Shown here: piece after piece, positions 1-64,000 of the stretch
How the letters are laid out: every line of letters begins with the position of its first letter
Numbering within the stretch: position 1 is the stretch's first letter
Assembly: GCA_910576345.1 (NCBI GenBank)
Contig: CAJTIT010000004.1
Coordinates: forward strand, 1 to 64,000
Length of the DNA stretch: 64,000 bases
Source: Erysipelotrichales bacterium
Lineage (GTDB): Bacteria; Bacillota_I; Bacilli_A; Erysipelotrichales; Erysipelotrichaceae
Reading direction: 5' to 3'
Notes under the pieces: generated by a model
Seen by the model: the letters and a program-made list of their open reading frames with translations, nothing else
Databases searched by the model: none
Told to the model about the DNA's origin: nothing
Position numbers and translations under genes: made by a program

Positions 1-2088
1 AACCCAAGTTTGCCACTTAAAAAAAGAGAGAAGACATAAAAAAGCTACTATTTATACGATAAACAAGCATAAATACTAGCTTTTCCTATTGAAAATTTAT
101 ATACCTACATTATAGACTTACGTTGTAATTTTAATGCTCGCTTTTAATGCTCTCAATTCTCCTGGTCGAAATAATTTCGAAGGAATTTTAATTTGAAATG
201 CATCCAAGATAAGCCTAAGATCTTCGTCATCAATATTATTAAATCGATATAGATCGTTAGATAATAATTCAACACTCCATTTATTCAATGCTTTTTGTAT
301 TCTTTCTGCTGATAATCCACTTTCCCAATTCTTATCTTTTGACCTTCCTTTGTATTCTACGATCTTATTTTGTATGATTCTTACTACAATTAGTGCTATC
401 ATACATGTTAATAAATGTGCTTCTATATGTTCTGAAGTTCGTACACGCAATGGTCGGCTATCTAGTACTCCTTTCATAATCTCAAACTGATCTTCTATTC
501 TTGTAAGTCCATGATATACTTCGATTACTCGTGTATCTTCCATATCTAATTCGGATGTCACAATCTGATAATATCCAAAGGATCTCTTATATCGATTGAT
601 TTTATCTTTATCTATCATCACTTTTATTTTGCTTGAATCCAGTATTTCTCCTGTAATATCATTCATACATTCTTTTTTCAAGAATTTTCTTATGCTTTTT
701 GACTGTGATTTTGTAATTCTAAAGTTTTCTGGATTTTGTTCTAATCTGTCTATGAAATTTAAAAAAGTTTTATTTTCTGCCATCTGCTTTTTATAGAATT
801 TCTCACTCCAGTATACGATAACTTTTTCTACGATAGTCCGCATTTTACCATCGTTATCCTTTACTGTTCTTTTTATGATACGGGATTTATGTTTGAAAGC
901 CGAGTTCCCAATATAGCCTTCTTCTTCATAAATCCATTTCTTTTCTTCCTTATTTGTTTTTTCGATACTTTTACTAATGATATATCCATTGTTTGTGTTA
1001 ATAAGATGAAATGTGTTATTGCCTCGATACATACCACGATCGCCAACGAAAATGAAGCGTTTCATATTCAAAGGTTCAACAGAGTTCTTTAGAGCTTCTG
1101 TAACAGTAAGATGGTCTAAAGTGTTGCCAGGGAACGTTTCAATTGAGATAGGTACGCCCTGTTCATCCATAAAAAGACCCATTTGCACAATTGGAAGTTT
1201 TCTTTCTTCTTTACATACCCCCATCTTACGAATACCTTTTATAAGATTTCCATCTTCGTCTTCAAAATCATTATCTGGATGATCAATTTCAAAATAAAAA
1301 TTTGTGACATCATAATAAACGATATTCGTAGAACGATTAAAAGAATCGATCAAAGATTTATTGATACGATTGATTAAGCTTTTCTTATAATCAAAAAGGA
1401 AATCAAGAGTATCATAAATATTGTATTCGTATAGGTTTTTTATGACAGGAAGATAATAGTCATTGTTCTGTGAAACAGTTTGGATCTTAGAACTAGGATT
1501 CAGTATTCTTCCATAAATCAATAAGCGGAAAAAACCTAAAAGATCAAATTCATAATGGGTAAGTTGTTTGTAACGTCTAAAGAAGGAAATGAGACCAAGT
1601 TCCTCTAGAATTCTTTCGATAAGGCAATGAGAAAATAATTTAGGATGACCAACACAATCAGGATCCCCCTCAAAGATATCTAGGGAATACTTATGAGGAA
1701 TAGGTTGAGAAGAACAATAAGGCAAAAGTTCAGGAATTAAAGGAGAAGAATTCTTAAAAGACTCTTTAAGACGTTGAACATAGTTAGGAAGACCATCATC
1801 AAATTTTTTGAGAGGACCGATATTATAGATAGATTTTTTACGAACAGTCCGAACGCCCTTGGAATTCGTATAGCGATGACTTTCGACGAGACGAAGATAA
1901 TCGATACCATTATTAGAAAATTTTTCAACGAACAAGGAAAACACCTCCTATATATACTTATGTACTACATAAATAATAACACAAATCATAAAAAAAAGCA
2001 ATAAAAAAACCGCAAAAAATGCGATAAAATAAGGACTATAACTAAGTTAATGATTTAATATTCATAATTTTAGGTGGCAAACTCGGGG
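1..2088 (-). mobile_element. IS1634-type insertion sequence
   Basis: This is an insertion sequence of about 2.1 kb holding one transposase gene. Imperfect terminal inverted repeats are visible: positions 3-17 at the left and 2072-2087 at the right match at 13 of 15 bases when one is reverse complemented (core tttgccac / gtggcaaa). The left end sits at the window edge, so the exact outer boundary and the target duplication cannot be read. The element appears intact and could be mobile. Confidence 0.8.
118..1944 (-). CDS. IS1634-family (IS4-like) DDE transposase
   Basis: The 608-residue protein cuts and rejoins the ends of its own insertion sequence. An RNase H-fold DDE core is recognisable. 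The first aspartate lies in YYDVTNFYFE near residue 212, the second in VGDRGMYRG near residue 302, and the acidic helix TRIEDQFEIMKG near residues 481-492 supplies the glutamate. The long insertion between the second and third acids and the N-terminal region ending in the HYEFDLLGFFRLL helix are typical of IS1634 relatives. The length matches the family and the reading frame is unbroken. It lies between inverted repeats at both ends of the element. The subfamily name rests on recognition and was not confirmed by a search. Confidence 0.9.
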   Translation of the reverse strand: MFSLFVEKFSNNGIDYLRLVESHRYTNSKGVRTVRKKSIYNIGPLKKFDDGLPNYVQRLKESFKNSSPLIPELLPYCSSQPIPHKYSLDIFEGDPDCVGHPKLFSHCLIERILEELGLISFFRRYKQLTHYEFDLLGFFRLLIYGRILNPSSKIQTVSQNNDYYLPVIKNLYEYNIYDTLDFLFDYKKSLINRINKSLIDSFNRSTNIVYYDVTNFYFEIDHPDNDFEDEDGNLIKGIRKMGVCKEERKLPIVQMGLFMDEQGVPISIETFPGNTLDHLTVTEALKNSVEPLNMKRFIFVGDRGMYRGNNTFHLINTNNGYIISKSIEKTNKEEKKWIYEEEGYIGNSAFKHKSRIIKRTVKDNDGKMRTIVEKVIVYWSEKFYKKQMAENKTFLNFIDRLEQNPENFRITKSQSKSIRKFLKKECMNDITGEILDSSKIKVMIDKDKINRYKRSFGYYQIVTSELDMEDTRVIEVYHGLTRIEDQFEIMKGVLDSRPLRVRTSEHIEAHLLTCMIALIVVRIIQNKIVEYKGRSKDKNWESGLSAERIQKALNKWSVELLSNDLYRFNNIDDEDLRLILDAFQIKIPSKLFRPGELRALKASIKITT

Positions 2089-2137
2089 AGGCTGCTTTTT
2101 AAAACAATTAGAAAAGTGTAAAAAAAACATTCTGAAA

Positions 2138-2165
2138 TTGTATTATTTCAAATATGTGATAAAAT
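2138..2165 (+). promoter_or_regulatory. predicted promoter of the GGDEF-like gene
   Basis: TTGTAT at 2138-2143 and TAAAAT at 2160-2165 are separated by 16 bases, 30 bases before the start codon at 2196. The motifs are close to sigma-A type but not perfect. The site lies just outside the right end of the insertion sequence. Confidence 0.4.
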
Positions 2166-2195
2166 AGTAGGGAATGAATAAAAGGGGCCTGAAAC

Positions 2196-3380
2196 ATGGA
2201 AAATAGACATAACGGCGTACAAATCAAAATCATTTGTTTATGGATTTGCTGTTTTGTTATACTCATTTTAGGTGGAATTTGTACATTTATTCTCGATCAA
2301 GAAGTATCGGATAGTTTGATCGATACATATGCCTTACAGCAATATGACAGTGTTGAGCGCATTGTTGCACATATGAAGGAAATGTATGAAAGTAAACAGC
2401 CCAAAGATATTGACGAATCATTTACAAGTTATATTCAAGAAGAAAAAAGCAGTGCGAATGCGTATTGGTTTTTATATACGGAAGATAAGATTCTATTTGA
2501 AAAAGACGCCATGCAGACAAAATTAAGAGATGGCAAAAAATTAAGTGAGATCTTAAATGAGTGGAGTCAAAATGGCGGCACCAATATCGATCAGCTATCA
2601 TTAATGTTTCAAGGAAAACTGCGTTATGTGGAATGCAGAAAAGAAGACAGAAAAGAAACAGAAAGCATGAGTGCAGTGCCATTTATTGTAAATGATAAGA
2701 CCTATATCGTAGGGAATGCGGCCAGCCGTTCCACCATTGAAAAATTGGGTAATTATCAAAGCAAGCGCATTATCATTTTTTTGAGTGCCGCAGCTGCGGG
2801 CATAACGATTTGTATTGCGGCATTGTTTATCTATCGAAGTATGCGCGAGGAAAAGCAGTACATTGAAGATTATGAAGAAATAAAGCATGATTATAATGCG
2901 CAGTTTATCCGTATGGACCAGGAATTAAAAGAGCGAAGAAGGCAAGTAAAGGATTTCCAGTTAATGGATTCATTGTCGTTGTTTTATAATCGGGAATATT
3001 TTTATACACTCTTATTAAATATGAAACGGCAGAATTTGAAGTCGCTTGGTATGATCGTTATTGAACTTGGCAGTATGCATTCGTATATCGATAAATACGG
3101 TTTGGATTTTGAACAAGAAGTGTTGACCAGTCTTCGTGATTGTTTGGAATACAGTATTCAGGAGGAATGTATAACGGCCAGAGTGCGCGATAATCGAATT
3201 GTGATTACCATTATCTCTGATGATTATCGACAAATGAGTGATGAATGCAATGCATTGGAACAGGAAATCAAGGCTTTACAGCTTCCGGTAAAGGCAACGA
3301 TTTATTCAATTATTCAAATGCCGAATGAGAATGCGATGGATATGTATCAAAGAATTGATCAGATTATTTCCATTCATTAA
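2196..3380 (+). CDS. membrane protein with degenerate GGDEF-like domain
   Basis: The 394-residue protein has a membrane segment near residues 11-33, an external segment of about 150 residues, a second membrane segment near residues 192-213, a charged coiled coil, and a C-terminal domain resembling a diguanylate cyclase. The domain start is conserved (MDSLSLFYNREYF resembles D-LTGLYNRRYF), as is a region resembling D-x-F-KxxND. Where GGDEF is expected the protein reads ARVRDNRIVI, so the signature that binds GTP is missing. I infer a sensor or scaffold without cyclase activity. The start follows AAAGGGG with good spacing. The gene stands alone between the insertion sequence and the HXXEE/PadR pair. 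A plain sensory membrane protein remains possible. Confidence 0.65.
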   Translation: MENRHNGVQIKIICLWICCFVILILGGICTFILDQEVSDSLIDTYALQQYDSVERIVAHMKEMYESKQPKDIDESFTSYIQEEKSSANAYWFLYTEDKILFEKDAMQTKLRDGKKLSEILNEWSQNGGTNIDQLSLMFQGKLRYVECRKEDRKETESMSAVPFIVNDKTYIVGNAASRSTIEKLGNYQSKRIIIFLSAAAAGITICIAALFIYRSMREEKQYIEDYEEIKHDYNAQFIRMDQELKERRRQVKDFQLMDSLSLFYNREYFYTLLLNMKRQNLKSLGMIVIELGSMHSYIDKYGLDFEQEVLTSLRDCLEYSIQEECITARVRDNRIVITIISDDYRQMSDECNALEQEIKALQLPVKATIYSIIQMPNENAMDMYQRIDQIISIH

Positions 3381-3519
3381 TGATAAATAGGATTGGTCGA
3401 AATTCAGTAATTCTTTTTCAATCAATCTTTTTCTTTTTTACTGTGACGCATTGAAATTCTTATTATCTATTATGCGGCGTATTCTGTCCAACTGTGATTT
3501 TTGCTTCCAACATTTCCAT

Positions 3520-4005
3520 TTATTTGAAATACTTATCAAAAAACTTATATAAAACAACACATAATCCCATAGGCAAACCAAATAACAAACCACCAATCAC
3601 AATTCCTAAGATTAACTGATATACAGAAAAGAAATCTGAAAAATAATAATTACTTAATCCGAAAATTGAATTGACAAGAAAAAGTGTTCCGGTTATTAAC
3701 CCCGGAGAGATTTTTCTATCTTTGATTGTATAGAAAAAATGGTCGCCAAAATTTATAATTCCCCATATAAGAATTGCCACTCCGAAACAGACAAACTGAT
3801 TGATAAACACAAATAAAAAAACTGATATAAGAAGCATTGGATAGTAAATAAACAAATTGTTCGCCATCCAATGTCCATGCGTCATATGATAAGGCAACCA
3901 TTTATGCTCATACATCCATTTAGGGAAATCACCAATAGCTTCCTCAAATAAGTGAAATGGTAAATAAATCACCAAATTAAAAAATATAAAAAACATCAAA
4001 TTCAT
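3520..4005 (-). CDS. HXXEE-domain integral membrane protein
   Basis: The 161-residue protein is almost wholly hydrophobic with about four or five membrane segments. Near the N terminus it carries HLFEE (residues 18-22), the motif that names the HXXEE family, followed by aromatic and histidine-rich residues (HMTHGHW). The family is of unknown function; the conserved His and Glu residues suggest metal binding. Its start codon overlaps the stop of the upstream PadR gene as ATGA, so the two are co-transcribed and probably translationally coupled. That arrangement suggests the PadR protein controls its synthesis. Confidence 0.75.
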   Translation of the reverse strand: MNLMFFIFFNLVIYLPFHLFEEAIGDFPKWMYEHKWLPYHMTHGHWMANNLFIYYPMLLISVFLFVFINQFVCFGVAILIWGIINFGDHFFYTIKDRKISPGLITGTLFLVNSIFGLSNYYFSDFFSVYQLILGIVIGGLLFGLPMGLCVVLYKFFDKYFK

Positions 4006-4538
4006 TTTTCTTCCCTCTCTTTCACCAACTCTTTTTCAAAATTTTCTTCCCATTTTTCCAGTGTTTCTAAAAGCAAAAATTGCTGTTCCAGAATAGTCCG
4101 TCCAAATAACGGAATGTCCTTATGTTTGGGTAATTGTTCTGCAATCTGCATTTTAGTGTTTTGAATACTGTTTTTAATATTTGCAATACACTCATTTACA
4201 GAATTATCGTCAAGCAAAGCCATATTCACAATAACTGCATTAAAATCTAAAAATACTCTTGTTTCTGCTAAAGAAAATTTACTCATCAATTCTTTGAAAA
4301 TTTCTTTTCCCTTTGGCGTTATAGTATACACTGTTTTTTCAGGCATATTGCCATTCTTAACGGTTTCACTGACAACATATCCTTTGTTTTCGTATTGAAC
4401 CACTTTCTTGTAAACAGTAAACGAACCAATTTTTATCCACCTTGACAAGTTTCGGTATTCAATCTGTTTTTGTAAGTCATACGCACTTTTGGGACTTTGG
4501 TATAATGAACCTAAAATGATTAAATCAATCGTAGACAT
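4002..4538 (-). CDS. PadR-family transcriptional regulator
   Basis: The 178-residue protein has the PadR winged-helix domain in its first 90 residues (LGSLYQSPKSAYDLQ, then a wing ending YTITPKGKEIFKELM) followed by a helical C-terminal domain like that of Vir/PadR-s2 proteins. Such regulators are dimeric repressors released by small molecules. It is the first gene of a two-gene operon with the HXXEE membrane protein. A perfect inverted repeat covers the -10 box of its own promoter, which fits autorepression. The start follows AGGGGGTGG. The ligand cannot be told from the sequence. Confidence 0.88.
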   Translation of the reverse strand: MSTIDLIILGSLYQSPKSAYDLQKQIEYRNLSRWIKIGSFTVYKKVVQYENKGYVVSETVKNGNMPEKTVYTITPKGKEIFKELMSKFSLAETRVFLDFNAVIVNMALLDDNSVNECIANIKNSIQNTKMQIAEQLPKHKDIPLFGRTILEQQFLLLETLEKWEENFEKELVKEREEK

Positions 4539-4565
4539 AATCCACCCCCTAAACTGTATTATCCA

Positions 4566-4600
4566 ATACTGTATTATACAGTATATTTGGCATTTGTCAA
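4566..4600 (-). promoter_or_regulatory. padR promoter with overlapping palindromic operator
   Basis: On the minus strand TTGACA (complement of 4595-4600) and TATAAT (complement of 4573-4578) are both full consensus with 16 bases between. A perfect 9-bp inverted repeat with one central base, atactgtat-t-atacagtat, spans 4566-4584 and encloses the -10 box. A further half copy (actgtatt) lies at 4553-4560. A repressor bound here would block RNA polymerase directly. Confidence 0.75.
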
Positions 4601-4822
4601 GTATTATAAATATTTCAAAAGTAAAAAATACAAAATAATGTTTTTAAGATTTTATATGATAAAATGAGAGAAGGTTCGCCCTAATCGGTATTGTGGCAAT
4701 GTGTATAACCGGCTATCTTAGGAATAGAGTGATCCATGGTTTTATAGCATGTTATGCACATTTCCATAAAGCTTTGTCTTTTGATCTTTGCATGAGCATT
4801 ACGATACAGATTTAAGTGAAAC
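4601..4822. other. intergenic region, no gene seen
   Basis: The interval between the padR promoter and the gatZ terminator has no open reading frame of note and no recognised RNA. Confidence 0.5.
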
Positions 4823-4859
4823 AAAAAAAGGCTGATCGATTATTTAATTTTCGATCAGC
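4823..4859 (-). terminator. intrinsic terminator of gatZ
   Basis: A 9-bp perfect stem (gctgatcga 4831-4839 with tcgatcagc 4851-4859) is followed on the minus strand by a run of seven T. It lies 10 bases after the gatZ stop codon. Confidence 0.85.
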
Positions 4860-4869
4860 TTTTATTATT

Positions 4870-6183
4870 TTAGAACAATTCTTCTTGATGAGATGCATAT
4901 AAGTATTCATCAATGGTATTGGTAATGCGATCCAAAATCAATGCTTCCGGATCATTTTCCAATGTTCCTTGACGTACTTTCGTATATTGAATTGGCATAA
5001 ACTGAGATAGAACAGCTAGAGAAACACCACTTTTGCGCAAATTATCAATCATCTTATCCTTAGCGGCAGCGACTTCCGGATTTGGCATATAATAGCGGCT
5101 ACGATCGGAGAAAGAGAATTTACGTTTGAACCAACATTCATTGTCATCCCCATGATAATGTTTCTTCCAATTCTTTGGTTCTTCCAGCATTGCTTTTTCT
5201 AAAACATCGATAAAATGAGAAGTTTCTTTTCCATGATAGATCATCTCTTCCATATAAGCCAGAGCGAACAGCGCTTCACGCATCGCATAAGTCAATCCCG
5301 GACCGACTTTTAAAATGCCAACACCGTCTTCCACAAGTTCACGCAGTTTGAATTTTGTCTGGTAATCTGTAGAATGACCCTCGAATACCAAATTTGGGAA
5401 ATCTTTGATAGAAGCCATCAATTCAGCAGCTTTGGCACGGTCATATTCTGTACATCCTGCATCTTTTTCTTCAACACCTGGCTGTACGACAACACCAATG
5501 ACATCTTTCCAAGTTTCTTCCAGTCCTGCATTTTTAAACGCTGTTTCAAATGCTTGTACTGTAGCTTTGAAATCCTCGACTTTGGTAACCTGCATGCCTT
5601 GATCTTCGCCTTGTGCGCCTCCTGGGATAGGTACTTCACTTCCAACGATATACACAGGACGAATAGCATTTGGATCTGTTTTCAACAATTCTTGGTAGGT
5701 ATCTTCACAAACTCTTGCAAGTTCTGCCCCACGGCGAGATATCGTTTCATCGCTTAAACGTGTGTTTGGATCATCATCTGCGACTTTCATGCTGGTATCG
5801 ATGTGGATTTTGGTAAATCCGGCAGCGACATAACAGCGTACCAATTCTTTTGACAATTCCATTGCTTCTTTTTCATTGTTGGACGCAAATGTCAAAGGAC
5901 CCAAGTGATCGCCGCCTAAGAAAATGCGATCGGTTGTGAAACCTACTTTTTTTGCAATGCCATGTACGAATTGTTTAAAATCTTCCGGTGTCATTCCCGT
6001 ATAACCACCGTTTTGATCAACTTGATTGGCAGTGGCTTCAATCAATACGCAGGAATTATCGCGTTTTGCAGCTTTGATTGCGGCTTCAATGACATATGCA
6101 TTGGCGCTGCAACAAGAATAAATTCCCACGCTTTCTCCTTTCTTTTGTTTTGTTACGATTTGTTTTAATGGATTAACATTCAT
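4870..6183 (-). CDS. gatZ: GatZ/KbaZ-type tagatose-bisphosphate aldolase subunit
   Basis: The 437-residue protein belongs to the GatZ/KbaZ/AgaZ family. These TIM-barrel proteins stabilise the class II aldolase (GatY/KbaY) that splits tagatose 1,6-bisphosphate in galactitol and N-acetylgalactosamine use. Recognisable stretches include the N-terminal IYSCCSANAYVIEAAI, FLGGDHLGP, IHIDTSMKVADDDP, IVGSEVPIPGGAQ and ILKVGPGLTYAMREALF. Length matches the family. The start follows AAGGAGG. It is a single-gene unit with its own promoter and terminator. No GatY, PTS or regulator gene adjoins it; the only class II aldolase in the window is 35 kb away and looks like fructose-bisphosphate aldolase. Whether this lone protein is catalytic by itself is unknown. 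Confidence 0.88.
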   Translation of the reverse strand: MNVNPLKQIVTKQKKGESVGIYSCCSANAYVIEAAIKAAKRDNSCVLIEATANQVDQNGGYTGMTPEDFKQFVHGIAKKVGFTTDRIFLGGDHLGPLTFASNNEKEAMELSKELVRCYVAAGFTKIHIDTSMKVADDDPNTRLSDETISRRGAELARVCEDTYQELLKTDPNAIRPVYIVGSEVPIPGGAQGEDQGMQVTKVEDFKATVQAFETAFKNAGLEETWKDVIGVVVQPGVEEKDAGCTEYDRAKAAELMASIKDFPNLVFEGHSTDYQTKFKLRELVEDGVGILKVGPGLTYAMREALFALAYMEEMIYHGKETSHFIDVLEKAMLEEPKNWKKHYHGDDNECWFKRKFSFSDRSRYYMPNPEVAAAKDKMIDNLRKSGVSLAVLSQFMPIQYTKVRQGTLENDPEALILDRITNTIDEYLYASHQEELF

Positions 6184-6206
6184 AAAATATCCTCCTTGAT
6201 AGAATC

Positions 6207-6235
6207 ATTATAACACTGCCATTTTTAAAAGTAAA
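6207..6235 (-). promoter_or_regulatory. predicted gatZ promoter
   Basis: On the minus strand TTTACT (complement of 6230-6235) and a consensus TATAAT (complement of 6207-6212) are spaced by 17 bases, directly upstream of the gatZ ribosome site. Confidence 0.5.
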
Positions 6236-6375
6236 ATAAGAAAATCAATGTTGCTATTTTATGTAAAAAAATGAATGAAAAATACAACGATCGTAAAAAG
6301 ATTGTATTAAAGTTAGATTAAAGGTAAGGATGTGAAATGATTTTATAATTGCGCAGCTTTTTCCATGATGTGTAT

Positions 6376-9150
6376 TTATTGTGACCCATGTTCATGTTCT
6401 GTATTTGTGTTATGGGGTTGTATTTCATTGTTATTTTTTTGTGAATTTTTTAGGGATGCTTTTTTACGCTTTTTCCTGATTATGATAGTCATAATGACCA
6501 AAATAATAAACAGTAACACACATCCTATATAAATCAACAGTGAAAAAATATTTAGACCGTTTGTATGAACCGAGTTATTTTCGATGATATCATTTCCTTG
6601 ACTTGAGGACGCTGCGGGCGTAGATATAAGCGCATAATCACCAAGTTTGTCCGTAGTAAATGTAATATAAGAATTGCTTTGTGAAGTTATCATCTGCACA
6701 ACCTCACCGTCTTGATAACGTAAAACGACGTAATGATTATTCAATTTTGTTTCTTCCGGTTTTTTTATCGAAATAATGAGATCATCTTGTATTTCAGCTT
6801 TATGAAAATTGACATTGGCAGATAATGAAAAACAATATTCCAAAGTATAGCCATTGCCTTCTCCCACTTGTTTCAATAAGGTTTCATGATCCTTATCAAT
6901 TCCTTTGGAAAAAGTAAAATTCAGTACCTGCGGAAATAGGGAAGGTGGATCCAATTGTGTGGCAATGCCTAGTCCGGATACGCTCATATCACTGTCGTCA
7001 TCGGAAATCATGACTTGTAAGGAAAATCCATATGCCTTTTGGATACAAGCATCCAATATTCGATATGCTTCCAAAGATAAATCCGGTGTTTTGTTTTTCA
7101 TGATTTCTTCTTTAACTGAAAGAAATTGTTCTTTCGTATCCGCATCCATCGAATCATCTATGCTATAAGAATGCAACAGTGATTGAATCGTTTCAAACAG
7201 CTGTTCGTGCTTGTTTTTTTGTACATCGCTGACTTCTACATCATAAGATGTTTGAATTCCTTGATAGGTCACATATAATGTTTGTTTACCGGCCTTTGAA
7301 AAGTCAAATCCACTTACCATGGAACTGTTTAAAGGAATATCTTTTTTTGCTCCCTGTGCAAGTGTTATGGACAAGACGCCGTCTTGTACGTCCAATGGTT
7401 CATCTACTTCATATGCTTGTTTCGGCATTTTGGAGAGTTTTGCCTCTTTCACGCTCGCATATTGTGCAGTATATGTGATTTCCTTCTCTGCGGCAGACAG
7501 TTCTTGATTCCATTCCATAAACAGTGAACCTTCTTTAATGGGCGGAAGAATGGAAGGCATTTGCCCTGCAGGAATAAACAGCGTTACTTTTGACGCTTTG
7601 TTTTCAAATTTGCCGTCTTGTGCATCAAAGGTAATCGGGTAGCGAATGATGGATTTTTCTTTCGGTTCTTGATTCAAATAATCGATATCGGATTGCTTAA
7701 CATAACCGACGTTTTTCTGAAAATCGTAACTATACGCGTCCGTTGACGGATCACATTGAATTTGATACCACGCACCTTGTTGGCGCAAGATCAGAAAGGC
7801 AAAATCTTTATTGCCGTGTGTTTCATATAGCACCTTTGCATCTTCATTTGGCGATGCATACACGCTTACATTTTTTGTTCCCTGCACAAAACCTAACGTT
7901 TCTTGTTGGAAGGCATGTTTTCCCAATGCTTCATCCAAACGACAAAAATACTGCGCCGCTTTTTCACCCCAATAGGGATCGGATGCATAAGATACGTTCA
8001 TGCCGCTTGCTTTATTGCCAAAGTATCCCCCATGCCATGTAAAAGAATCCGGATTCAGATAACTTTCTTGTAAATAATGCAGGGCATGAGAATAAACGCT
8101 GGCGGATACGCTTTGATAACGTGACGCATTTTCTTCAACGGCGGAATCAAAAGCCGCATGACCAAATAAATTATTGCGGGTAAATGCGAGATAACTTCTG
8201 CCCACTGCGCTTTCATTCATCGATAATGCCAACATCATCATCGCATTCACACCTAATTGATCCTGATATTGCAAAAACGCTGCCATATTGTCTTTGAAAA
8301 GACTTTGCGTTAAAATGCCATGGGAGGAAGTATGAATACTGCGGTAGGTGGTAAGGGATCGCCGGATATGTAGTTCATCCTGAACATATCGATTCAAATC
8401 TGTTTCTCGATAATCACTGGTGGAGCGATGCGTTAGATATTGATAATAATTATAATAAGGTGTGCGATTTATTGCATGTGCATTCGTTTGTTTTCTTACA
8501 TCGTCAATCATGTCATGAAAACCGCTGAAATCATCGCGTACCGCATAGAAAAAATGTCCATCATAGCTGTAATATTCACCATCTGTCAACTCATCCGGCG
8601 CATCTCCCAATAAAATGGAGTTGGAATAGCGCTCATCATCCATGTCCGTCTTAATATGATGATAAAGCCGTTGATCTTTTACTTGATAAATTGATACAGT
8701 TTCTGCGTTTTCAATGGGCAGTAATGTCACATCATCTTCACTTGTGGAACCGAAAGCACCGCTGATTAAGAAATTTACCATATGATTGTTCTGCGTGGAA
8801 AGATATGCCCCGTCAATTCCATAACAGCCGTTGACATAGCCATCTCCTTGTGCAGTTTGATAAGTTACGTTATAGTCACAAGTTTCACTTTTTTTAAACA
8901 ACACAACACCATATTTCATATCCAAAACGCGTTTCGCATTGCGTAATACAAGATTATGGGATGTGGAAAGATGTGCTTCATAGGCAGCGCTTGCTTCGGC
9001 AAGAATCGATGTCTCTACAATTTTGGAAACGCTTTGATCCGGTTGGATTTCTTCAACGATATACTGCTGCGTTTCTCCATGGGCACACGGCATATAAAGC
9101 AGATGTATACATAATACAATACCCCCTATTAAAATGTGTTTTTTCATCAT
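6376..9150 (-). CDS. secreted, membrane-anchored glucosaminidase-like cell-wall hydrolase
   Basis: From the chosen start (ATGATGAAA, after AAAGGA) the protein has about 924 residues; an upstream extension of 47 residues lacks a ribosome site and precedes an obvious signal peptide. The mature part holds a glucosaminidase domain (MMMLALSMNESAVGRS, RNNLFGHAAFDS, YASDPYWGEKAAQYF) with a glutamate in NESAVG expected to be catalytic for cutting N-acetylglucosamine-muramic acid bonds in peptidoglycan. Next come an SH3-like domain, an InlB/Flg_new-type beta repeat (FDAQDGKFENK...YTAQY) and several beta domains. The C terminus has a membrane helix followed by a basic tail, so the enzyme is probably tethered to the membrane. 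It is transcribed divergently from the YutG-like gene. Confidence 0.8.
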   Translation of the reverse strand: MMKKHILIGGIVLCIHLLYMPCAHGETQQYIVEEIQPDQSVSKIVETSILAEASAAYEAHLSTSHNLVLRNAKRVLDMKYGVVLFKKSETCDYNVTYQTAQGDGYVNGCYGIDGAYLSTQNNHMVNFLISGAFGSTSEDDVTLLPIENAETVSIYQVKDQRLYHHIKTDMDDERYSNSILLGDAPDELTDGEYYSYDGHFFYAVRDDFSGFHDMIDDVRKQTNAHAINRTPYYNYYQYLTHRSTSDYRETDLNRYVQDELHIRRSLTTYRSIHTSSHGILTQSLFKDNMAAFLQYQDQLGVNAMMMLALSMNESAVGRSYLAFTRNNLFGHAAFDSAVEENASRYQSVSASVYSHALHYLQESYLNPDSFTWHGGYFGNKASGMNVSYASDPYWGEKAAQYFCRLDEALGKHAFQQETLGFVQGTKNVSVYASPNEDAKVLYETHGNKDFAFLILRQQGAWYQIQCDPSTDAYSYDFQKNVGYVKQSDIDYLNQEPKEKSIIRYPITFDAQDGKFENKASKVTLFIPAGQMPSILPPIKEGSLFMEWNQELSAAEKEITYTAQYASVKEAKLSKMPKQAYEVDEPLDVQDGVLSITLAQGAKKDIPLNSSMVSGFDFSKAGKQTLYVTYQGIQTSYDVEVSDVQKNKHEQLFETIQSLLHSYSIDDSMDADTKEQFLSVKEEIMKNKTPDLSLEAYRILDACIQKAYGFSLQVMISDDDSDMSVSGLGIATQLDPPSLFPQVLNFTFSKGIDKDHETLLKQVGEGNGYTLEYCFSLSANVNFHKAEIQDDLIISIKKPEETKLNNHYVVLRYQDGEVVQMITSQSNSYITFTTDKLGDYALISTPAASSSQGNDIIENNSVHTNGLNIFSLLIYIGCVLLFIILVIMTIIIRKKRKKASLKNSQKNNNEIQPHNTNTEHEHGSQ

Positions 9151-9310
9151 GGATGCATTCCTTTCCACTGTCTGTCTAACATTATATAACAGATAAACTT
9201 CTTGTGAAAGGTCATTGTAGAAATAACCCGCAATTTTATTTTTGTTTGCGTATCCATCTTGTTTCATAAACAAAGAAGAATTGGGATACAATAGAAACAG
9301 GAGGAATGTT

Positions 9311-9784
9311 ATGATGTATGAGAGATGTGTTGCTTATTTGGATCAGCGTGGCGTTACCTTGGATGATATTGCGGATTGTGTGCTGTTTTTACAACAACGG
9401 TATCATCCGGAACTTACCTTGGCGCAATGCAGAAACGTCGTTGAAGAAGTGCTTCATAAACGTGAAGTGCAGTATGCGCTTTTAACAGGCATCGGCATTG
9501 ATGTCGCAGTAGAGAATCATCGCTTTTTAGATCCACAGTTGGAAATGATCGTTCAGGCAGATGCGCCTTTGTATGGCATTGATGAAGTATTGGCATATGG
9601 TATTTGTAATTTATATGGATCCATCGCTTTAACGAATTATGGTTATATTGATAAATGCAAACCTGGAATTATTGAAAAGCTGAATCGGGATCACGCAGTG
9701 AATTGTCATACATTTTTGGATGATATTATTGGTGCGGTTGCGGCATCAGCAGCCGGTAAAATTGCGCATAATTATGAAAAATAG
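9311..9784 (+). CDS. YutG/PgpA-family phosphatidylglycerophosphatase A
   Basis: The 157-residue protein matches the Firmicute YutG branch of the PgpA family, which removes phosphate from phosphatidylglycerophosphate to give phosphatidylglycerol. Signature stretches are LHKREVQYALLTGI, ADAPLYGIDEVLA, NLYGSIALTNYGYIDKCKPGII and CHTFLDDIIGAVAASAAGKIAH. The Asp pairs resemble the metal site of PgpA. It lacks the membrane helices of the enterobacterial protein, as YutG does. The start at 9311 is chosen because CAGGAGG precedes it by six bases; the longer reading frame from 9242 has no ribosome site and would run into the divergent gene's leader. Substrate assignment follows the family. Confidence 0.8.
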   Translation: MMYERCVAYLDQRGVTLDDIADCVLFLQQRYHPELTLAQCRNVVEEVLHKREVQYALLTGIGIDVAVENHRFLDPQLEMIVQADAPLYGIDEVLAYGICNLYGSIALTNYGYIDKCKPGIIEKLNRDHAVNCHTFLDDIIGAVAASAAGKIAHNYEK

Positions 9785-10233
9785 TGAGTGGCTTTTAGAA
9801 TGGATGTGGACATGCATTAGATTTCTACCCTTGCCGCTAAATGCTTGATAAGCACAAAAATTGTTTCAACGACTTGAAAAATCTTACTTCTGTTGGCTGT
9901 AGGTTATCAATACATTCATAAAAGCTTTTGCCTTGTTTTACACAGGGCGTTTTAAGATTGTATTTGCATACGCTTTTTGGAATGCATTTTTGCGATGATC
10001 AAAACAAATAACAAGGATAAAATATTGGATAGGATAATGCGGATGATCATGCATTCAATGCCGACAACTATGGAATCCCCCTTCCCTTTCTCTCTTTGTA
10101 CATTCATATTACATAAAATTTATTTATTAGACAAAATAAAACAATTTACCGCTATATCGTTTTTTGGAAAGATAAAAAATCGGGTGAAAGTTTTTCTAAA
10201 GCCATTGACAAAGATAGGTATGACACTGACCAT
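9785..10233. other. intergenic region with a weak terminator-like hairpin
   Basis: About 450 bases follow the YutG-like gene. A 6-bp hairpin at 9930-9948 (gccttg / cagggc) followed by GTTTT may be a weak terminator. An 86-residue open frame at 9977-10237 has no ribosome site and no recognisable protein. The region borders decayed genes and may itself be decayed. Confidence 0.4.
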
Positions 10234-10353
10234 ATGAACAAAAGCAGTCAAACCAGAGGTGTTACGGTGCCAAAAAGTTTTTCAGAACAAAAGCGGGAAT
10301 ATATTAGACAACGATTGAAGTCATATAGTAAAAGGAGGGCATATGATACAAAT
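10234..10353 (+). pseudogene. TetR-like regulator stub (N-terminal fragment)
   Basis: A 39-codon frame starting MNKSSQTRGV and continuing FSEQKREYIRQRL resembles the first helix of TetR-family regulators, which usually begin F-x-EEKR-x-I-x-x-A. It stops before a helix-turn-helix would form. It overlaps the start of the broken amidohydrolase gene. I read it as a truncated remnant, with low certainty because the match is short. Confidence 0.35.
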
Positions 10354-11146
10354 TAGCATGAAAAAGAAATATACTAATTTATCCGAATATGAAGAATTAG
10401 AATTAACATCGAATGGTGATTTTGTAATCAAAAGGGCATTAGCTGAGAACTATGAAATGATAGATTTTCATTGTCATTCATACGAATGCCTATTCCGGCT
10501 CTTTCCACTTTTTTTACAAAAAAAGAATCTGATTTTAATAAATCGTTAATGGATTTAAGCTGTTTCCCATTTTCTATTGATTTATTTGATTTGAATAAAA
10601 TTTACTTTTCCAAATGTCCAACAAAACTATTTAGTCTTGTCGGATTACGCACAAAAATAAAGTTGTTTACGGGTGTATTTGTCTTGAATTATACAACGGA
10701 AACTGTTAAAAGATATGGATAATAATTGTATCGGCAAAGTAGTTATTCAGCAAATAAACCCACCTAATAAAAATAGTGCGGATATTATGGAGAAAATCGT
10801 AACCCAAAATGATCGGCTATATACATTTGGGGCAATCCACCCTTTTGATGAAAATATTGACAGTAAAATAAAGCATTATATGAATTTACATATCAAGGGT
10901 TGGAAGATAAACCCTCATGTATGTGGCTTTTCCGTTGACTGCATAAAATCATTGGCACTCATAGAAAAAATATCCAAGACAGATTTACCAATCTTATGTT
11001 ACAGCGGATTGGGTTTATCGCAAGATGTACTTATAACGAATGTTCCATCTAAACAAACAAACAAAGATATACAAAATCAAAGATTGGATAAGTATGAGAT
11101 AATATTAGATACTTTTCCTAATACCACATTCATTGTAGGAAGATAA
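10343..11146 (+). pseudogene. frameshifted amidohydrolase-family gene
   Basis: Three overlapping frames join into one protein. The first (10343-10549) has a proper AAAGGAGG ribosome site and contains MIDFHCHSYECLF, the His-x-His metal motif of amidohydrolases. The second (about 10500-10722) continues ESDFNKSLMDLSC and runs to TTETVKRY. The third (10715-11146) has FGAIHPFDENI, IKGWKINPHVCGF and LPILCYSGLG, which resemble the TIM-barrel strands of amidohydrolase-2 proteins. Frameshifts lie near 10510 and 10718. The end is lost after TFIVGR, where the next conserved His would be expected, and the sequence passes straight into a response-regulator tail. No functional product is expected. Confidence 0.7.
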
Positions 11147-11148
11147 TC

Positions 11149-11220
11149 ATGGGGAAGCAATCTAAAACTTACTTAAAGACCGTTTTAGGTGTAGGCTATA
11201 AATTTGCTTCGAATAAGTGA
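11149..11220 (+). pseudogene. C-terminal tail of an OmpR-type response regulator
   Basis: The frame reads SKTYLKTVLGVGYKFASNK followed by a stop. The K-T-V-x-GVGYKF pattern is the signature of the last beta hairpin of OmpR/PhoB winged-helix domains. Nothing of the receiver or recognition helix precedes it; instead the broken amidohydrolase abuts directly. This is a deletion remnant. Confidence 0.65.
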
Positions 11221-11617
11221 CAGACAGATTTCTATTGCCAGATAAATATAATAATCCCAGTGAACCACATAGAATGTAAAGGAGAAAATCGTATGGAAAA
11301 ATTGATGTACATGATGATTGAGAAAAGCAAGACCTATACCATATGGAGGGAAAAATAACCATTTTATCTCACATGAGCAAAAAAGCAAGGCTTGCAGGAA
11401 ATTCGCCGCTTTTTGAGAATAGGCTTGTAAGCCCATTGATAAAGCAGTCTGAAAATAAACGATAACCCCCATACATTGATTAGGTGTGTATCGATCATTT
11501 GTATTCTCATATGTTTGTGCGACAAAAATCTCTTGTATTGGAATCGATGATCAAACATACGCAAGTAACACATCTTTTGAATCCCCATACGGTTTCTATC
11601 GAAAAAGATAAAATCAC
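11221..11617. other. region without a supported gene
   Basis: About 400 bases separate the response-regulator tail from the next promoter. A 21-codon frame at 11293-11358 follows AAGGAGA but resembles nothing. It could be the start of a lost sensor kinase, which would normally follow a response regulator, but the sequence does not show this. Confidence 0.4.
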
Positions 11618-11646
11618 TTTTCATATCAACTTTTTTAAGGTATAAT
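11618..11646 (+). promoter_or_regulatory. predicted promoter of the lipoprotein operon
   Basis: TTTTCA at 11618-11623 and a consensus TATAAT at 11641-11646 are spaced by 17 bases, just before AGGGAGG and the start codon at 11669. Confidence 0.55.
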
Positions 11647-11668
11647 TTTATCACAGGGAGGCATGTGC

Positions 11669-12085
11669 ATGAAGAAGTTTTTGATCGCATGTTTCGTTAT
11701 GGTACAGCTGATGGGATGTAGCGCTCCTTCGAAACAAAGCAGTATGAAAAAAATAACCGCAGATGAAGTCATCCGTCGCTTACAGATTGAAGACGATGAT
11801 AGTTTTCTTTTGGTGCTGACGACCACAGATTGTTATTCGTGCGATGAATATGCGAAAGTCGTGGAACAGCTTCAAAAAGAAAAGCCATTTGATTTATATT
11901 ACATTGACATCAATGATGAAGATAAGGATAAGCTGGATGAGTTGAAAATTACGCTGGGAGAAGTGATTACGTTACCGATGACCTATTATTTTGAAGACGG
12001 CGTTTTAAAACCGGACAATATCAAACAGAATTATATAGAATTGGAGGCGTATCGTGAATGGCTGAAATTGTTGAAAATATATTAA
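11669..12085 (+). CDS. thioredoxin-like lipoprotein
   Basis: The 138-residue protein begins with a lipoprotein signal (hydrophobic stretch ending in the lipobox LMGC), so the mature protein is probably lipid-anchored outside the membrane. A thioredoxin-like fold is suggested by TTDCYSCDEYAK, which has the CxxC redox pair, followed by YIDINDED and by ITLPMTYYFEDG, where the cis-proline loop is expected. The start at 11669 is chosen because AGGGAGG lies seven bases away; an ATG at 11663 is too close to it. The downstream acetyltransferase gene overlaps its end by 28 bases, indicating an operon. Its redox partner is unknown. Confidence 0.7.
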   Translation: MKKFLIACFVMVQLMGCSAPSKQSSMKKITADEVIRRLQIEDDDSFLLVLTTTDCYSCDEYAKVVEQLQKEKPFDLYYIDINDEDKDKLDELKITLGEVITLPMTYYFEDGVLKPDNIKQNYIELEAYREWLKLLKIY

Positions 12086-12873
12086 ATGAGGATGGTATCG
12101 GCGACGTCGTCGTGAAAAAAGACATCAAAACTCAACTGCTCAATTTGGGAATCCAAAGAGGTATGTCTGTTTTAGTGGATGCACAAAGCGATCGACTGGG
12201 ATACATCAGCGGCGGTTCACAGACATTGATTGAAGCATTGATGGAAGTCATTGGTTATGAAGGTACGATCGTAATGCCTGCATTTACACGAAATAATCTG
12301 GATCCTGCATGTCATGGCGCTGTGAACGTTGTTCGAGAAAGTTGGAATCTGGTACGTGAAAACGCAGTGCCGTTTCGCAAAAAATTGAGTGTTCCCAGCA
12401 CGAAAGATCCTTTGGTACATCAGTTTTTGATGAATGAAGGTGTATTTCGATCCAATCATCCGATTTATTCTTTTGCGGCTTGGGGAAAATATGCGAAGAT
12501 CATCTGTGACAAACATCCGCTTCATTTCGGTCTTTCTAAAGATTCACCACTAGGGAAACTGTCTGAACTCAATGGTTATGTGTTGCTTTTGGGATGTGAT
12601 TATCAAGACTGTACGATGTTTCAAATGGCACGTTACAGTGGTGATCAGTTGCCGATTAAAATCTTGTCATCTCCAATTGAACAAAACAATCATGTTACAT
12701 GGATTGATATGTTGGATTTGAATTTGAATTATCAAGGATTTGATGTGATTGGTGAAGTGATGGAAGAGCGCAAAATCGTGCGCAGCATGTATATCAATAC
12801 AGCGCGTTGTCGTTTCTTTTCCGCCAGGGAAGCTGTGAATATCGCAACCGCATATTTCAATATCAATGAATAA
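12058..12873 (+). CDS. AAC(3)-family aminoglycoside N-acetyltransferase-like protein
   Basis: The 271-residue protein has the full AAC(3) fold pattern: KKDIKTQLLNLGI, GGSQTLIEALMEVIGYEGTI, VMPAFT, the SNHPIYSFAAWG segment and SPLGKLSELNGYVLLLGC. Members transfer acetyl from acetyl-CoA to amino groups. Some confer aminoglycoside resistance, while many chromosomal relatives such as YokD have unproven substrates. Length is typical. A GGAGG site ten bases ahead supports the start at 12058, which overlaps the lipoprotein gene. Because it sits in a housekeeping region with no mobile element next to it, resistance should not be assumed. Confidence 0.82.
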   Translation: MAEIVENILNEDGIGDVVVKKDIKTQLLNLGIQRGMSVLVDAQSDRLGYISGGSQTLIEALMEVIGYEGTIVMPAFTRNNLDPACHGAVNVVRESWNLVRENAVPFRKKLSVPSTKDPLVHQFLMNEGVFRSNHPIYSFAAWGKYAKIICDKHPLHFGLSKDSPLGKLSELNGYVLLLGCDYQDCTMFQMARYSGDQLPIKILSSPIEQNNHVTWIDMLDLNLNYQGFDVIGEVMEERKIVRSMYINTARCRFFSAREAVNIATAYFNINE

Positions 12874-12875
12874 AA

Positions 12876-12900
12876 AAATACGCGTTCTGCGTATTTTTTT
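12876..12900. terminator. bidirectional intrinsic terminator
   Basis: The stem aaatacgc / gcgtattt with loop gttct carries A runs on one side and T runs on the other. It can end both the acetyltransferase operon (+) and the convergent spore-coat pair (-), whose last stop is at 12899. Confidence 0.85.
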
Positions 12901-13168
12901 AGCACATTTCGGATTGACTTTTGGAAAATTTGTCGTATGCTTTTTTTATGTTTTGTTTTGTATCAGCACGTAATTGATACCATCCCTGTGCACTCATCAT
13001 ATCATAGACATCACGCTGGATCGTAGAAATACATTGATAAATACCATCGATGGTTTCATATAGTTCTTGGTTGCTTGCTTCTTGTGTAAAAATATTGAAT
13101 TCTGATTTCATGTGTTTTAATGTCACCAGCAAATTGGTGGAAATCTCTTTATCGCCATAGTTGCTCAT
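12899..13168 (-). CDS. CotF-like spore coat protein
   Basis: The 89-residue protein resembles the CotF family: DKEISTNLLVTLKHMKSEFN, TQEASNQELYETI and VYDMMSAQGWYQL match the conserved 'K-x-M-x-x-x-N/F, EASN, MxxxGWY' pattern of that four-helix family. CotF proteins sit in the coat of endospores. Its start lies directly after the stop of the upstream gene, so the two are one operon. This is the main hint of sporulation in the window. The closest paralogue is the gene upstream. Confidence 0.72.
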   Translation of the reverse strand: MSNYGDKEISTNLLVTLKHMKSEFNIFTQEASNQELYETIDGIYQCISTIQRDVYDMMSAQGWYQLRADTKQNIKKAYDKFSKSQSEMC

Positions 13169-13408
13169 TTAGTTTGCCTCTCTTTCCAAAACGTTCAACA
13201 GCGCATCGTATTGTTCGCATAGTTTTTGATTGACTTTTTCAAAACATGTTTTAACTTTTTTGTCTTCGATCATGGTAAGATCATTGCCAATCCGCTTGTT
13301 TAATACCAATATCTGATCCAATAAATCGGACAGATATAAGACATCCTTTGGGGTCAACATAAACTCTTGTTTTTTCATCATCCGTTTCATGATGCAGTTT
13401 ATCTGCAT
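13169..13408 (-). CDS. CotF-related small helical protein
   Basis: The 79-residue protein (from the second of two adjacent ATG codons, five bases after AAAGGAG) is helical and acidic: LTPKDVLYLSDLLDQILVLNKRIG and CFEKVNQKLCEQYDALLNVL. It has the layout of the short CotF-related subunits that are paired with a CotF gene, but lacks the EASN signature. It is the first gene of the two-gene unit. On the minus strand CATACA (complement of 13442-13447) upstream resembles a sporulation sigma-E/K -10 element, though no matching -35 box is clear. Function is inferred from its partner. Confidence 0.55.
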   Translation of the reverse strand: MQINCIMKRMMKKQEFMLTPKDVLYLSDLLDQILVLNKRIGNDLTMIEDKKVKTCFEKVNQKLCEQYDALLNVLEREAN

Positions 13409-13527
13409 CATCGCTCCTTTCTGTTCATCCATAGTATGTCTTGTATGTGTGTCTTTTATTCTGAAAAGCCAAAAAGTATGTTATAATGAAACACGTATAA
13501 AAGATGAATCATGAAGGAGTTGATGAA

Positions 13528-14052
13528 ATGGAACTGCATGTCAACGATTTTGTACATATTCAAAGTTTTAAGCATGACGGATCTTTACATCGTACATGGT
13601 CAAAGGCAAAAGTGTTGGAAGTGAGTGCGCAACAGATCGTAGCTGTGACTGACCGGTCTATTGTCGTAGAAGCCAATGGAAGAAAGTGGAAGACAAGAGA
13701 ACCTGCCGTTTGTTTCTTCTATCCGGATCAATGGTACAATGTCATTTGTATGGTTAGAAAAACAGGAATTCATTATTATTGCAATATTGCATCACCAAGT
13801 ATATATGATGGTGAAGCGATTAAAAATATTGATTATGATCTTGATGTGAAAGTAATGCCCAACGGACAAGTAAAAGTGTTGGATGAGGAAGAATATTTTT
13901 GGCACGCAAGAAAAATGCAGTATGGTGAAAGATTGGATCGAATTTTGCACAATGAACTGCGTCGTTTGTTACAAGTGATAGAAGAAAAAAAATCACCGTT
14001 TCGTAAAGAAGAAGTGCTGGATTATTTTCAAAATTATTTATCGCTGCTTTAA
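13528..14052 (+). CDS. DUF402 nucleoside di-/triphosphatase (Ntdp/YgaC-like)
   Basis: The 174-residue protein belongs to the DUF402 family. Characterised Firmicute members (Ntdp of Staphylococcus aureus) hydrolyse nucleoside di- and triphosphates with divalent metal. Conserved stretches are IQSFKHDGSLHRTW, ICFF-like AVCFFYPDQWYNVI, YYCNIASPS, IKNIDYDLDVKV and VLDEEEYFWHA. The start at 13528 (MELHVND) has AAGGAG at the right distance; the earlier ATG at 13504 does not. A TATAAT at 13482-13487 probably marks its promoter. It is convergent with nothing and is followed by the interrupted acetyltransferase gene. Confidence 0.85.
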   Translation: MELHVNDFVHIQSFKHDGSLHRTWSKAKVLEVSAQQIVAVTDRSIVVEANGRKWKTREPAVCFFYPDQWYNVICMVRKTGIHYYCNIASPSIYDGEAIKNIDYDLDVKVMPNGQVKVLDEEEYFWHARKMQYGERLDRILHNELRRLLQVIEEKKSPFRKEEVLDYFQNYLSLL

Positions 14053-14080
14053 ACAGTGAATGAAAGAAAGGGAGATTTTT

Positions 14081-14596
14081 ATGTATATACGTTTCATAAG
14101 AGCAAATGCAGAATTGAAAGCGTAAGCTTTGGATTTCAAAGAAGAATTTTTTGATTATGGTGAATGCACAATCAATGGAAGTGAGCGTTTGGATCAGTTG
14201 AATTCTTATGAAGAGTGGCTTAGCGCTGTGACAAACAATGCTCATGAAGAAACAAAGGATCCTTATTGGGTAGTGTGCGATACTTTTTTCGCAATTGATG
14301 CGTTCGATCATATTGTCGGCATTATCGATTTTCGACATACGCTGAACGATTTCTTAAAGGATTTGGGGAATTGTGGTTACAGCGTACGGCCTACAAAAAG
14401 AAATAAAGGATATGCGAGTGAAATGTTAAAACAGCTGGTTGAATATGCCAAAGATTTGGGTTTTCATAAGCTGGATGTATCGGTAGAACGCAATAATCAG
14501 CCATCCATTCGCACGATTGTAAAAAACGGCGGTGTTTATGAGCGCAGTTTTTTGTTTGAGAATGAACAGGCTGATATTTATCGATTGGAATTTTGA
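14081..14596 (+). pseudogene. GNAT acetyltransferase interrupted by a TAA codon
   Basis: The natural start is ATG 14081, which follows AAAGGGAG and encodes MYIRFIRANAELKA. Codon 15 is TAA (14123-14125), and the same frame then runs open to 14596 with a normal GNAT domain: FAIDAFDHIVGIIDFRH, GYSVRPTKRNKGYASEML for acetyl-CoA binding, and LDVSVERNNQPSIRTIVKNGG. One base change (for example CAA to TAA) explains it. Alternatively translation could restart at TTG 14129, but no ribosome site precedes it. I call it a recent pseudogene; a sequencing error is also possible. Confidence 0.75.
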
Positions 14597-14601
14597 AACA
14601 T

Positions 14602-15378
14602 TTAAATCAAATGATGTTGTTTGCAATAATGATAAATACCATCGTCGGCGACATTTCCGCAACAATCGCTGGCGATGTTTTTTAATTCCTGTGATGCATT
14701 TCCCATGGCAATGCTTGTACCAACGGCTTGGAACATTTCGATATCGTTGTTCCCGTCACCAAAAGCCATTGCTTGTGAGGGATCCAAATGAAAATAATGC
14801 AAAACTTGACGTATGCCGTTTCCTTTTCCTGTTTGTGACGGGATGATATCTACAGCGCGATCCCACCATGATGTGATTTTTGCATGATGTGTATTTTGTA
14901 ATAGCTGCGCATGATCGCTTTTTCTGCATCCCAGCATGATTTGATACACTTCTTCTTTTGCCACCTGATCAAAATCATCTGTGATTTCGATTTCGAGATT
15001 GGCGAAACTGTAGTACATGGCCAAATCTTTATCTTTACCATTTGCGGCAACGCGATGTTTTGTTGCAATGGATACCGGTCTTTGTATTGCGGCAGCATTT
15101 TGCAATATGTTTTTTACATCTTCTTTTGGAAGCGGACAGCTATATATCGTCTGCGCTTGATCAAAACAGTATGCGCCGTTGAAAGTTATGTAAGCATCAA
15201 AGGTGATGTCAGGAAAATGAGGAAGGGTAATGACACTTCTTCCGGTCGCAATACATATTTGTATATTGTTTTGTTTCAATCGTTTTAATGTTTCTGTCAT
15301 TTTCGGACGGATTTGTTTTTTATTCATATCGATTAACGTACCATCGATATCAAAAAATATAATTTTTGGTTGTGCCAT
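14602..15378 (-). CDS. Cof-type HAD-superfamily phosphatase
   Basis: The 258-residue protein has all HAD motifs: the nucleophile Asp in FFDIDGTL near residue 9, the second motif in CIATGRS, a type IIB cap between, and FGDGNNDIEMF near residues 210-220 for magnesium. Cof-type members remove phosphate from sugar phosphates, nucleotides or flavin precursors with broad specificity; the substrate is not predictable. The start follows AGGAGG. It is downstream of, and in the same direction as, the DUF1846 gene, but a terminator lies between them. It ends convergently with the GNAT gene. Confidence 0.88.
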   Translation of the reverse strand: MAQPKIIFFDIDGTLIDMNKKQIRPKMTETLKRLKQNNIQICIATGRSVITLPHFPDITFDAYITFNGAYCFDQAQTIYSCPLPKEDVKNILQNAAAIQRPVSIATKHRVAANGKDKDLAMYYSFANLEIEITDDFDQVAKEEVYQIMLGCRKSDHAQLLQNTHHAKITSWWDRAVDIIPSQTGKGNGIRQVLHYFHLDPSQAMAFGDGNNDIEMFQAVGTSIAMGNASQELKNIASDCCGNVADDGIYHYCKQHHLI

Positions 15379-15402
15379 TGTGTTATCCTCCTAACTTTTT
15401 AC

Positions 15403-15429
15403 ACAAAAACACGCTTTTAAGCAGCGTGT
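15403..15429 (-). terminator. intrinsic terminator of the DUF1846 gene
   Basis: A perfect 7-bp stem (acacgct 15409-15415, agcgtgt 15423-15429) followed on the minus strand by TTTTTGTG lies just after the DUF1846 stop codon. Confidence 0.8.
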
Positions 15430-15432
15430 ATG

Positions 15433-16917
15433 TTAATGATGATAGAGCTTTTTTGTTTGATATTTTGCTTCTGCGGTTAAATTGACCTTTAATTTTCTGA
15501 ATACATTCTTATCGACTTCTGAAAGAATTACAGTACTGTGCGCTTCACACCCTTTTAAATGTTCCAGCTGTTTCATTGCCAAATGTGAAATTGGATTGGT
15601 TGTCGCTGAAATACACAAAGCAATCAATACTTCATCTGTATGTAGTCGAGGATTTTTATTGCCCAGATGATTGACTTTCAGTTTTTGGATTGGTTCAATG
15701 ATCGTTGGTGAAATCAATGGAATACTGTCGTCAATATGTCCCAGCTGTTTTAAGGCATTGAGCAAAGCCGCTGCGCTGGCGCCTAATAATTCGCTTGTTT
15801 TTCCTGTTACGATGGTGCCATCCAATAATTCAATCGCAACCGCAGGGGCATCGGTTTGTTCCGCTTTTTCCAAAGCGGCGTTTACACATTTTCGATCTTG
15901 AATGGATATATTTGCTTGACTCATGATCAATTCAATTTTTTCTACCACATCATGGGTAGTCTGACCTTTTTTGACATCTACTTGCGCTTGATAATAGCGG
16001 CGGATGATTTCATCTTGACTGGCGTGAATGGCAGCTTCATCATCGATGATACAATTACCGGCCATGTTTACGCCCATGTCGGTAGGGGAGTGATAAGGAC
16101 TTTCTCCAAGGATGCGTTCAAACATGGTATTCAATACTGGAAAGATTTCGACATCACGATTGTAGTTGACGGTTGTTTCACCATAGGCTTCCAAATGAAA
16201 CGGATCAATCATATTGATATCGTTTAGATCGGCCGTTGCGGCTTCATACGCAAGATTGACAGGATGTTTCAATGGCAAATTCCAGATAGGGAAGGTTTCA
16301 TATTTTGCATATCCGGCTTTGATTCCACGCTTGTGTTCATGATACAACTGTGACAAGCAAGTGGCCATTTTACCGGAACCGGGTCCCGGCGCAGTGACGA
16401 CGACAAGCGGTTTCGTTGTTTCTATGTATTCATTTTTTCCATATCCTTCATCGGATACGATCAATTCAATATTATTTGGATATCCTAGAATAGGATAGTG
16501 CAGGCAAACATGGATACCTAGACTTTCTAAATGATGCTTAAAGGTATCGGCACTAGATTGGTTGACGTATTGTGTAATTACAACGCTGCCTACATATAGT
16601 CCGACACTGCGGTAGGCATCGATTAATCGCAATACTTCTACATCGTATGTAATACCAAGGTCATTTCTGATCTTGTTTTTTTCAATATCGTTTGCGCTGA
16701 TGACGATAATCACTTCTACTTTTTCTTTTAACGTCAGCAACATCTTTAGTTTTGAGTCAGGTTGAAATCCCGGTAGTACTCTTGCGGCATGATGATCGTC
16801 AAATAATTTACCGCCAAATTCTAAGTAGAGTTTATTGTCGAATTTTGAAATGCGCTCCAGAATATGTTTTGATTGTAGTTCTAAATATAATTGATTGTCA
16901 AATGCTTGTTTTTTCAT
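15433..16917 (-). CDS. DUF1846-family protein
   Basis: The 494-residue protein matches DUF1846, a widespread Firmicute cytosolic family of unproven function. Typical stretches are [48 protein letters not shown] (a nucleotide-binding-like loop), [27 protein letters not shown], and [11 protein letters not shown]. Length agrees with the family. The ATG at 16917 is preferred over the GTG at 16926 because AGGAG precedes it by eight bases. The gene is a single unit with its own terminator. The GPGSGK loop suggests nucleotide binding, but activity is unknown. Confidence 0.88.
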
Positions 16918-17370
16918 CCTCTTCACTCCTATCCACGTTGAGTATTATATCATGTTATGATAGGATTGATAAAGTAAAATTAAGCATTTCTGTTGTGTGA
17001 AATGAATTTGAATAAAAAAGAGTTTGTCATGAAAATAATGAAATTTTATCGCATAAAACAATGATTTTGCTCAAACTATTGGTAGTGAAGAAACCTTGTT
17101 TAACAAGTGTTCCTCTCCCATTGTATTGAGAAAATGGAAGGTTCATCTTGTGAGGATCGCTTCCCTTTCTTTTTTTGTGTTTTACCATAATGTATGAATA
17201 ATAACTAGATGATTTTAGCGATTCATTCATCATTTATTTTCAAACAAAGAAATGACAAATTTTATAGCTATTATACGTAAAATGCATTATAATATATCTA
17301 CACTTTTGAAAATGAATCACATTCTTGTGATGAATGTATAGAATGGTATATCGGAAGGAGAAGTCTGGGT
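16918..17370. other. intergenic region between divergent DUF1846 and murA genes
   Basis: About 450 bases. A 68-residue open frame on the minus strand (17027-17233) resembles nothing. Inverted segments agtttg/caaact around 17010-17080, followed on the minus strand by a run of T, and ggaag/cttcc around 17136-17166, followed by T on the plus strand, could be terminators of small transcripts. A TATAAT at 17288-17293 lies 78 bases before murA and may be its -10 box. None of these is firm. Confidence 0.35.
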
Positions 17371-18636
17371 ATGGAAGAAGTTATCAAAATAGAAGGTGGA
17401 CATAAACTACATGGCACTGTGCGTATTTCCGGATCCAAAAATGCGACTGTTGCGTTAATTCCAGCTGCGATTCTGGCCAATGGACCTGTGACTATCTGCG
17501 GCGTTCCCCAAATATCGGATGTCAATTCTCTTTCAGAACTTTTAAAAGATCTTGGGGTAGAAGTTATTTTAAAAGGCGATGATATTCTTATTATCGATCC
17601 TAGTAATATGACAAATCGTCCGATGGTACAGGAAGCTGTCACAAAACTGCGTGCGTCTTATTATTTTATGGGAGCTTTGCTTGGCAAATATGGACATGTG
17701 GAAATGAAAATGCCAGGGGGCTGTTATCTTGGACCGCGTCCCATTGATTTGCATTTGAAGGGTTTTGAAGCGTTGGGGGCAGATGTTCGCTATGAACACG
17801 GTACGTATATCATTGACGCGAAAGAATTAACAGGAAACAAAATCTTTTTGGATATTTCCAGTGTGGGGGCGACCATCAATATCATGATGGCGGCAGTATA
17901 TGCAAAAGGGAGAACAACAATTGAAAATGCGGCAAAAGAGCCGGAAATCATTGATGTGGCGACTTTATTAAACAAAATGGGCGCCAAAATACGTGGTGTG
18001 GGCACCAATGTAATTACCATTGACGGTGTTGATCATTTGGATGGCTGTTTCCATGAAATTATACCGGACCGTATAGAAGCCGCGACGTATTTGGTATTGG
18101 CCGCAGCCGCAGCGAATGAAGTCATTGTAGAAAATATCATACCGCAGCACTTGGAATCATTGCTTTCTAAATTAGATGAAATCGGCATACAAATGGAAGT
18201 GGGAATCGATCATGTTAAAATCATTGGAGGCTCTCATACTTTACAAGCAACAGACATCAAAACCCTTCCATATCCGGGCTTTGCGACAGATATTCAACAG
18301 CCTTTAACTGCATTGCTTACACAAGCAAAAGGTCAATCCATTATCACAGAAACCATCTATACGGAGCGATTCAAACACTGTATGGAATTGAATAAAATGG
18401 GCGCCAATATCAATGTCATGACACCAAGCGCAATGATCAACGGTCCAACAGCTTTGACCGGCTGTGATGTGGTTGCGACCGATCTACGCTGTGGTGCTTG
18501 TTTGGTAATTGCCGGACTTTTGGCGGAAGGTGTGACGACCATTTATGAAATTTATCATATCGATCGCGGTTATGATAATTTGGATGGCAAATTGACTGCT
18601 TTGGGCGCAAAAATATGGAGAGAAACCATCCATTAG
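17371..18636 (+). CDS. murA: UDP-N-acetylglucosamine 1-carboxyvinyltransferase
   Basis: The 421-residue enzyme transfers the enolpyruvyl group of phosphoenolpyruvate to UDP-GlcNAc, the first committed step of peptidoglycan synthesis in the cytosol. It has two EPSP-synthase-like domains. Visible hallmarks are [12 protein letters not shown] with the substrate lysine (residue 23), the [11 protein letters not shown] helix, the catalytic-loop cysteine in [14 protein letters not shown] (residue 118, the target of fosfomycin), and [13 protein letters not shown] near the end. Length is typical. The GGCYLGPRP loop is of the type seen in the second Firmicute copy (MurZ/MurA2), so another paralogue elsewhere is likely. 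The start follows AAGGAGAAG. Confidence 0.95.
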
Positions 18637-18663
18637 TTTATTTTTGAATCTTTATTATCCATC

Positions 18664-18703
18664 GCACATGTTTCCTTGTAAACAAGGAAGATGTGCTTTT
18701 TTT
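18664..18703 (+). terminator. intrinsic terminator of murA
   Basis: A long stem (gcacat + ttccttg pairing with caaggaa + atgtgc) with a four-base loop is followed by seven T. Confidence 0.9.
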
Positions 18704-18754
18704 CATAGACGTTACATGTTATAATGATGAAAACGAAAGCATGAGGTGAGGGTC

Positions 18755-19444
18755 ATGTTAAAAATCGCAGTGCTTGAAAAAGAAAGTGTCGCAAAAGATT
18801 TGATTTTTGAATGCGCAAAAATGCTGAATGATATGGAATGGACATTTTCTCACTTTACCAAGATTTCGGAATTTGCGAAAGCGGAAGAATCAGGACAATT
18901 TGATGTTGTATTCTTTCATGAATTATTCTACACACCAAGAGTTTCTGCATCCTTTGTGGAACGTTTTCCACAGCGAATCGTTATTTATTGTATGGAACAA
19001 CTGAACGACATGCAGAAAGAAATCTATCCGATGAATCGTATTTTATTTATACAACGGCGTCAAGTAAAATCAGAAATGATGAGAATCAAAGAACATTTGC
19101 ATTCCCTTTTGCGATCACACAAAGACTATTTGCTTTCTTACAATGGACTTTTGATAGCGATTCGCATACAGGATATTTACTATATTGAAAAAAGCAATAA
19201 AAACTTAATATTTCATACAGTAAGAGGCGTATTCAAAGAACGAAAAACAATGATGCAGGCAGAGGAATATTTTAAGAACTATGATTTCTTACGCATTCAT
19301 GCCAGCTTTTTGGTCAATGTACAGCATATCGTAAAAATACAAAATGATATGATTGAATTGCATCATCAAGAAACACTGCCAATCGCCAGAGCCAGAAAAA
19401 AAGAGATCATTGACTGGTTTCATGCGTATGTAAAAGCAAGATAA
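18755..19444 (+). CDS. LytTR-type regulator with degenerate receiver domain
   Basis: The 229-residue protein has a C-terminal LytTR DNA-binding domain (from about residue 128: LLSYNGLLIAIRIQDIYYIEKSNKNLIFHT..., FLRIHASFLVNVQHI, LPIARARKKEI). The N-terminal 110 residues have a receiver-like pattern, but where the phosphate-accepting Asp is expected the sequence reads DVVFFHELF, so phosphorylation looks unlikely. The start ATG at 18755 follows GAGGTGAG. The gene is followed after 20 bases by the CyuA-type gene, suggesting co-transcription. No sensor kinase is nearby. LytTR proteins bind pairs of short direct repeats; none was identified with certainty here. Confidence 0.78.
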   Translation: MLKIAVLEKESVAKDLIFECAKMLNDMEWTFSHFTKISEFAKAEESGQFDVVFFHELFYTPRVSASFVERFPQRIVIYCMEQLNDMQKEIYPMNRILFIQRRQVKSEMMRIKEHLHSLLRSHKDYLLSYNGLLIAIRIQDIYYIEKSNKNLIFHTVRGVFKERKTMMQAEEYFKNYDFLRIHASFLVNVQHIVKIQNDMIELHHQETLPIARARKKEIIDWFHAYVKAR

Positions 19445-19464
19445 CTATGGAAAGAGGAAAAGGT

Positions 19465-20754
19465 ATGGACAAGAAGATTATGGATGCTTATACATCTATA
19501 TTACATGAAGAACTGATCCCGGCCATGGGATGTAGCGAACCAATCGCCATTGCGTATGCGGGTGCCATTGTAAGAAAGGCGCTGGGTAAACTTCCAAAGC
19601 GCCTACAGCTTGTGATCAGCGGCAATATCATTAAAAATGTCAAGAGCGTGATCGTTCCGCATACCGGTGGAAAAAAAGGAATATCGGCAGCAGTCGCGGC
19701 AGGCATTTGTTATGGGAACGCTGACAAGGAATTGGAAGTTTTATCACAAGCGACATCATCAAATTATCAAATGCTGGATTCATATTTAAATCAAGTGTCC
19801 ATAACGATACAAGAATCGGATGCGAACAGTTCGTTCGATATCCAAATTCATGCATTTGCGGATGATGACAATGCATTTGTACGTATTCTTGGCAATCATA
19901 CAAATGTTATCAAAATTCAAAAAAACAATGATGTTTTCATGGAAAAACCTTATCAGGATCAAGTGATACAAGCGGCAGAAAATCGCAAGCGATTAACCGT
20001 GAAAGACATTGTTGCGTATGCGGATGAAGTCGATTTGGCATTGGTGAATGCTGTAATAAAACGGCAGATAGAATGTAATCAGGCAATCGCAGAAGCTGGT
20101 ATGCATGGAGAATTTGGCGCCAACATCGGGAAAATCTTAATGGATGCTTATGGCAATAGCGTACAAAATCGTGCCAAAGCATATGCCGCAGCTGCATCAG
20201 ATGCACGTATGCACGGATGTGAACTGCCTGTTGTGATCAATTCCGGAAGTGGTAATCAAGGAATCACCTGTAGTGTGCCGGTCATTGAATATGCAAAGGA
20301 ATTACACGCTGATGATGCTTTGTTGTATCGCGCACTCATTGTTTCCAATTTGGTGACCATTCATTTGAAAACGCAGATTGGCTGTTTATCTGCATATTGC
20401 GGCGCTACAAGCGCAGGTGTAGGGGCAGGCGCAGGTGTATGTTACTTATATGGCGGACAATATGATGAAGTGGCGCATACCATTGTCAATGCGTTAGCGA
20501 TCAATTCCGGTATGATATGTGATGGCGCCAAAGCCAGTTGCGCAGCTAAAATTGCATCTGCGGTGGAAGCCGGTTTATTGGGCATGCAGATGTACCAGCA
20601 TCATAGTCAGTTCTATGGCGGCGATGGTATTATTGAAAAAGGCGTGGAGAATACCATTCGTGCAGTTAGTCAAATTGCACGTGTCGGTATGCGCAAAACG
20701 GACCATGAAATCATTCATTTAATGATGGATCCATCTTATTCCAAATGTTCTTAA
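19465..20754 (+). CDS. CyuA/YhaM-family (UPF0597) L-cysteine desulfidase-like protein
   Basis: The 429-residue protein belongs to UPF0597, sometimes labelled serine dehydratase alpha. Its characterised members CyuA and archaeal cysteine desulfidase break L-cysteine into pyruvate, ammonia and sulfide using an oxygen-sensitive iron-sulfur cluster. Conserved stretches include IPAMGCSEPIAIAYAGA, VPHTGGKKGISAAV, SGSGNQGITCSVPV, QIGCLSAYCGATSAGVGAGAG and GMICDGAKASCAAKIASAV; the conserved cysteines fit cluster ligands. The ATG at 19465 follows AGGAAAAGG; an upstream ATG at 19447 has no ribosome site. It lies just after the LytTR gene. The exact substrate is inferred from the family. Confidence 0.82.
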   Translation: MDKKIMDAYTSILHEELIPAMGCSEPIAIAYAGAIVRKALGKLPKRLQLVISGNIIKNVKSVIVPHTGGKKGISAAVAAGICYGNADKELEVLSQATSSNYQMLDSYLNQVSITIQESDANSSFDIQIHAFADDDNAFVRILGNHTNVIKIQKNNDVFMEKPYQDQVIQAAENRKRLTVKDIVAYADEVDLALVNAVIKRQIECNQAIAEAGMHGEFGANIGKILMDAYGNSVQNRAKAYAAAASDARMHGCELPVVINSGSGNQGITCSVPVIEYAKELHADDALLYRALIVSNLVTIHLKTQIGCLSAYCGATSAGVGAGAGVCYLYGGQYDEVAHTIVNALAINSGMICDGAKASCAAKIASAVEAGLLGMQMYQHHSQFYGGDGIIEKGVENTIRAVSQIARVGMRKTDHEIIHLMMDPSYSKCS

Positions 20755-20817
20755 TTTGTGCTTGAGAAATGAAATCAACTGATTTTGCCGTTAAACTTAC
20801 CAAAAAAGCCTTTTAGC

Positions 20818-20845
20818 TTTACGTATAAAGTAGATTGTTTATAAT
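20818..20845 (+). promoter_or_regulatory. predicted promoter of the large non-coding RNA
   Basis: TTTACG at 20818-20823 and a consensus TATAAT at 20840-20845 with 16 bases between. No start codon with an open frame follows. Confidence 0.6.
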
Positions 20846-20851
20846 AAAGGT

Positions 20852-21386
20852 GTAAAAAGAAAGACAAGAAAAGAGAGCGGTGAGAACATGGGAACAGATG
20901 ATCGTTAGATTATAAAAAGCCATCATAAAAAACATAATCTAACATAATTAAAAATGGGCGATGGAACATCGCTATGGGATTCTTATAGGGCATGAGACAA
21001 TCGCATGATGCAGAAAGAACATGTCGCAAGGAATCTTGAAAGAAGATAGGAAAATGATAACCACAATTCTACGATAAACGTTTATCAGAAACAAAGCGCA
21101 GATATAGATGTGGACGATCAATGAGCAGACATTTTGAACAGGTAGAACGTTGAAGTATTGTAGGTATCAAAAGAAGTATCAAGACAAGAAGGATGAAGTG
21201 AATCGGACAAGCATTTCAGAGATTGCGTGTTGATAGTTCAAAATTACAACTGAATAGATAAGAGGAATCGATTATAGAGAGGAATCGATATAGATGTGCA
21301 AACGCAGCGTTTCTAAGTATGAGTGAAACCATGTGTAAACCTATATAATCATAAAGAACAGATGAAAAAGTCTGTTCTTTTTTATT
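20852..21386 (+). ncRNA. candidate large structured non-coding RNA (about 530 nt)
   Basis: No open frame of 60 codons exists on either strand here, yet the interval begins with a promoter and ends with a perfect 10-bp terminator. Local helices are visible: a 10-bp perfect stem gttagattat/ataatctaac (20904-20913 with 20934-20943), gcgatg-gaa-catcgc (20958-20972), gataaac/gtttatc near 21074, and aaacg-cag-cgttt (21300-21312). A possible closing helix pairs ACATGG (20886-20891) with CCATGT (21329-21334). A 12-base motif agaggaatcgat occurs twice (21261 and 21278). Size and layout recall the ornate large RNAs such as OLE, ROOL or GOLLD, but I cannot identify a family. tmRNA, RNase P RNA and SRP RNA signatures are absent. 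Confidence 0.65.
21353..21386 (+). terminator. intrinsic terminator ending the RNA
   Basis: A perfect 10-bp stem aaagaacaga/tctgttcttt with an 8-base loop is followed by a T run. Confidence 0.92.
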
Positions 21387-21607
21387 TTCGCAACGAAATT
21401 AGAATACCATGCTTTCTCTTTTGACAGTTTGAAATCGCTGTATCTATTACGAAGTTTCACCTGTTGAACATAACATTACAAATCATCATCTTTTCTATAT
21501 ATAATTAAGGTGTTAATAAAATGAATAAATTTATAAAAATTATACAAATAATGGATAATTTTATATTATAAAATTATTATTTTGTTTAAAATAGTAAAAA
21601 ATAAATG

Positions 21608-21636
21608 TTGACAATAAAAAAGTTAGAAATTATGAT
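21608..21636 (+). promoter_or_regulatory. promoter of the sigma-factor gene
   Basis: Consensus TTGACA at 21608-21613, 17 bases, then TATGAT at 21631-21636, and AGGTGAG before the start at 21655. Confidence 0.7.
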
Positions 21637-21654
21637 ATAAATAGGTGAGCGTCT

Positions 21655-22707
21655 ATGAAGATGAAAAAATACAGTGATATGGAATTGATCACAATGGCAC
21701 AAAATGGAGATGAGGAAGCATTTACCGCACTGTATGAGCGTTATGTGCGGCTGGCATATTTTATTGCGTATAAACTGTGCAAAAATGAAGCAGATTGCGA
21801 AGATGTGGTACAAGATTCGTTTATTCAAATCAAAAACAAAATACAGGATTTGAGAAATCCTGAATTATTTAAGTATTGGCTGAATCGCATTGTTATTTCC
21901 AAGTGTAAAAATTTATTTCGTAAAAATAAATATATGACATATCAAGATGAACATTTTGAAACAAAAACAAATCTGGTGGAAACAAGAACCTATCATTTGC
22001 CGGATGTCACAATGAAATTTTCCAGTGATAAGGATGTGATGAATTATTTTATCAATGAGTTACCGTTGGGTCAAAAAGAGGTTGTGGTGCTGCATTATTT
22101 ACAACAGCTGAGTGTGGAGGAAACGGCCAGTATTTTAAAACTTCCCGAAGGTACGGTCAAAAGTCGACTTTCATATGCTCGTTCCGCTTTAAAAAACAAG
22201 ATTGAGTTATATGAGCGACAAAATGAATGTAAATTGAATTTTCGTTCTGTGGATGCCTTCATCTCTTCTTCTCTTACGTATGCGATGGCGAAAATGGTGC
22301 TTCCGAAATCTTTTATTCCAAATGCTTGGAATTTCAAATTTCATTTTTCTAAAAAAACAGCCGCAATTTCTTTTTCGTGTGCCGCAGCATTTTGTACGAT
22401 TATCGGCGGTGCGTATTTATATGCGGCTAATGATGATGTGGAGGAACAAAAAATTGTAAATCAAGAAAAATTGTTTCCTGTCATTGTTGTGAGGGACAAA
22501 GAAATACGATCGGCAAAATCTGGCTATTTTACCTTGAAAACTTGGGCGCATTGCGAACAGGAAATGCAGGCGTTGGATGATGCATTTTTAAATGATGTCA
22601 ATACGCTGTATCGGGCTATGAAAAAGGATAACAGCAGCTATTATCAAAGTCTTGTGGAGGAAGGCTGGGTTACTTCATTTGAAAGCGTTTATCAAAAAAA
22701 TCATTAA
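21655..22707 (+). CDS. ECF-like sigma factor with C-terminal membrane anchor and external domain
   Basis: The 350-residue protein starts with sigma region 2 (residues about 20-90: FTALYERYVRLAYFIAYKL, ADCEDVVQDSFIQI) and region 4 (about 128-180: LPLGQKEVVVLHYLQQLSVEETASIL, LPEGTVKSRLSYARSALK), so it should bind RNA polymerase core and promoters. Unlike ordinary ECF factors of about 180 residues, it continues with a linker, one membrane helix near residues 235-257 and about 90 outward residues. No separate anti-sigma gene is adjacent. I infer that tethering or the external part controls activity. Two giant surface-protein genes follow in the same direction and are plausible targets. The start follows AGGTGAG. 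Confidence 0.82.
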   Translation: MKMKKYSDMELITMAQNGDEEAFTALYERYVRLAYFIAYKLCKNEADCEDVVQDSFIQIKNKIQDLRNPELFKYWLNRIVISKCKNLFRKNKYMTYQDEHFETKTNLVETRTYHLPDVTMKFSSDKDVMNYFINELPLGQKEVVVLHYLQQLSVEETASILKLPEGTVKSRLSYARSALKNKIELYERQNECKLNFRSVDAFISSSLTYAMAKMVLPKSFIPNAWNFKFHFSKKTAAISFSCAAAFCTIIGGAYLYAANDDVEEQKIVNQEKLFPVIVVRDKEIRSAKSGYFTLKTWAHCEQEMQALDDAFLNDVNTLYRAMKKDNSSYYQSLVEEGWVTSFESVYQKNH

Positions 22708-22846
22708 TTTTAAAAAATATATCGAACCGAATTTTTTTATCGTGTGTCCAAATATTGATTTTATATAAAGAACAGGTGGATTATACACTTTTGCGATCTT
22801 TATATCTTCAATTGCTTGTCTGAATTAAGGGAAAGGATAGAGGACT

Positions 22847-25800
22847 GTGACGAAGAAACTATGGAGTTTGTTGGGATGTTTGATATGTTCGATAGTAGTT
22901 GCATATATGTATGTAGGCAATGATTTTTTTCAGCGGCTGAATGCGCAAAGTGCGCCAACTTTTGAGCTTCCGAAAGGTGCGAAAGTGGTTTTAGGCAAGT
23001 ATAACAATAAAGAAGTAGTATGGGATATAGGGAATAACAATAATAATGGTAATTATGTGCTGATGAGTAGTAAGCCAATCGTGAACAGTATTGCAAAATA
23101 TGATCCGTCAATAGGATGTATTCCGGTTTATCCTAATGATGGTCATGTGATAGCTTGCTTAAAATGTCCTAATACAAAACTTGATAATGAAGTAGGTAAA
23201 ATTGTAAAAAATGATGTGGAGAGCAAATTGTTGGTAAAGGATTTTTTTATTCCAAATTATCAAGAAATAAAAACCGGAGGATCGCTAGGTTTATCAATTT
23301 CTGACCGTGCTTATTTGTCTACATCCGGGATAGCACATTATTGGTTGAACGACAGAGGACTATCATTAGGATGGGGCGATCCTGGCACTATATGGGATGG
23401 TGATCTACAAACGCTTTTGCAAGGTATGAGGGATAGTTATGGAAGTGTGTATGGTTTACCGGAGAGTGATGTTATTTGGGCAGAGGCAGATTACCAATTC
23501 AATAAAAATACTGGCGCTGTCACGACTATAAGAGAATCAGCATTAAGACCTTTTGGTATATTGGATAAGATTAAAGTAAATTTCGCTGCGAATATAGCAT
23601 ATACGGACGGTAATTGGCATCAATATAAAATAGATACTAATAACTTGAGTGAAAACAATGAATTAAATCCAAATAAGTTAAGAGTGCAGTCATCTTTAAC
23701 AGTGTCTTTACAGGATATCAAAAGAAATGATCATAGTACAAATAAAATAATGAAAAATGGTAGTGTTGATTTATCAATAAATGCGAATATAGGCACTAGT
23801 ACAAGAATATCGGTAATCTTATATAATGAGACAGGAACAGATATAAAATATTATAAAATGTTGGAAGTCACAAAAAATGGTACAAATGAGTATGTTTTAG
23901 ATTTAACCGGTGTGGCAACAGGAAAATATCAATTGGCCGTCATTAATGAAGAATATGATGCATCATCTAATTTGCCAGTAGAAAGTTCACCAATATCTGA
24001 TCTGTTGCCTTTAGAAATCGTTGAACCGTTATCTAATTTGTCCTTTACTTCCAAAACAGATTTGAAATTTAATCAGAATGTGAATGTAGGAAATACTATT
24101 GGAACGATATCTTCTCAAAATGGTGCCGGGACACCTGTTTATACAATTATCCCTGATCCGGCGTATCCAAATGAATATACCAACGTAAGTTTAGCAAGTG
24201 ATGGGAAAACAGTAGTAGTAAATGGAGCACCACTTCATGCAGGTACTTATCATTTTAAAATACAGGCACAAGATCAAAATGATGATCCCGATCCAGCTTT
24301 AGAAATAAGTGCATCCTTTACTGTAAATAAAACAAATCTTTCTGTGGCATTTGATGATCCGAATCAAACAAAGAAAAGTATTGCACAAGCGACTACAGGT
24401 TGGAGTGAAACAGCGAGCGTAACGCCAAGTATCGGCGCAAAAGTAACGTATTCAAAAAGCGGTGGAAGTGTCGGCATCATCAATCTTGATCCAGATACAG
24501 GTGCGATAACGTATACAGGCGGTACTGCTTATGGGAAAATCACAATCAAAGCTATCGCAGATGATGATCCAAACAACGGTTATGATGATTATCAAGCTAG
24601 TGAAGTCACGAAGGAAATTGTTATCTATCGAGAAGTGGATGGAAATGTAACTCCGGATAGTGCATCCAGTGATTCCGGTATACCGACATTTAAAACAAGT
24701 GATGCCAATATCAAGCCAAATGGCATCATAGGAACGATACATGGCACAATGGGTACTCCGGACAATATAACAAGCGGATCAACTACATACACATATGGAT
24801 TGAAAAATGTAGATGATCATTCTTATTTCAGTGTAGATAAAAGTACAGGTATCATTAAAACAACAGCTGATTTAAGCGCAACGACAGGAACCTATCAAAT
24901 TATAGTAACTGTCAGTGATAAATGGAGCACAAAAGAAATATCGGTCACAATTAATGTAGGAATGGCGCCAGCGGAGAATTTAAAGTTTTATGAGAATGCC
25001 ACATCCAATACGATGATCACTTCAAAGTCCGCAAGTTTAACCGATACAGGTGTAAGCGTATATGCGACAGTAAAGGGTAGTTCCAATAATAACCCTGTGA
25101 CTTATCGATTGAAAGACGGAGAACCAACAAATGTGATAGATGTGAATCCAAACAGTGGCGCAGTCACAATAAAAAATGTAGGAACAGTTGTGATCGTCGC
25201 AGAAAAACAAGGATCCGGTGGACAAGCTGACGCAATCACAGAATTAACATTCACTGTAACAGCCGGTTCACAAGAATTCATTTATACGGATGTAAGTGGA
25301 AATGAACTGCCAAAGAGTGGAAACAGTTATGATGATTACAGTGAAGTATATGGAAAAGGAAAGACATTTCAATTATATACCTCCGGTAATCCAGTTGGAA
25401 CGGATGTAACGTATGCATTACAAGCAGGCAGTCCTACAGATGTGATATCTGTGGATTCAAATGGATTGGTTTCGATCTATAATGCAAGTATGAATACACA
25501 AATTGGAAAAGTGATTGTGGAAGCGACAAGTCATGATCCAACCGGTAACTACAGCAATAAAACAATCGAACTTCCAATCACAATCACAAAGGCAAATCAA
25601 ACGATATCATTCAAAGATGTCACACCTGCACAAAGCGGAAAAGGCAAAGTAACACCGGTCATCATTACGCAAGACATATCCAGTAATGAAGGTGGCGTAA
25701 GTGTCAATGATACAAGTTACTATATTACGATAGATCCAAGTATACCTACATCTCTTGCATGGACAAGCAATGGTATCGATATAGAATACAATTATGACAA

Positions 25801-27772
25801 AGAAGAAGGAATGGAAATACCGTTACATGTAGAGAAAGCAGGGAATCGAAACTATAACAAAGCAGAAGCGAATGGAAAGATGAGGATCTTAGGACCGGAT
25901 GAAAGTACATTAACGATCAATCGACCGGGAAAGATCGTATATGGAGATCACTTTACATTACGATCCTTACAAGACGACAGTTCAAGTTCCAATGTCAACT
26001 ATACATTTGAAGTGGACAATACGATCTTTGTATCAAGTCCAACTGTGAAAGGAAATCTAGCAGAGTTTGATGCATTGAAATGTAGTAATGGGTCAAAAAT
26101 CAATATCACAGTGACAAGAACGGCAGACAGTGAAGTGACATTAAGTAAGAAGATCACAATCGAAGTATTACCAAAAGACATCAATATCACAATCGATGAT
26201 AAAACGAAACAAAAAGGGGAAGACAATCCGGAACTTACATTTCAAGATTTCACAAGTCAACTGGTTAGCTGGAATGGCGTACAAGATGTGGTAGACAGTG
26301 GTATTGTCAAACTAAGTACCACAGCGACAAAAGATAGTAAAGCAGGAAGCTATCCGATCACAGGCAATACAAAAGAAATGAACACAACGTATCCAAATTA
26401 CAATTTCATCTTCAAAGAAGGCAAGTTGATGGTGGACAGTAACATTGATAAAGATGTGGATGGTGATGGGAAACCGGATTTCAATGATCCGGATGGCGAT
26501 GGATGTCCGGACCTCAATATCAAATGGAAAGACGATAATGGAAATTGGATAATCATCAACGGTGATCGAGATTATGATGGCATACCTGATCTCAATATCG
26601 ATAGTGATGGAGATGGAATACCGGACTTAAACATCGATACAGACCACGATGGAAAACCGGATATCAACCTTGTGATTCTAAAGAAAACAGATTGGAAACC
26701 GACAAAGTGTGTTGTTGTAAGTGACATTGTAAAAGAAGAATATTGTACAGGAACAAGCGCAAAACCACAAATCAATGTGGATACAGACAATGACAATATT
26801 CCTGATATCAATATCGATACAGATGGAGACATGAAGGCAGATCTTAACATTGCCCAATCAGGCTCCACTAAACCAACCATTAATCTATTGCCTATGCATT
26901 CTATATGGAAACCGGATAAAGATTATAAAAAAGATGATTTTCTCTATGATTCTATAGGAGAACACAAACCATTATTAAATATAGATACAGATAACGATGG
27001 AAGACCAGATATCAATTTAGATTTGGATGATGATGGTGAAGCAGATTTGAATATCGATGTGGATGGAGACTATATACCGGATGTCAATATCGACAGTAAG
27101 GGAGATGGCAAGCCAGACGTTAATATAGATAAAGATGGAGATGGTATTCCGGATGAAAACATTATAGAAATTACAGAATGGAAACCAAGTAAAGATGGGA
27201 ATAAAGATGGATTCTTATTTGACACAATGGAGATTGAACAAAAAACAGAATTGGAAGATAACGGAATCAAAATCGAAAAACCGGATGGAACACCATTCTT
27301 ACCAAACTTCGCATTAAAAGTAGAGGATGTAACAGATACAAAACAATCAGAAATTACAGAAGATGCGAAAGAATTCATAAAAGAAACACAAGAAGTAAAG
27401 AAAATATATGATGTAAAACTGTTGAAAGATGGAGTAGAAGTACAACCGGATGGAACATTAAAGATAAAAATACCATATGAAGGAATAAAAAATCCAATTC
27501 TCATCAGAAAGAATGCGAATGGAGAATATGAAAGAATCGAATACAAAACAGAAGAAGGTTATCTCGTATATGAAACAGATGAATTAGGCATTGTATCCAT
27601 CATAGGAGATAAAGAATTTAATACAAGTGTAAAAGGCACTTACACCCCAAACATTGGTGGAGCACTGACAGGAGATGGAACAAATATTTATCTCAATCTG
27701 ATATTTATTCTGATAAGTTTTACATTTCTTGTATATTTAAAACAGAACAAACAGAAAGATACATTTCAATAA
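22847..27772 (+). CDS. giant surface protein with Asp-rich TSP3-like repeats (copy 1)
   Basis: The 1641-residue protein starts at GTG after AAAGGA and AGAGG; no in-frame ATG exists before the signal-anchor sequence (residues about 5-25). The N-terminal 390 residues are specific to this pair. Then come beta-sandwich domains: cadherin-like (about 400-495), further Ig/cadherin-like units to about 1110, and an MBG-type domain starting INITIDDKTKQKGE. Residues about 1200-1440 hold twelve aspartate-rich repeats of the form D-x-DxDGxPDxN, as in thrombospondin type 3 or dockerin calcium loops. A final domain precedes GGALTGDGTN and a membrane helix with a short basic tail, a sorting-signal-like end without LPxTG. 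I infer an adhesin or stalk; ligand unknown. Confidence 0.85.
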   Translation: MTKKLWSLLGCLICSIVVAYMYVGNDFFQRLNAQSAPTFELPKGAKVVLGKYNNKEVVWDIGNNNNNGNYVLMSSKPIVNSIAKYDPSIGCIPVYPNDGHVIACLKCPNTKLDNEVGKIVKNDVESKLLVKDFFIPNYQEIKTGGSLGLSISDRAYLSTSGIAHYWLNDRGLSLGWGDPGTIWDGDLQTLLQGMRDSYGSVYGLPESDVIWAEADYQFNKNTGAVTTIRESALRPFGILDKIKVNFAANIAYTDGNWHQYKIDTNNLSENNELNPNKLRVQSSLTVSLQDIKRNDHSTNKIMKNGSVDLSINANIGTSTRISVILYNETGTDIKYYKMLEVTKNGTNEYVLDLTGVATGKYQLAVINEEYDASSNLPVESSPISDLLPLEIVEPLSNLSFTSKTDLKFNQNVNVGNTIGTISSQNGAGTPVYTIIPDPAYPNEYTNVSLASDGKTVVVNGAPLHAGTYHFKIQAQDQNDDPDPALEISASFTVNKTNLSVAFDDPNQTKKSIAQATTGWSETASVTPSIGAKVTYSKSGGSVGIINLDPDTGAITYTGGTAYGKITIKAIADDDPNNGYDDYQASEVTKEIVIYREVDGNVTPDSASSDSGIPTFKTSDANIKPNGIIGTIHGTMGTPDNITSGSTTYTYGLKNVDDHSYFSVDKSTGIIKTTADLSATTGTYQIIVTVSDKWSTKEISVTINVGMAPAENLKFYENATSNTMITSKSASLTDTGVSVYATVKGSSNNNPVTYRLKDGEPTNVIDVNPNSGAVTIKNVGTVVIVAEKQGSGGQADAITELTFTVTAGSQEFIYTDVSGNELPKSGNSYDDYSEVYGKGKTFQLYTSGNPVGTDVTYALQAGSPTDVISVDSNGLVSIYNASMNTQIGKVIVEATSHDPTGNYSNKTIELPITITKANQTISFKDVTPAQSGKGKVTPVIITQDISSNEGGVSVNDTSYYITIDPSIPTSLAWTSNGIDIEYNYDKEEGMEIPLHVEKAGNRNYNKAEANGKMRILGPDESTLTINRPGKIVYGDHFTLRSLQDDSSSSNVNYTFEVDNTIFVSSPTVKGNLAEFDALKCSNGSKINITVTRTADSEVTLSKKITIEVLPKDINITIDDKTKQKGEDNPELTFQDFTSQLVSWNGVQDVVDSGIVKLSTTATKDSKAGSYPITGNTKEMNTTYPNYNFIFKEGKLMVDSNIDKDVDGDGKPDFNDPDGDGCPDLNIKWKDDNGNWIIINGDRDYDGIPDLNIDSDGDGIPDLNIDTDHDGKPDINLVILKKTDWKPTKCVVVSDIVKEEYCTGTSAKPQINVDTDNDNIPDINIDTDGDMKADLNIAQSGSTKPTINLLPMHSIWKPDKDYKKDDFLYDSIGEHKPLLNIDTDNDGRPDINLDLDDDGEADLNIDVDGDYIPDVNIDSKGDGKPDVNIDKDGDGIPDENIIEITEWKPSKDGNKDGFLFDTMEIEQKTELEDNGIKIEKPDGTPFLPNFALKVEDVTDTKQSEITEDAKEFIKETQEVKKIYDVKLLKDGVEVQPDGTLKIKIPYEGIKNPILIRKNANGEYERIEYKTEEGYLVYETDELGIVSIIGDKEFNTSVKGTYTPNIGGALTGDGTNIYLNLIFILISFTFLVYLKQNKQKDTFQ
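25076..27659 (+). repeat. 2.58-kb near-identical repeat, copy 1
   Basis: This stretch recurs at 30257-32840 with a constant offset and only scattered substitutions. It encodes the middle Ig-like domains, the MBG-type domain, the Asp-rich repeats and the C-terminal domain. Confidence 0.85.
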
Positions 27773-27916
27773 AGAAAAGTCTGAAAAGGTAGACATAAAT
27801 AGAGATAGGAAAAACTTATTGAAATATATGTTTCTGAATAAAAAAACAGGCATTTTTATAACAAAAACACCTGTTCAGAAATGTCTACTTAAATAGACAC
27901 TTTAGGGAAAGGATGT
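27773..27916 (+). promoter_or_regulatory. structured leader between the two surface-protein genes
   Basis: GTAGACA (27789-27795) can pair with TGTCTAC (27882-27888), enclosing a second stem (aacagg / cctgtt). TGTCTA can instead pair with the nearby TAGACA (27893-27898). These exclude one another, as in attenuators. The first part may act as a terminator for copy 1. Function is unproven. Confidence 0.4.
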
Positions 27917-27922
27917 ATGGTT

Positions 27923-30900
27923 ATGTGGAAGAAATTGTTGATAACTTTCATTGCATTAACGGGGACTTTTACGGTGGGATATGCTTATTATAATTATGAA
28001 ATGAGTGCCGCTGTAACTCCCTTTCAATTACAAAAGGGCCAGAAGGTGGTATTAGGGACTTATAATGGTAAAGAAGTAGTTTGGGATATTGGTAATAATA
28101 CAAGTGATTATGTGTTAATGAGTAGTAAGCCGCTAAGTTATATTCAAACATATGATTCCATTATACCACTTATGGTAGATACAGTACCTACTTTGAGTGA
28201 GCGTGACAATTACTGTATCCAAGTCCATAGAAGTTCAGATAGTCGTATAGGTTATTGTCCTACACAAAATTTGGAAAATGAAATTGAAAAAATACAATTA
28301 AATAGTTCAGAAAATAAAACAATAGTTCGTAACCCCTTTCTTCCTTCTATTTTCGATGTTAAAACAGGCGGAACTCTTGGATTGACGTTGAGCGATCGAG
28401 CTTATAAAAAGGAAACTGACTACTGGTTAAAAGGAAGAATATCTAGTCATGAATACACAGGAGGGGCAGAAAGCGCAACTTATGGTAATGTAGTCCAAAA
28501 CCCTATACTAGATGCTAGCTGGGGAGAAGCAAATTTTAATTTCTTTGAATTTGATACTGGAACAGTTATAACATCTAGCGAACGAATCGGATGGATGTGG
28601 AGTGTTGATTGGAAAAATACAACAGGTGGAAGAATTTACAAAATGGCCTTAAGACCTTTTTCAGTGATAGATAAAACTAAAGTAAATTTCTCGTCAAATA
28701 CCTCTTATACAGATGGGAATTGGCACAATTATGTAATTGATACAACTAATCTAAATGAAAATAATGAATTGAATCCCAATAAGTTAAGAATTCAATCTTC
28801 GCTCACTGCTACTTTACTGAATATCAAAAGAAATAATCACAATACACAAAAAATTGCAAAAAATCAAAGTGTTGATTTATCTGTAAATGCAAACACAGGA
28901 ACAAATACACAAATATCAGTGATTCTCTATAATGATGCAGGTACAGATATCCAATATTATAAAATGCTAGAGCCTACAAGAAACGGATCAAATGATTATA
29001 CACTGGATATAACAGGTGTTCCTGTAGGGAAATATCAAGTTGCAGTTATCAATGAAGAATATGATGCTTCTTCAAATTTACCAGTAGAAAGCTCTCCGAT
29101 ATCTGATTTATTACCTTTGGAAATTGTAGAACATCATAAGCTTGCTTATACAAAGACACCGCAAAGTGGGGCAAGCAGTGGTAAGGATTATGAGTTCAGT
29201 AAGAATGTGAATGCAGGTCAAGCAGTAGGAAAGATAACAGTCAATCCACTAGGTGTTACACCTCTTACGTATTCTGTTGAAAGTAATGGAGATAATAGCT
29301 ATCAAAACTTTGAAATCGATGGTTTGAATAGTAATAATGAATCAAGCACAAATTCATTGAATGTGAAGATTAAAAGTAATGCGCCTGATTTAGTCAATGG
29401 TGGATTAAAGGCAGGTAGTTATCAATTCTGTGTGAGTAGTGTAGATGCGAATGGAGATCCTACAACGGCTACCTCTGATTCTAAGATATGTACAACGTTT
29501 ACAGTAGAAAAGACCAATCTTGCGATTGCTTTCAATGATCCAGCGATGACAAAGAAATCGATGAATGATGCAGGTACGTCATGGAGTGAAACAGCGACAG
29601 CGAATCCTTCTTATGGTACAAAGGTCACTTATTCAAAAGTTGGTGGAGATATCAGTATGATTGATATTGATCCAGATACTGGTGCGATTACTTACAAAGG
29701 AAACAATGCATTTGGTAAAGTAAAGATACGTGCAACTGTGGATGATGATCCGGCCAGCGGTGAGGATAATTATAATCCTGCCTATGTAGAAAAAGAGATT
29801 GTGATCTATCGAGAAGTCGATGGCGTAGTCACTCCCGATCCTGCCTCCGGTGATACGACGATTCCAACTTTCTCTGCCAGTGATACCAATATTAAAACGG
29901 GTGGAACCATTGGTAAGATACAAGGAACGCTGGGAACACCGGATACGATCGGCGGTTCTACAACGACTTATTCTTATACAATTAAACCAGATCCAAGCAG
30001 TGATGGCAGTATGTTTCAAGTGAATGCAAGTACAGGTGTGATCAAAGCGAATGCCAATCTTGGTGTAGATACTTATAACTTTGTGATCATTGTTTCAGAT
30101 AAGTGGAGTTCCAAAGAAATAGCGGTGACAGTGAATGTAGGAATGGCTCCTGCAGAAAACTTGAAGTTTTATCAAAGTCCTACATCCAATACAATCATTA
30201 CTACAAAATCAGCTGCTTTAACAGATACAGGCGTTACAGTATTTGCGGCAGTGAAAGGTAGTTCCAATAATAACCCTGTGACTTATCGATTGAAAGACGG
30301 AGAACCAACAAATGTGATTGATGTGAATCCAAACAGTGGCGCAGTCACAATAAAAAATGTTGGAACAGTTGTGATCATCGCAGAAAAACAAGGAAGTACC
30401 GGACAAGCAAACGCAATCACAGAATTAACATTCACAGTAACGGCCGGTTCACAAGAATTCATCTATACGGATGCGAGTGGAAATGAACTGCCAAAGAGTG
30501 GAAACAGTTATGATGATTACAGTGAAGTATATGGAAAAGGAAAGACATTCCAGCTATTTACATCAGGAAATCCACCAGGAACAAATGTAACGTATGCATT
30601 ACAAGCAGGAAGTCCGACAGATGTGATCAGTGTTGATCCAAATGGATTGGTTTCGATCTATAATGCAAGTATGAATACACAAATTGGAAAAGTGATCGTA
30701 GAAGCGACCAGTCATGATCCAACCGGTAACTACAGCAATAAAACAATCGAACTTCCAATCACAATCACAAAGGCAAATCAAACGATATCATTCAAAGATG
30801 TCACACCTGCACAAAACGGAAAAGGCAAAGTAACGCCGATCATACTAACACAAGACATATCCGGTAACGAAGGTGGCGTAATCGTCAATGATACAAGTTA

Positions 30901-32965
30901 CTATATTACAATCGATCCAAGTATACCTACATCTCTTGCATGGACAAGCAACGGTATCGATATAGAATACAATTATGACAAAGAAGAAGGAATGGAAATA
31001 CCGTTACATGTAGAGAAAGCAGGAAATCGAAACTATAACAAAGCAGAAGCGAATGGAAAGATGAGGATCTTAGGAACGGATGAAAGTACATTAACGATCA
31101 ATCGACCGGGAAAGATCGTATATGGAGATCACTTTACATTACGCTCCTTACAAGACGACAGTTCAAGTTTGAATGTCAACTATATATTTGAAGTAGACAA
31201 TACGATCTTTGTATCGAATCCAAGCGTAAATAACAATATGGCAGAGTTTGATGCGTTGAAATGCAGTGATGGGTCAAAAATCAATATCACAGTGACAAGA
31301 ACGGCAGACAGTGAAGTGACATTAAGTAAGAAGATCACAATCGAAGTATTACCAAAAGACATCAATATCACAATCGATGATAAAACGAAACAAAAAGGGG
31401 AAGACAATCCGGAACTTACATTTCAAGATTTCACAAGTCAACTGGTTAGCTGGAATGGCGTACAAGATGTGGTAGACAGTGGTATTGTCAAACTAAGTAC
31501 CACAGCGACAAAAGATAGTAAAGCAGGAAGCTATCCGATCACAGGCAATACAAAAGAAATGAACACAACGTATCCAAATTACAATTTCATCTTCAAAGAA
31601 GGCAAGTTAATGGTGGACAGTAACATTGATAAAGATGTGGATGATGATGGAAAACCTGACTTCAATGATCCGGATGGCGATGGATGTCCAGACCTCAATA
31701 TCAAATGGAAAGACGATGATGGAAATTGGATAATCATCAACGGTGATCGAGATTATGATGGCATACCTGATCTCAATATCGATAGTGATGGAGATGGAAT
31801 ACCAGACTTAAACATCGATACAGACCACGATGGAAAACCTGATATCAATCTTGTGATTCTTAAGAAAACAGATTGGAAACCGACAAAGTGTGTTGTTGTA
31901 AGTGACATTGTAAAAGAAGAATATTGTACAGGAACAAGCGTAAAACCACAAATCAATGTGGATACAGACAATGACAATATTCCTGATATCAATATCGATA
32001 CAGATGGCGACATGAAGGCAGATCTTAACATTGCCCAATCAGGCTCCACTAAACCAACCATTAATCTATTGCCTATGCATTCTATATGGAAACCGGATAA
32101 AGATTATAAAAAAGATGATTTCCTCTATGATTCTATAGGAGAACACAAACCATTATTAAATATAGATACAGATAACGATGGAAGACCAGATATCAATTTA
32201 GATTTGGATGATGATGGTGAAGCAGATTTGAATATCGATGTGGATGGAGACTATATACCGGATGTCAATATCGACAGTAAGGGAGATGGCAAGCCAGACG
32301 TTAATATAGATAAAGATGGAGATGGTATTCCGGATGAAAACATTATAGAAATTACGGAATGGAGACCAAACAAAGATGGGAATAAAGATGGATTCTTATT
32401 TGACACAATGGAAATTGAACAAAAAACAGAATTGGAAGATAACGGAGTCAAAGTAGAAAAACCGGATGGAACACCATTCTTACCAAACTTCGCATTAAAA
32501 GTAGAGGATGTAACAGATACAAAACAATCAGAAATTACAGAAGATGCGAAAGAATTCATAGAAGAAACACAAGAAGTAAAGAAAGTATATGATGTAAAAC
32601 TGTTGAAAGATGGAGTAGAAGTACAACCGGATGGAACATTAAAGATAAAAATACCATATGAAGGAATAAAAAATCCAATTCTCATCAGAAAGAATGCGAA
32701 TGGAGAATATGAAAGAATCGAATACAAAACAGAAGAAGGTTATCTCGTATATGAAACAGATGAATTAGGCATTGTATCCATCATAGGAGATAAAGAATTT
32801 GAGACCAGTGTAAAAGGCACTTACACCCCAAACATTGGTGGCGCCATCACCGGGAATCAAATAAATACAAATTTTTTCCTTGAGATGTGCATCTCATCAT
32901 TAAGTTTGATTGCCTATTTATTATATAAAAGAAATAAACAAAATATTGAGAGTATCAACAAATAA
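27923..32965 (+). CDS. giant surface protein with Asp-rich TSP3-like repeats (copy 2)
   Basis: The 1680-residue paralogue of the preceding gene has the same plan: signal anchor (MWKKLLITFIALTGTFTVGY), a diverged N-terminal region, cadherin-like and Ig-like domains, an MBG-type domain, twelve aspartate-rich repeats and a C-terminal membrane helix preceded by GGAITGN. From about 30257 to 32840 the DNA is nearly identical to 25076-27659 of copy 1 with a constant offset of 5181 bases, while upstream the two differ clearly. The ATG at 27923 is chosen because its distance from AAAGGA equals that in copy 1; ATG 27917 is closer. It is probably calcium-stabilised and surface exposed. Ligand unknown. 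Confidence 0.85.
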   Translation: MWKKLLITFIALTGTFTVGYAYYNYEMSAAVTPFQLQKGQKVVLGTYNGKEVVWDIGNNTSDYVLMSSKPLSYIQTYDSIIPLMVDTVPTLSERDNYCIQVHRSSDSRIGYCPTQNLENEIEKIQLNSSENKTIVRNPFLPSIFDVKTGGTLGLTLSDRAYKKETDYWLKGRISSHEYTGGAESATYGNVVQNPILDASWGEANFNFFEFDTGTVITSSERIGWMWSVDWKNTTGGRIYKMALRPFSVIDKTKVNFSSNTSYTDGNWHNYVIDTTNLNENNELNPNKLRIQSSLTATLLNIKRNNHNTQKIAKNQSVDLSVNANTGTNTQISVILYNDAGTDIQYYKMLEPTRNGSNDYTLDITGVPVGKYQVAVINEEYDASSNLPVESSPISDLLPLEIVEHHKLAYTKTPQSGASSGKDYEFSKNVNAGQAVGKITVNPLGVTPLTYSVESNGDNSYQNFEIDGLNSNNESSTNSLNVKIKSNAPDLVNGGLKAGSYQFCVSSVDANGDPTTATSDSKICTTFTVEKTNLAIAFNDPAMTKKSMNDAGTSWSETATANPSYGTKVTYSKVGGDISMIDIDPDTGAITYKGNNAFGKVKIRATVDDDPASGEDNYNPAYVEKEIVIYREVDGVVTPDPASGDTTIPTFSASDTNIKTGGTIGKIQGTLGTPDTIGGSTTTYSYTIKPDPSSDGSMFQVNASTGVIKANANLGVDTYNFVIIVSDKWSSKEIAVTVNVGMAPAENLKFYQSPTSNTIITTKSAALTDTGVTVFAAVKGSSNNNPVTYRLKDGEPTNVIDVNPNSGAVTIKNVGTVVIIAEKQGSTGQANAITELTFTVTAGSQEFIYTDASGNELPKSGNSYDDYSEVYGKGKTFQLFTSGNPPGTNVTYALQAGSPTDVISVDPNGLVSIYNASMNTQIGKVIVEATSHDPTGNYSNKTIELPITITKANQTISFKDVTPAQNGKGKVTPIILTQDISGNEGGVIVNDTSYYITIDPSIPTSLAWTSNGIDIEYNYDKEEGMEIPLHVEKAGNRNYNKAEANGKMRILGTDESTLTINRPGKIVYGDHFTLRSLQDDSSSLNVNYIFEVDNTIFVSNPSVNNNMAEFDALKCSDGSKINITVTRTADSEVTLSKKITIEVLPKDINITIDDKTKQKGEDNPELTFQDFTSQLVSWNGVQDVVDSGIVKLSTTATKDSKAGSYPITGNTKEMNTTYPNYNFIFKEGKLMVDSNIDKDVDDDGKPDFNDPDGDGCPDLNIKWKDDDGNWIIINGDRDYDGIPDLNIDSDGDGIPDLNIDTDHDGKPDINLVILKKTDWKPTKCVVVSDIVKEEYCTGTSVKPQINVDTDNDNIPDINIDTDGDMKADLNIAQSGSTKPTINLLPMHSIWKPDKDYKKDDFLYDSIGEHKPLLNIDTDNDGRPDINLDLDDDGEADLNIDVDGDYIPDVNIDSKGDGKPDVNIDKDGDGIPDENIIEITEWRPNKDGNKDGFLFDTMEIEQKTELEDNGVKVEKPDGTPFLPNFALKVEDVTDTKQSEITEDAKEFIEETQEVKKVYDVKLLKDGVEVQPDGTLKIKIPYEGIKNPILIRKNANGEYERIEYKTEEGYLVYETDELGIVSIIGDKEFETSVKGTYTPNIGGAITGNQINTNFFLEMCISSLSLIAYLLYKRNKQNIESINK
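30257..32840 (+). repeat. 2.58-kb near-identical repeat, copy 2
   Basis: Partner of 25076-27659. The sharp drop in similarity upstream and after the last domain suggests gene conversion or a recent recombination rather than simple ageing of a tandem duplicate. Confidence 0.85.
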
Positions 32966-32978
32966 AGTACAAGCCAAA

Positions 32979-33011
32979 CAGGAGGTTTTAATAGAACTGC
33001 CTGTTTTTTTA
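32979..33011 (+). terminator. intrinsic terminator after copy 2
   Basis: An interrupted stem (aacagg..ag / ct..cctgtt) is followed by seven T, shortly after the stop at 32965. Confidence 0.7.
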
Positions 33012-33200
33012 ACACTGTTTAAACTCAAAAACAAAAGTACTTTATTGTGCCTAAATCAACCGGTCCCTACGGTTGTGAGAAGCCAAAATTGTCCGTATCA
33101 CAGAAACAAAAATCAAGTGACTTGTGGGACATATGTGCAGATATAAACAATACCCAAACGTCCCAATGAAATATATTTCCCGGGAAAAATTTACAAACGC

Positions 33201-33234
33201 AAAAGAAAACAGCTTGTGTAATTTACACAAACTG
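33201..33234 (-). terminator. intrinsic terminator of uvrB
   Basis: A stem of about 11 bp with one mismatch (33210-33220 with 33224-33234) is followed on the minus strand by TTTTCTTTT, directly after the uvrB stop. Confidence 0.8.
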
Positions 33235-33241
33235 TAATATC

Positions 33242-35221
33242 TTATGCTTCATCTTTTAACTCTAATAAAATATCCCGCAATTCAGCTGCTCTTTCAAAAT
33301 CAAGAACTTTTGCAGCTTCTCGCATTTCTTTCTCAATACTCGCAAGCAGTTTTTCTTTGTCCTTCTTGCCCATCTTTGTTTTCTTATTCATATATTTTGC
33401 AGTCATTTCCTGCGTTTCTTTGGAACGCACAACTTCATGAATTGGCTTGATAATGGTTTTAGGCGTAATGCCATGCTCTTTATTATAAGCAATTTGAATA
33501 CTTCTTCTTCGGTTGGTTTCATCCAATGCCTTCTGCATACTATCGGTAATGGAATCCGCATACATGATGACCTTGCCATGTGCATTACGCGCTGCACGCC
33601 CGATAATCTGAATTAAGGAACGCTCGGAACGCAAGAAACCTTCTTTATCTGCATCCAAAATCGCAATCAAGGACACTTCCGGAATATCCAGTCCTTCTCG
33701 TAGTAAGTTAATACCAATCAATACATCATATTTTCCTTTGCGCAAATCGCGAATGATTTCTGTTCTTTCAATCGTCTTCACTTCATGATGAAGCCATGCG
33801 ACTTTCATATCCATGCCTTTTAAATAATTGGTCAAATCTTCTGCCATGCGCACTGTTAAAGTTGTGATCAAAACACGCTCATTTTTCTCTATGCGCTGTT
33901 TAATTTCATCAGTAAGATCATCAATCTGACCATTTGTTTCACGAACTTCTACTTCCGGATCTAAAAGACCGGTCGGACGGATGATCTGTTCTACAACTTC
34001 CCCGTTGACTTTGTTCAGTTCATAATCACCGGGAGTCGCTGAGATAAACACAGCCTGATGAATCATGGATTCAAATTCTTCAAACCGCATGGGACGGTTA
34101 TCCAACGCACTTGGTAAGCGGAAACCATAATTGACCAGTACTTCTTTACGTGCGCGATCGCCGTTATACATTCCGCGAACTTGCGGCAATGATACATGAG
34201 ACTCATCGACCACCAGTAAATAATCCTGCGGAAAATAATCAAACAATGTATAGGGGCGCTCACCTGGTTTTCGACCATCGATATGACGTGAATAATTCTC
34301 AATACCCGGACAAACGCCAAACTCACGTAGCGCTTCCATATCATAACGTGTACGCTGTTCTAATCGTTGTTTTTCTAATAATTTTCCTTCTTCTTCTAAT
34401 ACGCGAAGACGATCTTCCAATTCTTCGCCAATAGTGTCGGCGGCACGATTGATGATATCTTGACTGGTTGCATAACCGCTTGCGGGATATACGACATAGA
34501 CCATATAAGCATTTAGCACTTTTCCTGTTAATGGATCTACTTCGGTGATTCTTTCGATTTCATCGTCGAACATTTCAATGCGTAAAATATAGGCATCGGT
34601 GTGTCCTAGTCCAACTTCAATGACATCGCCGCGGACGCGAAACGTGCCGCGTGTCAGATCCATATTGTTTCGTTGATATTGTTGGGAAACAAGTCGTTTC
34701 ATCAATTCTTTTCGATCAATATGATCGCCTACATGGAGTGAAAAAAACATATCTCGGTATTGGTCCGGATTGGAAGCTCCGTAAATGCACGCAACCGAGG
34801 CGATAATGATCGTATCACGTCGTTCTAATATGGAATTTACCGCTGCCATTCTCAACATATCCAATTCCATATTTGTTGTCGCATTTTTATCTATATATGT
34901 ATCAGAACTGGGAATATAGGCTTCCGGTTGATAATAGTCAAAGTTCGATACGAAGTATTCTACACGATTATGTGGAAAAAACTCTTTGAATTCACTATAT
35001 AATTGACCGGCTAATGTCTTATTGTGAACAAATACCAGCGTAGGTTTATTCACTTTTGCAATCACATTGGAAATCGTGAATGTTTTACCGGTTCCGGTCG
35101 CTCCCAACAACACTTGTTGCTTTTTTCCTTCGTGGATACCCTTGACCAGTTCTGTAATTGCTTTTGGCTGATCGCCTTGCGGCTGATAATTGGATACAAG
35201 CTCGAATAACTTTTCTTCCAT
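33242..35221 (-). CDS. uvrB: UvrABC system protein B
   Basis: The 659-residue protein is the damage-verifying helicase-like subunit of nucleotide excision repair. It shows the Walker A loop [12 protein letters not shown] near residues 40-50, the beta-hairpin region [13 protein letters not shown], the DESH box ([11 protein letters not shown]), helicase motif VI (QIIGRAARN) and the C-terminal UVR motif ([21 protein letters not shown]) that contacts UvrC. Length is standard. The ATG at 35221 follows AAGGAGG by seven bases; the apparent TTG start two codons earlier is not needed. uvrA usually neighbours uvrB in Firmicutes, but here it does not. Confidence 0.96.
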
Positions 35222-35227
35222 ATGCAA

Positions 35228-35414
35228 GACCTCCTTCTTCAGAATTAGTTTATCCTATTATGAATAGAAAAACAATGTTTTTGTGTATTTAAAAACGGTT
35301 TGATTATATATGTGTAAATTATAAAAGCTAAAAATGATTACATAGTCAATATGTGGCAATGATAGTAAGATTTACGTTGATTAAATCCCATGTTGCTAAA
35401 AAGGGGAAGGGGGA
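35228..35414. other. uvrB upstream region
   Basis: About 190 AT-rich bases between uvrB and the insertion-sequence remnant. No gene is seen. Confidence 0.4.
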
Positions 35415-35830
35415 GAGGATATGAAATTGTATATTTGTTGGTAGATCTCTTTGGTCCTGAGTTTGTAAGAAGAACCTTTAACGGATACTTTCGCTGTAAT
35501 TCACTTACTGTTTTACTTCGGTAGTCGTTTCTTCCTTGCTTGAACTACAGCTCGTAATTTTTTTAAGTATAAGTTCTCCGCTTCAAGATATCGTATACGT
35601 TCCTTATTATATGATTATATGTATTTTTCTCTTCTAGTGTCATTTCTTCGTATTTCTTTTTTAACTGATTTTATTTAATGTTTTCTTTTCTGATATGATA
35701 TTCTTTGGATAATTCTTGTAAGGTTCTTTCGCTTTCCTTTTTCGCAAATTTCTATTTTTTGTTCTCTTGTTAGCTTTGAATTATAAAAATGCACCTCCAT
35801 TATTTGTATCCAAAATTTGGGTGCACTTCA
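35415..35830 (-). pseudogene. decayed IS3/IS150-type transposase orfA
   Basis: Reading the minus strand across several frames gives pieces of the orfA helix-turn-helix protein of IS150-group elements: FYNSKLTREQKIEI, TLQELSKEYHIR, RIRYLEAENLYLKKLRAVVQAR and SELQRKYPLK. At least three frameshifts and several stops break it, and no orfB with a DDE core is present. The sequence near 35805-35830 (gtgcacccaaattttgga on the minus strand) may be an old terminal repeat. The element is dead. Confidence 0.7.
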
Positions 35831-35856
35831 CATCAAATCGAACCCATATTAAAAGA

Positions 35857-35904
35857 ACCGTAATCCTATGGTATGATTGTTGCCGTAAGATAAACGGTTC
35901 TGTT
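35857..35904. other. long-loop inverted repeat agaaccgt / acggttct
   Basis: Perfect 8-bp arms enclose a loop of about 32 bases between the insertion-sequence remnant and the end of the protease gene. It may end protease transcription on the minus strand, where TTTTAAT follows. Confidence 0.4.
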
Positions 35905-35947
35905 ATTTTACACACTACTGCTTTACATATACGTTATAGGTTTTATG

Positions 35948-37441
35948 TTATTTCATAAGTTCCATTGCTTTTATCATCTGTGTATCCAGTTTATCTTGTT
36001 CATCATGCCATTTGAGAGAGCAACTGCTTAACAAACTCTGTACGCTTTCCTCGTTAATTTGTCCATTGGCATTTAATTTATGTTCTTTTTGATATGCTCT
36101 TAAAGCATCACTGGATTTTACAGAAAAATATTCATCTTGACGATCGACAGGATAACCCAAAAACTTCAAATAAATTTGTACCGGTTTTGCAAAAATAGAA
36201 ACTGTGTCTGCGCTGTAGAATTCTCCTTCTTCCATTGTTGGAACGCCTGTTTCGATGGCAGGATCTAGGGCAATCTCATAATCTGGTTTAATACCTTTAT
36301 TATTGATATGTTCGCCTTTTGGTGTCAGCCACTCTGCGATTGTATATTTAAATGAAGATCCATCTTCAAATGTAATTGGCATTTGCACAGTACCTTTTCC
36401 ATAAGAATTCACACCTACAGTTACTACATTTTTTATTTGTTCTTTCAAACAACTGGTCAAAACTTCAGAAGCACTTGCGGTTTCATCATTGATTAAAATT
36501 ACAATTTTATCAAATTTATAACGCGGGTAATCATCAAAAGAATATTGCTGCTTGATTTCTCCGTTTTTGTTTTGTTCTTGGAGAACAACGCCGCCTTGGT
36601 CGATTAAATAACTGGCAATCTGTAAAGCCGCATTCACATATCCGCCACCATTTCCACGCAAGTCAATAATCAATTTTTTGATATTTTTTTGCTTGAATTC
36701 AGCTAGATACTTTCCAACTTCATCTCCGCTTGTTTCCGCAAAAGAGTTAATTTCCAAAATACCCACGCCGTTTTTATCGTATCCATATACAGAATCATTG
36801 ACAATCGCACGTGTGATCGTTAACTCTTTTTCAGCGTTTTCTCTAATTACTGTTATCTTTACTTTTGTTCCTTCTTCACCTTTGATCATTGCAGAAATTT
36901 CATCTAGTGTTTTGGTAGAAACATCAATACCATCTACTTTAGAAATAATATCGCCTTTTAACATACCACCGGCTTCAGCGCCACTTCCTTTAAAAACACG
37001 ATCGACAACGAATGTATCTGTATCTTGTGCATAATATTGAATACCGATACCAACAAAATTCCCTTGTAAAGAACTGGTGAAATTTTCAAATACTTCTGGC
37101 TCCATATACATTGTATGTGGATCTAGATCATTTGTAGTCATTCCATCAATAGAATTGGTCAATAATGTATTTCTTAAATCTTCCACATCTTTGCCAAAAT
37201 ACCAATTGTTTGCCATTACATCATAGATTTGTTTCCATTTATCATATTCATCCGATGATGCGACTCCTGATTGATTCATAACACCATTCATCATAAATCC
37301 GGATAAGAAACAAGCAATACAAATGCAAATGACAATAGCGATTTTTAATCGGTGATCTTTTTCTGCTTGAATTTCATCTGGCCATTTATGTTTTTCTAGT
37401 CGATATCGAATTACTTTTTTTTCTTTATTTTGTTCTTCCAT
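35948..37441 (-). CDS. S41-family C-terminal processing protease
   Basis: The 497-residue protease has a basic cytosolic start, one membrane helix (about residues 33-53), a PDZ domain (SLQGNFVGIGIQY ... KGDIISKVDGIDV) and the S41 catalytic core. The nucleophilic serine is in DETASASEVL and the general-base lysine in YGKGTVQMP, with LRGNGGG forming the oxyanion region. A C-terminal peptidoglycan-binding-type helical domain (ALRAYQKEHKLNANGQINEESVQ) follows. It should act outside the membrane, cutting protein C termini, like CtpA/CtpB which control sporulation or cell-wall enzymes. The start follows GAGGTG. It is a single gene. Which Ctp subgroup it belongs to cannot be settled here. Confidence 0.9.
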   Translation of the reverse strand: MEEQNKEKKVIRYRLEKHKWPDEIQAEKDHRLKIAIVICICIACFLSGFMMNGVMNQSGVASSDEYDKWKQIYDVMANNWYFGKDVEDLRNTLLTNSIDGMTTNDLDPHTMYMEPEVFENFTSSLQGNFVGIGIQYYAQDTDTFVVDRVFKGSGAEAGGMLKGDIISKVDGIDVSTKTLDEISAMIKGEEGTKVKITVIRENAEKELTITRAIVNDSVYGYDKNGVGILEINSFAETSGDEVGKYLAEFKQKNIKKLIIDLRGNGGGYVNAALQIASYLIDQGGVVLQEQNKNGEIKQQYSFDDYPRYKFDKIVILINDETASASEVLTSCLKEQIKNVVTVGVNSYGKGTVQMPITFEDGSSFKYTIAEWLTPKGEHINNKGIKPDYEIALDPAIETGVPTMEEGEFYSADTVSIFAKPVQIYLKFLGYPVDRQDEYFSVKSSDALRAYQKEHKLNANGQINEESVQSLLSSCSLKWHDEQDKLDTQMIKAMELMK

Positions 37442-37580
37442 TATTTACACCTCATTTATATATCATAATGACATAATCATACCATATTTTCAGTACTTTT
37501 TTAAGTAGTATGAATACATTCTCACAAAATTTATGGATATACACTTTTTGTTAATAATAACAAACGATTTATTAAAAAAT

Positions 37581-38549
37581 GCCTGAAGTGAAAAGTTAAA
37601 TTCCACTACAAAAAGCACATAAAAATAAGTAGAATTTACTGTTACAAAAAGAAAGCAGATAGACAGGATTAGGATATATCAAGAAAAAAGTCTTGTGGAT
37701 TTTAGTTTTTCAGTTATAATGTATATGTAGATAAGTCAAAAAAGGGCATAACGAAAACAGGTAGAAAAAGCAGTTCAAAAATTTATGAAAGACTTAATTC
37801 CACCTTGTTGAAGTGAATAGACTAAGTAGGCTGACAGCCAATTTTGCTTATCTATTTCTTAATGAGATAGGGTTTTAATATGACCTTATCCTTGTCAATT
37901 TTGGTTACACCAAAATCATAGAATTTCTTAAATAGTAATGGATTCAGAAATTCAAGATACTCAATGGGCGATTTTCCGTTGAGTTTTTCTTTTGGTGAAG
38001 AATTGACATTGATGCCTAAGCGTGAGTCAATGAGGGAAGAGCGATACTCTTTATGTGCGATATCTGGGGAATAGACGAATTTATCGAAGCGGCACCTATG
38101 AAAATTAGTGCAGCCATTACAGGCTCCTGGAGAGCGATCCCTACGTGCACAAATAAAAGGAATAAAGTCAGGACATGCGGAGGAACACAAACGCCCATGA
38201 CTGCATTTTTTGTAAGCAGAGCATTCCAGAGGAAGTTTACATTTGTAAGAGCAAGAGCGATGAAGCTTGATTTCCTTGCCGATGGTGGACTTGTCTTTTC
38301 CTAAGGTGTCAGCAATAGCTTTTTTAGAGGAACCGTTACGGATACCATTTTCAATAATAAAACGTTCTTGAAGAGAGAGATGTTTGTTTTTGTTTGAGAT
38401 AGCATTCATAAAAAATCAGCCTTTCTAAAGTGACGCTGTCAGCCATATAAACAATGCCATTATGTAAGAGTAAATTCAACTAGAATTTACTGAAAGACTG
38501 AATTCCATTTTTTACCCTTTGAAGTGGAATTTAACTTTTCACTTCAGGC
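37581..38549 (-). mobile_element. 969-bp internally deleted IS30-type element
   Basis: Perfect 26-bp terminal inverted repeats are seen at 37581-37606 and 38524-38549 (ends GCCTGAAGTG). They enclose a transposase gene that keeps both termini but has lost the catalytic middle. The element ends 25 bases before the -35 box of the phosphoglucomutase gene. Mobilisation would need a full-length copy elsewhere. A target duplication could not be decided. Confidence 0.85.
37852..38409 (-). CDS. IS30-family transposase derivative without DDE core
   Basis: The 185-residue product keeps the IS30 N-terminal helix-turn-helix (LSLQERFIIENGIRNGSSKKAIADTLGKDKSTIGKEI) and the cysteine-rich segment that follows (CSYKCKLPLECSAYKKC, GACNGCTNFHRC). 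After residue about 134 it jumps to the usual C-terminal end (SSPKEKLNGKSPIEYLEFL ... KVILKPYLIKK). About 250 residues with the three catalytic acids are missing, but the frame is kept. It could still bind the element ends and act as a repressor or competitor of intact transposase; this is inference. It lies inside the perfect inverted repeats. Confidence 0.8.
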   Translation of the reverse strand: MNAISNKNKHLSLQERFIIENGIRNGSSKKAIADTLGKDKSTIGKEIKLHRSCSYKCKLPLECSAYKKCSHGRLCSSACPDFIPFICARRDRSPGACNGCTNFHRCRFDKFVYSPDIAHKEYRSSLIDSRLGINVNSSPKEKLNGKSPIEYLEFLNPLLFKKFYDFGVTKIDKDKVILKPYLIKK

Positions 38550-38573
38550 GCCAGTTTTTTGTGCATTTTCAGA

Positions 38574-38602
38574 TTGCGTAAGCGCTAACAAAATAGTATA
38601 AT
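38574..38602 (+). promoter_or_regulatory. phosphoglucomutase promoter
   Basis: TTGCGT at 38574-38579, 17 bases, consensus TATAAT at 38597-38602, then AGGAGG at 38619-38624. Confidence 0.6.
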
Positions 38603-38634
38603 TAGATTATGATAATTTAGGAGGAACATGAGTT

Positions 38635-40329
38635 ATGATACAAGAAGTTTACGAAAGATGGCTACATCATCCAAATTTGGATCCATCCTATAAAGAAGTG
38701 TTGGCCAATATGGATGAAAAAGAAAAACAGGACAGTTTTTATACGACAATTGCATTTGGTACTGCAGGAATGAGAGGTTTATTGGGGCCTGGAACCAATC
38801 GAATTAATCTGCATACGATTCGTAAAGCAAATGTTGGATTTGCACAATATATTTGTGAAAACGGAGAAGATGCAAAAAAACGTGGTGTAGCAATTGGATA
38901 TGATAATCGACATATGTCAAGAGAATTCGCTATGGACTCCGCAAAAGTATTGGCGACATTCGGCATTCGTTCCTATGTGTTTGAATCATTGCGTCCCACA
39001 CCTGAATTGTCCTTTGCGGTTCGTCATTTCAACTGCTTTGGTGGAATTATGGTTACTGCCAGTCACAATCCAAAAGAATACAATGGGTATAAACTCTATG
39101 ATGAAAAGGGTTGCCAGTTGGTGCCTGCACTCGCAGAACAGGTCATCGCAAAAGTAAATGCTGTAGAAGATGAACTGGGTATCACAGCAGATGTGAATGA
39201 AGAACAAGAAAAGCTGATTACTATGATTGGTAGCGACGTGGATGAAGTATATTATGAAAATGTTATAAGTATTCAGTTAAATCCGGATGTAGACAAAAAC
39301 AATGTGAAAATTGTATTCTCTCCGGAACATGGGACAGCCAATGTAGCGGTAAAAGCATTGTACGATCGATTGGGATATCAATATGTGGCGGTGGAAGAAC
39401 AATGTACACCAGATCCTGATTTTTCTAACACGCCGACACCAAATCCAGAAGAAAAAGGCGCTTATGAATTGGCATTGACGTATGCGAAAAAAGAACATGC
39501 GGATATTATTTTAGTTTGTGATCCGGATGCGGATCGTATGGGGGTAGGTGTATTGCACAATGATGAATATGTATTATTGACAGGAAATCAAAGTGGTTCT
39601 GTATTAATTGAATATATTTTGTCTCAGTTAAAGGCGAAAAATATGATGCCACCATCTCCTGTGATGTTCAATACCGTTGTGACAAGTGATTTAGGTGAAA
39701 AAATCGCTGCGAACTATGGAGTTGAAACAGAAAAAACACTGACCGGCTTTAAATTTATCGGTGAAAAAGTTGCGAAATATGAAGTGAATAATGAAAAGCA
39801 ATATGTGTTTGGTTATGAAGAAAGCTATGGTTCTTTGATCAAACCGTTTGTACGTGACAAAGATGCACCGCAGGCCTGCTTGATGTTGGCAGAGGCCGCA
39901 TGTTTCTACAAAGCGCAAGGAAAAACGCTTGTCGACGTTTTACATGGCTTATATGCCGAATTTGGCGCATACGAAGAAAGTCAGACATCGCTTTCATTGG
40001 CTGGACAGGAAGGTGCGCTACGCATTCAACAAATTTTAACGAATTTGCGTACCAGTGGTCTTCGTGAAATCGCAAATACGGCAGTTGTGCGTTTTGAAGA
40101 TTACAAGGAGTGTCGTATATTAGAAAATGGTGAAGAAAAAGCACTACGTGGTTTTACTAAATCAGATGTTTTGAAATACTATTTGTCTGATGGTAGCTGG
40201 ATCGCCGTTCGGCCAAGCGGCACAGAACCAAAATGTAAGTTCTATTACTGCATCAAAGGTGATACGATTGCGGATGCGAAGGCAAAAACGACAATGTATC
40301 AGAAAGCTGTTAATGATTTAATTCAATAA
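38635..40329 (+). CDS. phospho-sugar mutase (phosphoglucomutase/phosphomannomutase)
   Basis: The 564-residue enzyme of the alpha-D-phosphohexomutase family interconverts hexose 1- and 6-phosphates. Visible motifs are GTAGMRG near the start, the phosphoserine loop TASHNPKEYNGYK, the metal loop CDPDADRMGVG, the sugar-recognition GYEESYGSL and the phosphate-binding RPSGTEPKCKFYY near the C terminus. Length and motifs match the PgcA-type phosphoglucomutases of Firmicutes, which supply glucose 1-phosphate for glycolipids and cell-wall sugars. The start follows AGGAGG by ten bases. It is a single-gene unit with its own promoter and terminator. Specificity for glucose over mannose is inferred. Confidence 0.92.
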   Translation: MIQEVYERWLHHPNLDPSYKEVLANMDEKEKQDSFYTTIAFGTAGMRGLLGPGTNRINLHTIRKANVGFAQYICENGEDAKKRGVAIGYDNRHMSREFAMDSAKVLATFGIRSYVFESLRPTPELSFAVRHFNCFGGIMVTASHNPKEYNGYKLYDEKGCQLVPALAEQVIAKVNAVEDELGITADVNEEQEKLITMIGSDVDEVYYENVISIQLNPDVDKNNVKIVFSPEHGTANVAVKALYDRLGYQYVAVEEQCTPDPDFSNTPTPNPEEKGAYELALTYAKKEHADIILVCDPDADRMGVGVLHNDEYVLLTGNQSGSVLIEYILSQLKAKNMMPPSPVMFNTVVTSDLGEKIAANYGVETEKTLTGFKFIGEKVAKYEVNNEKQYVFGYEESYGSLIKPFVRDKDAPQACLMLAEAACFYKAQGKTLVDVLHGLYAEFGAYEESQTSLSLAGQEGALRIQQILTNLRTSGLREIANTAVVRFEDYKECRILENGEEKALRGFTKSDVLKYYLSDGSWIAVRPSGTEPKCKFYYCIKGDTIADAKAKTTMYQKAVNDLIQ

Positions 40330-40345
40330 TTGCCTTGTATTTCAT

Positions 40346-40386
40346 AAAGCATTTGGATGAATGAAAATCTGAATGCTTTTTTTCTT
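40346..40386 (+). terminator. intrinsic terminator of phosphoglucomutase gene
   Basis: Perfect stem aaagcatt / aatgcttt followed by a run of seven T. Confidence 0.82.
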
Positions 40387-40852
40387 TATGACCATAAATC
40401 ATTATATATTTTAAAGCTGACGGTATGAAAAAATATTGAATATGAAAACAAACATGAAATGTGCGAAACGGTACGATATCACTCATTTATTATGGAGTAG
40501 ACAATATTCTTGTCGTGCTTTGTAGAAAACGTCTTTCTGAATTATGATTACTTGATTTGGAATGTGCAAAATAATTGTCGCATATATAAATTATTGTAGG
40601 AACTTCCTTTTCTTGTCATGCTTGTTTGTTTATTTTTAAATGATGCTCATATCGGTAAGTATGGTAGAATGTGTATTTTTAAACGTATTTTCTATTACTT
40701 TATATAGTAAAAGATAAGAATATGTTTCATGTTTGTTTTCAAATATAAAGATATGAATAAGTATATAATTTCATATTTCAAATAGAATAAGAATATCATC
40801 TCTTAAACCGACCAATATCTTTAAATAAAACCAAATTTTATGTAAATAAACC
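40387..40852. other. AT-rich intergenic region upstream of the aldolase gene
   Basis: About 465 bases with no open frame of note. Several short A/T tracts are present. Nothing recognisable as an RNA gene or riboswitch was seen. Confidence 0.5.
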
Positions 40853-40881
40853 TTTTCAAATCAAGAAAAATGCAGTACACT
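40853..40881 (+). promoter_or_regulatory. predicted aldolase promoter
   Basis: TTTTCA at 40853-40858 and TACACT at 40876-40881 with 17 bases between, 14 bases ahead of AAAGGAGG. Confidence 0.5.
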
Positions 40882-40908
40882 AATCATAGTATGAAAGGAG
40901 GAATTATG

Positions 40909-41775
40909 ATGGCATTGGTATCTGCAACTGAAATGATTAACAAGGCACATGCTGGTCATTATGCGGTTGGTGCATTCAACATCAACAACATGGAATGGAC
41001 AAAAGCAATCCTGTTGGCTGCGGAAGAAGCAAAATCACCAGTTATGTTGGGAGTTTCTGAAGGAGCCGGAAAATATATGTGCGGATTCAAAAACGTTGTC
41101 GCGATGGTAAGAGAAATTCACGATTTCTTAGGTATTAGCGTTCCTGTGGCACTGCATTTGGATCATGGTACATATGAAGGGGCGAAAGCATGTATTGCGG
41201 CCGGATTCACATCTGTTATGTTTGACGGATCTCATTATCCATTTGAAGAAAATCTGGAAAAATCCAAAGAAATGATTGCTTTGGCACATGAGAAAGGATG
41301 TTCTATCGAATGTGAAGTAGGAGGCATCGGCGGAGAAGAAGACGGTGTTACTTCTATGGGAGAACTCGCAGACCCTAATGAATGTGCAACAATCGCAGGC
41401 CTTGGAGTTGACTTCCTGGCTGCCGGTATTGGAAATATTCATGGAAAATATCCAGCGGATTGGGCAGGATTGAATTTTGACCGTTTGGAAGAAATTCAGA
41501 AAGTCACAAATGGAAAGCCTTTGGTTCTCCATGGTGGTTCCGGTATCCCTTCTGATCAAATCGCAAAAGCGATTTCTTTGGGCGTTTCCAAAATCAATGT
41601 AAATACTGAACTGCAGCTGGAATTTGCGGCAGCGACCAGAAAATATATTGAAGCCGGAAAAGACCAAGAAGGAAAAGGATATGATCCACGTAAATTGCTG
41701 AAACCGGGCGCTGACGCAATTCAAGCAAAAGTCATCGCTATGATGAAAGAATTCGGTTCAGCCGGTAAAGCATAG
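40909..41775 (+). CDS. fba: class II fructose-1,6-bisphosphate aldolase
   Basis: The 288-residue zinc enzyme cleaves fructose 1,6-bisphosphate to dihydroxyacetone phosphate and glyceraldehyde 3-phosphate in glycolysis. Motifs include GHYAVGAFNINNMEW, the zinc and catalytic region ALHLDHGTYE, FDGSHYPFEEN, the zinc histidine in GNIHGKYP, LHGGSGIPSDQI and VSKINVNTELQ. The ATG at 40909 (MALVSATEM) lies seven bases after AAGGAGG and matches the family start; ATG 40906 is too close and the earlier frame extension has no ribosome site. FDGSHYPFEEN favours fructose over tagatose aldolases, but the family includes GatY/KbaY, which would be the partner of the GatZ-type protein at 4870-6183. Confidence 0.9.
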   Translation: MALVSATEMINKAHAGHYAVGAFNINNMEWTKAILLAAEEAKSPVMLGVSEGAGKYMCGFKNVVAMVREIHDFLGISVPVALHLDHGTYEGAKACIAAGFTSVMFDGSHYPFEENLEKSKEMIALAHEKGCSIECEVGGIGGEEDGVTSMGELADPNECATIAGLGVDFLAAGIGNIHGKYPADWAGLNFDRLEEIQKVTNGKPLVLHGGSGIPSDQIAKAISLGVSKINVNTELQLEFAAATRKYIEAGKDQEGKGYDPRKLLKPGADAIQAKVIAMMKEFGSAGKA

Positions 41776-41912
41776 AATCTACCTTATAACATGAGAATAC
41801 ATTTCTCAAAACTTTTCTAATATGAAATTACCTTTTCAAATCTAACTAAGTTTGTATAATACATTACTTTATTCAAAATTCGCGCTTATCTAAGCGCATA
41901 AGGAAAATCATA

Positions 41913-41950
41913 AAGCAGGCTGCTAACCTCAACAAGCAGCTTGTTTTTTT
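41913..41950 (+). terminator. intrinsic terminator of the aldolase gene
   Basis: Stem gctgct / agcagc with flanking partial pairing, followed by TTGTTTTTTT. It overlaps the last bases of the convergent membrane-protein gene. Confidence 0.75.
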
Positions 41951-43451
41951 AATGAATTTCATAATAATGTGTAGTTAAAAGACTTTCTCCTAAGGCGATA
42001 AACAAAAACAATAAAGGCGTTGTGATTGGCTGATTGATGCTGCAACATGCTTGTACACCATGCGCAATCAATATGCTCAAAAGTATCGTTGCCGTATCGC
42101 TTTTGTTTCGAAATAAACGAACCATTGCACTGACATAGAAAATCAGATAGGAAATTAAGCCAAACAGACCGCTTGTCATCAGATATTGCAGATATTCATT
42201 ATGCGCATTGTCGAAGTAGATACTGTCTTGTACCGCTACCATTTGCCCCATGAGAATGCGAACGCTGTCCAAACCGTAACCGAATAATTTCTGAAACAGT
42301 GAAAAATCATGCCAATAAAGATAAGACAATGATTTCCAAGCAAATCCTCGTCTGGAACCCCAAGCATCGTCAAAGTGCAAATAGCCGGACAGATTACCTA
42401 AATTCATATCCGTATTTACAAAAGAAACGTATAAAAACAGAATGAGCAAGCAAATCAAGCATAAGCTGATAAAATATACAATATGTTTTCGGATGCGCAG
42501 ATAGACCCTTTTTTCATATATGTGATGTCGATGATAGAGATATAGGAACAGATGTAAACACAAACAAATTGCCGGAATAAAGCTGTATATAATCGAAGAA
42601 AAACCGATGTAGGTGCGCATGGGAATTATTTTTGAACACAGCCCAAGTACCACAGCACAACCGTTACCAAACATCAAAACTTCAAGGAAACGCTGTAACC
42701 GTTGATGATCCAAACAATTTTGATACCAGTGAAACAACAGAAAAGCGCTGATACCTAAATAAGCGCTGTCGATATTGGCGATATACAGTCCAATGAAACC
42801 GGAACAGACGCATAAAGCATAACAATATCGTTGTTGATACGTATGGGATGTTTGATAAAGAACACAGCTGATTGGAAGAAAAAAGCACATCAAGTGTGCA
42901 AAAAAAGTCACATTGCCCGTGGTAGAGAGATAACGATATGCGATCGTGACATCCAATTCTTTGAAAATGCCAAATACATCCCATCCGCAAAAATTGCACA
43001 TGCCTAAGCCAATGACAATGAAGCAGCTATACAGAAAAACAGAAAGGATGGATGAAATCGATGGTAGAAATCTAGTAACCATCAGATACATGCAACCAAT
43101 CGTGAATGTGAAAATCAAACCACATCCTCTTCCGTATGTACCCCATATGCTTTCATATGGATAAGGACTGCATATGGTGGTAATGACATGACAAGCACTT
43201 AAAATATATATGGACCAATCGCAAATCGATTTTGGATAAAATATGGAAAAACAAATTTTCTGTTTTAAACATAAGCAGGAAATAAAAAGAATACATAATG
43301 TTCCATAGGTCAAAAATAGAAAACACTGATACTTACTTGCAGTGATATCAAAATAACCATCATGGAAATAAAAAAGAAAGATAGAAACCATAAGCGCCGC
43401 ATAAATTTGTACGATTTTAGATAAAAAATCATTGATTTTATACTGTTTCAT
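41949..43451 (-). CDS. O-antigen ligase-like polytopic membrane protein
   Basis: The 500-residue protein has about eleven or twelve membrane helices and a large loop near the C-terminal third, with the pattern of the Wzy/WaaL (O-antigen ligase) superfamily: GSRRGFAWKSLSY, a loop with GYGLDSVRILMG, then DNAHNEYLQYLMTSGLFGLISY, where the histidine and glutamate of NAHNEYL are the family hallmark. In Firmicutes such proteins polymerise or transfer surface polysaccharides or lipid-linked glycans. No glycosyltransferase cluster surrounds it, so its substrate is unknown. The start follows GAGGAAAGGA. It is rich in cysteine for a membrane protein. Confidence 0.8.
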   Translation of the reverse strand: MKQYKINDFLSKIVQIYAALMVSIFLFYFHDGYFDITASKYQCFLFLTYGTLCILFISCLCLKQKICFSIFYPKSICDWSIYILSACHVITTICSPYPYESIWGTYGRGCGLIFTFTIGCMYLMVTRFLPSISSILSVFLYSCFIVIGLGMCNFCGWDVFGIFKELDVTIAYRYLSTTGNVTFFAHLMCFFLPISCVLYQTSHTYQQRYCYALCVCSGFIGLYIANIDSAYLGISAFLLFHWYQNCLDHQRLQRFLEVLMFGNGCAVVLGLCSKIIPMRTYIGFSSIIYSFIPAICLCLHLFLYLYHRHHIYEKRVYLRIRKHIVYFISLCLICLLILFLYVSFVNTDMNLGNLSGYLHFDDAWGSRRGFAWKSLSYLYWHDFSLFQKLFGYGLDSVRILMGQMVAVQDSIYFDNAHNEYLQYLMTSGLFGLISYLIFYVSAMVRLFRNKSDTATILLSILIAHGVQACCSINQPITTPLLFLFIALGESLLTTHYYEIH

Positions 43452-43558
43452 AGATTTTCCTTTCCTCTCATATTCTTCTTATAAGTGAAAAAAGATAACA
43501 AAATATGAGATATCATTAAAAAATTACAAAATTTTTTTAAAAAATTATGCAAAAACTA

Positions 43559-43587
43559 TTGCATTTTACACAATTATAATTTATAAT
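43559..43587 (+). promoter_or_regulatory. cold-shock gene promoter
   Basis: TTGCAT at 43559-43564, 17 bases, consensus TATAAT at 43582-43587. Confidence 0.65.
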
Positions 43588-43634
43588 GTGCACATGCATT
43601 GGATAAAACAAGCATAGAAAGGTATAGGATTCAA

Positions 43635-43832
43635 ATGAAAGGCAAAGTTAAGATGTTTAATCAAGAGAAAGGATACGGATTCATTAAGAATGAAGACGGA
43701 CAAGATATTTTCTTCCATTTCTCACAATTGGTTATGGAAGGTTTCAAAACTATTGAAAATGATGCTGATGTAGAATTTGAACTGGTTGAAACTGAACGTG
43801 GCCCACAGGCACAAAATATTGTGAAACTGTAA
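43635..43832 (+). CDS. CspA-family cold-shock protein
   Basis: The 65-residue single-domain protein binds single-stranded RNA and DNA. RNP1 (GYGFIKNE) and RNP2 (DIFFHFSQL) are intact, and the start MKGKVKMFNQEKG is typical. The ATG at 43635 is chosen from the family start and AGGAT upstream; a longer in-frame extension from 43599 is not needed. The gene has its own promoter, a leader of about 40 bases and a strong terminator, so it is monocistronic. Chromosomes of this type usually hold several paralogues. Confidence 0.93.
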   Translation: MKGKVKMFNQEKGYGFIKNEDGQDIFFHFSQLVMEGFKTIENDADVEFELVETERGPQAQNIVKL

Positions 43833-43842
43833 AATGAAGAAG

Positions 43843-43867
43843 GTGAGGCAATCGCTTCACTTTTTTT
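43843..43867 (+). terminator. intrinsic terminator of the cold-shock gene
   Basis: Stem gtgaggc / gcttcac (one G-T wobble) with loop aatc, followed by seven T. Confidence 0.85.
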
Positions 43868-43927
43868 ATACCCTTAACATTATAAAGGAAAACAAACTAA
43901 ATGAAAAGATGTCCATTCAGACATCTT

Positions 43928-44254
43928 CTATAAATCATTGTTGTTCATCATGTCCATGCGACGATATACATCCATGAATTCATGACATAGCAGTTTGAAG
44001 GTTTCAGCACTCATCAGCTGATCTTCCGCATGTATGAGCAGAATGTTGATTTCTGTTTGATGGTTTACATTCATTTCCAATAACTGTGCATGAGCGCGAT
44101 GGCCTTTCGCAAAACACGCATTGCCTTCTTTTAGCAGATGATTGCACGATTCATAATTGCCTGCTTTTGCTTCTTGGATGGCTTCGATATATTTGCTTCT
44201 GGCTGTTCCAACATCCGTAATGATTTGCAGGCATAACATTTGCTCGTCTTTCAT
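43928..44254 (-). CDS. PTS lactose/cellobiose-family IIA component
   Basis: The 108-residue phosphocarrier belongs to the helical PTS IIA family of lactose and cellobiose systems. It takes phosphate from HPr on the histidine in LLIHAEDQLMSAE and passes it to IIB. AKAGNYESCNHLLKEGN and the helix HRAHAQLLEM match the family. The ATG at 44254 overlaps the IIB stop as ATGA, and GGAGTGGAG precedes it. The family usually sits with a IIC permease; none is nearby, so the sugar is unknown. Confidence 0.85.
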   Translation of the reverse strand: MKDEQMLCLQIITDVGTARSKYIEAIQEAKAGNYESCNHLLKEGNACFAKGHRAHAQLLEMNVNHQTEINILLIHAEDQLMSAETFKLLCHEFMDVYRRMDMMNNNDL

Positions 44255-44553
44255 ACTCCACTCCATGCGTTAACGGCTATTTCTAACGCTTGTGCGCCAT
44301 CCAAACTGCCAAATGTACGCATGTCCAATACGCGTACCGGTTTGTCATTCGCAAGCATTTGTACCTTGTCAAGCAGATAACGCAGTTGGGGACCAAGTAA
44401 TATCACGTCCGCTTTGTTGATTTCTTGGTTGCTTTCATGAGAACTGCAGCTCCAGATGTTTGCCTGCATATTCATTTTTGACGCATGTTCACGCATTTTC
44501 TGGACAAGAAACGTAGTGGAAATTCCTGCTGTGCATAACAATAATATGTTCAT
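44251..44553 (-). CDS. PTS cellobiose-family IIB component
   Basis: The 100-residue protein has the CelA/ChbB fold. The phosphocysteine is in the first loop, LLLCTAGISTTFLV (residue 7). DVILLGPQLRYLLD and VRVLDMRTFGSLDGAQAL match the family. It is first in a two-gene unit with IIA. The start follows AAGGAGAG. With no IIC permease adjacent, it may serve a distant permease or a regulatory role. Confidence 0.87.
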   Translation of the reverse strand: MNILLLCTAGISTTFLVQKMREHASKMNMQANIWSCSSHESNQEINKADVILLGPQLRYLLDKVQMLANDKPVRVLDMRTFGSLDGAQALEIAVNAWSGV

Positions 44554-44681
44554 TTCATGGCTCTCCTTTCTGTTTGTTTTGTTCTGCCTTTATTTAAACA
44601 TGTTTTTCAAAAAGTTTCCATGTTTTTTTGTAAAAATTGCTAGAAATTATATGAGATTATCGATCGTGATGAGTAGTATAT

Positions 44682-44709
44682 AAAAACAGTCCAACGTTGA
44701 TTGGACTGT
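44682..44709 (-). terminator. intrinsic terminator of the GH13-like gene
   Basis: Perfect 9-bp stem acagtccaa / ttggactgt followed on the minus strand by TTTTT, seven bases after the stop codon. Confidence 0.85.
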
Positions 44710-44716
44710 GCCTTTC

Positions 44717-46711
44717 TTATTGCTTTGTGATTTCCAAACATTTCACTTCTCCGGGTTCAAATAATAACGGAATATTGTGAAATGCGTCATATTTTACATC
44801 TTGAATGAAAGGATTGTGGCTGGAATAGATTTGACGAATATTCCGCCACACAAACGGAAGTTTTTCCAGCATGTTTTCTGTATGTATGTTTAACGAACGC
44901 TGTGTATGTACATTGACATTGCATACGACAAGAAGCGCTTTGTCTTCTTCCATGTAAGTGAATCCAATCCCATCATCTTTTGGATCGTCAAACCAGACGG
45001 GGACGCAATGTTTTAAATCTGTAATGGCGTGGATGTATTTATTGCGAATGGCGCTGAATTGTTCCAGTTGATTGATAAGAATATGATGGTCTTTTCTTGT
45101 GTAACTGTAATAGCTGATATCGAGAAGACTTTGACGATACAGACGTGCATCTTCTATGTTTTGCGCTTCTAAAAACCGATGATCACAATATGGGGATAAT
45201 TGTTGCGGATGACGCTCCAAAGAAAGCTGTCCGCTTGCTAAATATGGCACGGTTTGCGGCAAGAACAGATTCATGAACATGAATAATTTTGCCAGCGTTT
45301 CATTTCCTTCATATTGTGTGATTCTAGGTGTATCACGAAATTCACTTGCGGCAAGAACAGAGATTGGCGCTGTATATCTGGAATATGCGAAATTATGATA
45401 GGTGTAATTACGAATGTCGTGTATGGAGTATGCACTGGCACCGCTTATCATATCTACGCCGATTTTGAGCCAAGATTTTGCCTGATCCTCTAGCGTTTCT
45501 TCAACAATGATTGCCGCATGGCGATTATGTTTACGAAGTGTATGAATGGCTTCTTTTAAAAGTTCTCTTGGATAATGATATGCTTCGCTGATATAGAAAC
45601 CGTCAAAATTGAAATCCTTGATCCATGCAGTTGCGGATGTGACGATCATTTCCCAAACATCAGCTTTGCGTTGTTGCCCACAAAACAAATCCGGGCGCAT
45701 CGTATCCTGAAGCAGATAGGGTGCCTGATCACATGGTTGGTCTTCAAAAAAACGAAGCAATGTGGTTTCTGTTTGGATTGGTAATTCTGCATTGATAACA
45801 TCAGAGAATGTCGGTGCGCTTGTGCAGTGAAACTGTGTTTCTATCTGTGATAGATAATCCAATGATTTTGGTTTCTTTTTATGGTTTTTCGTTTCGGGGT
45901 GTGTTACAAATTTTGATAGATGCTGCTTTGTCTCTTTTGATTCATAAAGAATGTCACAGGCATTGGTATTGGGAATGCAGTGAAATGGCAGTTTTTCATT
46001 TTTTGGCGGATGATAGTTTGCTTCTTCTTCTTTTCTAATCCAATAAAACCAGTCAGGATGATCCCACAAGAGAAGATTGTTTCTGCCCATTCTTGCGGAT
46101 GGAAATTCTCCTAATACATGCATATGCAGACGATGGGCAACATCGATGAACAGTTGAAATTGTTGTTCTGCGCTCATGCTCTCCAGCAGCGGATCTCTTA
46201 ATTCTTCATTGATTTTTAAAGGATGGAGAATGGCGTGGGGATCGCTGAAATCATGCGGCGTGCGTGATGTATCGAGTGCAAGATAATGATGAAGGATCAA
46301 AGTGGTAATCCCGGCACGTTTTAACAGCGGCAATAAGATGATGGCTTTTAAAAATGTTCCCTGTTCACAGAGTGCATATAAATCGCTTTGTTCCAAATGT
46401 TCACTGCGATCATGATCCCAACCGGAGAATGTTTTCAGATCCAAATCGTACAGTATTTCACTTTTGATCCAGTTTCCTTGTTTTCCTTGGTCTTTTTTGC
46501 GTTTTGCAAGTTTACGCATTTGTCTATCCACAGAGTTAAGCGCAAATGCATAAAAATCATATGGATCGACGATCATTTCATTGTTTTTTAAGCAAATGCC
46601 TTTTTCATATCCAAAGGTGTTCCAAGTTTGCGGAATTGTATAATTATAAACAATGGATGTTTGATTCTGCTTTTTTTTCAATCGCTTTGCGATTTCGTTC
46701 AAATCATTCAT
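44717..46711 (-). CDS. GH13-like alpha-amylase-family protein, apparently lacking the nucleophile
   Basis: The 664-residue protein has an alpha-amylase-type barrel with a long insertion and a C-terminal beta domain (ALLVVCNVNVHTQRSL ... FEPGEVKCLEI). The general-acid strand (AAIIVEETLED) and the third catalytic region (ASEFRDTPRIT, resembling ENHDTPR) can be aligned. In the nucleophile strand, where FRxD is expected, the protein reads FDGFYISEAYH, so the Asp seems replaced by Ser. It may be a catalytically altered or inactive relative. The ATG at 46711 follows AGGAGGAG by seven bases; the frame opens eight codons earlier without a ribosome site. It has no signal peptide and should be cytosolic. 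Substrate unknown. Confidence 0.7.
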   Translation of the reverse strand: MNDLNEIAKRLKKKQNQTSIVYNYTIPQTWNTFGYEKGICLKNNEMIVDPYDFYAFALNSVDRQMRKLAKRKKDQGKQGNWIKSEILYDLDLKTFSGWDHDRSEHLEQSDLYALCEQGTFLKAIILLPLLKRAGITTLILHHYLALDTSRTPHDFSDPHAILHPLKINEELRDPLLESMSAEQQFQLFIDVAHRLHMHVLGEFPSARMGRNNLLLWDHPDWFYWIRKEEEANYHPPKNEKLPFHCIPNTNACDILYESKETKQHLSKFVTHPETKNHKKKPKSLDYLSQIETQFHCTSAPTFSDVINAELPIQTETTLLRFFEDQPCDQAPYLLQDTMRPDLFCGQQRKADVWEMIVTSATAWIKDFNFDGFYISEAYHYPRELLKEAIHTLRKHNRHAAIIVEETLEDQAKSWLKIGVDMISGASAYSIHDIRNYTYHNFAYSRYTAPISVLAASEFRDTPRITQYEGNETLAKLFMFMNLFLPQTVPYLASGQLSLERHPQQLSPYCDHRFLEAQNIEDARLYRQSLLDISYYSYTRKDHHILINQLEQFSAIRNKYIHAITDLKHCVPVWFDDPKDDGIGFTYMEEDKALLVVCNVNVHTQRSLNIHTENMLEKLPFVWRNIRQIYSSHNPFIQDVKYDAFHNIPLLFEPGEVKCLEITKQ

Positions 46712-46878
46712 GTGATAACTCCTCCTCATTACCATAATTGTCTATGAACGCTGAGAAAAAGTCAATAAAAAGATGTGTTTTTATAAAATTAAAATTTTCT
46801 TGACGGAATGGATAAAAATATAGTGAACGCTCTGATTTTTATGGTACAATGTATTCATGTGTAAAGAAGGTATGTAAA

Positions 46879-47535
46879 ATGAATTGGGAGATGTTTTTTG
46901 AACAAGAAAAGAAACAGGCGTATTATCAAAATCTTATGAAATTTTTGGATCATGCATATGAAGAACGTGTTATATATCCGCCCAAAGATGATTTGTTTTC
47001 TGCTTTTTCTTATTGCCCGTATGAAACGGTGAAAGTAGTGATATTGGGTCAAGATCCATATCATCAACAAAATCAGGCGCATGGTCTTTCGTTTTCGGTT
47101 AGAAAGGGCGTCAAGATACCACCAAGTCTTCGCAATATCTATAAGGAGTTAAACAGTGATTTGGGCATTGTGGCTCCTACGCATGGCTGTTTGATTGATT
47201 GGGCGAAACAGGGTGTGTTTATGATCAATGCCATCATGAGTGTGGAAGAAGGAAAAGCTGGCAGTCACAGAAAAAAAGGATGGGAAACGTTCAGCGATCA
47301 TGTGATGGATGTGCTGAATGCACATGTGGAACCCATTGTATTTGTGTTTTGGGGTAATTGGGCAAAAGAAAAGGCTAGCCGGATCACCAATCCCAAACAT
47401 ATGGTTTTGTGTTCGGCACATCCTTCTCCGTTGTCAGCGTTTCAAGGATTTTTTGGATCCAAGCCGTTTTCTAAAATCAATGCGTTTTTAAAGGAACATC
47501 AACGTGATGAAATAGATTGGAGACTTTTTGAATGA
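46879..47535 (+). CDS. ung: uracil-DNA glycosylase
   Basis: The 218-residue family 1 enzyme removes uracil from DNA. The water-activating motif VILGQDPYHQQNQAHGLSFSV, the proline-rich PPSLRNIYKEL, the uracil-binding MINAIMSV (LLN in most members) and the minor-groove loop CSAHPSPLSAFQGFFG are all present. The ATG at 46879 (MNWEMFF) follows AGAAGG; the frame is open ten codons further but without a better site. Its stop overlaps the folC start as ATGA, so the two are co-transcribed. Confidence 0.95.
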   Translation: MNWEMFFEQEKKQAYYQNLMKFLDHAYEERVIYPPKDDLFSAFSYCPYETVKVVILGQDPYHQQNQAHGLSFSVRKGVKIPPSLRNIYKELNSDLGIVAPTHGCLIDWAKQGVFMINAIMSVEEGKAGSHRKKGWETFSDHVMDVLNAHVEPIVFVFWGNWAKEKASRITNPKHMVLCSAHPSPLSAFQGFFGSKPFSKINAFLKEHQRDEIDWRLFE

Positions 47536-48764
47536 CTGTGGCTGAAGTGTTGAAGGAAATAGAAGAAAGGCGAAATCGAGGAAAAGGCATTGAGAATTTT
47601 TCAGCTTATTTATCGACCATTCATAATCCACAGAACTCTTTACGCTGTGTGCATATCGCCGGAACCAATGGCAAAGGGAGTACATTGAACTATTTACGTG
47701 CGATATTGCAAAAAAGCGGTTATCGGGTTGGAACGTTTTCTTCTCCGTATCTGGAAACACATTTTGACCGCATTCGCATCAATGACATACCTATCTCAGA
47801 AGATGCGTTTATGTCTTATTATGCGCATGATCATGAGGGATGGTATACATATGATCTTTGTTCGTTTGAGATTGATACGGCAATCGCATTTCGTTATTTT
47901 CAAGATGAGCGATGTGATATTTGTATCATTGAAACCGGAATTGGTGGAAGATATGACTGTACGAATGTGTTGAATCCCTTGGTTTGTATCATTACCAATA
48001 TCGGTAAGGATCATATGGATCAACTGGGTTATCGCTATGAAGAAATTGCATGGCAAAAGGGGGGGATAATTAAGTTTGGCGTACCTTTGATAACAGCGGA
48101 AAGGAAAGAGGAATGTCAGTTTGTTTTAAAAGAGATTTGTAAGGAACAACAGTCAGATTGGATGGAAATTCAAGCGATGAGATTACAAAGTTTTAATTGT
48201 GAAAAACTTGTGTTTTCTTATCGTCATTTAGTCATTACATTGTATCAGGCAGCACGTTATCAGATGATGAATTGTGTATGTGCAATAGAAGCAGCGTTTT
48301 GTTTGCGGTCGCGCAATGGTTTTCAAATCAACGATGATGTGATTGTTTCTTCGTTGGCAAAAACGCATTGGAAGGGGAGGTTCGAGACAATCTCAACAGA
48401 CCCTTTGATTATTTTGGATGGTGCACATAATGAAGAAGGCATACGGGCATTGTGCCATACACTGCGGTCCCTTTCACCGGTCAAGATCTTATTTTCTGCC
48501 TTGAAAGACAAAGAAAGCGATGTAATGTTACGGCAGCTTTGTGAAGTAAGTGATGAAGTATGGGTCAGTGAATTTGATTTTTACCGTGTAAAGCCAGCAA
48601 AGGAATTGGCACAGAATTTTCCTGTGCATGTGGAAGAAGATTTTCGCTTTGCGATACAAGCTATGATAGAAATGAATCATCGGCCATTGATTATTACCGG
48701 TTCTTTATATTTTATATCGGAAACAAGAGCGTTTTTATTGCAGGAATATTTAAGCAAAAATTAA
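47532..48764 (+). CDS. folC: folylpolyglutamate synthase / dihydrofolate synthase
   Basis: The 410-residue Mur-ligase-fold enzyme adds glutamate to folates. It has the ATP loop IAGTNGKGST near residues 43-52, the loop SPYLETHFDRIRIND, ETGIGGRYDCTNV for magnesium, TNIGKDHMDQLG, and the C-terminal domain entry WKGRFETI ... LDGAHNEEGI. Length is standard. Start and ung stop overlap, giving a two-gene operon. It may have both folylpolyglutamate and dihydrofolate synthase activity; the sequence does not separate these. Confidence 0.94.
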   Translation: MTVAEVLKEIEERRNRGKGIENFSAYLSTIHNPQNSLRCVHIAGTNGKGSTLNYLRAILQKSGYRVGTFSSPYLETHFDRIRINDIPISEDAFMSYYAHDHEGWYTYDLCSFEIDTAIAFRYFQDERCDICIIETGIGGRYDCTNVLNPLVCIITNIGKDHMDQLGYRYEEIAWQKGGIIKFGVPLITAERKEECQFVLKEICKEQQSDWMEIQAMRLQSFNCEKLVFSYRHLVITLYQAARYQMMNCVCAIEAAFCLRSRNGFQINDDVIVSSLAKTHWKGRFETISTDPLIILDGAHNEEGIRALCHTLRSLSPVKILFSALKDKESDVMLRQLCEVSDEVWVSEFDFYRVKPAKELAQNFPVHVEEDFRFAIQAMIEMNHRPLIITGSLYFISETRAFLLQEYLSKN

Positions 48765-48813
48765 AAAAAAGCTGGATTTTTTCTGTGTTGTATAGTAATA
48801 TAATATAGCAATC

Positions 48814-48899
48814 GCAGAAGTGGTGGAACGGCAGACACGCTGTCTTCAGGCGGCAGTGCGAGCAATCGCGTGAGAGTTCAAATCTCTTCTTCTGCACCA
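48814..48899 (+). tRNA. tRNA-Leu, anticodon CAG
   Basis: An 86-nt leucine tRNA with encoded CCA. The acceptor GCAGAAG pairs with CTTCTGC, the anticodon stem ctgtc/ggcag holds loop TTCAGGC (anticodon CAG), a long variable arm (tgcgagcaatcgcg) marks a type II tRNA, and the T arm has GAGTTCAAATCTC. It reads CUG codons. An integrase gene begins 132 bases downstream, so its 3' half is the likely attachment site. Confidence 0.95.
48870..48899 (+). other. probable attL within the tRNA-Leu 3' end
   Basis: Tyrosine integrases of this type recombine inside tRNA 3' ends, and the integrase gene lies directly downstream. The T-arm and acceptor segment probably includes the core. The matching attR is outside the window, so the limits are inferred. 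Confidence 0.5.
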
Positions 48900-48909
48900 T
48901 ATGTTAATG

Positions 48910-48935
48910 AAAGCCCATAACAAAGGGCTTTTTAT
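48910..48935 (+). terminator. intrinsic terminator after tRNA-Leu
   Basis: Perfect 7-bp stem aaagccc / gggcttt followed by TTATT. Confidence 0.8.
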
Positions 48936-49030
48936 TATACTTATTTTTTCTGTACCACTGATTATACCACCTTTTTACACTTTTCTTTATTGTGAAAGTA
49001 TGTTATATTTTTAAAAAAGGAAGTGGTATT

Positions 49031-50272
49031 ATGTCAGTTTTTAAACGTGATGGAAAATGGTATATCAAAGGTAAAATCAAAAAAGATGATGGTTCCTATT
49101 ATCAATATACCAAATTGGCAAAAGGGTGCAGATTACAAAGAGATGCGATAGAATATGAACGTTTGTTTCGAGTACAGTATCAAGATATTCAAGTGTCTGC
49201 TAGAAATAAAACATTTGAAGATGTGGCAAATGAGATGATGGAAGATGAAACAAGCATCAAAGGGTCTTCTAAAATTGCGAATACCGAAAGACTTAGAAAG
49301 GTATTGCCGATCATAGGAAATAAAAAAATCAATTTGATCACAAAGGATCATTTACAGAAGATGATCAGAAATTTTGAAAAAGATTACTCTGAATCATACG
49401 TTGAAGCAATCTATAGCGCTGTTAATAAAGTGTTCAAATACGCGGTTTCAAAAGATTATATTCAAGTCAACCAGTTATCGAAGGTAAAGAGAACGATCGA
49501 CAAAGATACAGTTAAAGAAGAAAAGCAGTTCTGGGAACCAGATCAATTTGAGTTGTTTATCAAAGAAGTTGATGATCAAGAGATGAAAGCGTTCTTTACG
49601 TTCTTGTTTTGGATGGGGACAAGGCGAGGGGAAACGCTGGCATTACAGTGGAAAGACATTGATTTTAATACCAATACCGTATCGATTCATAAGACGACTA
49701 CAAGACGCGTAGAGGGTAGAATATGGGCGATTACCACGCCAAAGACAAAGAACAGCATCCGTAACATTACGATGCCAGAAGTGGTAATAAACGAACTGAA
49801 AGCATTGAAAGAAGTACAAGAACAGATGTATGGTTATAATGAAGATGTTTATTTGTTTGGATATCATAGACCGATGCCAGATGATTATCCACGCCGCTAT
49901 TTGGTCAAGACTGTTAAAGCGCTTAATGAGATCTCCAGGGAAACACTGAAACAGATTACAATACATGAATTCAGACACAGCCATGCATCCTATTTGATCA
50001 ATAACATGAGCGATAAATTCACTGTATATGATATAGCGAAGCGGTTAGGCGATACTGTGGAAACAGTACTTGAAACTTATGCACATCAATTTAAAAATGC
50101 TGATCGCAAATTAAGTGATTTCATCAATCAAGACAAAGCGCAAGTGAAAAAGCAAGCTCAAACGTCTGATATGAAATACAGTGAATTGATTGAATTAAAA
50201 CAGTTGTTAGACATGGGAGTTATTACACAATCTGATTTTGATACCAAAAAAAGGCAAATGTTAGGTTTATAG
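49031..50272 (+). CDS. tyrosine-type site-specific integrase with SHOCT-like tail
   Basis: The 413-residue integrase has an arm-binding N terminus (VFKRDGKWYIKGKIKKDDG), a SAM-like core-binding domain (about 60-150) and the catalytic domain. The catalytic residues are visible as MGTRRGETLAL (Arg near 198), HEFRHSHAS (His-x-x-Arg near 312) and LETYAHQ (Tyr near 348). After the catalytic domain it carries about 33 residues of SHOCT type (SELIELKQLLDMGVITQSDFDTKKRQMLGL), an unusual addition. It integrates and, with an excisionase, excises the element at tRNA-Leu. The start follows AAAGGAAG; an upstream in-frame ATG has no ribosome site. A terminator follows. Confidence 0.93.
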   Translation: MSVFKRDGKWYIKGKIKKDDGSYYQYTKLAKGCRLQRDAIEYERLFRVQYQDIQVSARNKTFEDVANEMMEDETSIKGSSKIANTERLRKVLPIIGNKKINLITKDHLQKMIRNFEKDYSESYVEAIYSAVNKVFKYAVSKDYIQVNQLSKVKRTIDKDTVKEEKQFWEPDQFELFIKEVDDQEMKAFFTFLFWMGTRRGETLALQWKDIDFNTNTVSIHKTTTRRVEGRIWAITTPKTKNSIRNITMPEVVINELKALKEVQEQMYGYNEDVYLFGYHRPMPDDYPRRYLVKTVKALNEISRETLKQITIHEFRHSHASYLINNMSDKFTVYDIAKRLGDTVETVLETYAHQFKNADRKLSDFINQDKAQVKKQAQTSDMKYSELIELKQLLDMGVITQSDFDTKKRQMLGL

Positions 50273-50281
50273 AAATAGAAA

Positions 50282-50304
50282 AAAGATCCTTTGTGGATCT
50301 TTTT
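50282..50304 (+). terminator. intrinsic terminator of the integrase gene
   Basis: Perfect stem aaagatcc / ggatcttt with loop tttgt, followed by T residues. Confidence 0.8.
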
Positions 50305-50375
50305 AATTCGTTATTGTACGAGAAGCAATCGTTAATCATAAAAATATTACTGATTTGCAAAATTGATAATTATCT

Positions 50376-51026
50376 TTATTCGTTAGTGTTGCCATCTTGA
50401 TCTATAAGAACTACTAACTGTGAATTGGAATTTATTACTTCGATATCATATTTATCAACAACTTCAGTAATGATAGGTTTTAATTCATCATTAACGTATT
50501 TAATAGCTTCATCTCTAGTTATATTTTTTTTGATTTGGATACTTGCTGAATACCCACCTCCATTTAGAGTCAGAATATCAATACTTTCATAATCCTTTAA
50601 TTCCTTTTGAAGTTCAGATTTTATTTCATCTTTACTAAGAGCCCTTTTTTCGTTGTCGGAAGATTTTTCCCCTTTTGATTTCAGTTTCCTTGTTTTAAAG
50701 TCATAAATATCTTCGGTATTGTATTTGTCATAATAACAGATATCATAATCATAACTTCTTAACGTTACTAATTCCCATTTTTTACTAAGATAATCCAAAC
50801 TTAAATATGCTTAAAGAGTTTCGTCGTTTCCTTTAAATTTTACAAATACAGTACTATTACTTCCGCTCGGTATATCTTCTTCAATGTCAGATATTTCTGT
50901 AATTCCCAATTTATCTAATTCATCTTGAAGATACTCTCCCCATTCGTATTTTCCAAAAGCATTAGAAGAACAAGCGGTCATAATTAAAATTGTACATAAC
51001 AAGAACAACACCTTGATTTTTTTCAT
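50376..51026 (-). pseudogene. prophage lipoprotein gene interrupted by a TAA codon
   Basis: The frame starts with a lipoprotein signal (MKKIKVLFLLCTILIMTACSSN, lipobox MTAC) after AGGAGG and runs 71 codons to TAA at 50811-50813. The same frame then stays open to 50376 (AYLSLDYLSKKWELVT ... VVLIDQDGNTNE), giving about 216 residues in all. One substitution to TAA explains the break. The intact protein would be lipid-anchored outside the cell; no family is recognised. It lies next to the integrase on the opposite strand, where prophages carry lysogeny cargo. The 71-residue lipoprotein may still be made. Confidence 0.7.
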
Positions 51027-51065
51027 TCCATTTTCCTCCTAAAATTTACAATAAGATTGTAACAT

Positions 51066-51093
51066 AAAACCGACCATGCAAGAGTCGGTTTTT
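51066..51093. terminator. bidirectional terminator-like hairpin
   Basis: Perfect 9-bp stem aaaaccgac / gtcggtttt. It lies between the lipoprotein gene and the nuclease gene and has T runs in both directions. Confidence 0.65.
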
Positions 51094-51141
51094 ACATAAT
51101 TTACCTTTTGTCATTTTTTATGATCTTAATTTAAACTAAAT

Positions 51142-51236
51142 GTACCTTGTCAATATTGGCAAGGTACCAAGGGCGCTAGGCCGTAATAATGAATTAACAA
51201 GGGCGTAAAGCCATAATTCGATATTATAATAGCGCC
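51142..51236. other. structured non-coding segment with palindrome and direct repeats
   Basis: A near-perfect 26-bp palindrome (51142-51167; arms gtaccttg / caaggtac around caatattg) is followed by two imperfect direct repeats (aagggcgctaggccgtaat, aagggcgtaaagccataat). GGCGCT near 51172 can pair with AGCGCC at 51231-51236. Its role is unknown. Confidence 0.45.
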
Positions 51237-51268
51237 ATTTTTAGTATATCAAGGTATTTTGTTTTTTT

Positions 51269-52006
51269 TTATTCACTTGAAGAAGCATCGATAAATTCAA
51301 TTAATTTTTCGTGATCCCACAATAGTACTCTGTTTTTTCTTGCTAACTCAATAGCATTACTGGTAAAATGTGCGTTTGTCATTACAACACCTATGTGACA
51401 ATCATAATAATCGCGTCCTGTACATACTTCTTGCACAGCCGAGTTACCTACATTTTCAGAATAAAATTTACATTGAATAGCATACTTTATCTCATCTTTT
51501 ATTGCAATAATATCAACACCATAATCATTGGACGCTTGAGTTACCTTAACATTGACAAAGCCAGAATTTAATAATAATTGTGCGCAATATGCCTCAAATT
51601 CTAGCCCACTTTTTATCCCTTTAAATGCCAAACTGCTATTTTTTAGGACGAGATCTTTATTTTTGCTTAAGGAGGAATAATGCTCTAAATGAGAGATATT
51701 TTGTCTTATGATTTTATATGCCTCAAGATAAGACTTAACATATATTTCTCTATCTTTAGATCCTCGACTTGCGCCTATAATTTGTAAATCTTCTAGGCAA
51801 TCTATTAAACGAGCAGATCTTGCATATCCAATAGATAAATAACGCTGAATTTCAGATGTCTTTGATTTTCTCATTTCAACAATAATTTTAAGTGCTTGGG
51901 GAAATAAAGGATCGTCTATTTTGATTGGCAATAAATTATAGTCATTCATAAATTGACCATAATCATAAGAAGGCTTTGTAATTATTTTTAATAATTTATC
52001 TATCAT
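51269..52006 (-). CDS. Mrr-like restriction endonuclease with winged-helix N terminus
   Basis: The 245-residue protein has two parts. Residues about 20-80 (LFPQALKIIVEMRKSKTSEIQRYLSIGYARSARLIDCLEDLQIIG) resemble the FtsK gamma winged helix that reads DNA sequence. Residues about 125-240 form an Mrr/DUF2034-type PD-(D/E)xK nuclease: GLEFEAYCAQLL, NDYGVDIIAI with the aspartate, and AIQCKFY with the Q-x-K pair. Members cut modified or foreign DNA. The ATG at 52006 follows GAAAGG. It starts four bases after the repressor gene's stop, so it is expressed with the repressor in the lysogen, which suggests a prophage-encoded defence against other phages. Confidence 0.78.
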   Translation of the reverse strand: MIDKLLKIITKPSYDYGQFMNDYNLLPIKIDDPLFPQALKIIVEMRKSKTSEIQRYLSIGYARSARLIDCLEDLQIIGASRGSKDREIYVKSYLEAYKIIRQNISHLEHYSSLSKNKDLVLKNSSLAFKGIKSGLEFEAYCAQLLLNSGFVNVKVTQASNDYGVDIIAIKDEIKYAIQCKFYSENVGNSAVQEVCTGRDYYDCHIGVVMTNAHFTSNAIELARKNRVLLWDHEKLIEFIDASSSE

Positions 52007-52010
52007 TTTC

Positions 52011-52778
52011 TTATACCTTTCCCAAAACCTTACCAACACATTTTATGTTCTGGAATTCATTCAAAGCGATGTCGTTATAATTTGGATTAAGACTATGTAA
52101 GCGATCGCCTTTGAATTGTTTTAGATAACATGTGCTGTCTATTACAAATATACCAATTTCATTCATTTCAACAGTCTCTTGCGCTTTGACAAACACACGA
52201 TCGCCATCATCGAACTTTGGTGTCATACTATCTCCATCCACTTTCAGAATGTAGTCGGCTTTTCTAGCGATTGGACTATCAGCGATTTGTACCGTTGTTT
52301 TCGGTACATCCCATTCGTCCAAATAATTACCGATACCAGCGGAAACGCCATAATCATACTGGGTCATGTATAATCTTTCAGATTCTACAATAAACTGATA
52401 ATCTGGGTTTGGCTCTTGAATGTGTTCTGTTTCGGATTGTTTTTTCATCATCATTGCATGATCATATTCTTTATCAAGGATTGTATCAACAATGTCTTTT
52501 CCGTGGTCTTCAAGACTGCGGTATTTTTTTATATGCATATATTCTTCTGATTTTAGTTCATAAGAATGAAAAACATCTTTATTATCTTTCAATCCTAAAA
52601 GATAATCGATGGAAACGTCAAATGTTTCAGAAATTTTAATTAGAAAATCTGATGCTGGTTCTCTTGCTCCAGTTTCATAATTATTATAGGTCGTATATTT
52701 CATGCCCAAAAAGTTAGCAAACTCTTTTTTATTCATATTTTTGCTTAATCTTATTTCTTTTAATTTTTCTGTAATCAC
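52011..52778 (-). CDS. CI-type phage repressor with S24 peptidase domain
   Basis: The 255-residue repressor has an N-terminal XRE helix-turn-helix (LKEIRLSKNMNKKEFANFLGMKYTTYNNYETGAREP) and a C-terminal LexA/S24 domain. The self-cleavage site is likely GVSAGIGN, with the serine in KVDGDSMTPKFDDGDRVFV and the lysine in STCYLKQFKGD. It keeps the prophage silent and is inactivated by RecA after DNA damage. It is transcribed away from the Cro-like gene across a shared operator. The Mrr-like nuclease gene follows in the same unit. The start follows AAGGAGG. Confidence 0.92.
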   Translation of the reverse strand: MITEKLKEIRLSKNMNKKEFANFLGMKYTTYNNYETGAREPASDFLIKISETFDVSIDYLLGLKDNKDVFHSYELKSEEYMHIKKYRSLEDHGKDIVDTILDKEYDHAMMMKKQSETEHIQEPNPDYQFIVESERLYMTQYDYGVSAGIGNYLDEWDVPKTTVQIADSPIARKADYILKVDGDSMTPKFDDGDRVFVKAQETVEMNEIGIFVIDSTCYLKQFKGDRLHSLNPNYNDIALNEFQNIKCVGKVLGKV

Positions 52779-52800
52779 GAAAACACCTCCTTGTCCCTAT

Positions 52801-52900
52801 ATAATATTACCCATTTTTCGTATTGTCAATAAAAAAATACTCATTATGAATAAAAATTTTCAAATTGAGTATTGACATATTTTCAAAATGGGTATAAAAT
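52801..52900. promoter_or_regulatory. divergent lysogeny promoters and operators
   Basis: The leftward promoter is TTGACA (complement of 52824-52829), 17 bases, TATTAT (complement of 52801-52806). The rightward promoter is TTGACA 52872-52877, 17 bases, TAAAAT 52895-52900. Operator-like half-sites are symmetric: TACCCATTTT 52808-52817 mirrors AAAATGGGTA 52885-52894, and ATACTCA 52837-52843 mirrors TGAGTAT 52866-52872. Each pair overlaps a promoter. Confidence 0.75.
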
Positions 52901-52941
52901 CTAGTTGTGAATTCACAAAACGAGTAAAAGGAGGTGGGAAA

Positions 52942-53148
52942 ATGGGTTTTCCTAATATTGAAGCTGAACGCGGTAGATTAGGATTTACAAAAAAAGAGTT
53001 TGCCAAACAAATAGGTGTTTCAACAAAGACTTACTATAACTGGATTGATGGTATTACACCTATTCCAAGCGATGCATTGATGAAATTATCTAGCATGTGT
53101 CATGTAAGTGTTGACTATTTGCTTAATTGCAAACACGACACAACGTAG
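52942..53148 (+). CDS. Cro-like XRE regulator
   Basis: The 68-residue protein is a single helix-turn-helix domain (AERGRLGFTKKEFAKQIGVSTKTYYNWIDGITPIPSDALMKLSSM). It is divergent from the CI-type repressor and first in the rightward early operon, the usual place of Cro. The ATG at 52942 follows AAAGGAGGTG; earlier in-frame codons lie before that site. It probably represses the lysogeny promoter. Confidence 0.85.
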   Translation: MGFPNIEAERGRLGFTKKEFAKQIGVSTKTYYNWIDGITPIPSDALMKLSSMCHVSVDYLLNCKHDTT

Positions 53149-53166
53149 AAAGGAGGTGAGTAAGTC

Positions 53167-53364
53167 ATGAATAAGGTATATTTAAACGCAGAAGGCAAAG
53201 TTTTCGTAAATGATGTTGAAGTTGAACATGTTAAATCAATTTCAAGTAAATCGGACTATTTTGGTCATTCGGTTATTTTAGAATTTGATGCGGATTATAA
53301 ATGTGATTATCGAAGTAAAGTAAAAGCGCACTCATTAGATGAATGCACTAAGAAAGACAATTAA
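53167..53364 (+). CDS. small hypothetical prophage early protein
   Basis: A 65-residue protein that follows AAAGGAGGTGAG. It is acidic and probably mostly beta (MNKVYLNAEGKVFVNDVEVE, SVILEFDADYKCDY). No family is recognised. Its place right after the Cro-like gene suggests an early regulatory role. Confidence 0.65.
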   Translation: MNKVYLNAEGKVFVNDVEVEHVKSISSKSDYFGHSVILEFDADYKCDYRSKVKAHSLDECTKKDN

Positions 53365-53428
53365 GGTATTAACTTGCTTACAAGGACAAGGCGTCGAACC
53401 AAACGAATTGTTTCAAAGAGATGGGTAG
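53339..53428 (+). CDS. very small prophage protein (29 aa)
   Basis: A 29-codon frame, MNALRKTIKVLTCLQGQG followed by VEPNELFQRDG, overlaps the preceding gene end by 26 bases in another frame. The helical beginning and VEPNELFQRD ending look like a compact phage peptide. The ribosome site is unclear, so support is limited. Confidence 0.4.
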   Translation: MNALRKTIKVLTCLQGQGVEPNELFQRDG

Positions 53429-53441
53429 AAAGGAGTGGGGC

Positions 53442-53594
53442 ATGAAATCTCGAAATGAATTAGATAGTATTGCAATAGAAATTGTCAATCTATTATCAAA
53501 AAAAGACATAACTATTAGTGAGTCAAGTTATGTCTTAGAAAAATGCAATTCTATAATTGTAAATTCAACTAGAGTACAAAGAATTAAAGATTAG
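53442..53594 (+). CDS. small hypothetical prophage protein (50 aa)
   Basis: A 50-residue helical protein (MKSRNELDSIAIEIVNLLSK ... NSTRVQRIKD) preceded by AAAGGAGTGGGG. Its last 11 bases overlap the end of the convergent membrane-protein gene. No family is recognised. Confidence 0.6.
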   Translation: MKSRNELDSIAIEIVNLLSKKDITISESSYVLEKCNSIIVNSTRVQRIKD

Positions 53595-54126
53595 ATTTTT
53601 TTATATCATGTAACGAATTTGATATAGCCTTTAACGCCTTTTCAGAATTATCTACAGTTGGATGTGTATCTGGAAATGGATTATCTGCATCACCATCTAC
53701 GAAAAAGCAATCATTGTATTTCTTTGTTGCTGAATGATAAGTAATTTCAAATGTAAATTTTCTATTTTTTAGGGAATGAGCAACTAAAGGGCATATTTTA
53801 GAATCGCCTGGTGCTAGAGATGAATTACATAATGACTTAAAAGGATTTCCTTTAACCATATTTCCATCGGATTCAGGAATATAAAAATCTGTATTAACAT
53901 TATCAATATGAGCAGTTGATGTGCCAAAATTTTTAATTATGTAGTACAGAACACCATCAGAATATTTTGAATATATGGAGATTATTGGTCTTGTTGCTTC
54001 TTCTATCATTTTATTGTTCTTAATCATTGTAATGATTGAAATAGCAATGGCAGTTATACTCGTGAACACAGAAACAACTATTTCCCAAAATAACAGCCAA
54101 TCAGAATTAGTAAAAGTGTCAAACAT
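53584..54126 (-). CDS. prophage cargo membrane protein of unknown function
   Basis: From ATG 54126 (after AAAGGTGGTG) the protein has 180 residues. A short N-terminal part is followed by one membrane helix (WLLFWEIVVSVFTSITAIAISIITMI, about residues 10-35) and a soluble beta-rich domain (VLYYIIKNFGTSTAHIDNVNTDF ... FEITYHSATKKYNDCFFV). The ORF is open 40 codons further upstream but without a ribosome site. It is the only gene on this strand within the rightward early operon, the typical setting of an independently expressed 'moron'. Superinfection exclusion or defence is possible but unproven. Confidence 0.6.
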   Translation of the reverse strand: MFDTFTNSDWLLFWEIVVSVFTSITAIAISIITMIKNNKMIEEATRPIISIYSKYSDGVLYYIIKNFGTSTAHIDNVNTDFYIPESDGNMVKGNPFKSLCNSSLAPGDSKICPLVAHSLKNRKFTFEITYHSATKKYNDCFFVDGDADNPFPDTHPTVDNSEKALKAISNSLHDIKKSNL

Positions 54127-54224
54127 TTTCTTCACCACCTTTCGTTTAAATTCTACATCAAAAGGAAGAAGGGGACAAGGCACATATACAGAAGCAAGCG
54201 ATGGATAGAAAGGAGATGAAAAAC

Positions 54225-54671
54225 ATGGTAAACAAATGGGAAACATACGCAGAAAAAGAACTTCATAAAAGTATTGATTACATTATGGACTCTATTTGCG
54301 GAAGATTGACAAATGGGCTACTTGATGATCATTATCTGGATGAATGCAAAGTGGCGCTACAAGAAAGTGTATCTAAATTCATTGATTGTAGAAAAGCTGA
54401 ATTAAACGTCCCTAAGTATATAACAGGGCAAGACATTCAGGCAATGCATAACGAAAAAAATCCAGATCATCCGATTGGTTATAAAAAGGCACTTGACATC
54501 AAGGATAGTTGCAGAAATTCTTATGAAAAGGAATTTGGAAAAACTAAACTCCATAACGATAAAGAGATACCTCTATCATGGTATGAAACGTATTATGGAG
54601 AACAGGCATTGGATCCTAGAATTAAGCGTCAAATACAAAAAGAAAAGGATGCTCCAGCAGACCAAGCTTAG
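54225..54671 (+). CDS. hypothetical prophage protein
   Basis: A 148-residue charged, mainly helical protein (VNKWETYAEKELHKSIDYIMDSICGRLTNGLLDDHYLDECK). The ATG at 54225 lies nine bases after AAAGGAG; codons before it overlap the site. No family is recognised. It may be a single-strand DNA or host-interaction protein, but nothing shows this. Confidence 0.6.
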   Translation: MVNKWETYAEKELHKSIDYIMDSICGRLTNGLLDDHYLDECKVALQESVSKFIDCRKAELNVPKYITGQDIQAMHNEKNPDHPIGYKKALDIKDSCRNSYEKEFGKTKLHNDKEIPLSWYETYYGEQALDPRIKRQIQKEKDAPADQA

Positions 54672-54757
54672 CATCCTAATCAAGGTTGAGAAACCTTATA
54701 TCTCAATCAAATTATACAACGATTGGGATAAAAATGCAAATTTGAAAGGAGAAACAC

Positions 54758-55141
54758 ATGAATAAATACCAAAGAGAGTATATGACTGCAAAAAAAGAAT
54801 TGGCAGATGCAGAAGAACAAATGAATAAGTTGGAAACTAATTTTTTGAGAAAGAAAGGTTTCAATGTCGCACATATTTATTGCATATCTGATGAACAAGA
54901 ATTTAATAAGTTAAATGAAGAATTCGCTGCTGATCCGAAGGTACAAAAAATATGGTCCTATTTGTGTCATGCAAAGGATATAGAAGAAAATGCAGAAGAA
55001 AGTTTGATACAATATGTGCTTTCAATTATTCCAAAAAAAGAAAGAGAGATTTTAAGAGCAAAAAAGAATGATTGGAACATTAGACAACAAGTGTTAAAAA
55101 TTTTTATAAAAGGTTTAGAAGGAGAAACACATGAAAAATAA
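54758..55141 (+). CDS. hypothetical coiled-coil prophage protein
   Basis: A 127-residue protein with an N-terminal coiled coil (YQREYMTAKKELADAEEQMNKLE) after AAAGGAGAAACAC. Its last 11 bases overlap the next gene, which has an almost identical ribosome site region. No function recognised. Confidence 0.6.
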   Translation: MNKYQREYMTAKKELADAEEQMNKLETNFLRKKGFNVAHIYCISDEQEFNKLNEEFAADPKVQKIWSYLCHAKDIEENAEESLIQYVLSIIPKKEREILRAKKNDWNIRQQVLKIFIKGLEGETHEK

Positions 55142-55526
55142 AAGCAAGTTTGTGCCAATAGAAGGCGATAGATATTTCTTTATCGATGCAGGCGGTGGAA
55201 TTAAAAATCATGCATATTGCGATGATAATGTAGATGAATGGATTATAAAGCATTATCTTGTCTTTCGGACGTACGATGAATGCGAAGAATACAAGCATTT
55301 CCTTGAATTGTTGGATGAATATACATTCAAGCCAGATTGGGATGATAACAGTCAAGATAAATGGTACATATATTATGACCACGAACGAAAGCAAATTGAC
55401 TTGATGTGGTCATGTCGCATGCAGTATAAACAAGTTTATTTTGATTCACATAGAAAAAGTTTAGAGTTCATTGAAAAAGTCGATGAAGACGCAATCAAAC
55501 GATACATGTTTGACATATGGGGGTAG
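55131..55526 (+). CDS. hypothetical prophage protein
   Basis: A 131-residue acidic, aromatic-rich protein (YRFF-like GDRYFFIDAGGGIKNHAYCDDN, YIYYDHERKQIDLMWSCRMQYK). The AAGGAGAAACAC ribosome site lies inside the end of the preceding gene. No family recognised. Confidence 0.6.
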   Translation: MKNKSKFVPIEGDRYFFIDAGGGIKNHAYCDDNVDEWIIKHYLVFRTYDECEEYKHFLELLDEYTFKPDWDDNSQDKWYIYYDHERKQIDLMWSCRMQYKQVYFDSHRKSLEFIEKVDEDAIKRYMFDIWG

Positions 55527-55530
55527 GCAT

Positions 55531-55839
55531 ATGAAGACATGGAGATTAAGCGAAATAGTCGCCTTATTGCTTTTCGTTGCATTATTCACAGTCGGTGGCA
55601 TTGCAATAGGAATGCTCATCACTGAGCCAATGATAGATGAAGCCAGTTCTATGTGTGTTAAAACAAGTGATGAATTGTCTCAAAAGAAACAAATCATCAA
55701 AAGCCAAGAGTCAATTATCAACACAAAAGACAAGCAGATAATCCAGCTAAACAATCGAATTGACGAGCTTGAACAAAAAGGCATGAAATCCCTAGGGATG
55801 TTTAAAATCACGGCATATGGACGTGAAAAGTGCTTGTGA
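55531..55839 (+). CDS. membrane-anchored coiled-coil protein with clipped 3D-like end
   Basis: A 102-residue protein with an N-terminal membrane helix (IVALLLFVALFTVGGIAIGMLI), an external coiled coil (KKQIIKSQESIINTKDKQIIQL) and an end reading LGMFKITAYGREKCL. The last part resembles the first strand of 3D/RlpA-type domains (LGTFKITAYC), which normally continue for another 70 residues, so the protein may be truncated. It starts four bases after the preceding gene. Confidence 0.6.
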   Translation: MKTWRLSEIVALLLFVALFTVGGIAIGMLITEPMIDEASSMCVKTSDELSQKKQIIKSQESIINTKDKQIIQLNNRIDELEQKGMKSLGMFKITAYGREKCL

Positions 55840-55852
55840 AGGGAGAAGCAGA

Positions 55853-56761
55853 ATGAATAAAAAAAATATGTCAAAAGCATTGAAAGCCAAGATAGACGAT
55901 TGGCTTAAAAACATTGATGATCCTGAAGTTGTAAATGCTATTAAATCTGATGCGATTGTTACAGGCGGTGCGCTAGTATCACTTATTACAGGAGAAACCC
56001 CTAATGATTATGATATATATTTTAAAACCAAAGAAGCGTGTTTGATGGTTGCAGAATATTACGCAGATAAATGGAACACCATGTATCCCCAAAAACCTAA
56101 AGTTATCATTGAAGTCGGCAGCAAGGGTGTTGACGGTAAAGTCATAAATGAAGATAGGGTAACTTGCTTCATAAAAAGTGTTGGAATAGCTGCAGAAGAT
56201 GATGAAAATGGAATTGATGATGAAACTGAACCAGTATATGATGGTGAACCAAATGTAGAAGAATCTACAGAAGTGGATAAACCTAAATATCGACCAAGAT
56301 ACTTTTCGACTAATGCAATTTCTTTATCAGATAAAATTCAAATAGTAATTCGTTTTTATGGACCTGTACAAGACATACATAAAAATTATGACTATGCACA
56401 CTGTACATGTTCTTATGACTATAAAGAAAATTGCGTAACTCTTCCCGAGAAAGCCCTTGAATGTATTATTAACAAAGAATTATATTACATGGGCAGTAGA
56501 TACCCGTTGTGTTCCATCATACGTTCAAGAAAGTTTATTATACGTGGATGGCATATAAATGCAGGGCAGTATCTCAAAATGTGCTTGCAATTGAATGAGC
56601 TTGATCTACATGATTTTGAAATCTTTAAAGATCAACTTGCAGGAGTAGATTCCGCATATTTCGCAAAAGCAATTGATGGCATAGAAAAGCGAATGCGCAA
56701 TGACTCCGATTTCAAGGTTGATAATAACTATTTATTTGAAGTTATTAACCATATATTTTAA
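55853..56761 (+). CDS. nucleotidyltransferase-like prophage protein
   Basis: The 302-residue protein has IVTGGALVSLITGETPNDYDIYFKT near residues 35-60. A glycine pair followed by D-Y-D is the pattern of DNA polymerase beta-type nucleotidyltransferases, as in tRNA CCA-adding enzymes and antitoxin-type transferases. The rest includes an acidic linker (ETEPVYDGEPNVEESTEVD) and a helical end. The family is found in Firmicute phages without a known role. The ATG at 55853 follows GGGAGAAGC. Confidence 0.55.
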   Translation: MNKKNMSKALKAKIDDWLKNIDDPEVVNAIKSDAIVTGGALVSLITGETPNDYDIYFKTKEACLMVAEYYADKWNTMYPQKPKVIIEVGSKGVDGKVINEDRVTCFIKSVGIAAEDDENGIDDETEPVYDGEPNVEESTEVDKPKYRPRYFSTNAISLSDKIQIVIRFYGPVQDIHKNYDYAHCTCSYDYKENCVTLPEKALECIINKELYYMGSRYPLCSIIRSRKFIIRGWHINAGQYLKMCLQLNELDLHDFEIFKDQLAGVDSAYFAKAIDGIEKRMRNDSDFKVDNNYLFEVINHIF

Positions 56762-56774
56762 AGGTGCGTTGGAG

Positions 56775-57455
56775 ATGAACCTTTATCAAGACAGCAAGCA
56801 TTACGTATGTCATGAATACAAAAGTCGTGATGAATGGCACACAAATAGGATACAAGGCATCGGCGGTAGCGATGCCTCAACATTAATCGGCAGAAATCCA
56901 TGGAAAGACAATAACACATTGTGGAAGGAAAAGAAAGGCATTATTGTTCCCGAAGATATTTCTGATAAACCATATGTCCAATATGGAACTAAAGCAGAAG
57001 AATATTTACGAGAACTCTTTGCTCTCGATTTTCCAGAGTATGAAGTCCAGTACATGGATAATGTAACTCTACAATCGGTTTCTGAACCTTGGATGTTATA
57101 TAGTCCAGATGGATTATTGTATGAACCATCCACAGGTCGTAAGGGAATACTTGAAATCAAGACTACTAATATACTTCAATCTATGCAGAAAGAGAAATGG
57201 AAAGCTACATTACCGATGAACTACTACATACAAGTGTTACATGGATTGATTGTTACAGGTTTTGATTTTGTAGTATTAAAAGCACAGTTAAAAACAGTCT
57301 ACAAAGACAATGACATAAGGATTGAAACAAAGCATTTCTATTTTAGCAGAGAGGAAAAAGCAGATGATCTTGATTGGTTATTAGATAAAGAAAAAGAACA
57401 ATGGGAAAAGTATTATCAAGGCGATTTTGAACCGCCAACAATACTAATTTTTTAG
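56775..57455 (+). CDS. YqaJ-type viral exonuclease
   Basis: The 226-residue lambda-exonuclease-fold protein has RIQGIGGSDASTLIGRNPW, YGTKAEEYLRELFA, LYSPDGLL with the metal aspartate, and ILEIKTT giving the E-x-K pair. It chews double-stranded ends to make single strands for the RecT protein encoded downstream. The ATG at 56775 follows GGTGCGTTGGAG; the frame opens 25 codons earlier inside the preceding gene. Confidence 0.9.
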   Translation: MNLYQDSKHYVCHEYKSRDEWHTNRIQGIGGSDASTLIGRNPWKDNNTLWKEKKGIIVPEDISDKPYVQYGTKAEEYLRELFALDFPEYEVQYMDNVTLQSVSEPWMLYSPDGLLYEPSTGRKGILEIKTTNILQSMQKEKWKATLPMNYYIQVLHGLIVTGFDFVVLKAQLKTVYKDNDIRIETKHFYFSREEKADDLDWLLDKEKEQWEKYYQGDFEPPTILIF

Positions 57456-57467
57456 GAAGGAGACAAA

Positions 57468-58292
57468 ATGGAACAAAGATATGAATTAGATTTGCGAATG
57501 AGCGAGTCTGGAATAATAAGTAATGCGTCTACATTACAACAGATGATTGAGGATGGTTTGAAATCATACAACTATGTTGTTGATGATACAAACTATGATC
57601 AAGCATCAAAAGACAGAACCAAATTAAATAATCTGGAGACGAGATTGAAAGAAAAACGCGCATCGTTTGAAAAGAACGAATTAGGCGAATGGGCGAAAAC
57701 AAAGAAAATCATCATGGATACGGAAAAGAAGATCAAGGCGGTTTCGGAATGTCTAAAAGAGGGCATTGATGCGATAAATGAAAAAGAAAAAGTATCAAAA
57801 ATGGAACGCATAAGAGAAAAATTCAATGAGATTCCATTGCCTTTACCAATCAGATTTGAACAGCTATACGATCGTAAAGACTATGATCGTAAAGCCATGA
57901 CTGAAAAGAAGATCATGGAAAGTATGCAAGCGAAAATTGATAAAATCGTTGAAGATGCTAAAATGATGGACCTGTTTCTACCAGATAATCCAGTGGAACG
58001 AGAACAGATTAAACGTGTGTATTGCGAGACGCTTGAAATTGGAGCGGCAAAACAGAAAGCTGATGATTTGGTGAAACTTCATAAAGAAGTTGAATCTAAA
58101 AAGCAAGTTTCTACACAACCAAAAGAAGAAAGATCAGAGGTTGAAACAATGGCTAAGCCAAAGGTAGAGACATTGCGGCAACAGCGTATTCTGGTTGAAT
58201 TTGTGGCAACAAGACCGTTCTATGATGCCATGAATAAACTGGTAGCCGAATATAGACCACATTGCAAAGTAATAGAAAGAGAGGATGTGTAA
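57468..58292 (+). CDS. DUF1351 phage protein
   Basis: The 274-residue protein is highly helical (LETRLKEKRASFEKNELGEWAKTKKII, MDTEKKIKAVSECLKEGID). It matches DUF1351, a phage family nearly always located between a YqaJ-type exonuclease and recT, as here. A role as partner in recombination is inferred from this setting. It follows AAGGAG and is four bases from recT's leader. Confidence 0.85.
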   Translation: MEQRYELDLRMSESGIISNASTLQQMIEDGLKSYNYVVDDTNYDQASKDRTKLNNLETRLKEKRASFEKNELGEWAKTKKIIMDTEKKIKAVSECLKEGIDAINEKEKVSKMERIREKFNEIPLPLPIRFEQLYDRKDYDRKAMTEKKIMESMQAKIDKIVEDAKMMDLFLPDNPVEREQIKRVYCETLEIGAAKQKADDLVKLHKEVESKKQVSTQPKEERSEVETMAKPKVETLRQQRILVEFVATRPFYDAMNKLVAEYRPHCKVIEREDV

Positions 58293-58294
58293 AC

Positions 58295-59233
58295 ATGGCA
58301 AATGTGAATAACAATCTTGCGGCATCAAGTCAAAAGCCAAAATTCAGCATGGTATTACAATCAAATGCAATTCAGAAGTTGATCAACAATACTTTGGGTG
58401 ACCCAAAGAAAGCACAGAGATTTGTTACAGCTATCTCTAGTGCAGTGGCAACCAATCAATCATTACAAGAATGTGACAGTTTCTCAATTATCAACTCCGC
58501 ATTGCTTGGAGAGACGTTAAACTTATCACCCAGTCCACAGCTGGGGCAGTATTACATGGTGCCTTACAACGATAAGAAAAAGGGAAAAGTAGCCACTTTT
58601 CAGTTAGGTTACAAAGGCTATATTCAATTAGCAATCAGATCAGGGCAGTATCGTTCAATCAACGTCATTGATGTAAAGGAAGGGGAACTAATAAAGTATG
58701 ATCGCCTATCCGAAACTGTTGAATTGTCATTCATTGACGATGAAGATGAACGTGCAAACCTGCCAACCATTGGATATTGTGCCATGTTTGAATTGGTCAA
58801 TGGCTTCCGTAAGGTCATATATTGGACATATTCCAAAATGTTAAACCATGCGGATAAATACAGTCAAGCGTTTAGTAAAGATGCAAAAGGTGGTAAATAT
58901 CCAAGAATGTCATATGCAGATTATAAAGCTGGAAAGGTAGCGGACAGCGATTTATGGATGTATTCTTCATTTTGGTATAAAGATTTTGACGGCATGGCTT
59001 TTAAGACAATGCTCCGTCAACTCATTTCAAAATGGGGCATTATGTCAATAGAACTTCAAACAGCCTTTGAAAATGATATGACTTTCAAAGATAAACAAGA
59101 TGGTCAATCATTCTATGTTGATACTGAGGAAGCATCAGACAATCAAGATATCGTTGTTAGTGAACAGTCAGAACAAAAAGTGTTTATTGAAGAAACACCA
59201 CAAGAAACAGTGGTACAACAGGATTTGTTGTGA
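58295..59233 (+). CDS. recT: RecT-family single-strand annealing protein
   Basis: The 312-residue protein anneals complementary single strands. RecT hallmarks are FVTAISSAVATNQSLQECDSFSIINSALLGETLNLSPSPQLGQYYMVPY, TFQLGYKGYIQLAIRSGQYRSINV and WYKDFDGMAFKTMLRQLISKWG. The C-terminal 40 residues are acidic and variable. The ATG at 58295 is chosen by similarity and lies shortly after GAGAGGATG. The stop overlaps the start of rusA. Confidence 0.93.
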   Translation: MANVNNNLAASSQKPKFSMVLQSNAIQKLINNTLGDPKKAQRFVTAISSAVATNQSLQECDSFSIINSALLGETLNLSPSPQLGQYYMVPYNDKKKGKVATFQLGYKGYIQLAIRSGQYRSINVIDVKEGELIKYDRLSETVELSFIDDEDERANLPTIGYCAMFELVNGFRKVIYWTYSKMLNHADKYSQAFSKDAKGGKYPRMSYADYKAGKVADSDLWMYSSFWYKDFDGMAFKTMLRQLISKWGIMSIELQTAFENDMTFKDKQDGQSFYVDTEEASDNQDIVVSEQSEQKVFIEETPQETVVQQDLL

Positions 59234-59649
59234 TGATTTTTGAGATTTTAATCCCTGGCAAACCAGTTGGGAAACAACGACCCAAAGCAACGATACGAGG
59301 ACATCATGCAGGCGTGTATACGCCAAAAGAGACAGTGGCATATGAAAGATACGTGGTCGCAATGTTTTTACAAGCATACCCATGCGCTAAACCACTAGAG
59401 GGAGAGGTAAGAGGCTATATCAAAGCCTTTTATCCCATTCCTCAATCAACGAGTAAAAAGCGTAAGACAGCGATGTTAGATGGCTCTATTCGACCACTGG
59501 TGAAGCCAGATTTAGACAATGTGGAAAAGATTATCTATGATGCTTTGAACGGCATCGCATACACAGACGATAGCCATATTACAGCTATGGCGATAACGAA
59601 GCATTATAGCAATAATCCAAGAGTTGAGATTACGATTGAGGAGGTATAG
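59233..59649 (+). CDS. rusA: RusA-family Holliday-junction resolvase
   Basis: The 138-residue nuclease has the RusA pattern: IPGKPVGKQRPKATIRG, and the metal-binding VKPDLDNVEKIIYDALNGIAYTDDSHI with its aspartates. It cuts four-way junctions formed by phage recombination and replication. Its ATG overlaps the recT stop. Confidence 0.92.
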   Translation: MIFEILIPGKPVGKQRPKATIRGHHAGVYTPKETVAYERYVVAMFLQAYPCAKPLEGEVRGYIKAFYPIPQSTSKKRKTAMLDGSIRPLVKPDLDNVEKIIYDALNGIAYTDDSHITAMAITKHYSNNPRVEITIEEV

Positions 59650-59655
59650 TAGTAA

Positions 59656-59916
59656 ATGCAAACAAAATACAATATCGGTGATATGGTGTATGTCGCTGAT
59701 GTAGATGAATTGAAAATATATGTAGGAACAATTTATGAAATTACCATTGATGACAATAGGATAACATATAAAGTATCATATATGTACTGCGAGGAAATGC
59801 AATGTTATTTGACGTTTGAAGAAGCAAGGGCACATCTCATTAAGTACATATATGCTCATTTCCAAGGAGAATTAAACAAGGTGCTTGCATTAAAAGATGC
59901 AGATAAAGCGAATTAG
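59656..59916 (+). CDS. hypothetical prophage protein
   Basis: An 86-residue protein whose first half resembles a small beta barrel (YNIGDMVYVADVDELKIYVGTIYEITIDDNRITYKVSYMY), similar to unnamed phage proteins near recombination genes. It follows GAGGTATAGTAG. Confidence 0.65.
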   Translation: MQTKYNIGDMVYVADVDELKIYVGTIYEITIDDNRITYKVSYMYCEEMQCYLTFEEARAHLIKYIYAHFQGELNKVLALKDADKAN

Positions 59917-59928
59917 AGGTGATTTTAA

Positions 59929-60678
59929 ATGGCGAGACCGCCAAAGAAAGGACTTGATTACTTTCCTTTGGATTGCCACTCAGATACCAAAATGAGAATA
60001 GTAATAGCTTTGTTTGGTCTACCTGGATTTGCGATTGTAGTAATGTTGTGGCAAAGGATATATGGAGAAGAAGGCTATTACATAGAATGGAATGAAGATT
60101 ACGGAAGACTCTTTTCACTGGAAAACAATGCAGATTATGACATCGTTTCAAAGGTAGTAGATGAATGTTTGAAAAGAGACATATTCAGTCAAGAAAAGTT
60201 TCAAAAATATTCAATATTGACATCGAATGGTATTCAAAAGCGATACCTAATGATGACAGAAAAACGAACAGGAACAAGCATACTCGACGACTATGCTCTT
60301 TTAAATGTACCCAGAAAAATCGTTTCTGCAGAGAAAACAGGGGTTTCTTCTCCGAAAACTAGGGTTTCTGATGGTAGAAAGTACACAAAAGAAAGTAAAA
60401 GAAAAGAAATAAAAGAAAAAGAAACAAAAGTAAATAAAAATATTGCCGCCAAACACAAGTTTGGCGAATACAAACATGTCCTATTGAGTGATAGCGAATA
60501 TCAAAAATTGATGGATGAATATCCAAACCATGAAGAACTAATTAAATTCCTGGATGAAGCAATCGAAATGAAAGGCTACAAATATAAAAACCATTATCTG
60601 GCTATCAAAAAGTGGGTAGTGGATGCGGTGAACAAACAAAAAGCAAAAAACAAAGAAAGTGAGGTACTTCCATTTTGA
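59929..60678 (+). CDS. Lin1244/Lin1753-type phage replication initiator
   Basis: The 249-residue protein has the Lin1244/Lin1753-like domain at its start (PPKKGLDYFPLDCHSDTKMRIVIALFGLPGFAIVVMLWQRIYGEEGYYIEW), a winged helix of replisome organisers, then a lysine-rich linker and a DnaD-like end (NHEELIKFLDEAIEMKGYKYKNHYLAIKKWV). It should bind the phage origin and recruit the helicase loader encoded next. The stop overlaps the next start (TTTTGA / TTGACATATG region). Confidence 0.82.
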   Translation: MARPPKKGLDYFPLDCHSDTKMRIVIALFGLPGFAIVVMLWQRIYGEEGYYIEWNEDYGRLFSLENNADYDIVSKVVDECLKRDIFSQEKFQKYSILTSNGIQKRYLMMTEKRTGTSILDDYALLNVPRKIVSAEKTGVSSPKTRVSDGRKYTKESKRKEIKEKETKVNKNIAAKHKFGEYKHVLLSDSEYQKLMDEYPNHEELIKFLDEAIEMKGYKYKNHYLAIKKWVVDAVNKQKAKNKESEVLPF

Positions 60679-61223
60679 CATATGAAGAAACAAGATCGAT
60701 TTTGACGGTCTTAAAAATCAATTATCCCCAATCGTTTAAAGGATGGACAGCAGAACAAGGCGAGGCATTCTTAAACCTATGGAGTGAAGCATTTAAAGAT
60801 GATCCTGTACAAATGGTCGCAATGGCAGTTAAAGCAATCATCTACAGCGATACCAGAGAATTTGCGCCCAATATAGGACAGGTAAAAGACAGAATGGTAA
60901 AACTAAGCAATTCAACGACTCTTGACGCTGATCAAGCGTGGGCAATGGTATATAAGGCGTTATCGAACTCTATTTATAATTCAGAAAAAGAATTTGATAA
61001 ACTGCCTTCAGAAGTACGAGCAGGAGTCGGAAGTCCTAATCAATTAAGAGAATGGGCAAAGATGGACACATCAACGTTAGAAAGTGTCATCGCATCAAAT
61101 TTCAAAAAGGGATATCGTGGAAGAGTGAAAGAAAAGCAAGAATTTGAGAAACTGCCGCAATCTGTTAAAACCATGATTCAAGGCTTAACGGATTCAATGC
61201 GAATTGGTAGCGGAGAGCGATAG
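60675..61223 (+). CDS. replicative helicase loader/inhibitor (G39P-like)
   Basis: The 182-residue protein begins MTYEETRSILTVLKINYPQSFKG (start TTG) and has the helical repeat WAMVYKALSNS...AVRAGVGSPNQLREWAKMD type sequence of phage G39P-like helicase loaders. It brings the host replicative helicase to the phage origin. It overlaps the replication initiator gene by four bases. Confidence 0.82.
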   Translation: MTYEETRSILTVLKINYPQSFKGWTAEQGEAFLNLWSEAFKDDPVQMVAMAVKAIIYSDTREFAPNIGQVKDRMVKLSNSTTLDADQAWAMVYKALSNSIYNSEKEFDKLPSEVRAGVGSPNQLREWAKMDTSTLESVIASNFKKGYRGRVKEKQEFEKLPQSVKTMIQGLTDSMRIGSGER

Positions 61224-61226
61224 ACT

Positions 61227-61499
61227 ATGAAACAAGCTTGGAAAGCAATGCAAAATCGCTCTGTGTGGGAAAACAGCGTCTTGCTTGATCACGATATCAT
61301 ACGAGGGTTGGAAAAAGACATCATCCGATTGCTAAGCATATCAAACAACAATCAGCGCGTGAACGAAGTTATGAACAAGATTGATTTGATCATCGAATAT
61401 GCCACAGAAATGGGTATGGAACTTGAAAAATGTGGATGCGGTAAATCCGCAAGAAACAATTTATACCGGACACGGGAAGAAAGGGCAAGGGAGGTATGA
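61227..61499 (+). CDS. hypothetical prophage protein
   Basis: A 90-residue basic, helical protein with a CGCGKS segment near residue 70. No family recognised. It sits between the helicase loader and the methyltransferase gene, and its stop overlaps the methyltransferase start as ATGA. Confidence 0.6.
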   Translation: MKQAWKAMQNRSVWENSVLLDHDIIRGLEKDIIRLLSISNNNQRVNEVMNKIDLIIEYATEMGMELEKCGCGKSARNNLYRTREERAREV

Positions 61500-63145
61500 C
61501 CCAAACAGACATTTTCAGTTACCTGTATCCGGAATACAAAATCACAAAGCCTATACGATTGATTGAACTGTTCGCAGGAATCGGAAGTCAAGCCATGGCT
61601 CTGCGTGATCTTGGCGCAGATTTCACACATCACAGAGTGGTAGAGATGGATCCGTTTGCAATTAAATCATACAACGCAATCCATGGCACCAGCTTTGTAC
61701 CAACAGATATAGCAACGGTAAGTGCGCTCGACCTCAAAATCACTGATACAGATCGATACGAATACATCATGACTTACAGTTTTCCGTGTCAAGATTTGTC
61801 AATAGCCGGAAACCAACAAGGTATGGAAAAAGGCAGTGGAACAAGATCGAGTCTATTATGGGAAGTAGAACGCATATTGCTTGAATTACGAGAACGAAAT
61901 GAACTACCACAGGTGCTATTAATGGAAAATGTGCCGGAAGTGATCGGAACGAAGAACTATCAACATTTCATGAAGTGGTATTCCTCACTTGAAAGGATGG
62001 GGTATCAATCATACTACAAATTGTTAAATGCCAAGGACTACGGAGTACCACAGAACCGTAACCGATGCTTTATGGTGAGCGCTCTAGGCGATTACAATTA
62101 CACGTTTCCTAAACCAGTACCGTTGAAAAAGCGGCTACGTGATGTGTTGGAAATAGAGGTAGATGAAAAGTATTGCTTATCTGATGAGTATGTTGAAAGA
62201 CTTTTGCAGAGAAATAAAGAGCAGAAGGACAAAGGAAATGGGCATATATTTAAGCCTAAAACGGAAAACGATATATCCAATGCGATAATGAGACAAAGAG
62301 GATCATCCGATGATACTTATGTAATACAAATTGGCAATTGTGTCCGATCAAAAACAAGAGAAAATCCGCAAGCTGGAAGAGTGCATGCCACAAAGGGAAT
62401 AGCGCCAACGTTGAATTGTATGGAAGGCGGAAACAGACAGCCGATGATCTTACAAAACAGCCAGGGATTTAAGCTCTTTGTGGGCAGCGATCAACGTATC
62501 CGCAAACTTACACCGCTTGAATGTTGGAGACTGATGGATTACACAGACGATGATTTCCGCAAGGCACAAGCAGTCAACAGCGATACACAGTTGTACAAAC
62601 AAGCCGGTAACGGCATCGTAAAAGCGGTGTTGATGGCGATATTTAAGGAACTGATACAGGAGGAACATATGAAGCCAATTTTAGATGTATGCTGTGGAAG
62701 CAAGATGTTTTATTTCAATAGAGATAATCCTCTTGTTCATTTCAACGACAAGAGGGAATTAAACGAGGTTTTATGTGACGGAAGGAAATTGGAAATACAT
62801 CCGGAAACACATTGGGATTTTCGACATCTTCCAGTTGCCGATAATACGTATTATATGGTTGTGTTCGACCCTCCACACCTTTTAAAAGTCGGTGAATCCT
62901 CATGGTTGGCCAAAAAGTACGGAAAATTGTCAACTGATTGGAAATCGTATTTGAAACAGGGCTTTGATGAGTGCATGAGGGTGTTAAAGCCATATGGCGC
63001 ATTGATCTTCAAGTGGAATGAAACTGATATAAAGCAAGCAGAATTATTTGAAGCATTGGAGACAAAGCCTGTGTTTGGTGATAGAGGCAGAGGAAATAAG
63101 ACATATTGGTTTGTGTTCACGAAAGAAAGTGAATCAGATGGATAA
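61496..63145 (+). CDS. fused DNA methyltransferase: C5-cytosine type plus second class I domain
   Basis: The 549-residue protein joins two methyltransferases. Residues 1 to about 390 form a C5-cytosine enzyme: AdoMet loop LIELFAGIGSQ, catalytic cysteine in FPCQDLS (near 98), ENVPE (near 148), QNRNRCF and the C-terminal LTPLECWRLMDY, QAGNGIV. From Met 392 a second class I domain begins (ILDVCCGSKMFYF ... VVFDPPH ... CMRVLKPYGALIFKW); in phages this usually is a separate gene. A full AGGAGG site precedes an in-frame ATG at 62669, so the second domain may also be made alone. Such enzymes shield phage DNA from host restriction. Confidence 0.88.
   Translation: MTQTDIFSYLYPEYKITKPIRLIELFAGIGSQAMALRDLGADFTHHRVVEMDPFAIKSYNAIHGTSFVPTDIATVSALDLKITDTDRYEYIMTYSFPCQDLSIAGNQQGMEKGSGTRSSLLWEVERILLELRERNELPQVLLMENVPEVIGTKNYQHFMKWYSSLERMGYQSYYKLLNAKDYGVPQNRNRCFMVSALGDYNYTFPKPVPLKKRLRDVLEIEVDEKYCLSDEYVERLLQRNKEQKDKGNGHIFKPKTENDISNAIMRQRGSSDDTYVIQIGNCVRSKTRENPQAGRVHATKGIAPTLNCMEGGNRQPMILQNSQGFKLFVGSDQRIRKLTPLECWRLMDYTDDDFRKAQAVNSDTQLYKQAGNGIVKAVLMAIFKELIQEEHMKPILDVCCGSKMFYFNRDNPLVHFNDKRELNEVLCDGRKLEIHPETHWDFRHLPVADNTYYMVVFDPPHLLKVGESSWLAKKYGKLSTDWKSYLKQGFDECMRVLKPYGALIFKWNETDIKQAELFEALETKPVFGDRGRGNKTYWFVFTKESESDG
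62656..62671 (+). promoter_or_regulatory. internal ribosome site and ATG inside the methyltransferase fusion
   Basis: ACAGGAGGAAC stands five bases before the in-frame ATG at 62669, exactly at the domain junction. This looks like the preserved start of a formerly separate gene. Confidence 0.6.
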
Positions 63146-64000
63146 CGAACTAACCCTATTTGATCGGTTGAATGTAATCCGTGACGTGGTTAAAAAATAC
63201 GGAGAAGATAAGTTTTACATATCGTTTAGCGGTGGCAAAGACAGCACAGTATTACATCACTTAATTGATGAAGTATTACCAGGAAATCGAATTCCAAGAG
63301 TGTATGCCGACACAGGCATCGAATATAACGATGTGAAAGCATATGTGAAAGAATTACAGGCCACTGATGATCGTATTGAAATAATCAAGCCATCAGTCAA
63401 TATTAAGCAAATGTTGGAACGTGATGGGTATCCGTTTAAAAGCAAGGAACATTCGCTCTTTTTATCGGTCTATCAAAATAGCGGAATAGGACTAACTGTA
63501 AATAGATATTTGAACGGCGATTGTAGACATCCTTGTCCTAAGGTTTTGAAATATCAATTTTCAAATGAATTCAATTTGAAAATAAGTGATAAGTGTTGTA
63601 AAAGGTTAAAAAAAGAACCATTTAAAAAATGGTCAAAAGAAAACGGAAAAACAATAGCGATGACTGGCATGATGGCAAGTGAAGGAGGTTTAAGAGAGTC
63701 TATACAGAACTGCATTATAACGGATAAAGATGGGAAATTGAAGAAATTCCATCCATTATTGAAAGTTAGTGAAGAATGGGAAAACTGGTACATCGAAAGT
63801 CGAAACATCAAACTGTGTAAGTTGTATTATTCCCCATACAATTTCAAGCGAACAGGCTGCAAAGGCTGTCCGTATGCGCTAGGACTTCAATACCAATTAG
63901 AAGTCATGTATACACTACTTCCGAACGAATACAGGCAATGCGAATTGATATGGAAGCCAGTCTATGACGAATACAGGCGCATCGGTTACAGATTGAAAAA
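63138..64000 (+). CDS. phage PAPS-reductase-family protein (partial, runs off the window)
   Basis: The frame opens at ATG 63138, overlapping the methyltransferase gene by eight bases, and is still open at the window end (287 codons seen). The PP-loop YISFSGGKDSTVLHHL near residues 33-48 and YADTGIEYNDV place it in the phosphoadenosine-phosphosulfate reductase/DndC superfamily. CRHPCPKVLKYQ and TGCKGCPYALGL provide cysteine pairs that could hold zinc or an iron-sulfur cluster. Phage members are common beside methyltransferases; DNA or nucleotide modification is suspected but unproven. Confidence 0.82.
   Translation, partial: MDNELTLFDRLNVIRDVVKKYGEDKFYISFSGGKDSTVLHHLIDEVLPGNRIPRVYADTGIEYNDVKAYVKELQATDDRIEIIKPSVNIKQMLERDGYPFKSKEHSLFLSVYQNSGIGLTVNRYLNGDCRHPCPKVLKYQFSNEFNLKISDKCCKRLKKEPFKKWSKENGKTIAMTGMMASEGGLRESIQNCIITDKDGKLKKFHPLLKVSEEWENWYIESRNIKLCKLYYSPYNFKRTGCKGCPYALGLQYQLEVMYTLLPNEYRQCELIWKPVYDEYRRIGYRLK

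Follow-up and report, generated by a model that had tools for sequence, protein, structure and literature searches.

VirR of Clostridium perfringens is a member of the LytTR-type family of transcription regulators. Large regulatory RNAs driven by such proteins are known in depth from two pathogens. The first is VR-RNA of C. perfringens, controlled by VirR-VirS (PMC4963840, PMC2838878), a stand-alone RNA of 386 nt that contains an ORF (hyp7) and has two direct repeats with 21-bp spacing just upstream of its -35 element; VirR sites read CCAnTT-N15-CCAGTT (PMC4963840). The second is RNAIII of the Staphylococcus aureus agr system (PMC7602753), a structured RNA of about 500 nt with an ORF in its 5' part, found in the same locus as its LytTR regulator AgrA. 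LytTR Regulatory Systems (LRS; PMC6193735) also place a LytTR regulator over direct repeats (two 9-bp units separated by 12 bp, most often some 10 bp upstream of the -35), yet what they control are protein operons, and the regulator is coupled to an inhibitor protein in the membrane. Among large structured RNAs in general, OLE, ROOL and GOLLD occur mostly in Gram-positive bacteria or their phages.

The window analyzed here, a 64,000-nt stretch of DNA from an Erysipelotrichales bacterium, holds a single locus that unites a LytTR-type regulator gene, predicted binding sites and a structured RNA of about 530 nt. Its layout follows VR-RNA in the spacing and place of the direct repeats and in a stand-alone RNA of several hundred nucleotides with an ORF, and follows RNAIII in having the regulator in the same locus. 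The likeness to VR-RNA is proposed for working and layout, and the Rfam covariance model of RNAIII has no match in the window, the interval or 18 homologous loci. Among the differences, VirR is a phosphorylated response regulator that has a kinase (VirS) and several direct targets and is encoded away from VR-RNA. AgrA works with a kinase and a peptide signal, RNAIII is transcribed divergently from agrBDCA, and its ORF codes for a small toxin (delta-haemolysin). In contrast to the LRS, the output would be an RNA. Inspection by eye of neighboring ORFs at 13 loci showed no transmembrane-inhibitor gene. From comparative sequence analysis, we think it likely that the locus encodes a regulator-RNA pair in which the LytTR protein activates a stand-alone structured RNA acting in trans. 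Our best reading is that the RNA would work like VR-RNA or RNAIII, with common descent no part of the claim. The features of the locus are as follows.

18755-19444, + strand: LytTR-type transcription regulator gene (Pfam LytTR, E=3e-16; possible GTG start at 18746)
19447-20754, + strand: SDH_alpha/UPF0597-like gene between regulator and RNA (Pfam SDH_alpha)
20779-20789, + strand: predicted LytTR box 1 (CTGATTTTGCC), a direct repeat 21 bp from box 2
20800-20810, + strand: predicted LytTR box 2 (CCAAAAAAGCC), close upstream of the -35, with the spacing of VirR boxes and LytTR operon repeats
20818-20845, + strand: promoter TTTACG-16-TATAAT (-35 at 20818-20823, -10 at 20840-20845), conserved in homologues
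20852-21386, + strand: large structured RNA, transcription unit from approximate start site to terminator, about 530 nt (promoter, terminator, homologues in about 19 genera)
20872-20894, + strand: conserved 5' leader that includes a Shine-Dalgarno-like GGTGAG and the start codon (at most 3 mismatches at the regulator loci of 25 family genomes)
20888-20908, + strand: mini-ORF of 6 codons, MGTDDR stop (early in-frame stop kept in homologues)
20904-20943, + strand: helix P1 (20904-20913 with 20934-20943), containing the mini-ORF stop codon (covariation, stem scan)
20958-20972, + strand: hairpin P2, in the same place as the P2 hairpin of homologues
20976-21037, + strand: predicted P3 region, GGGATTCTT ... 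AAGGAATCTT with an inner helix (fold of the window RNA; P3 covariation in relatives)
21033-21047, + strand: possible P4 hairpin ATCTT-GAAAG-AAGAT (from sequence; P4 covaries in relatives)
21246-21256, + strand: conserved 3' motif ACAACTGAATA (pattern A[N]AA[N]TGAAT[A/C])
21353-21386, + strand: intrinsic terminator (stem 21353-21380, then U's)

A sequence-only reading of this DNA had proposed a large structured RNA framed by a promoter and a terminator, and homologues and compensatory base changes now support that proposal. The two promoter hexamers and their 16-bp spacing are present as described, the terminator stem has 10 Watson-Crick pairs and one U-G pair followed by U's, and neither strand of 20852-21386 carries an ORF of at least 60 aa. 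The smaller elements were also located, comprising the 10-bp perfect hairpin (GTTAGATTAT/ATAATCTAAC, the later P1), the 6-bp tri-loop hairpin GCGATG-GAA-CATCGC at P2, a self-complementary element that is the palindrome GATAAACGTTTATC at 21073-21086, and the 12-base motif GATATAGATGTG at both 21101 and 21287. The possible helix joining both ends appears in the predicted minimum-energy fold (about 20880-20891 with 21328-21340), but its 3' arm sits in an extension special to the RNA of the window and is thus beyond the reach of comparison with relatives. That reading overlooked the regulator gene, the LytTR boxes and the mini-ORF, which account for most of what was observed. Over its 531 nt, the strand reaches a folding energy of -109.6 kcal/mol, where dinucleotide shuffles average -90.6 (z = -3.64), and none of 100 shuffles matches its stability. 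The extension (21257-21352) separates the 3' motif from the terminator by about 85 extra nt and holds both occurrences of GAGGAATCGAT (at 21262 and 21279); the ACCATGTG of this RNA is able to pair with the start region of the mini-ORF.

By sequence comparison, the interval encodes a real family of large folded RNAs in gut Erysipelotrichaceae that has not been listed before. Blastn over 60 related genomes gave a match limited to the first 60-80 nt of the RNA, and so brought to light a conserved leader directly following the promoter (AGAGAGCGGTGRGAANATG). Scanning 196 family genomes for this leader (AGAGAGCGGTGAGAANATGGGAA, up to 3 mismatches) matched 28 genomes, and 25 of these are true loci, at regulator loci; the reversed pattern, used as a control on the same genomes, matched none. 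Matches in the other three (G117, G024 and G119) look like chance, with no regulator adjoining. Across 84,980 species, the leader was found in Faecalitalea, Absicoccus, Merdibacter, Holdemanella, Faecalicoccus, Longicatena, Amedibacillus and other Erysipelotrichaceae, plus apparent chance matches without an adjoining regulator in Terriglobus, Nitrospira, and a Lachnospiraceae and an Oscillospiraceae MAG. A covariance model built from the second subtype alone found two further genomes (G017 and G028) and this window (E = 7e-4), so that both subtypes belong to one family; in a smaller search, the remaining members of subtype A scored between E 1e-3 and 2e-2. In total, about 30 homologues are spread over about 19 genera of the single family Erysipelotrichaceae, with lengths from about 240 to 890 nt (nearly fourfold). 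All 30 RNAs have a negative folding z against shuffles, most below -1.4. Three divergent RNAs among them were located by looking beside the regulator and are only weakly more stable than shuffles (z -0.65 to -1.65). In Merdibacter massiliensis (L040/L054), the RNA is present in two tandem copies 1.4 kb apart, the second being about 240 nt long with its own double box and terminator.

The homologues have in common the leader, helices that show compensatory changes, the 3' motif and the terminator, arranged in the order TATAAT, leader, mini-ORF, P1, P2, P3 (then P4 and P5 in subtype A), variable body, 3' motif and terminator; subtype A typically has RWARGTGTAAA between TATAAT and the leader. In P1, with arms picked by hand, 8 of 8 pairs are changed on both sides over 17 RNAs, and a blind scan for the best stem beside the stop codon recovers the helix in most RNAs. 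Both-sided changes among relatives affect 5 of 5 pairs of P3 and one pair of P2, with 95% of cells paired, compared with 27-46% after sliding. Run without guidance on four subtype-A members, RNAalifold returned P2, P3 and P4 with six compensated pairs. In the window RNA, the possible P4 overlaps the 3' arm of P3 and would be an alternative to it. The 3' motif, summarized over the family as A[C/A]AA[N]TGAATA, occurs in some 22 of the 30 RNAs, mostly 42-61 nt before the 3' end but 138 nt in the window RNA. Past about 250 nt, the body is poorly conserved and cannot be aligned between genera, so a common global fold is unproven.

The RNA is absent from Rfam 15 and from the open literature searched; a set of 3161 human-microbiome RNA candidates (PMC8040213, supplementary) lay outside that search and may contain it. 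No Rfam 15 model matched anywhere in the window at gathering thresholds, a relaxed threshold gave nothing but chance matches for the interval, and 18 homologous loci searched at gathering thresholds matched no family other than nearby tRNAs, so the Rfam comparison proposed earlier links neither the interval nor its relatives to any described family. It is therefore missing from the current annotation of widespread gut genera, among them Holdemanella, Faecalitalea, Faecalicoccus and Amedibacillus. Blastn of the RNA found no copy in phages and plasmids. The likeness to OLE, ROOL and GOLLD suggested earlier found no support: besides the lack of a covariance-model match, the leader pattern was found in none of 2.9 million viral contigs, and the setting differs, with a LytTR-type promoter, a mini-ORF and highly variable length. 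The RNA might still resemble those families in action, as a structured ribonucleoprotein or cage whose supply is controlled by the LytTR protein and which does not pair with mRNAs. Its large size, several covarying helices and strong folding in nearly all homologues would suit this, as would a duplex-energy screen of 50 start regions in the window in which no targets are visible, nothing going beyond the z of -2.6 expected among 50. We nevertheless regard this explanation as unlikely, as the missing Rfam and viral matches speak against it, a mini-ORF and a LytTR promoter suit regulatory RNAs better, and a length of 240-890 nt with a poorly conserved body argues against a fixed architecture. 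A CsrA sponge was also considered and rejected, as GGA motifs show no convincing excess over dinucleotide shuffles (z -1.1 to 2.0).

The evidence for a LytTR-controlled regulatory RNA begins at the promoter. A gapless alignment of about 25 promoters on the -10 places two direct repeats (approximately ACCRATTTTKCC) at fixed distances upstream of it. Identity between the repeats peaks sharply at exactly 21-bp spacing, as in the layout of LytTR, VirR and AgrA sites (6.2 of 11, versus 1.9-4.4 at other spacings), a value equalled in 0 of 5000 shuffles by a statistic that ignores relatedness. In the genus of the window, a double box with 0-1 mismatch occurs once per genome, at the RNA promoter, in five of five RNA-bearing genomes, and is absent from the two genomes of the genus without the RNA; matches with 3 mismatches look like background. 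The regulator therefore seems devoted to the RNA, at least in this genus.

The regulator itself combines a receiver-like N-terminal domain without a canonical phosphorylation site and a C-terminal LytTR DNA-binding domain. Pfam matched no receiver domain; in the AlphaFold model (pLDDT 91), LytTR comes after a receiver fold, with ComE, the LytTR domain of AgrA and the orphan regulator HP1043 as best structural matches in the PDB. At the end of strand 3, where the phosphorylated Asp is expected, the window protein has His and others have Asn, Gln or Asp. In many species the regulator has lost the canonical site, and it probably has a single direct target. Its profile gives strong matches (E below 1e-40, one each) in 45 of 273 family genomes, and these 45 include every one of the 27 genomes with an independently found RNA (Fisher P 1e-25 by genome and 2e-9 by genus, a test that takes no account of relatedness); beyond the family, its matches are limited to generic LytTR proteins (E about 1e-21). 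About 15 regulator-bearing genomes have no recognizable RNA beside the regulator (among the loci are L113-L119, L121, L123-L125 and L127, in genera g2, g4, g71 and parts of g1 and g75). The regulator may serve other functions there, or the RNA may have been lost or have diverged.

In every RNA-bearing genus the LytTR regulator lies upstream of the RNA, almost always directly, with 75-147 bp from its stop codon to the leader. Exceptions are G081 (about 510 bp) and the genus of the window (about 1.46-1.49 kb), where the SDH_alpha-like gene has come between them; this gene is absent from the position in other genera and is a neighbor, not part of the system. The order murA-LytTR-RNA is kept across subtypes, and this constancy would fit an autoregulatory or murA/regulator-linked element in which the RNA feeds back on the LytTR-murA operon, as would the duplex with the LytTR start region, fifth lowest in z among 50 window genes. 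We consider such feedback quite improbable: that z (-1.64) is not significant, the RNA lies downstream of the operon with its own promoter and terminator, and several genera keep the regulator without an adjoining RNA. Downstream, the genes differ (names assigned by eye), including rsmG-parB-parA, HAD-cdaA-cdaR, a YggS-like gene, rubredoxin and, in the window, an ECF sigma factor. A link between the RNA and the adjacent sigma-factor gene is thus unsupported and the adjacency incidental, as homologous RNAs precede unrelated genes while the upstream regulator is constant, and regulation in cis is unlikely. A riboswitch or attenuator was rejected on the grounds that every RNA stops at a terminator of its own and that the genes beyond it vary.

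The mini-ORF is the other constant of the 5' region. A Shine-Dalgarno-like GGTGAG or GGTGGG precedes its ATG (GTG in G018), and an in-frame stop follows after 3-7 codons in 29 of 30 RNAs, as against 40% of random positions in the same RNAs; the 30 are related sequences and not independent cases. All three stops (TAA, TAG and TGA) are used, and the start and early stop are retained even in G156, G018 and G142, where the leader is changed. The stop falls between 5 nt inside P1 and a few nt before it. This conserved ribosome-binding site, start and stop would be expected if the RNA were a messenger, with the mini-ORF as product or leader-peptide attenuator and the remainder an untranslated tail. 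That is very doubtful, as the peptides have just 3-7 residues and change freely (MGTDDR, MGTIER, MGSFRG, MTIQ, MTI and MTRDL among others), so that selection hardly acts on the peptide itself; moreover, no downstream gene is held in common, and helices covary downstream of the mini-ORF. What counts is probably the act of initiation or termination rather than the peptide. A diverged housekeeping RNA or a neutral intergenic stretch has size alone in its favor and practically no likelihood, given that RNase P RNA and tmRNA were located elsewhere in the same genome (260 and 134 bits), and that compensatory changes and a conserved leader exclude neutrality.

For the regulator-RNA pair, we propose on strong evidence from sequence that a signal reaches the LytTR-family protein encoded at 18755-19444, which would bind the tandem boxes (20779-20810) and activate, rather than repress, transcription of the RNA. 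The transcript, of about 530 nt, would end at its own terminator as a stand-alone molecule. Action in trans is most likely, by analogy with VR-RNA and RNAIII and given that no downstream gene is constant, and would most likely consist of pairing with or remodelling mRNAs, as those two RNAs do. Long untranslated stretches in Bacillus are stabilized when a ribosome-binding site lies upstream of them, close to the 5' end (PMC3997798). A ribosome engaged on the mini-ORF probably protects the RNA from 5' exonuclease, much like the STAB-SD/RBS roadblocks of Bacillus. With the stop in or beside P1, a terminating ribosome should also melt this helix, which may couple the fold of the RNA to translation. 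More tentatively, and on balance doubtfully, the family could represent a class of ribosome-gated regulatory RNAs, in which a phosphorylation-independent LytTR regulator is devoted to a single RNA whose active fold depends on whether a ribosome initiates or terminates on a P1-overlapping ORF of 3-7 codons; if so, the RNA would read the state of translation as well as the signal of the regulator. The fusion of the mini-ORF to the first helix makes ribosome gating of the fold and life of a regulatory RNA directly testable. Beside the two RNAs of pathogens, the Erysipelotrichaceae RNA appears to be an independent instance, spread family-wide among gut commensals.

Some surroundings of the RNA deserve mention in their own right. 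The ECF sigma-factor gene of the window (21655-22707), which is not linked to the RNA in relatives, encodes a protein whose C-terminal extension apparently contains a membrane segment. Behind it lie two giant surface proteins of 1641 and 1682 aa (22847-27772 and 27917-32965), tandem near-duplicates with MBG and cadherin-like domains and DxDxDGxPD-type repeats. In three subtype-B loci (L139, L140 and L142), the RNA sits between murA-LytTR and an HAD gene followed by the apparent c-di-AMP synthase genes cdaA-cdaR, a cell-wall-related setting.
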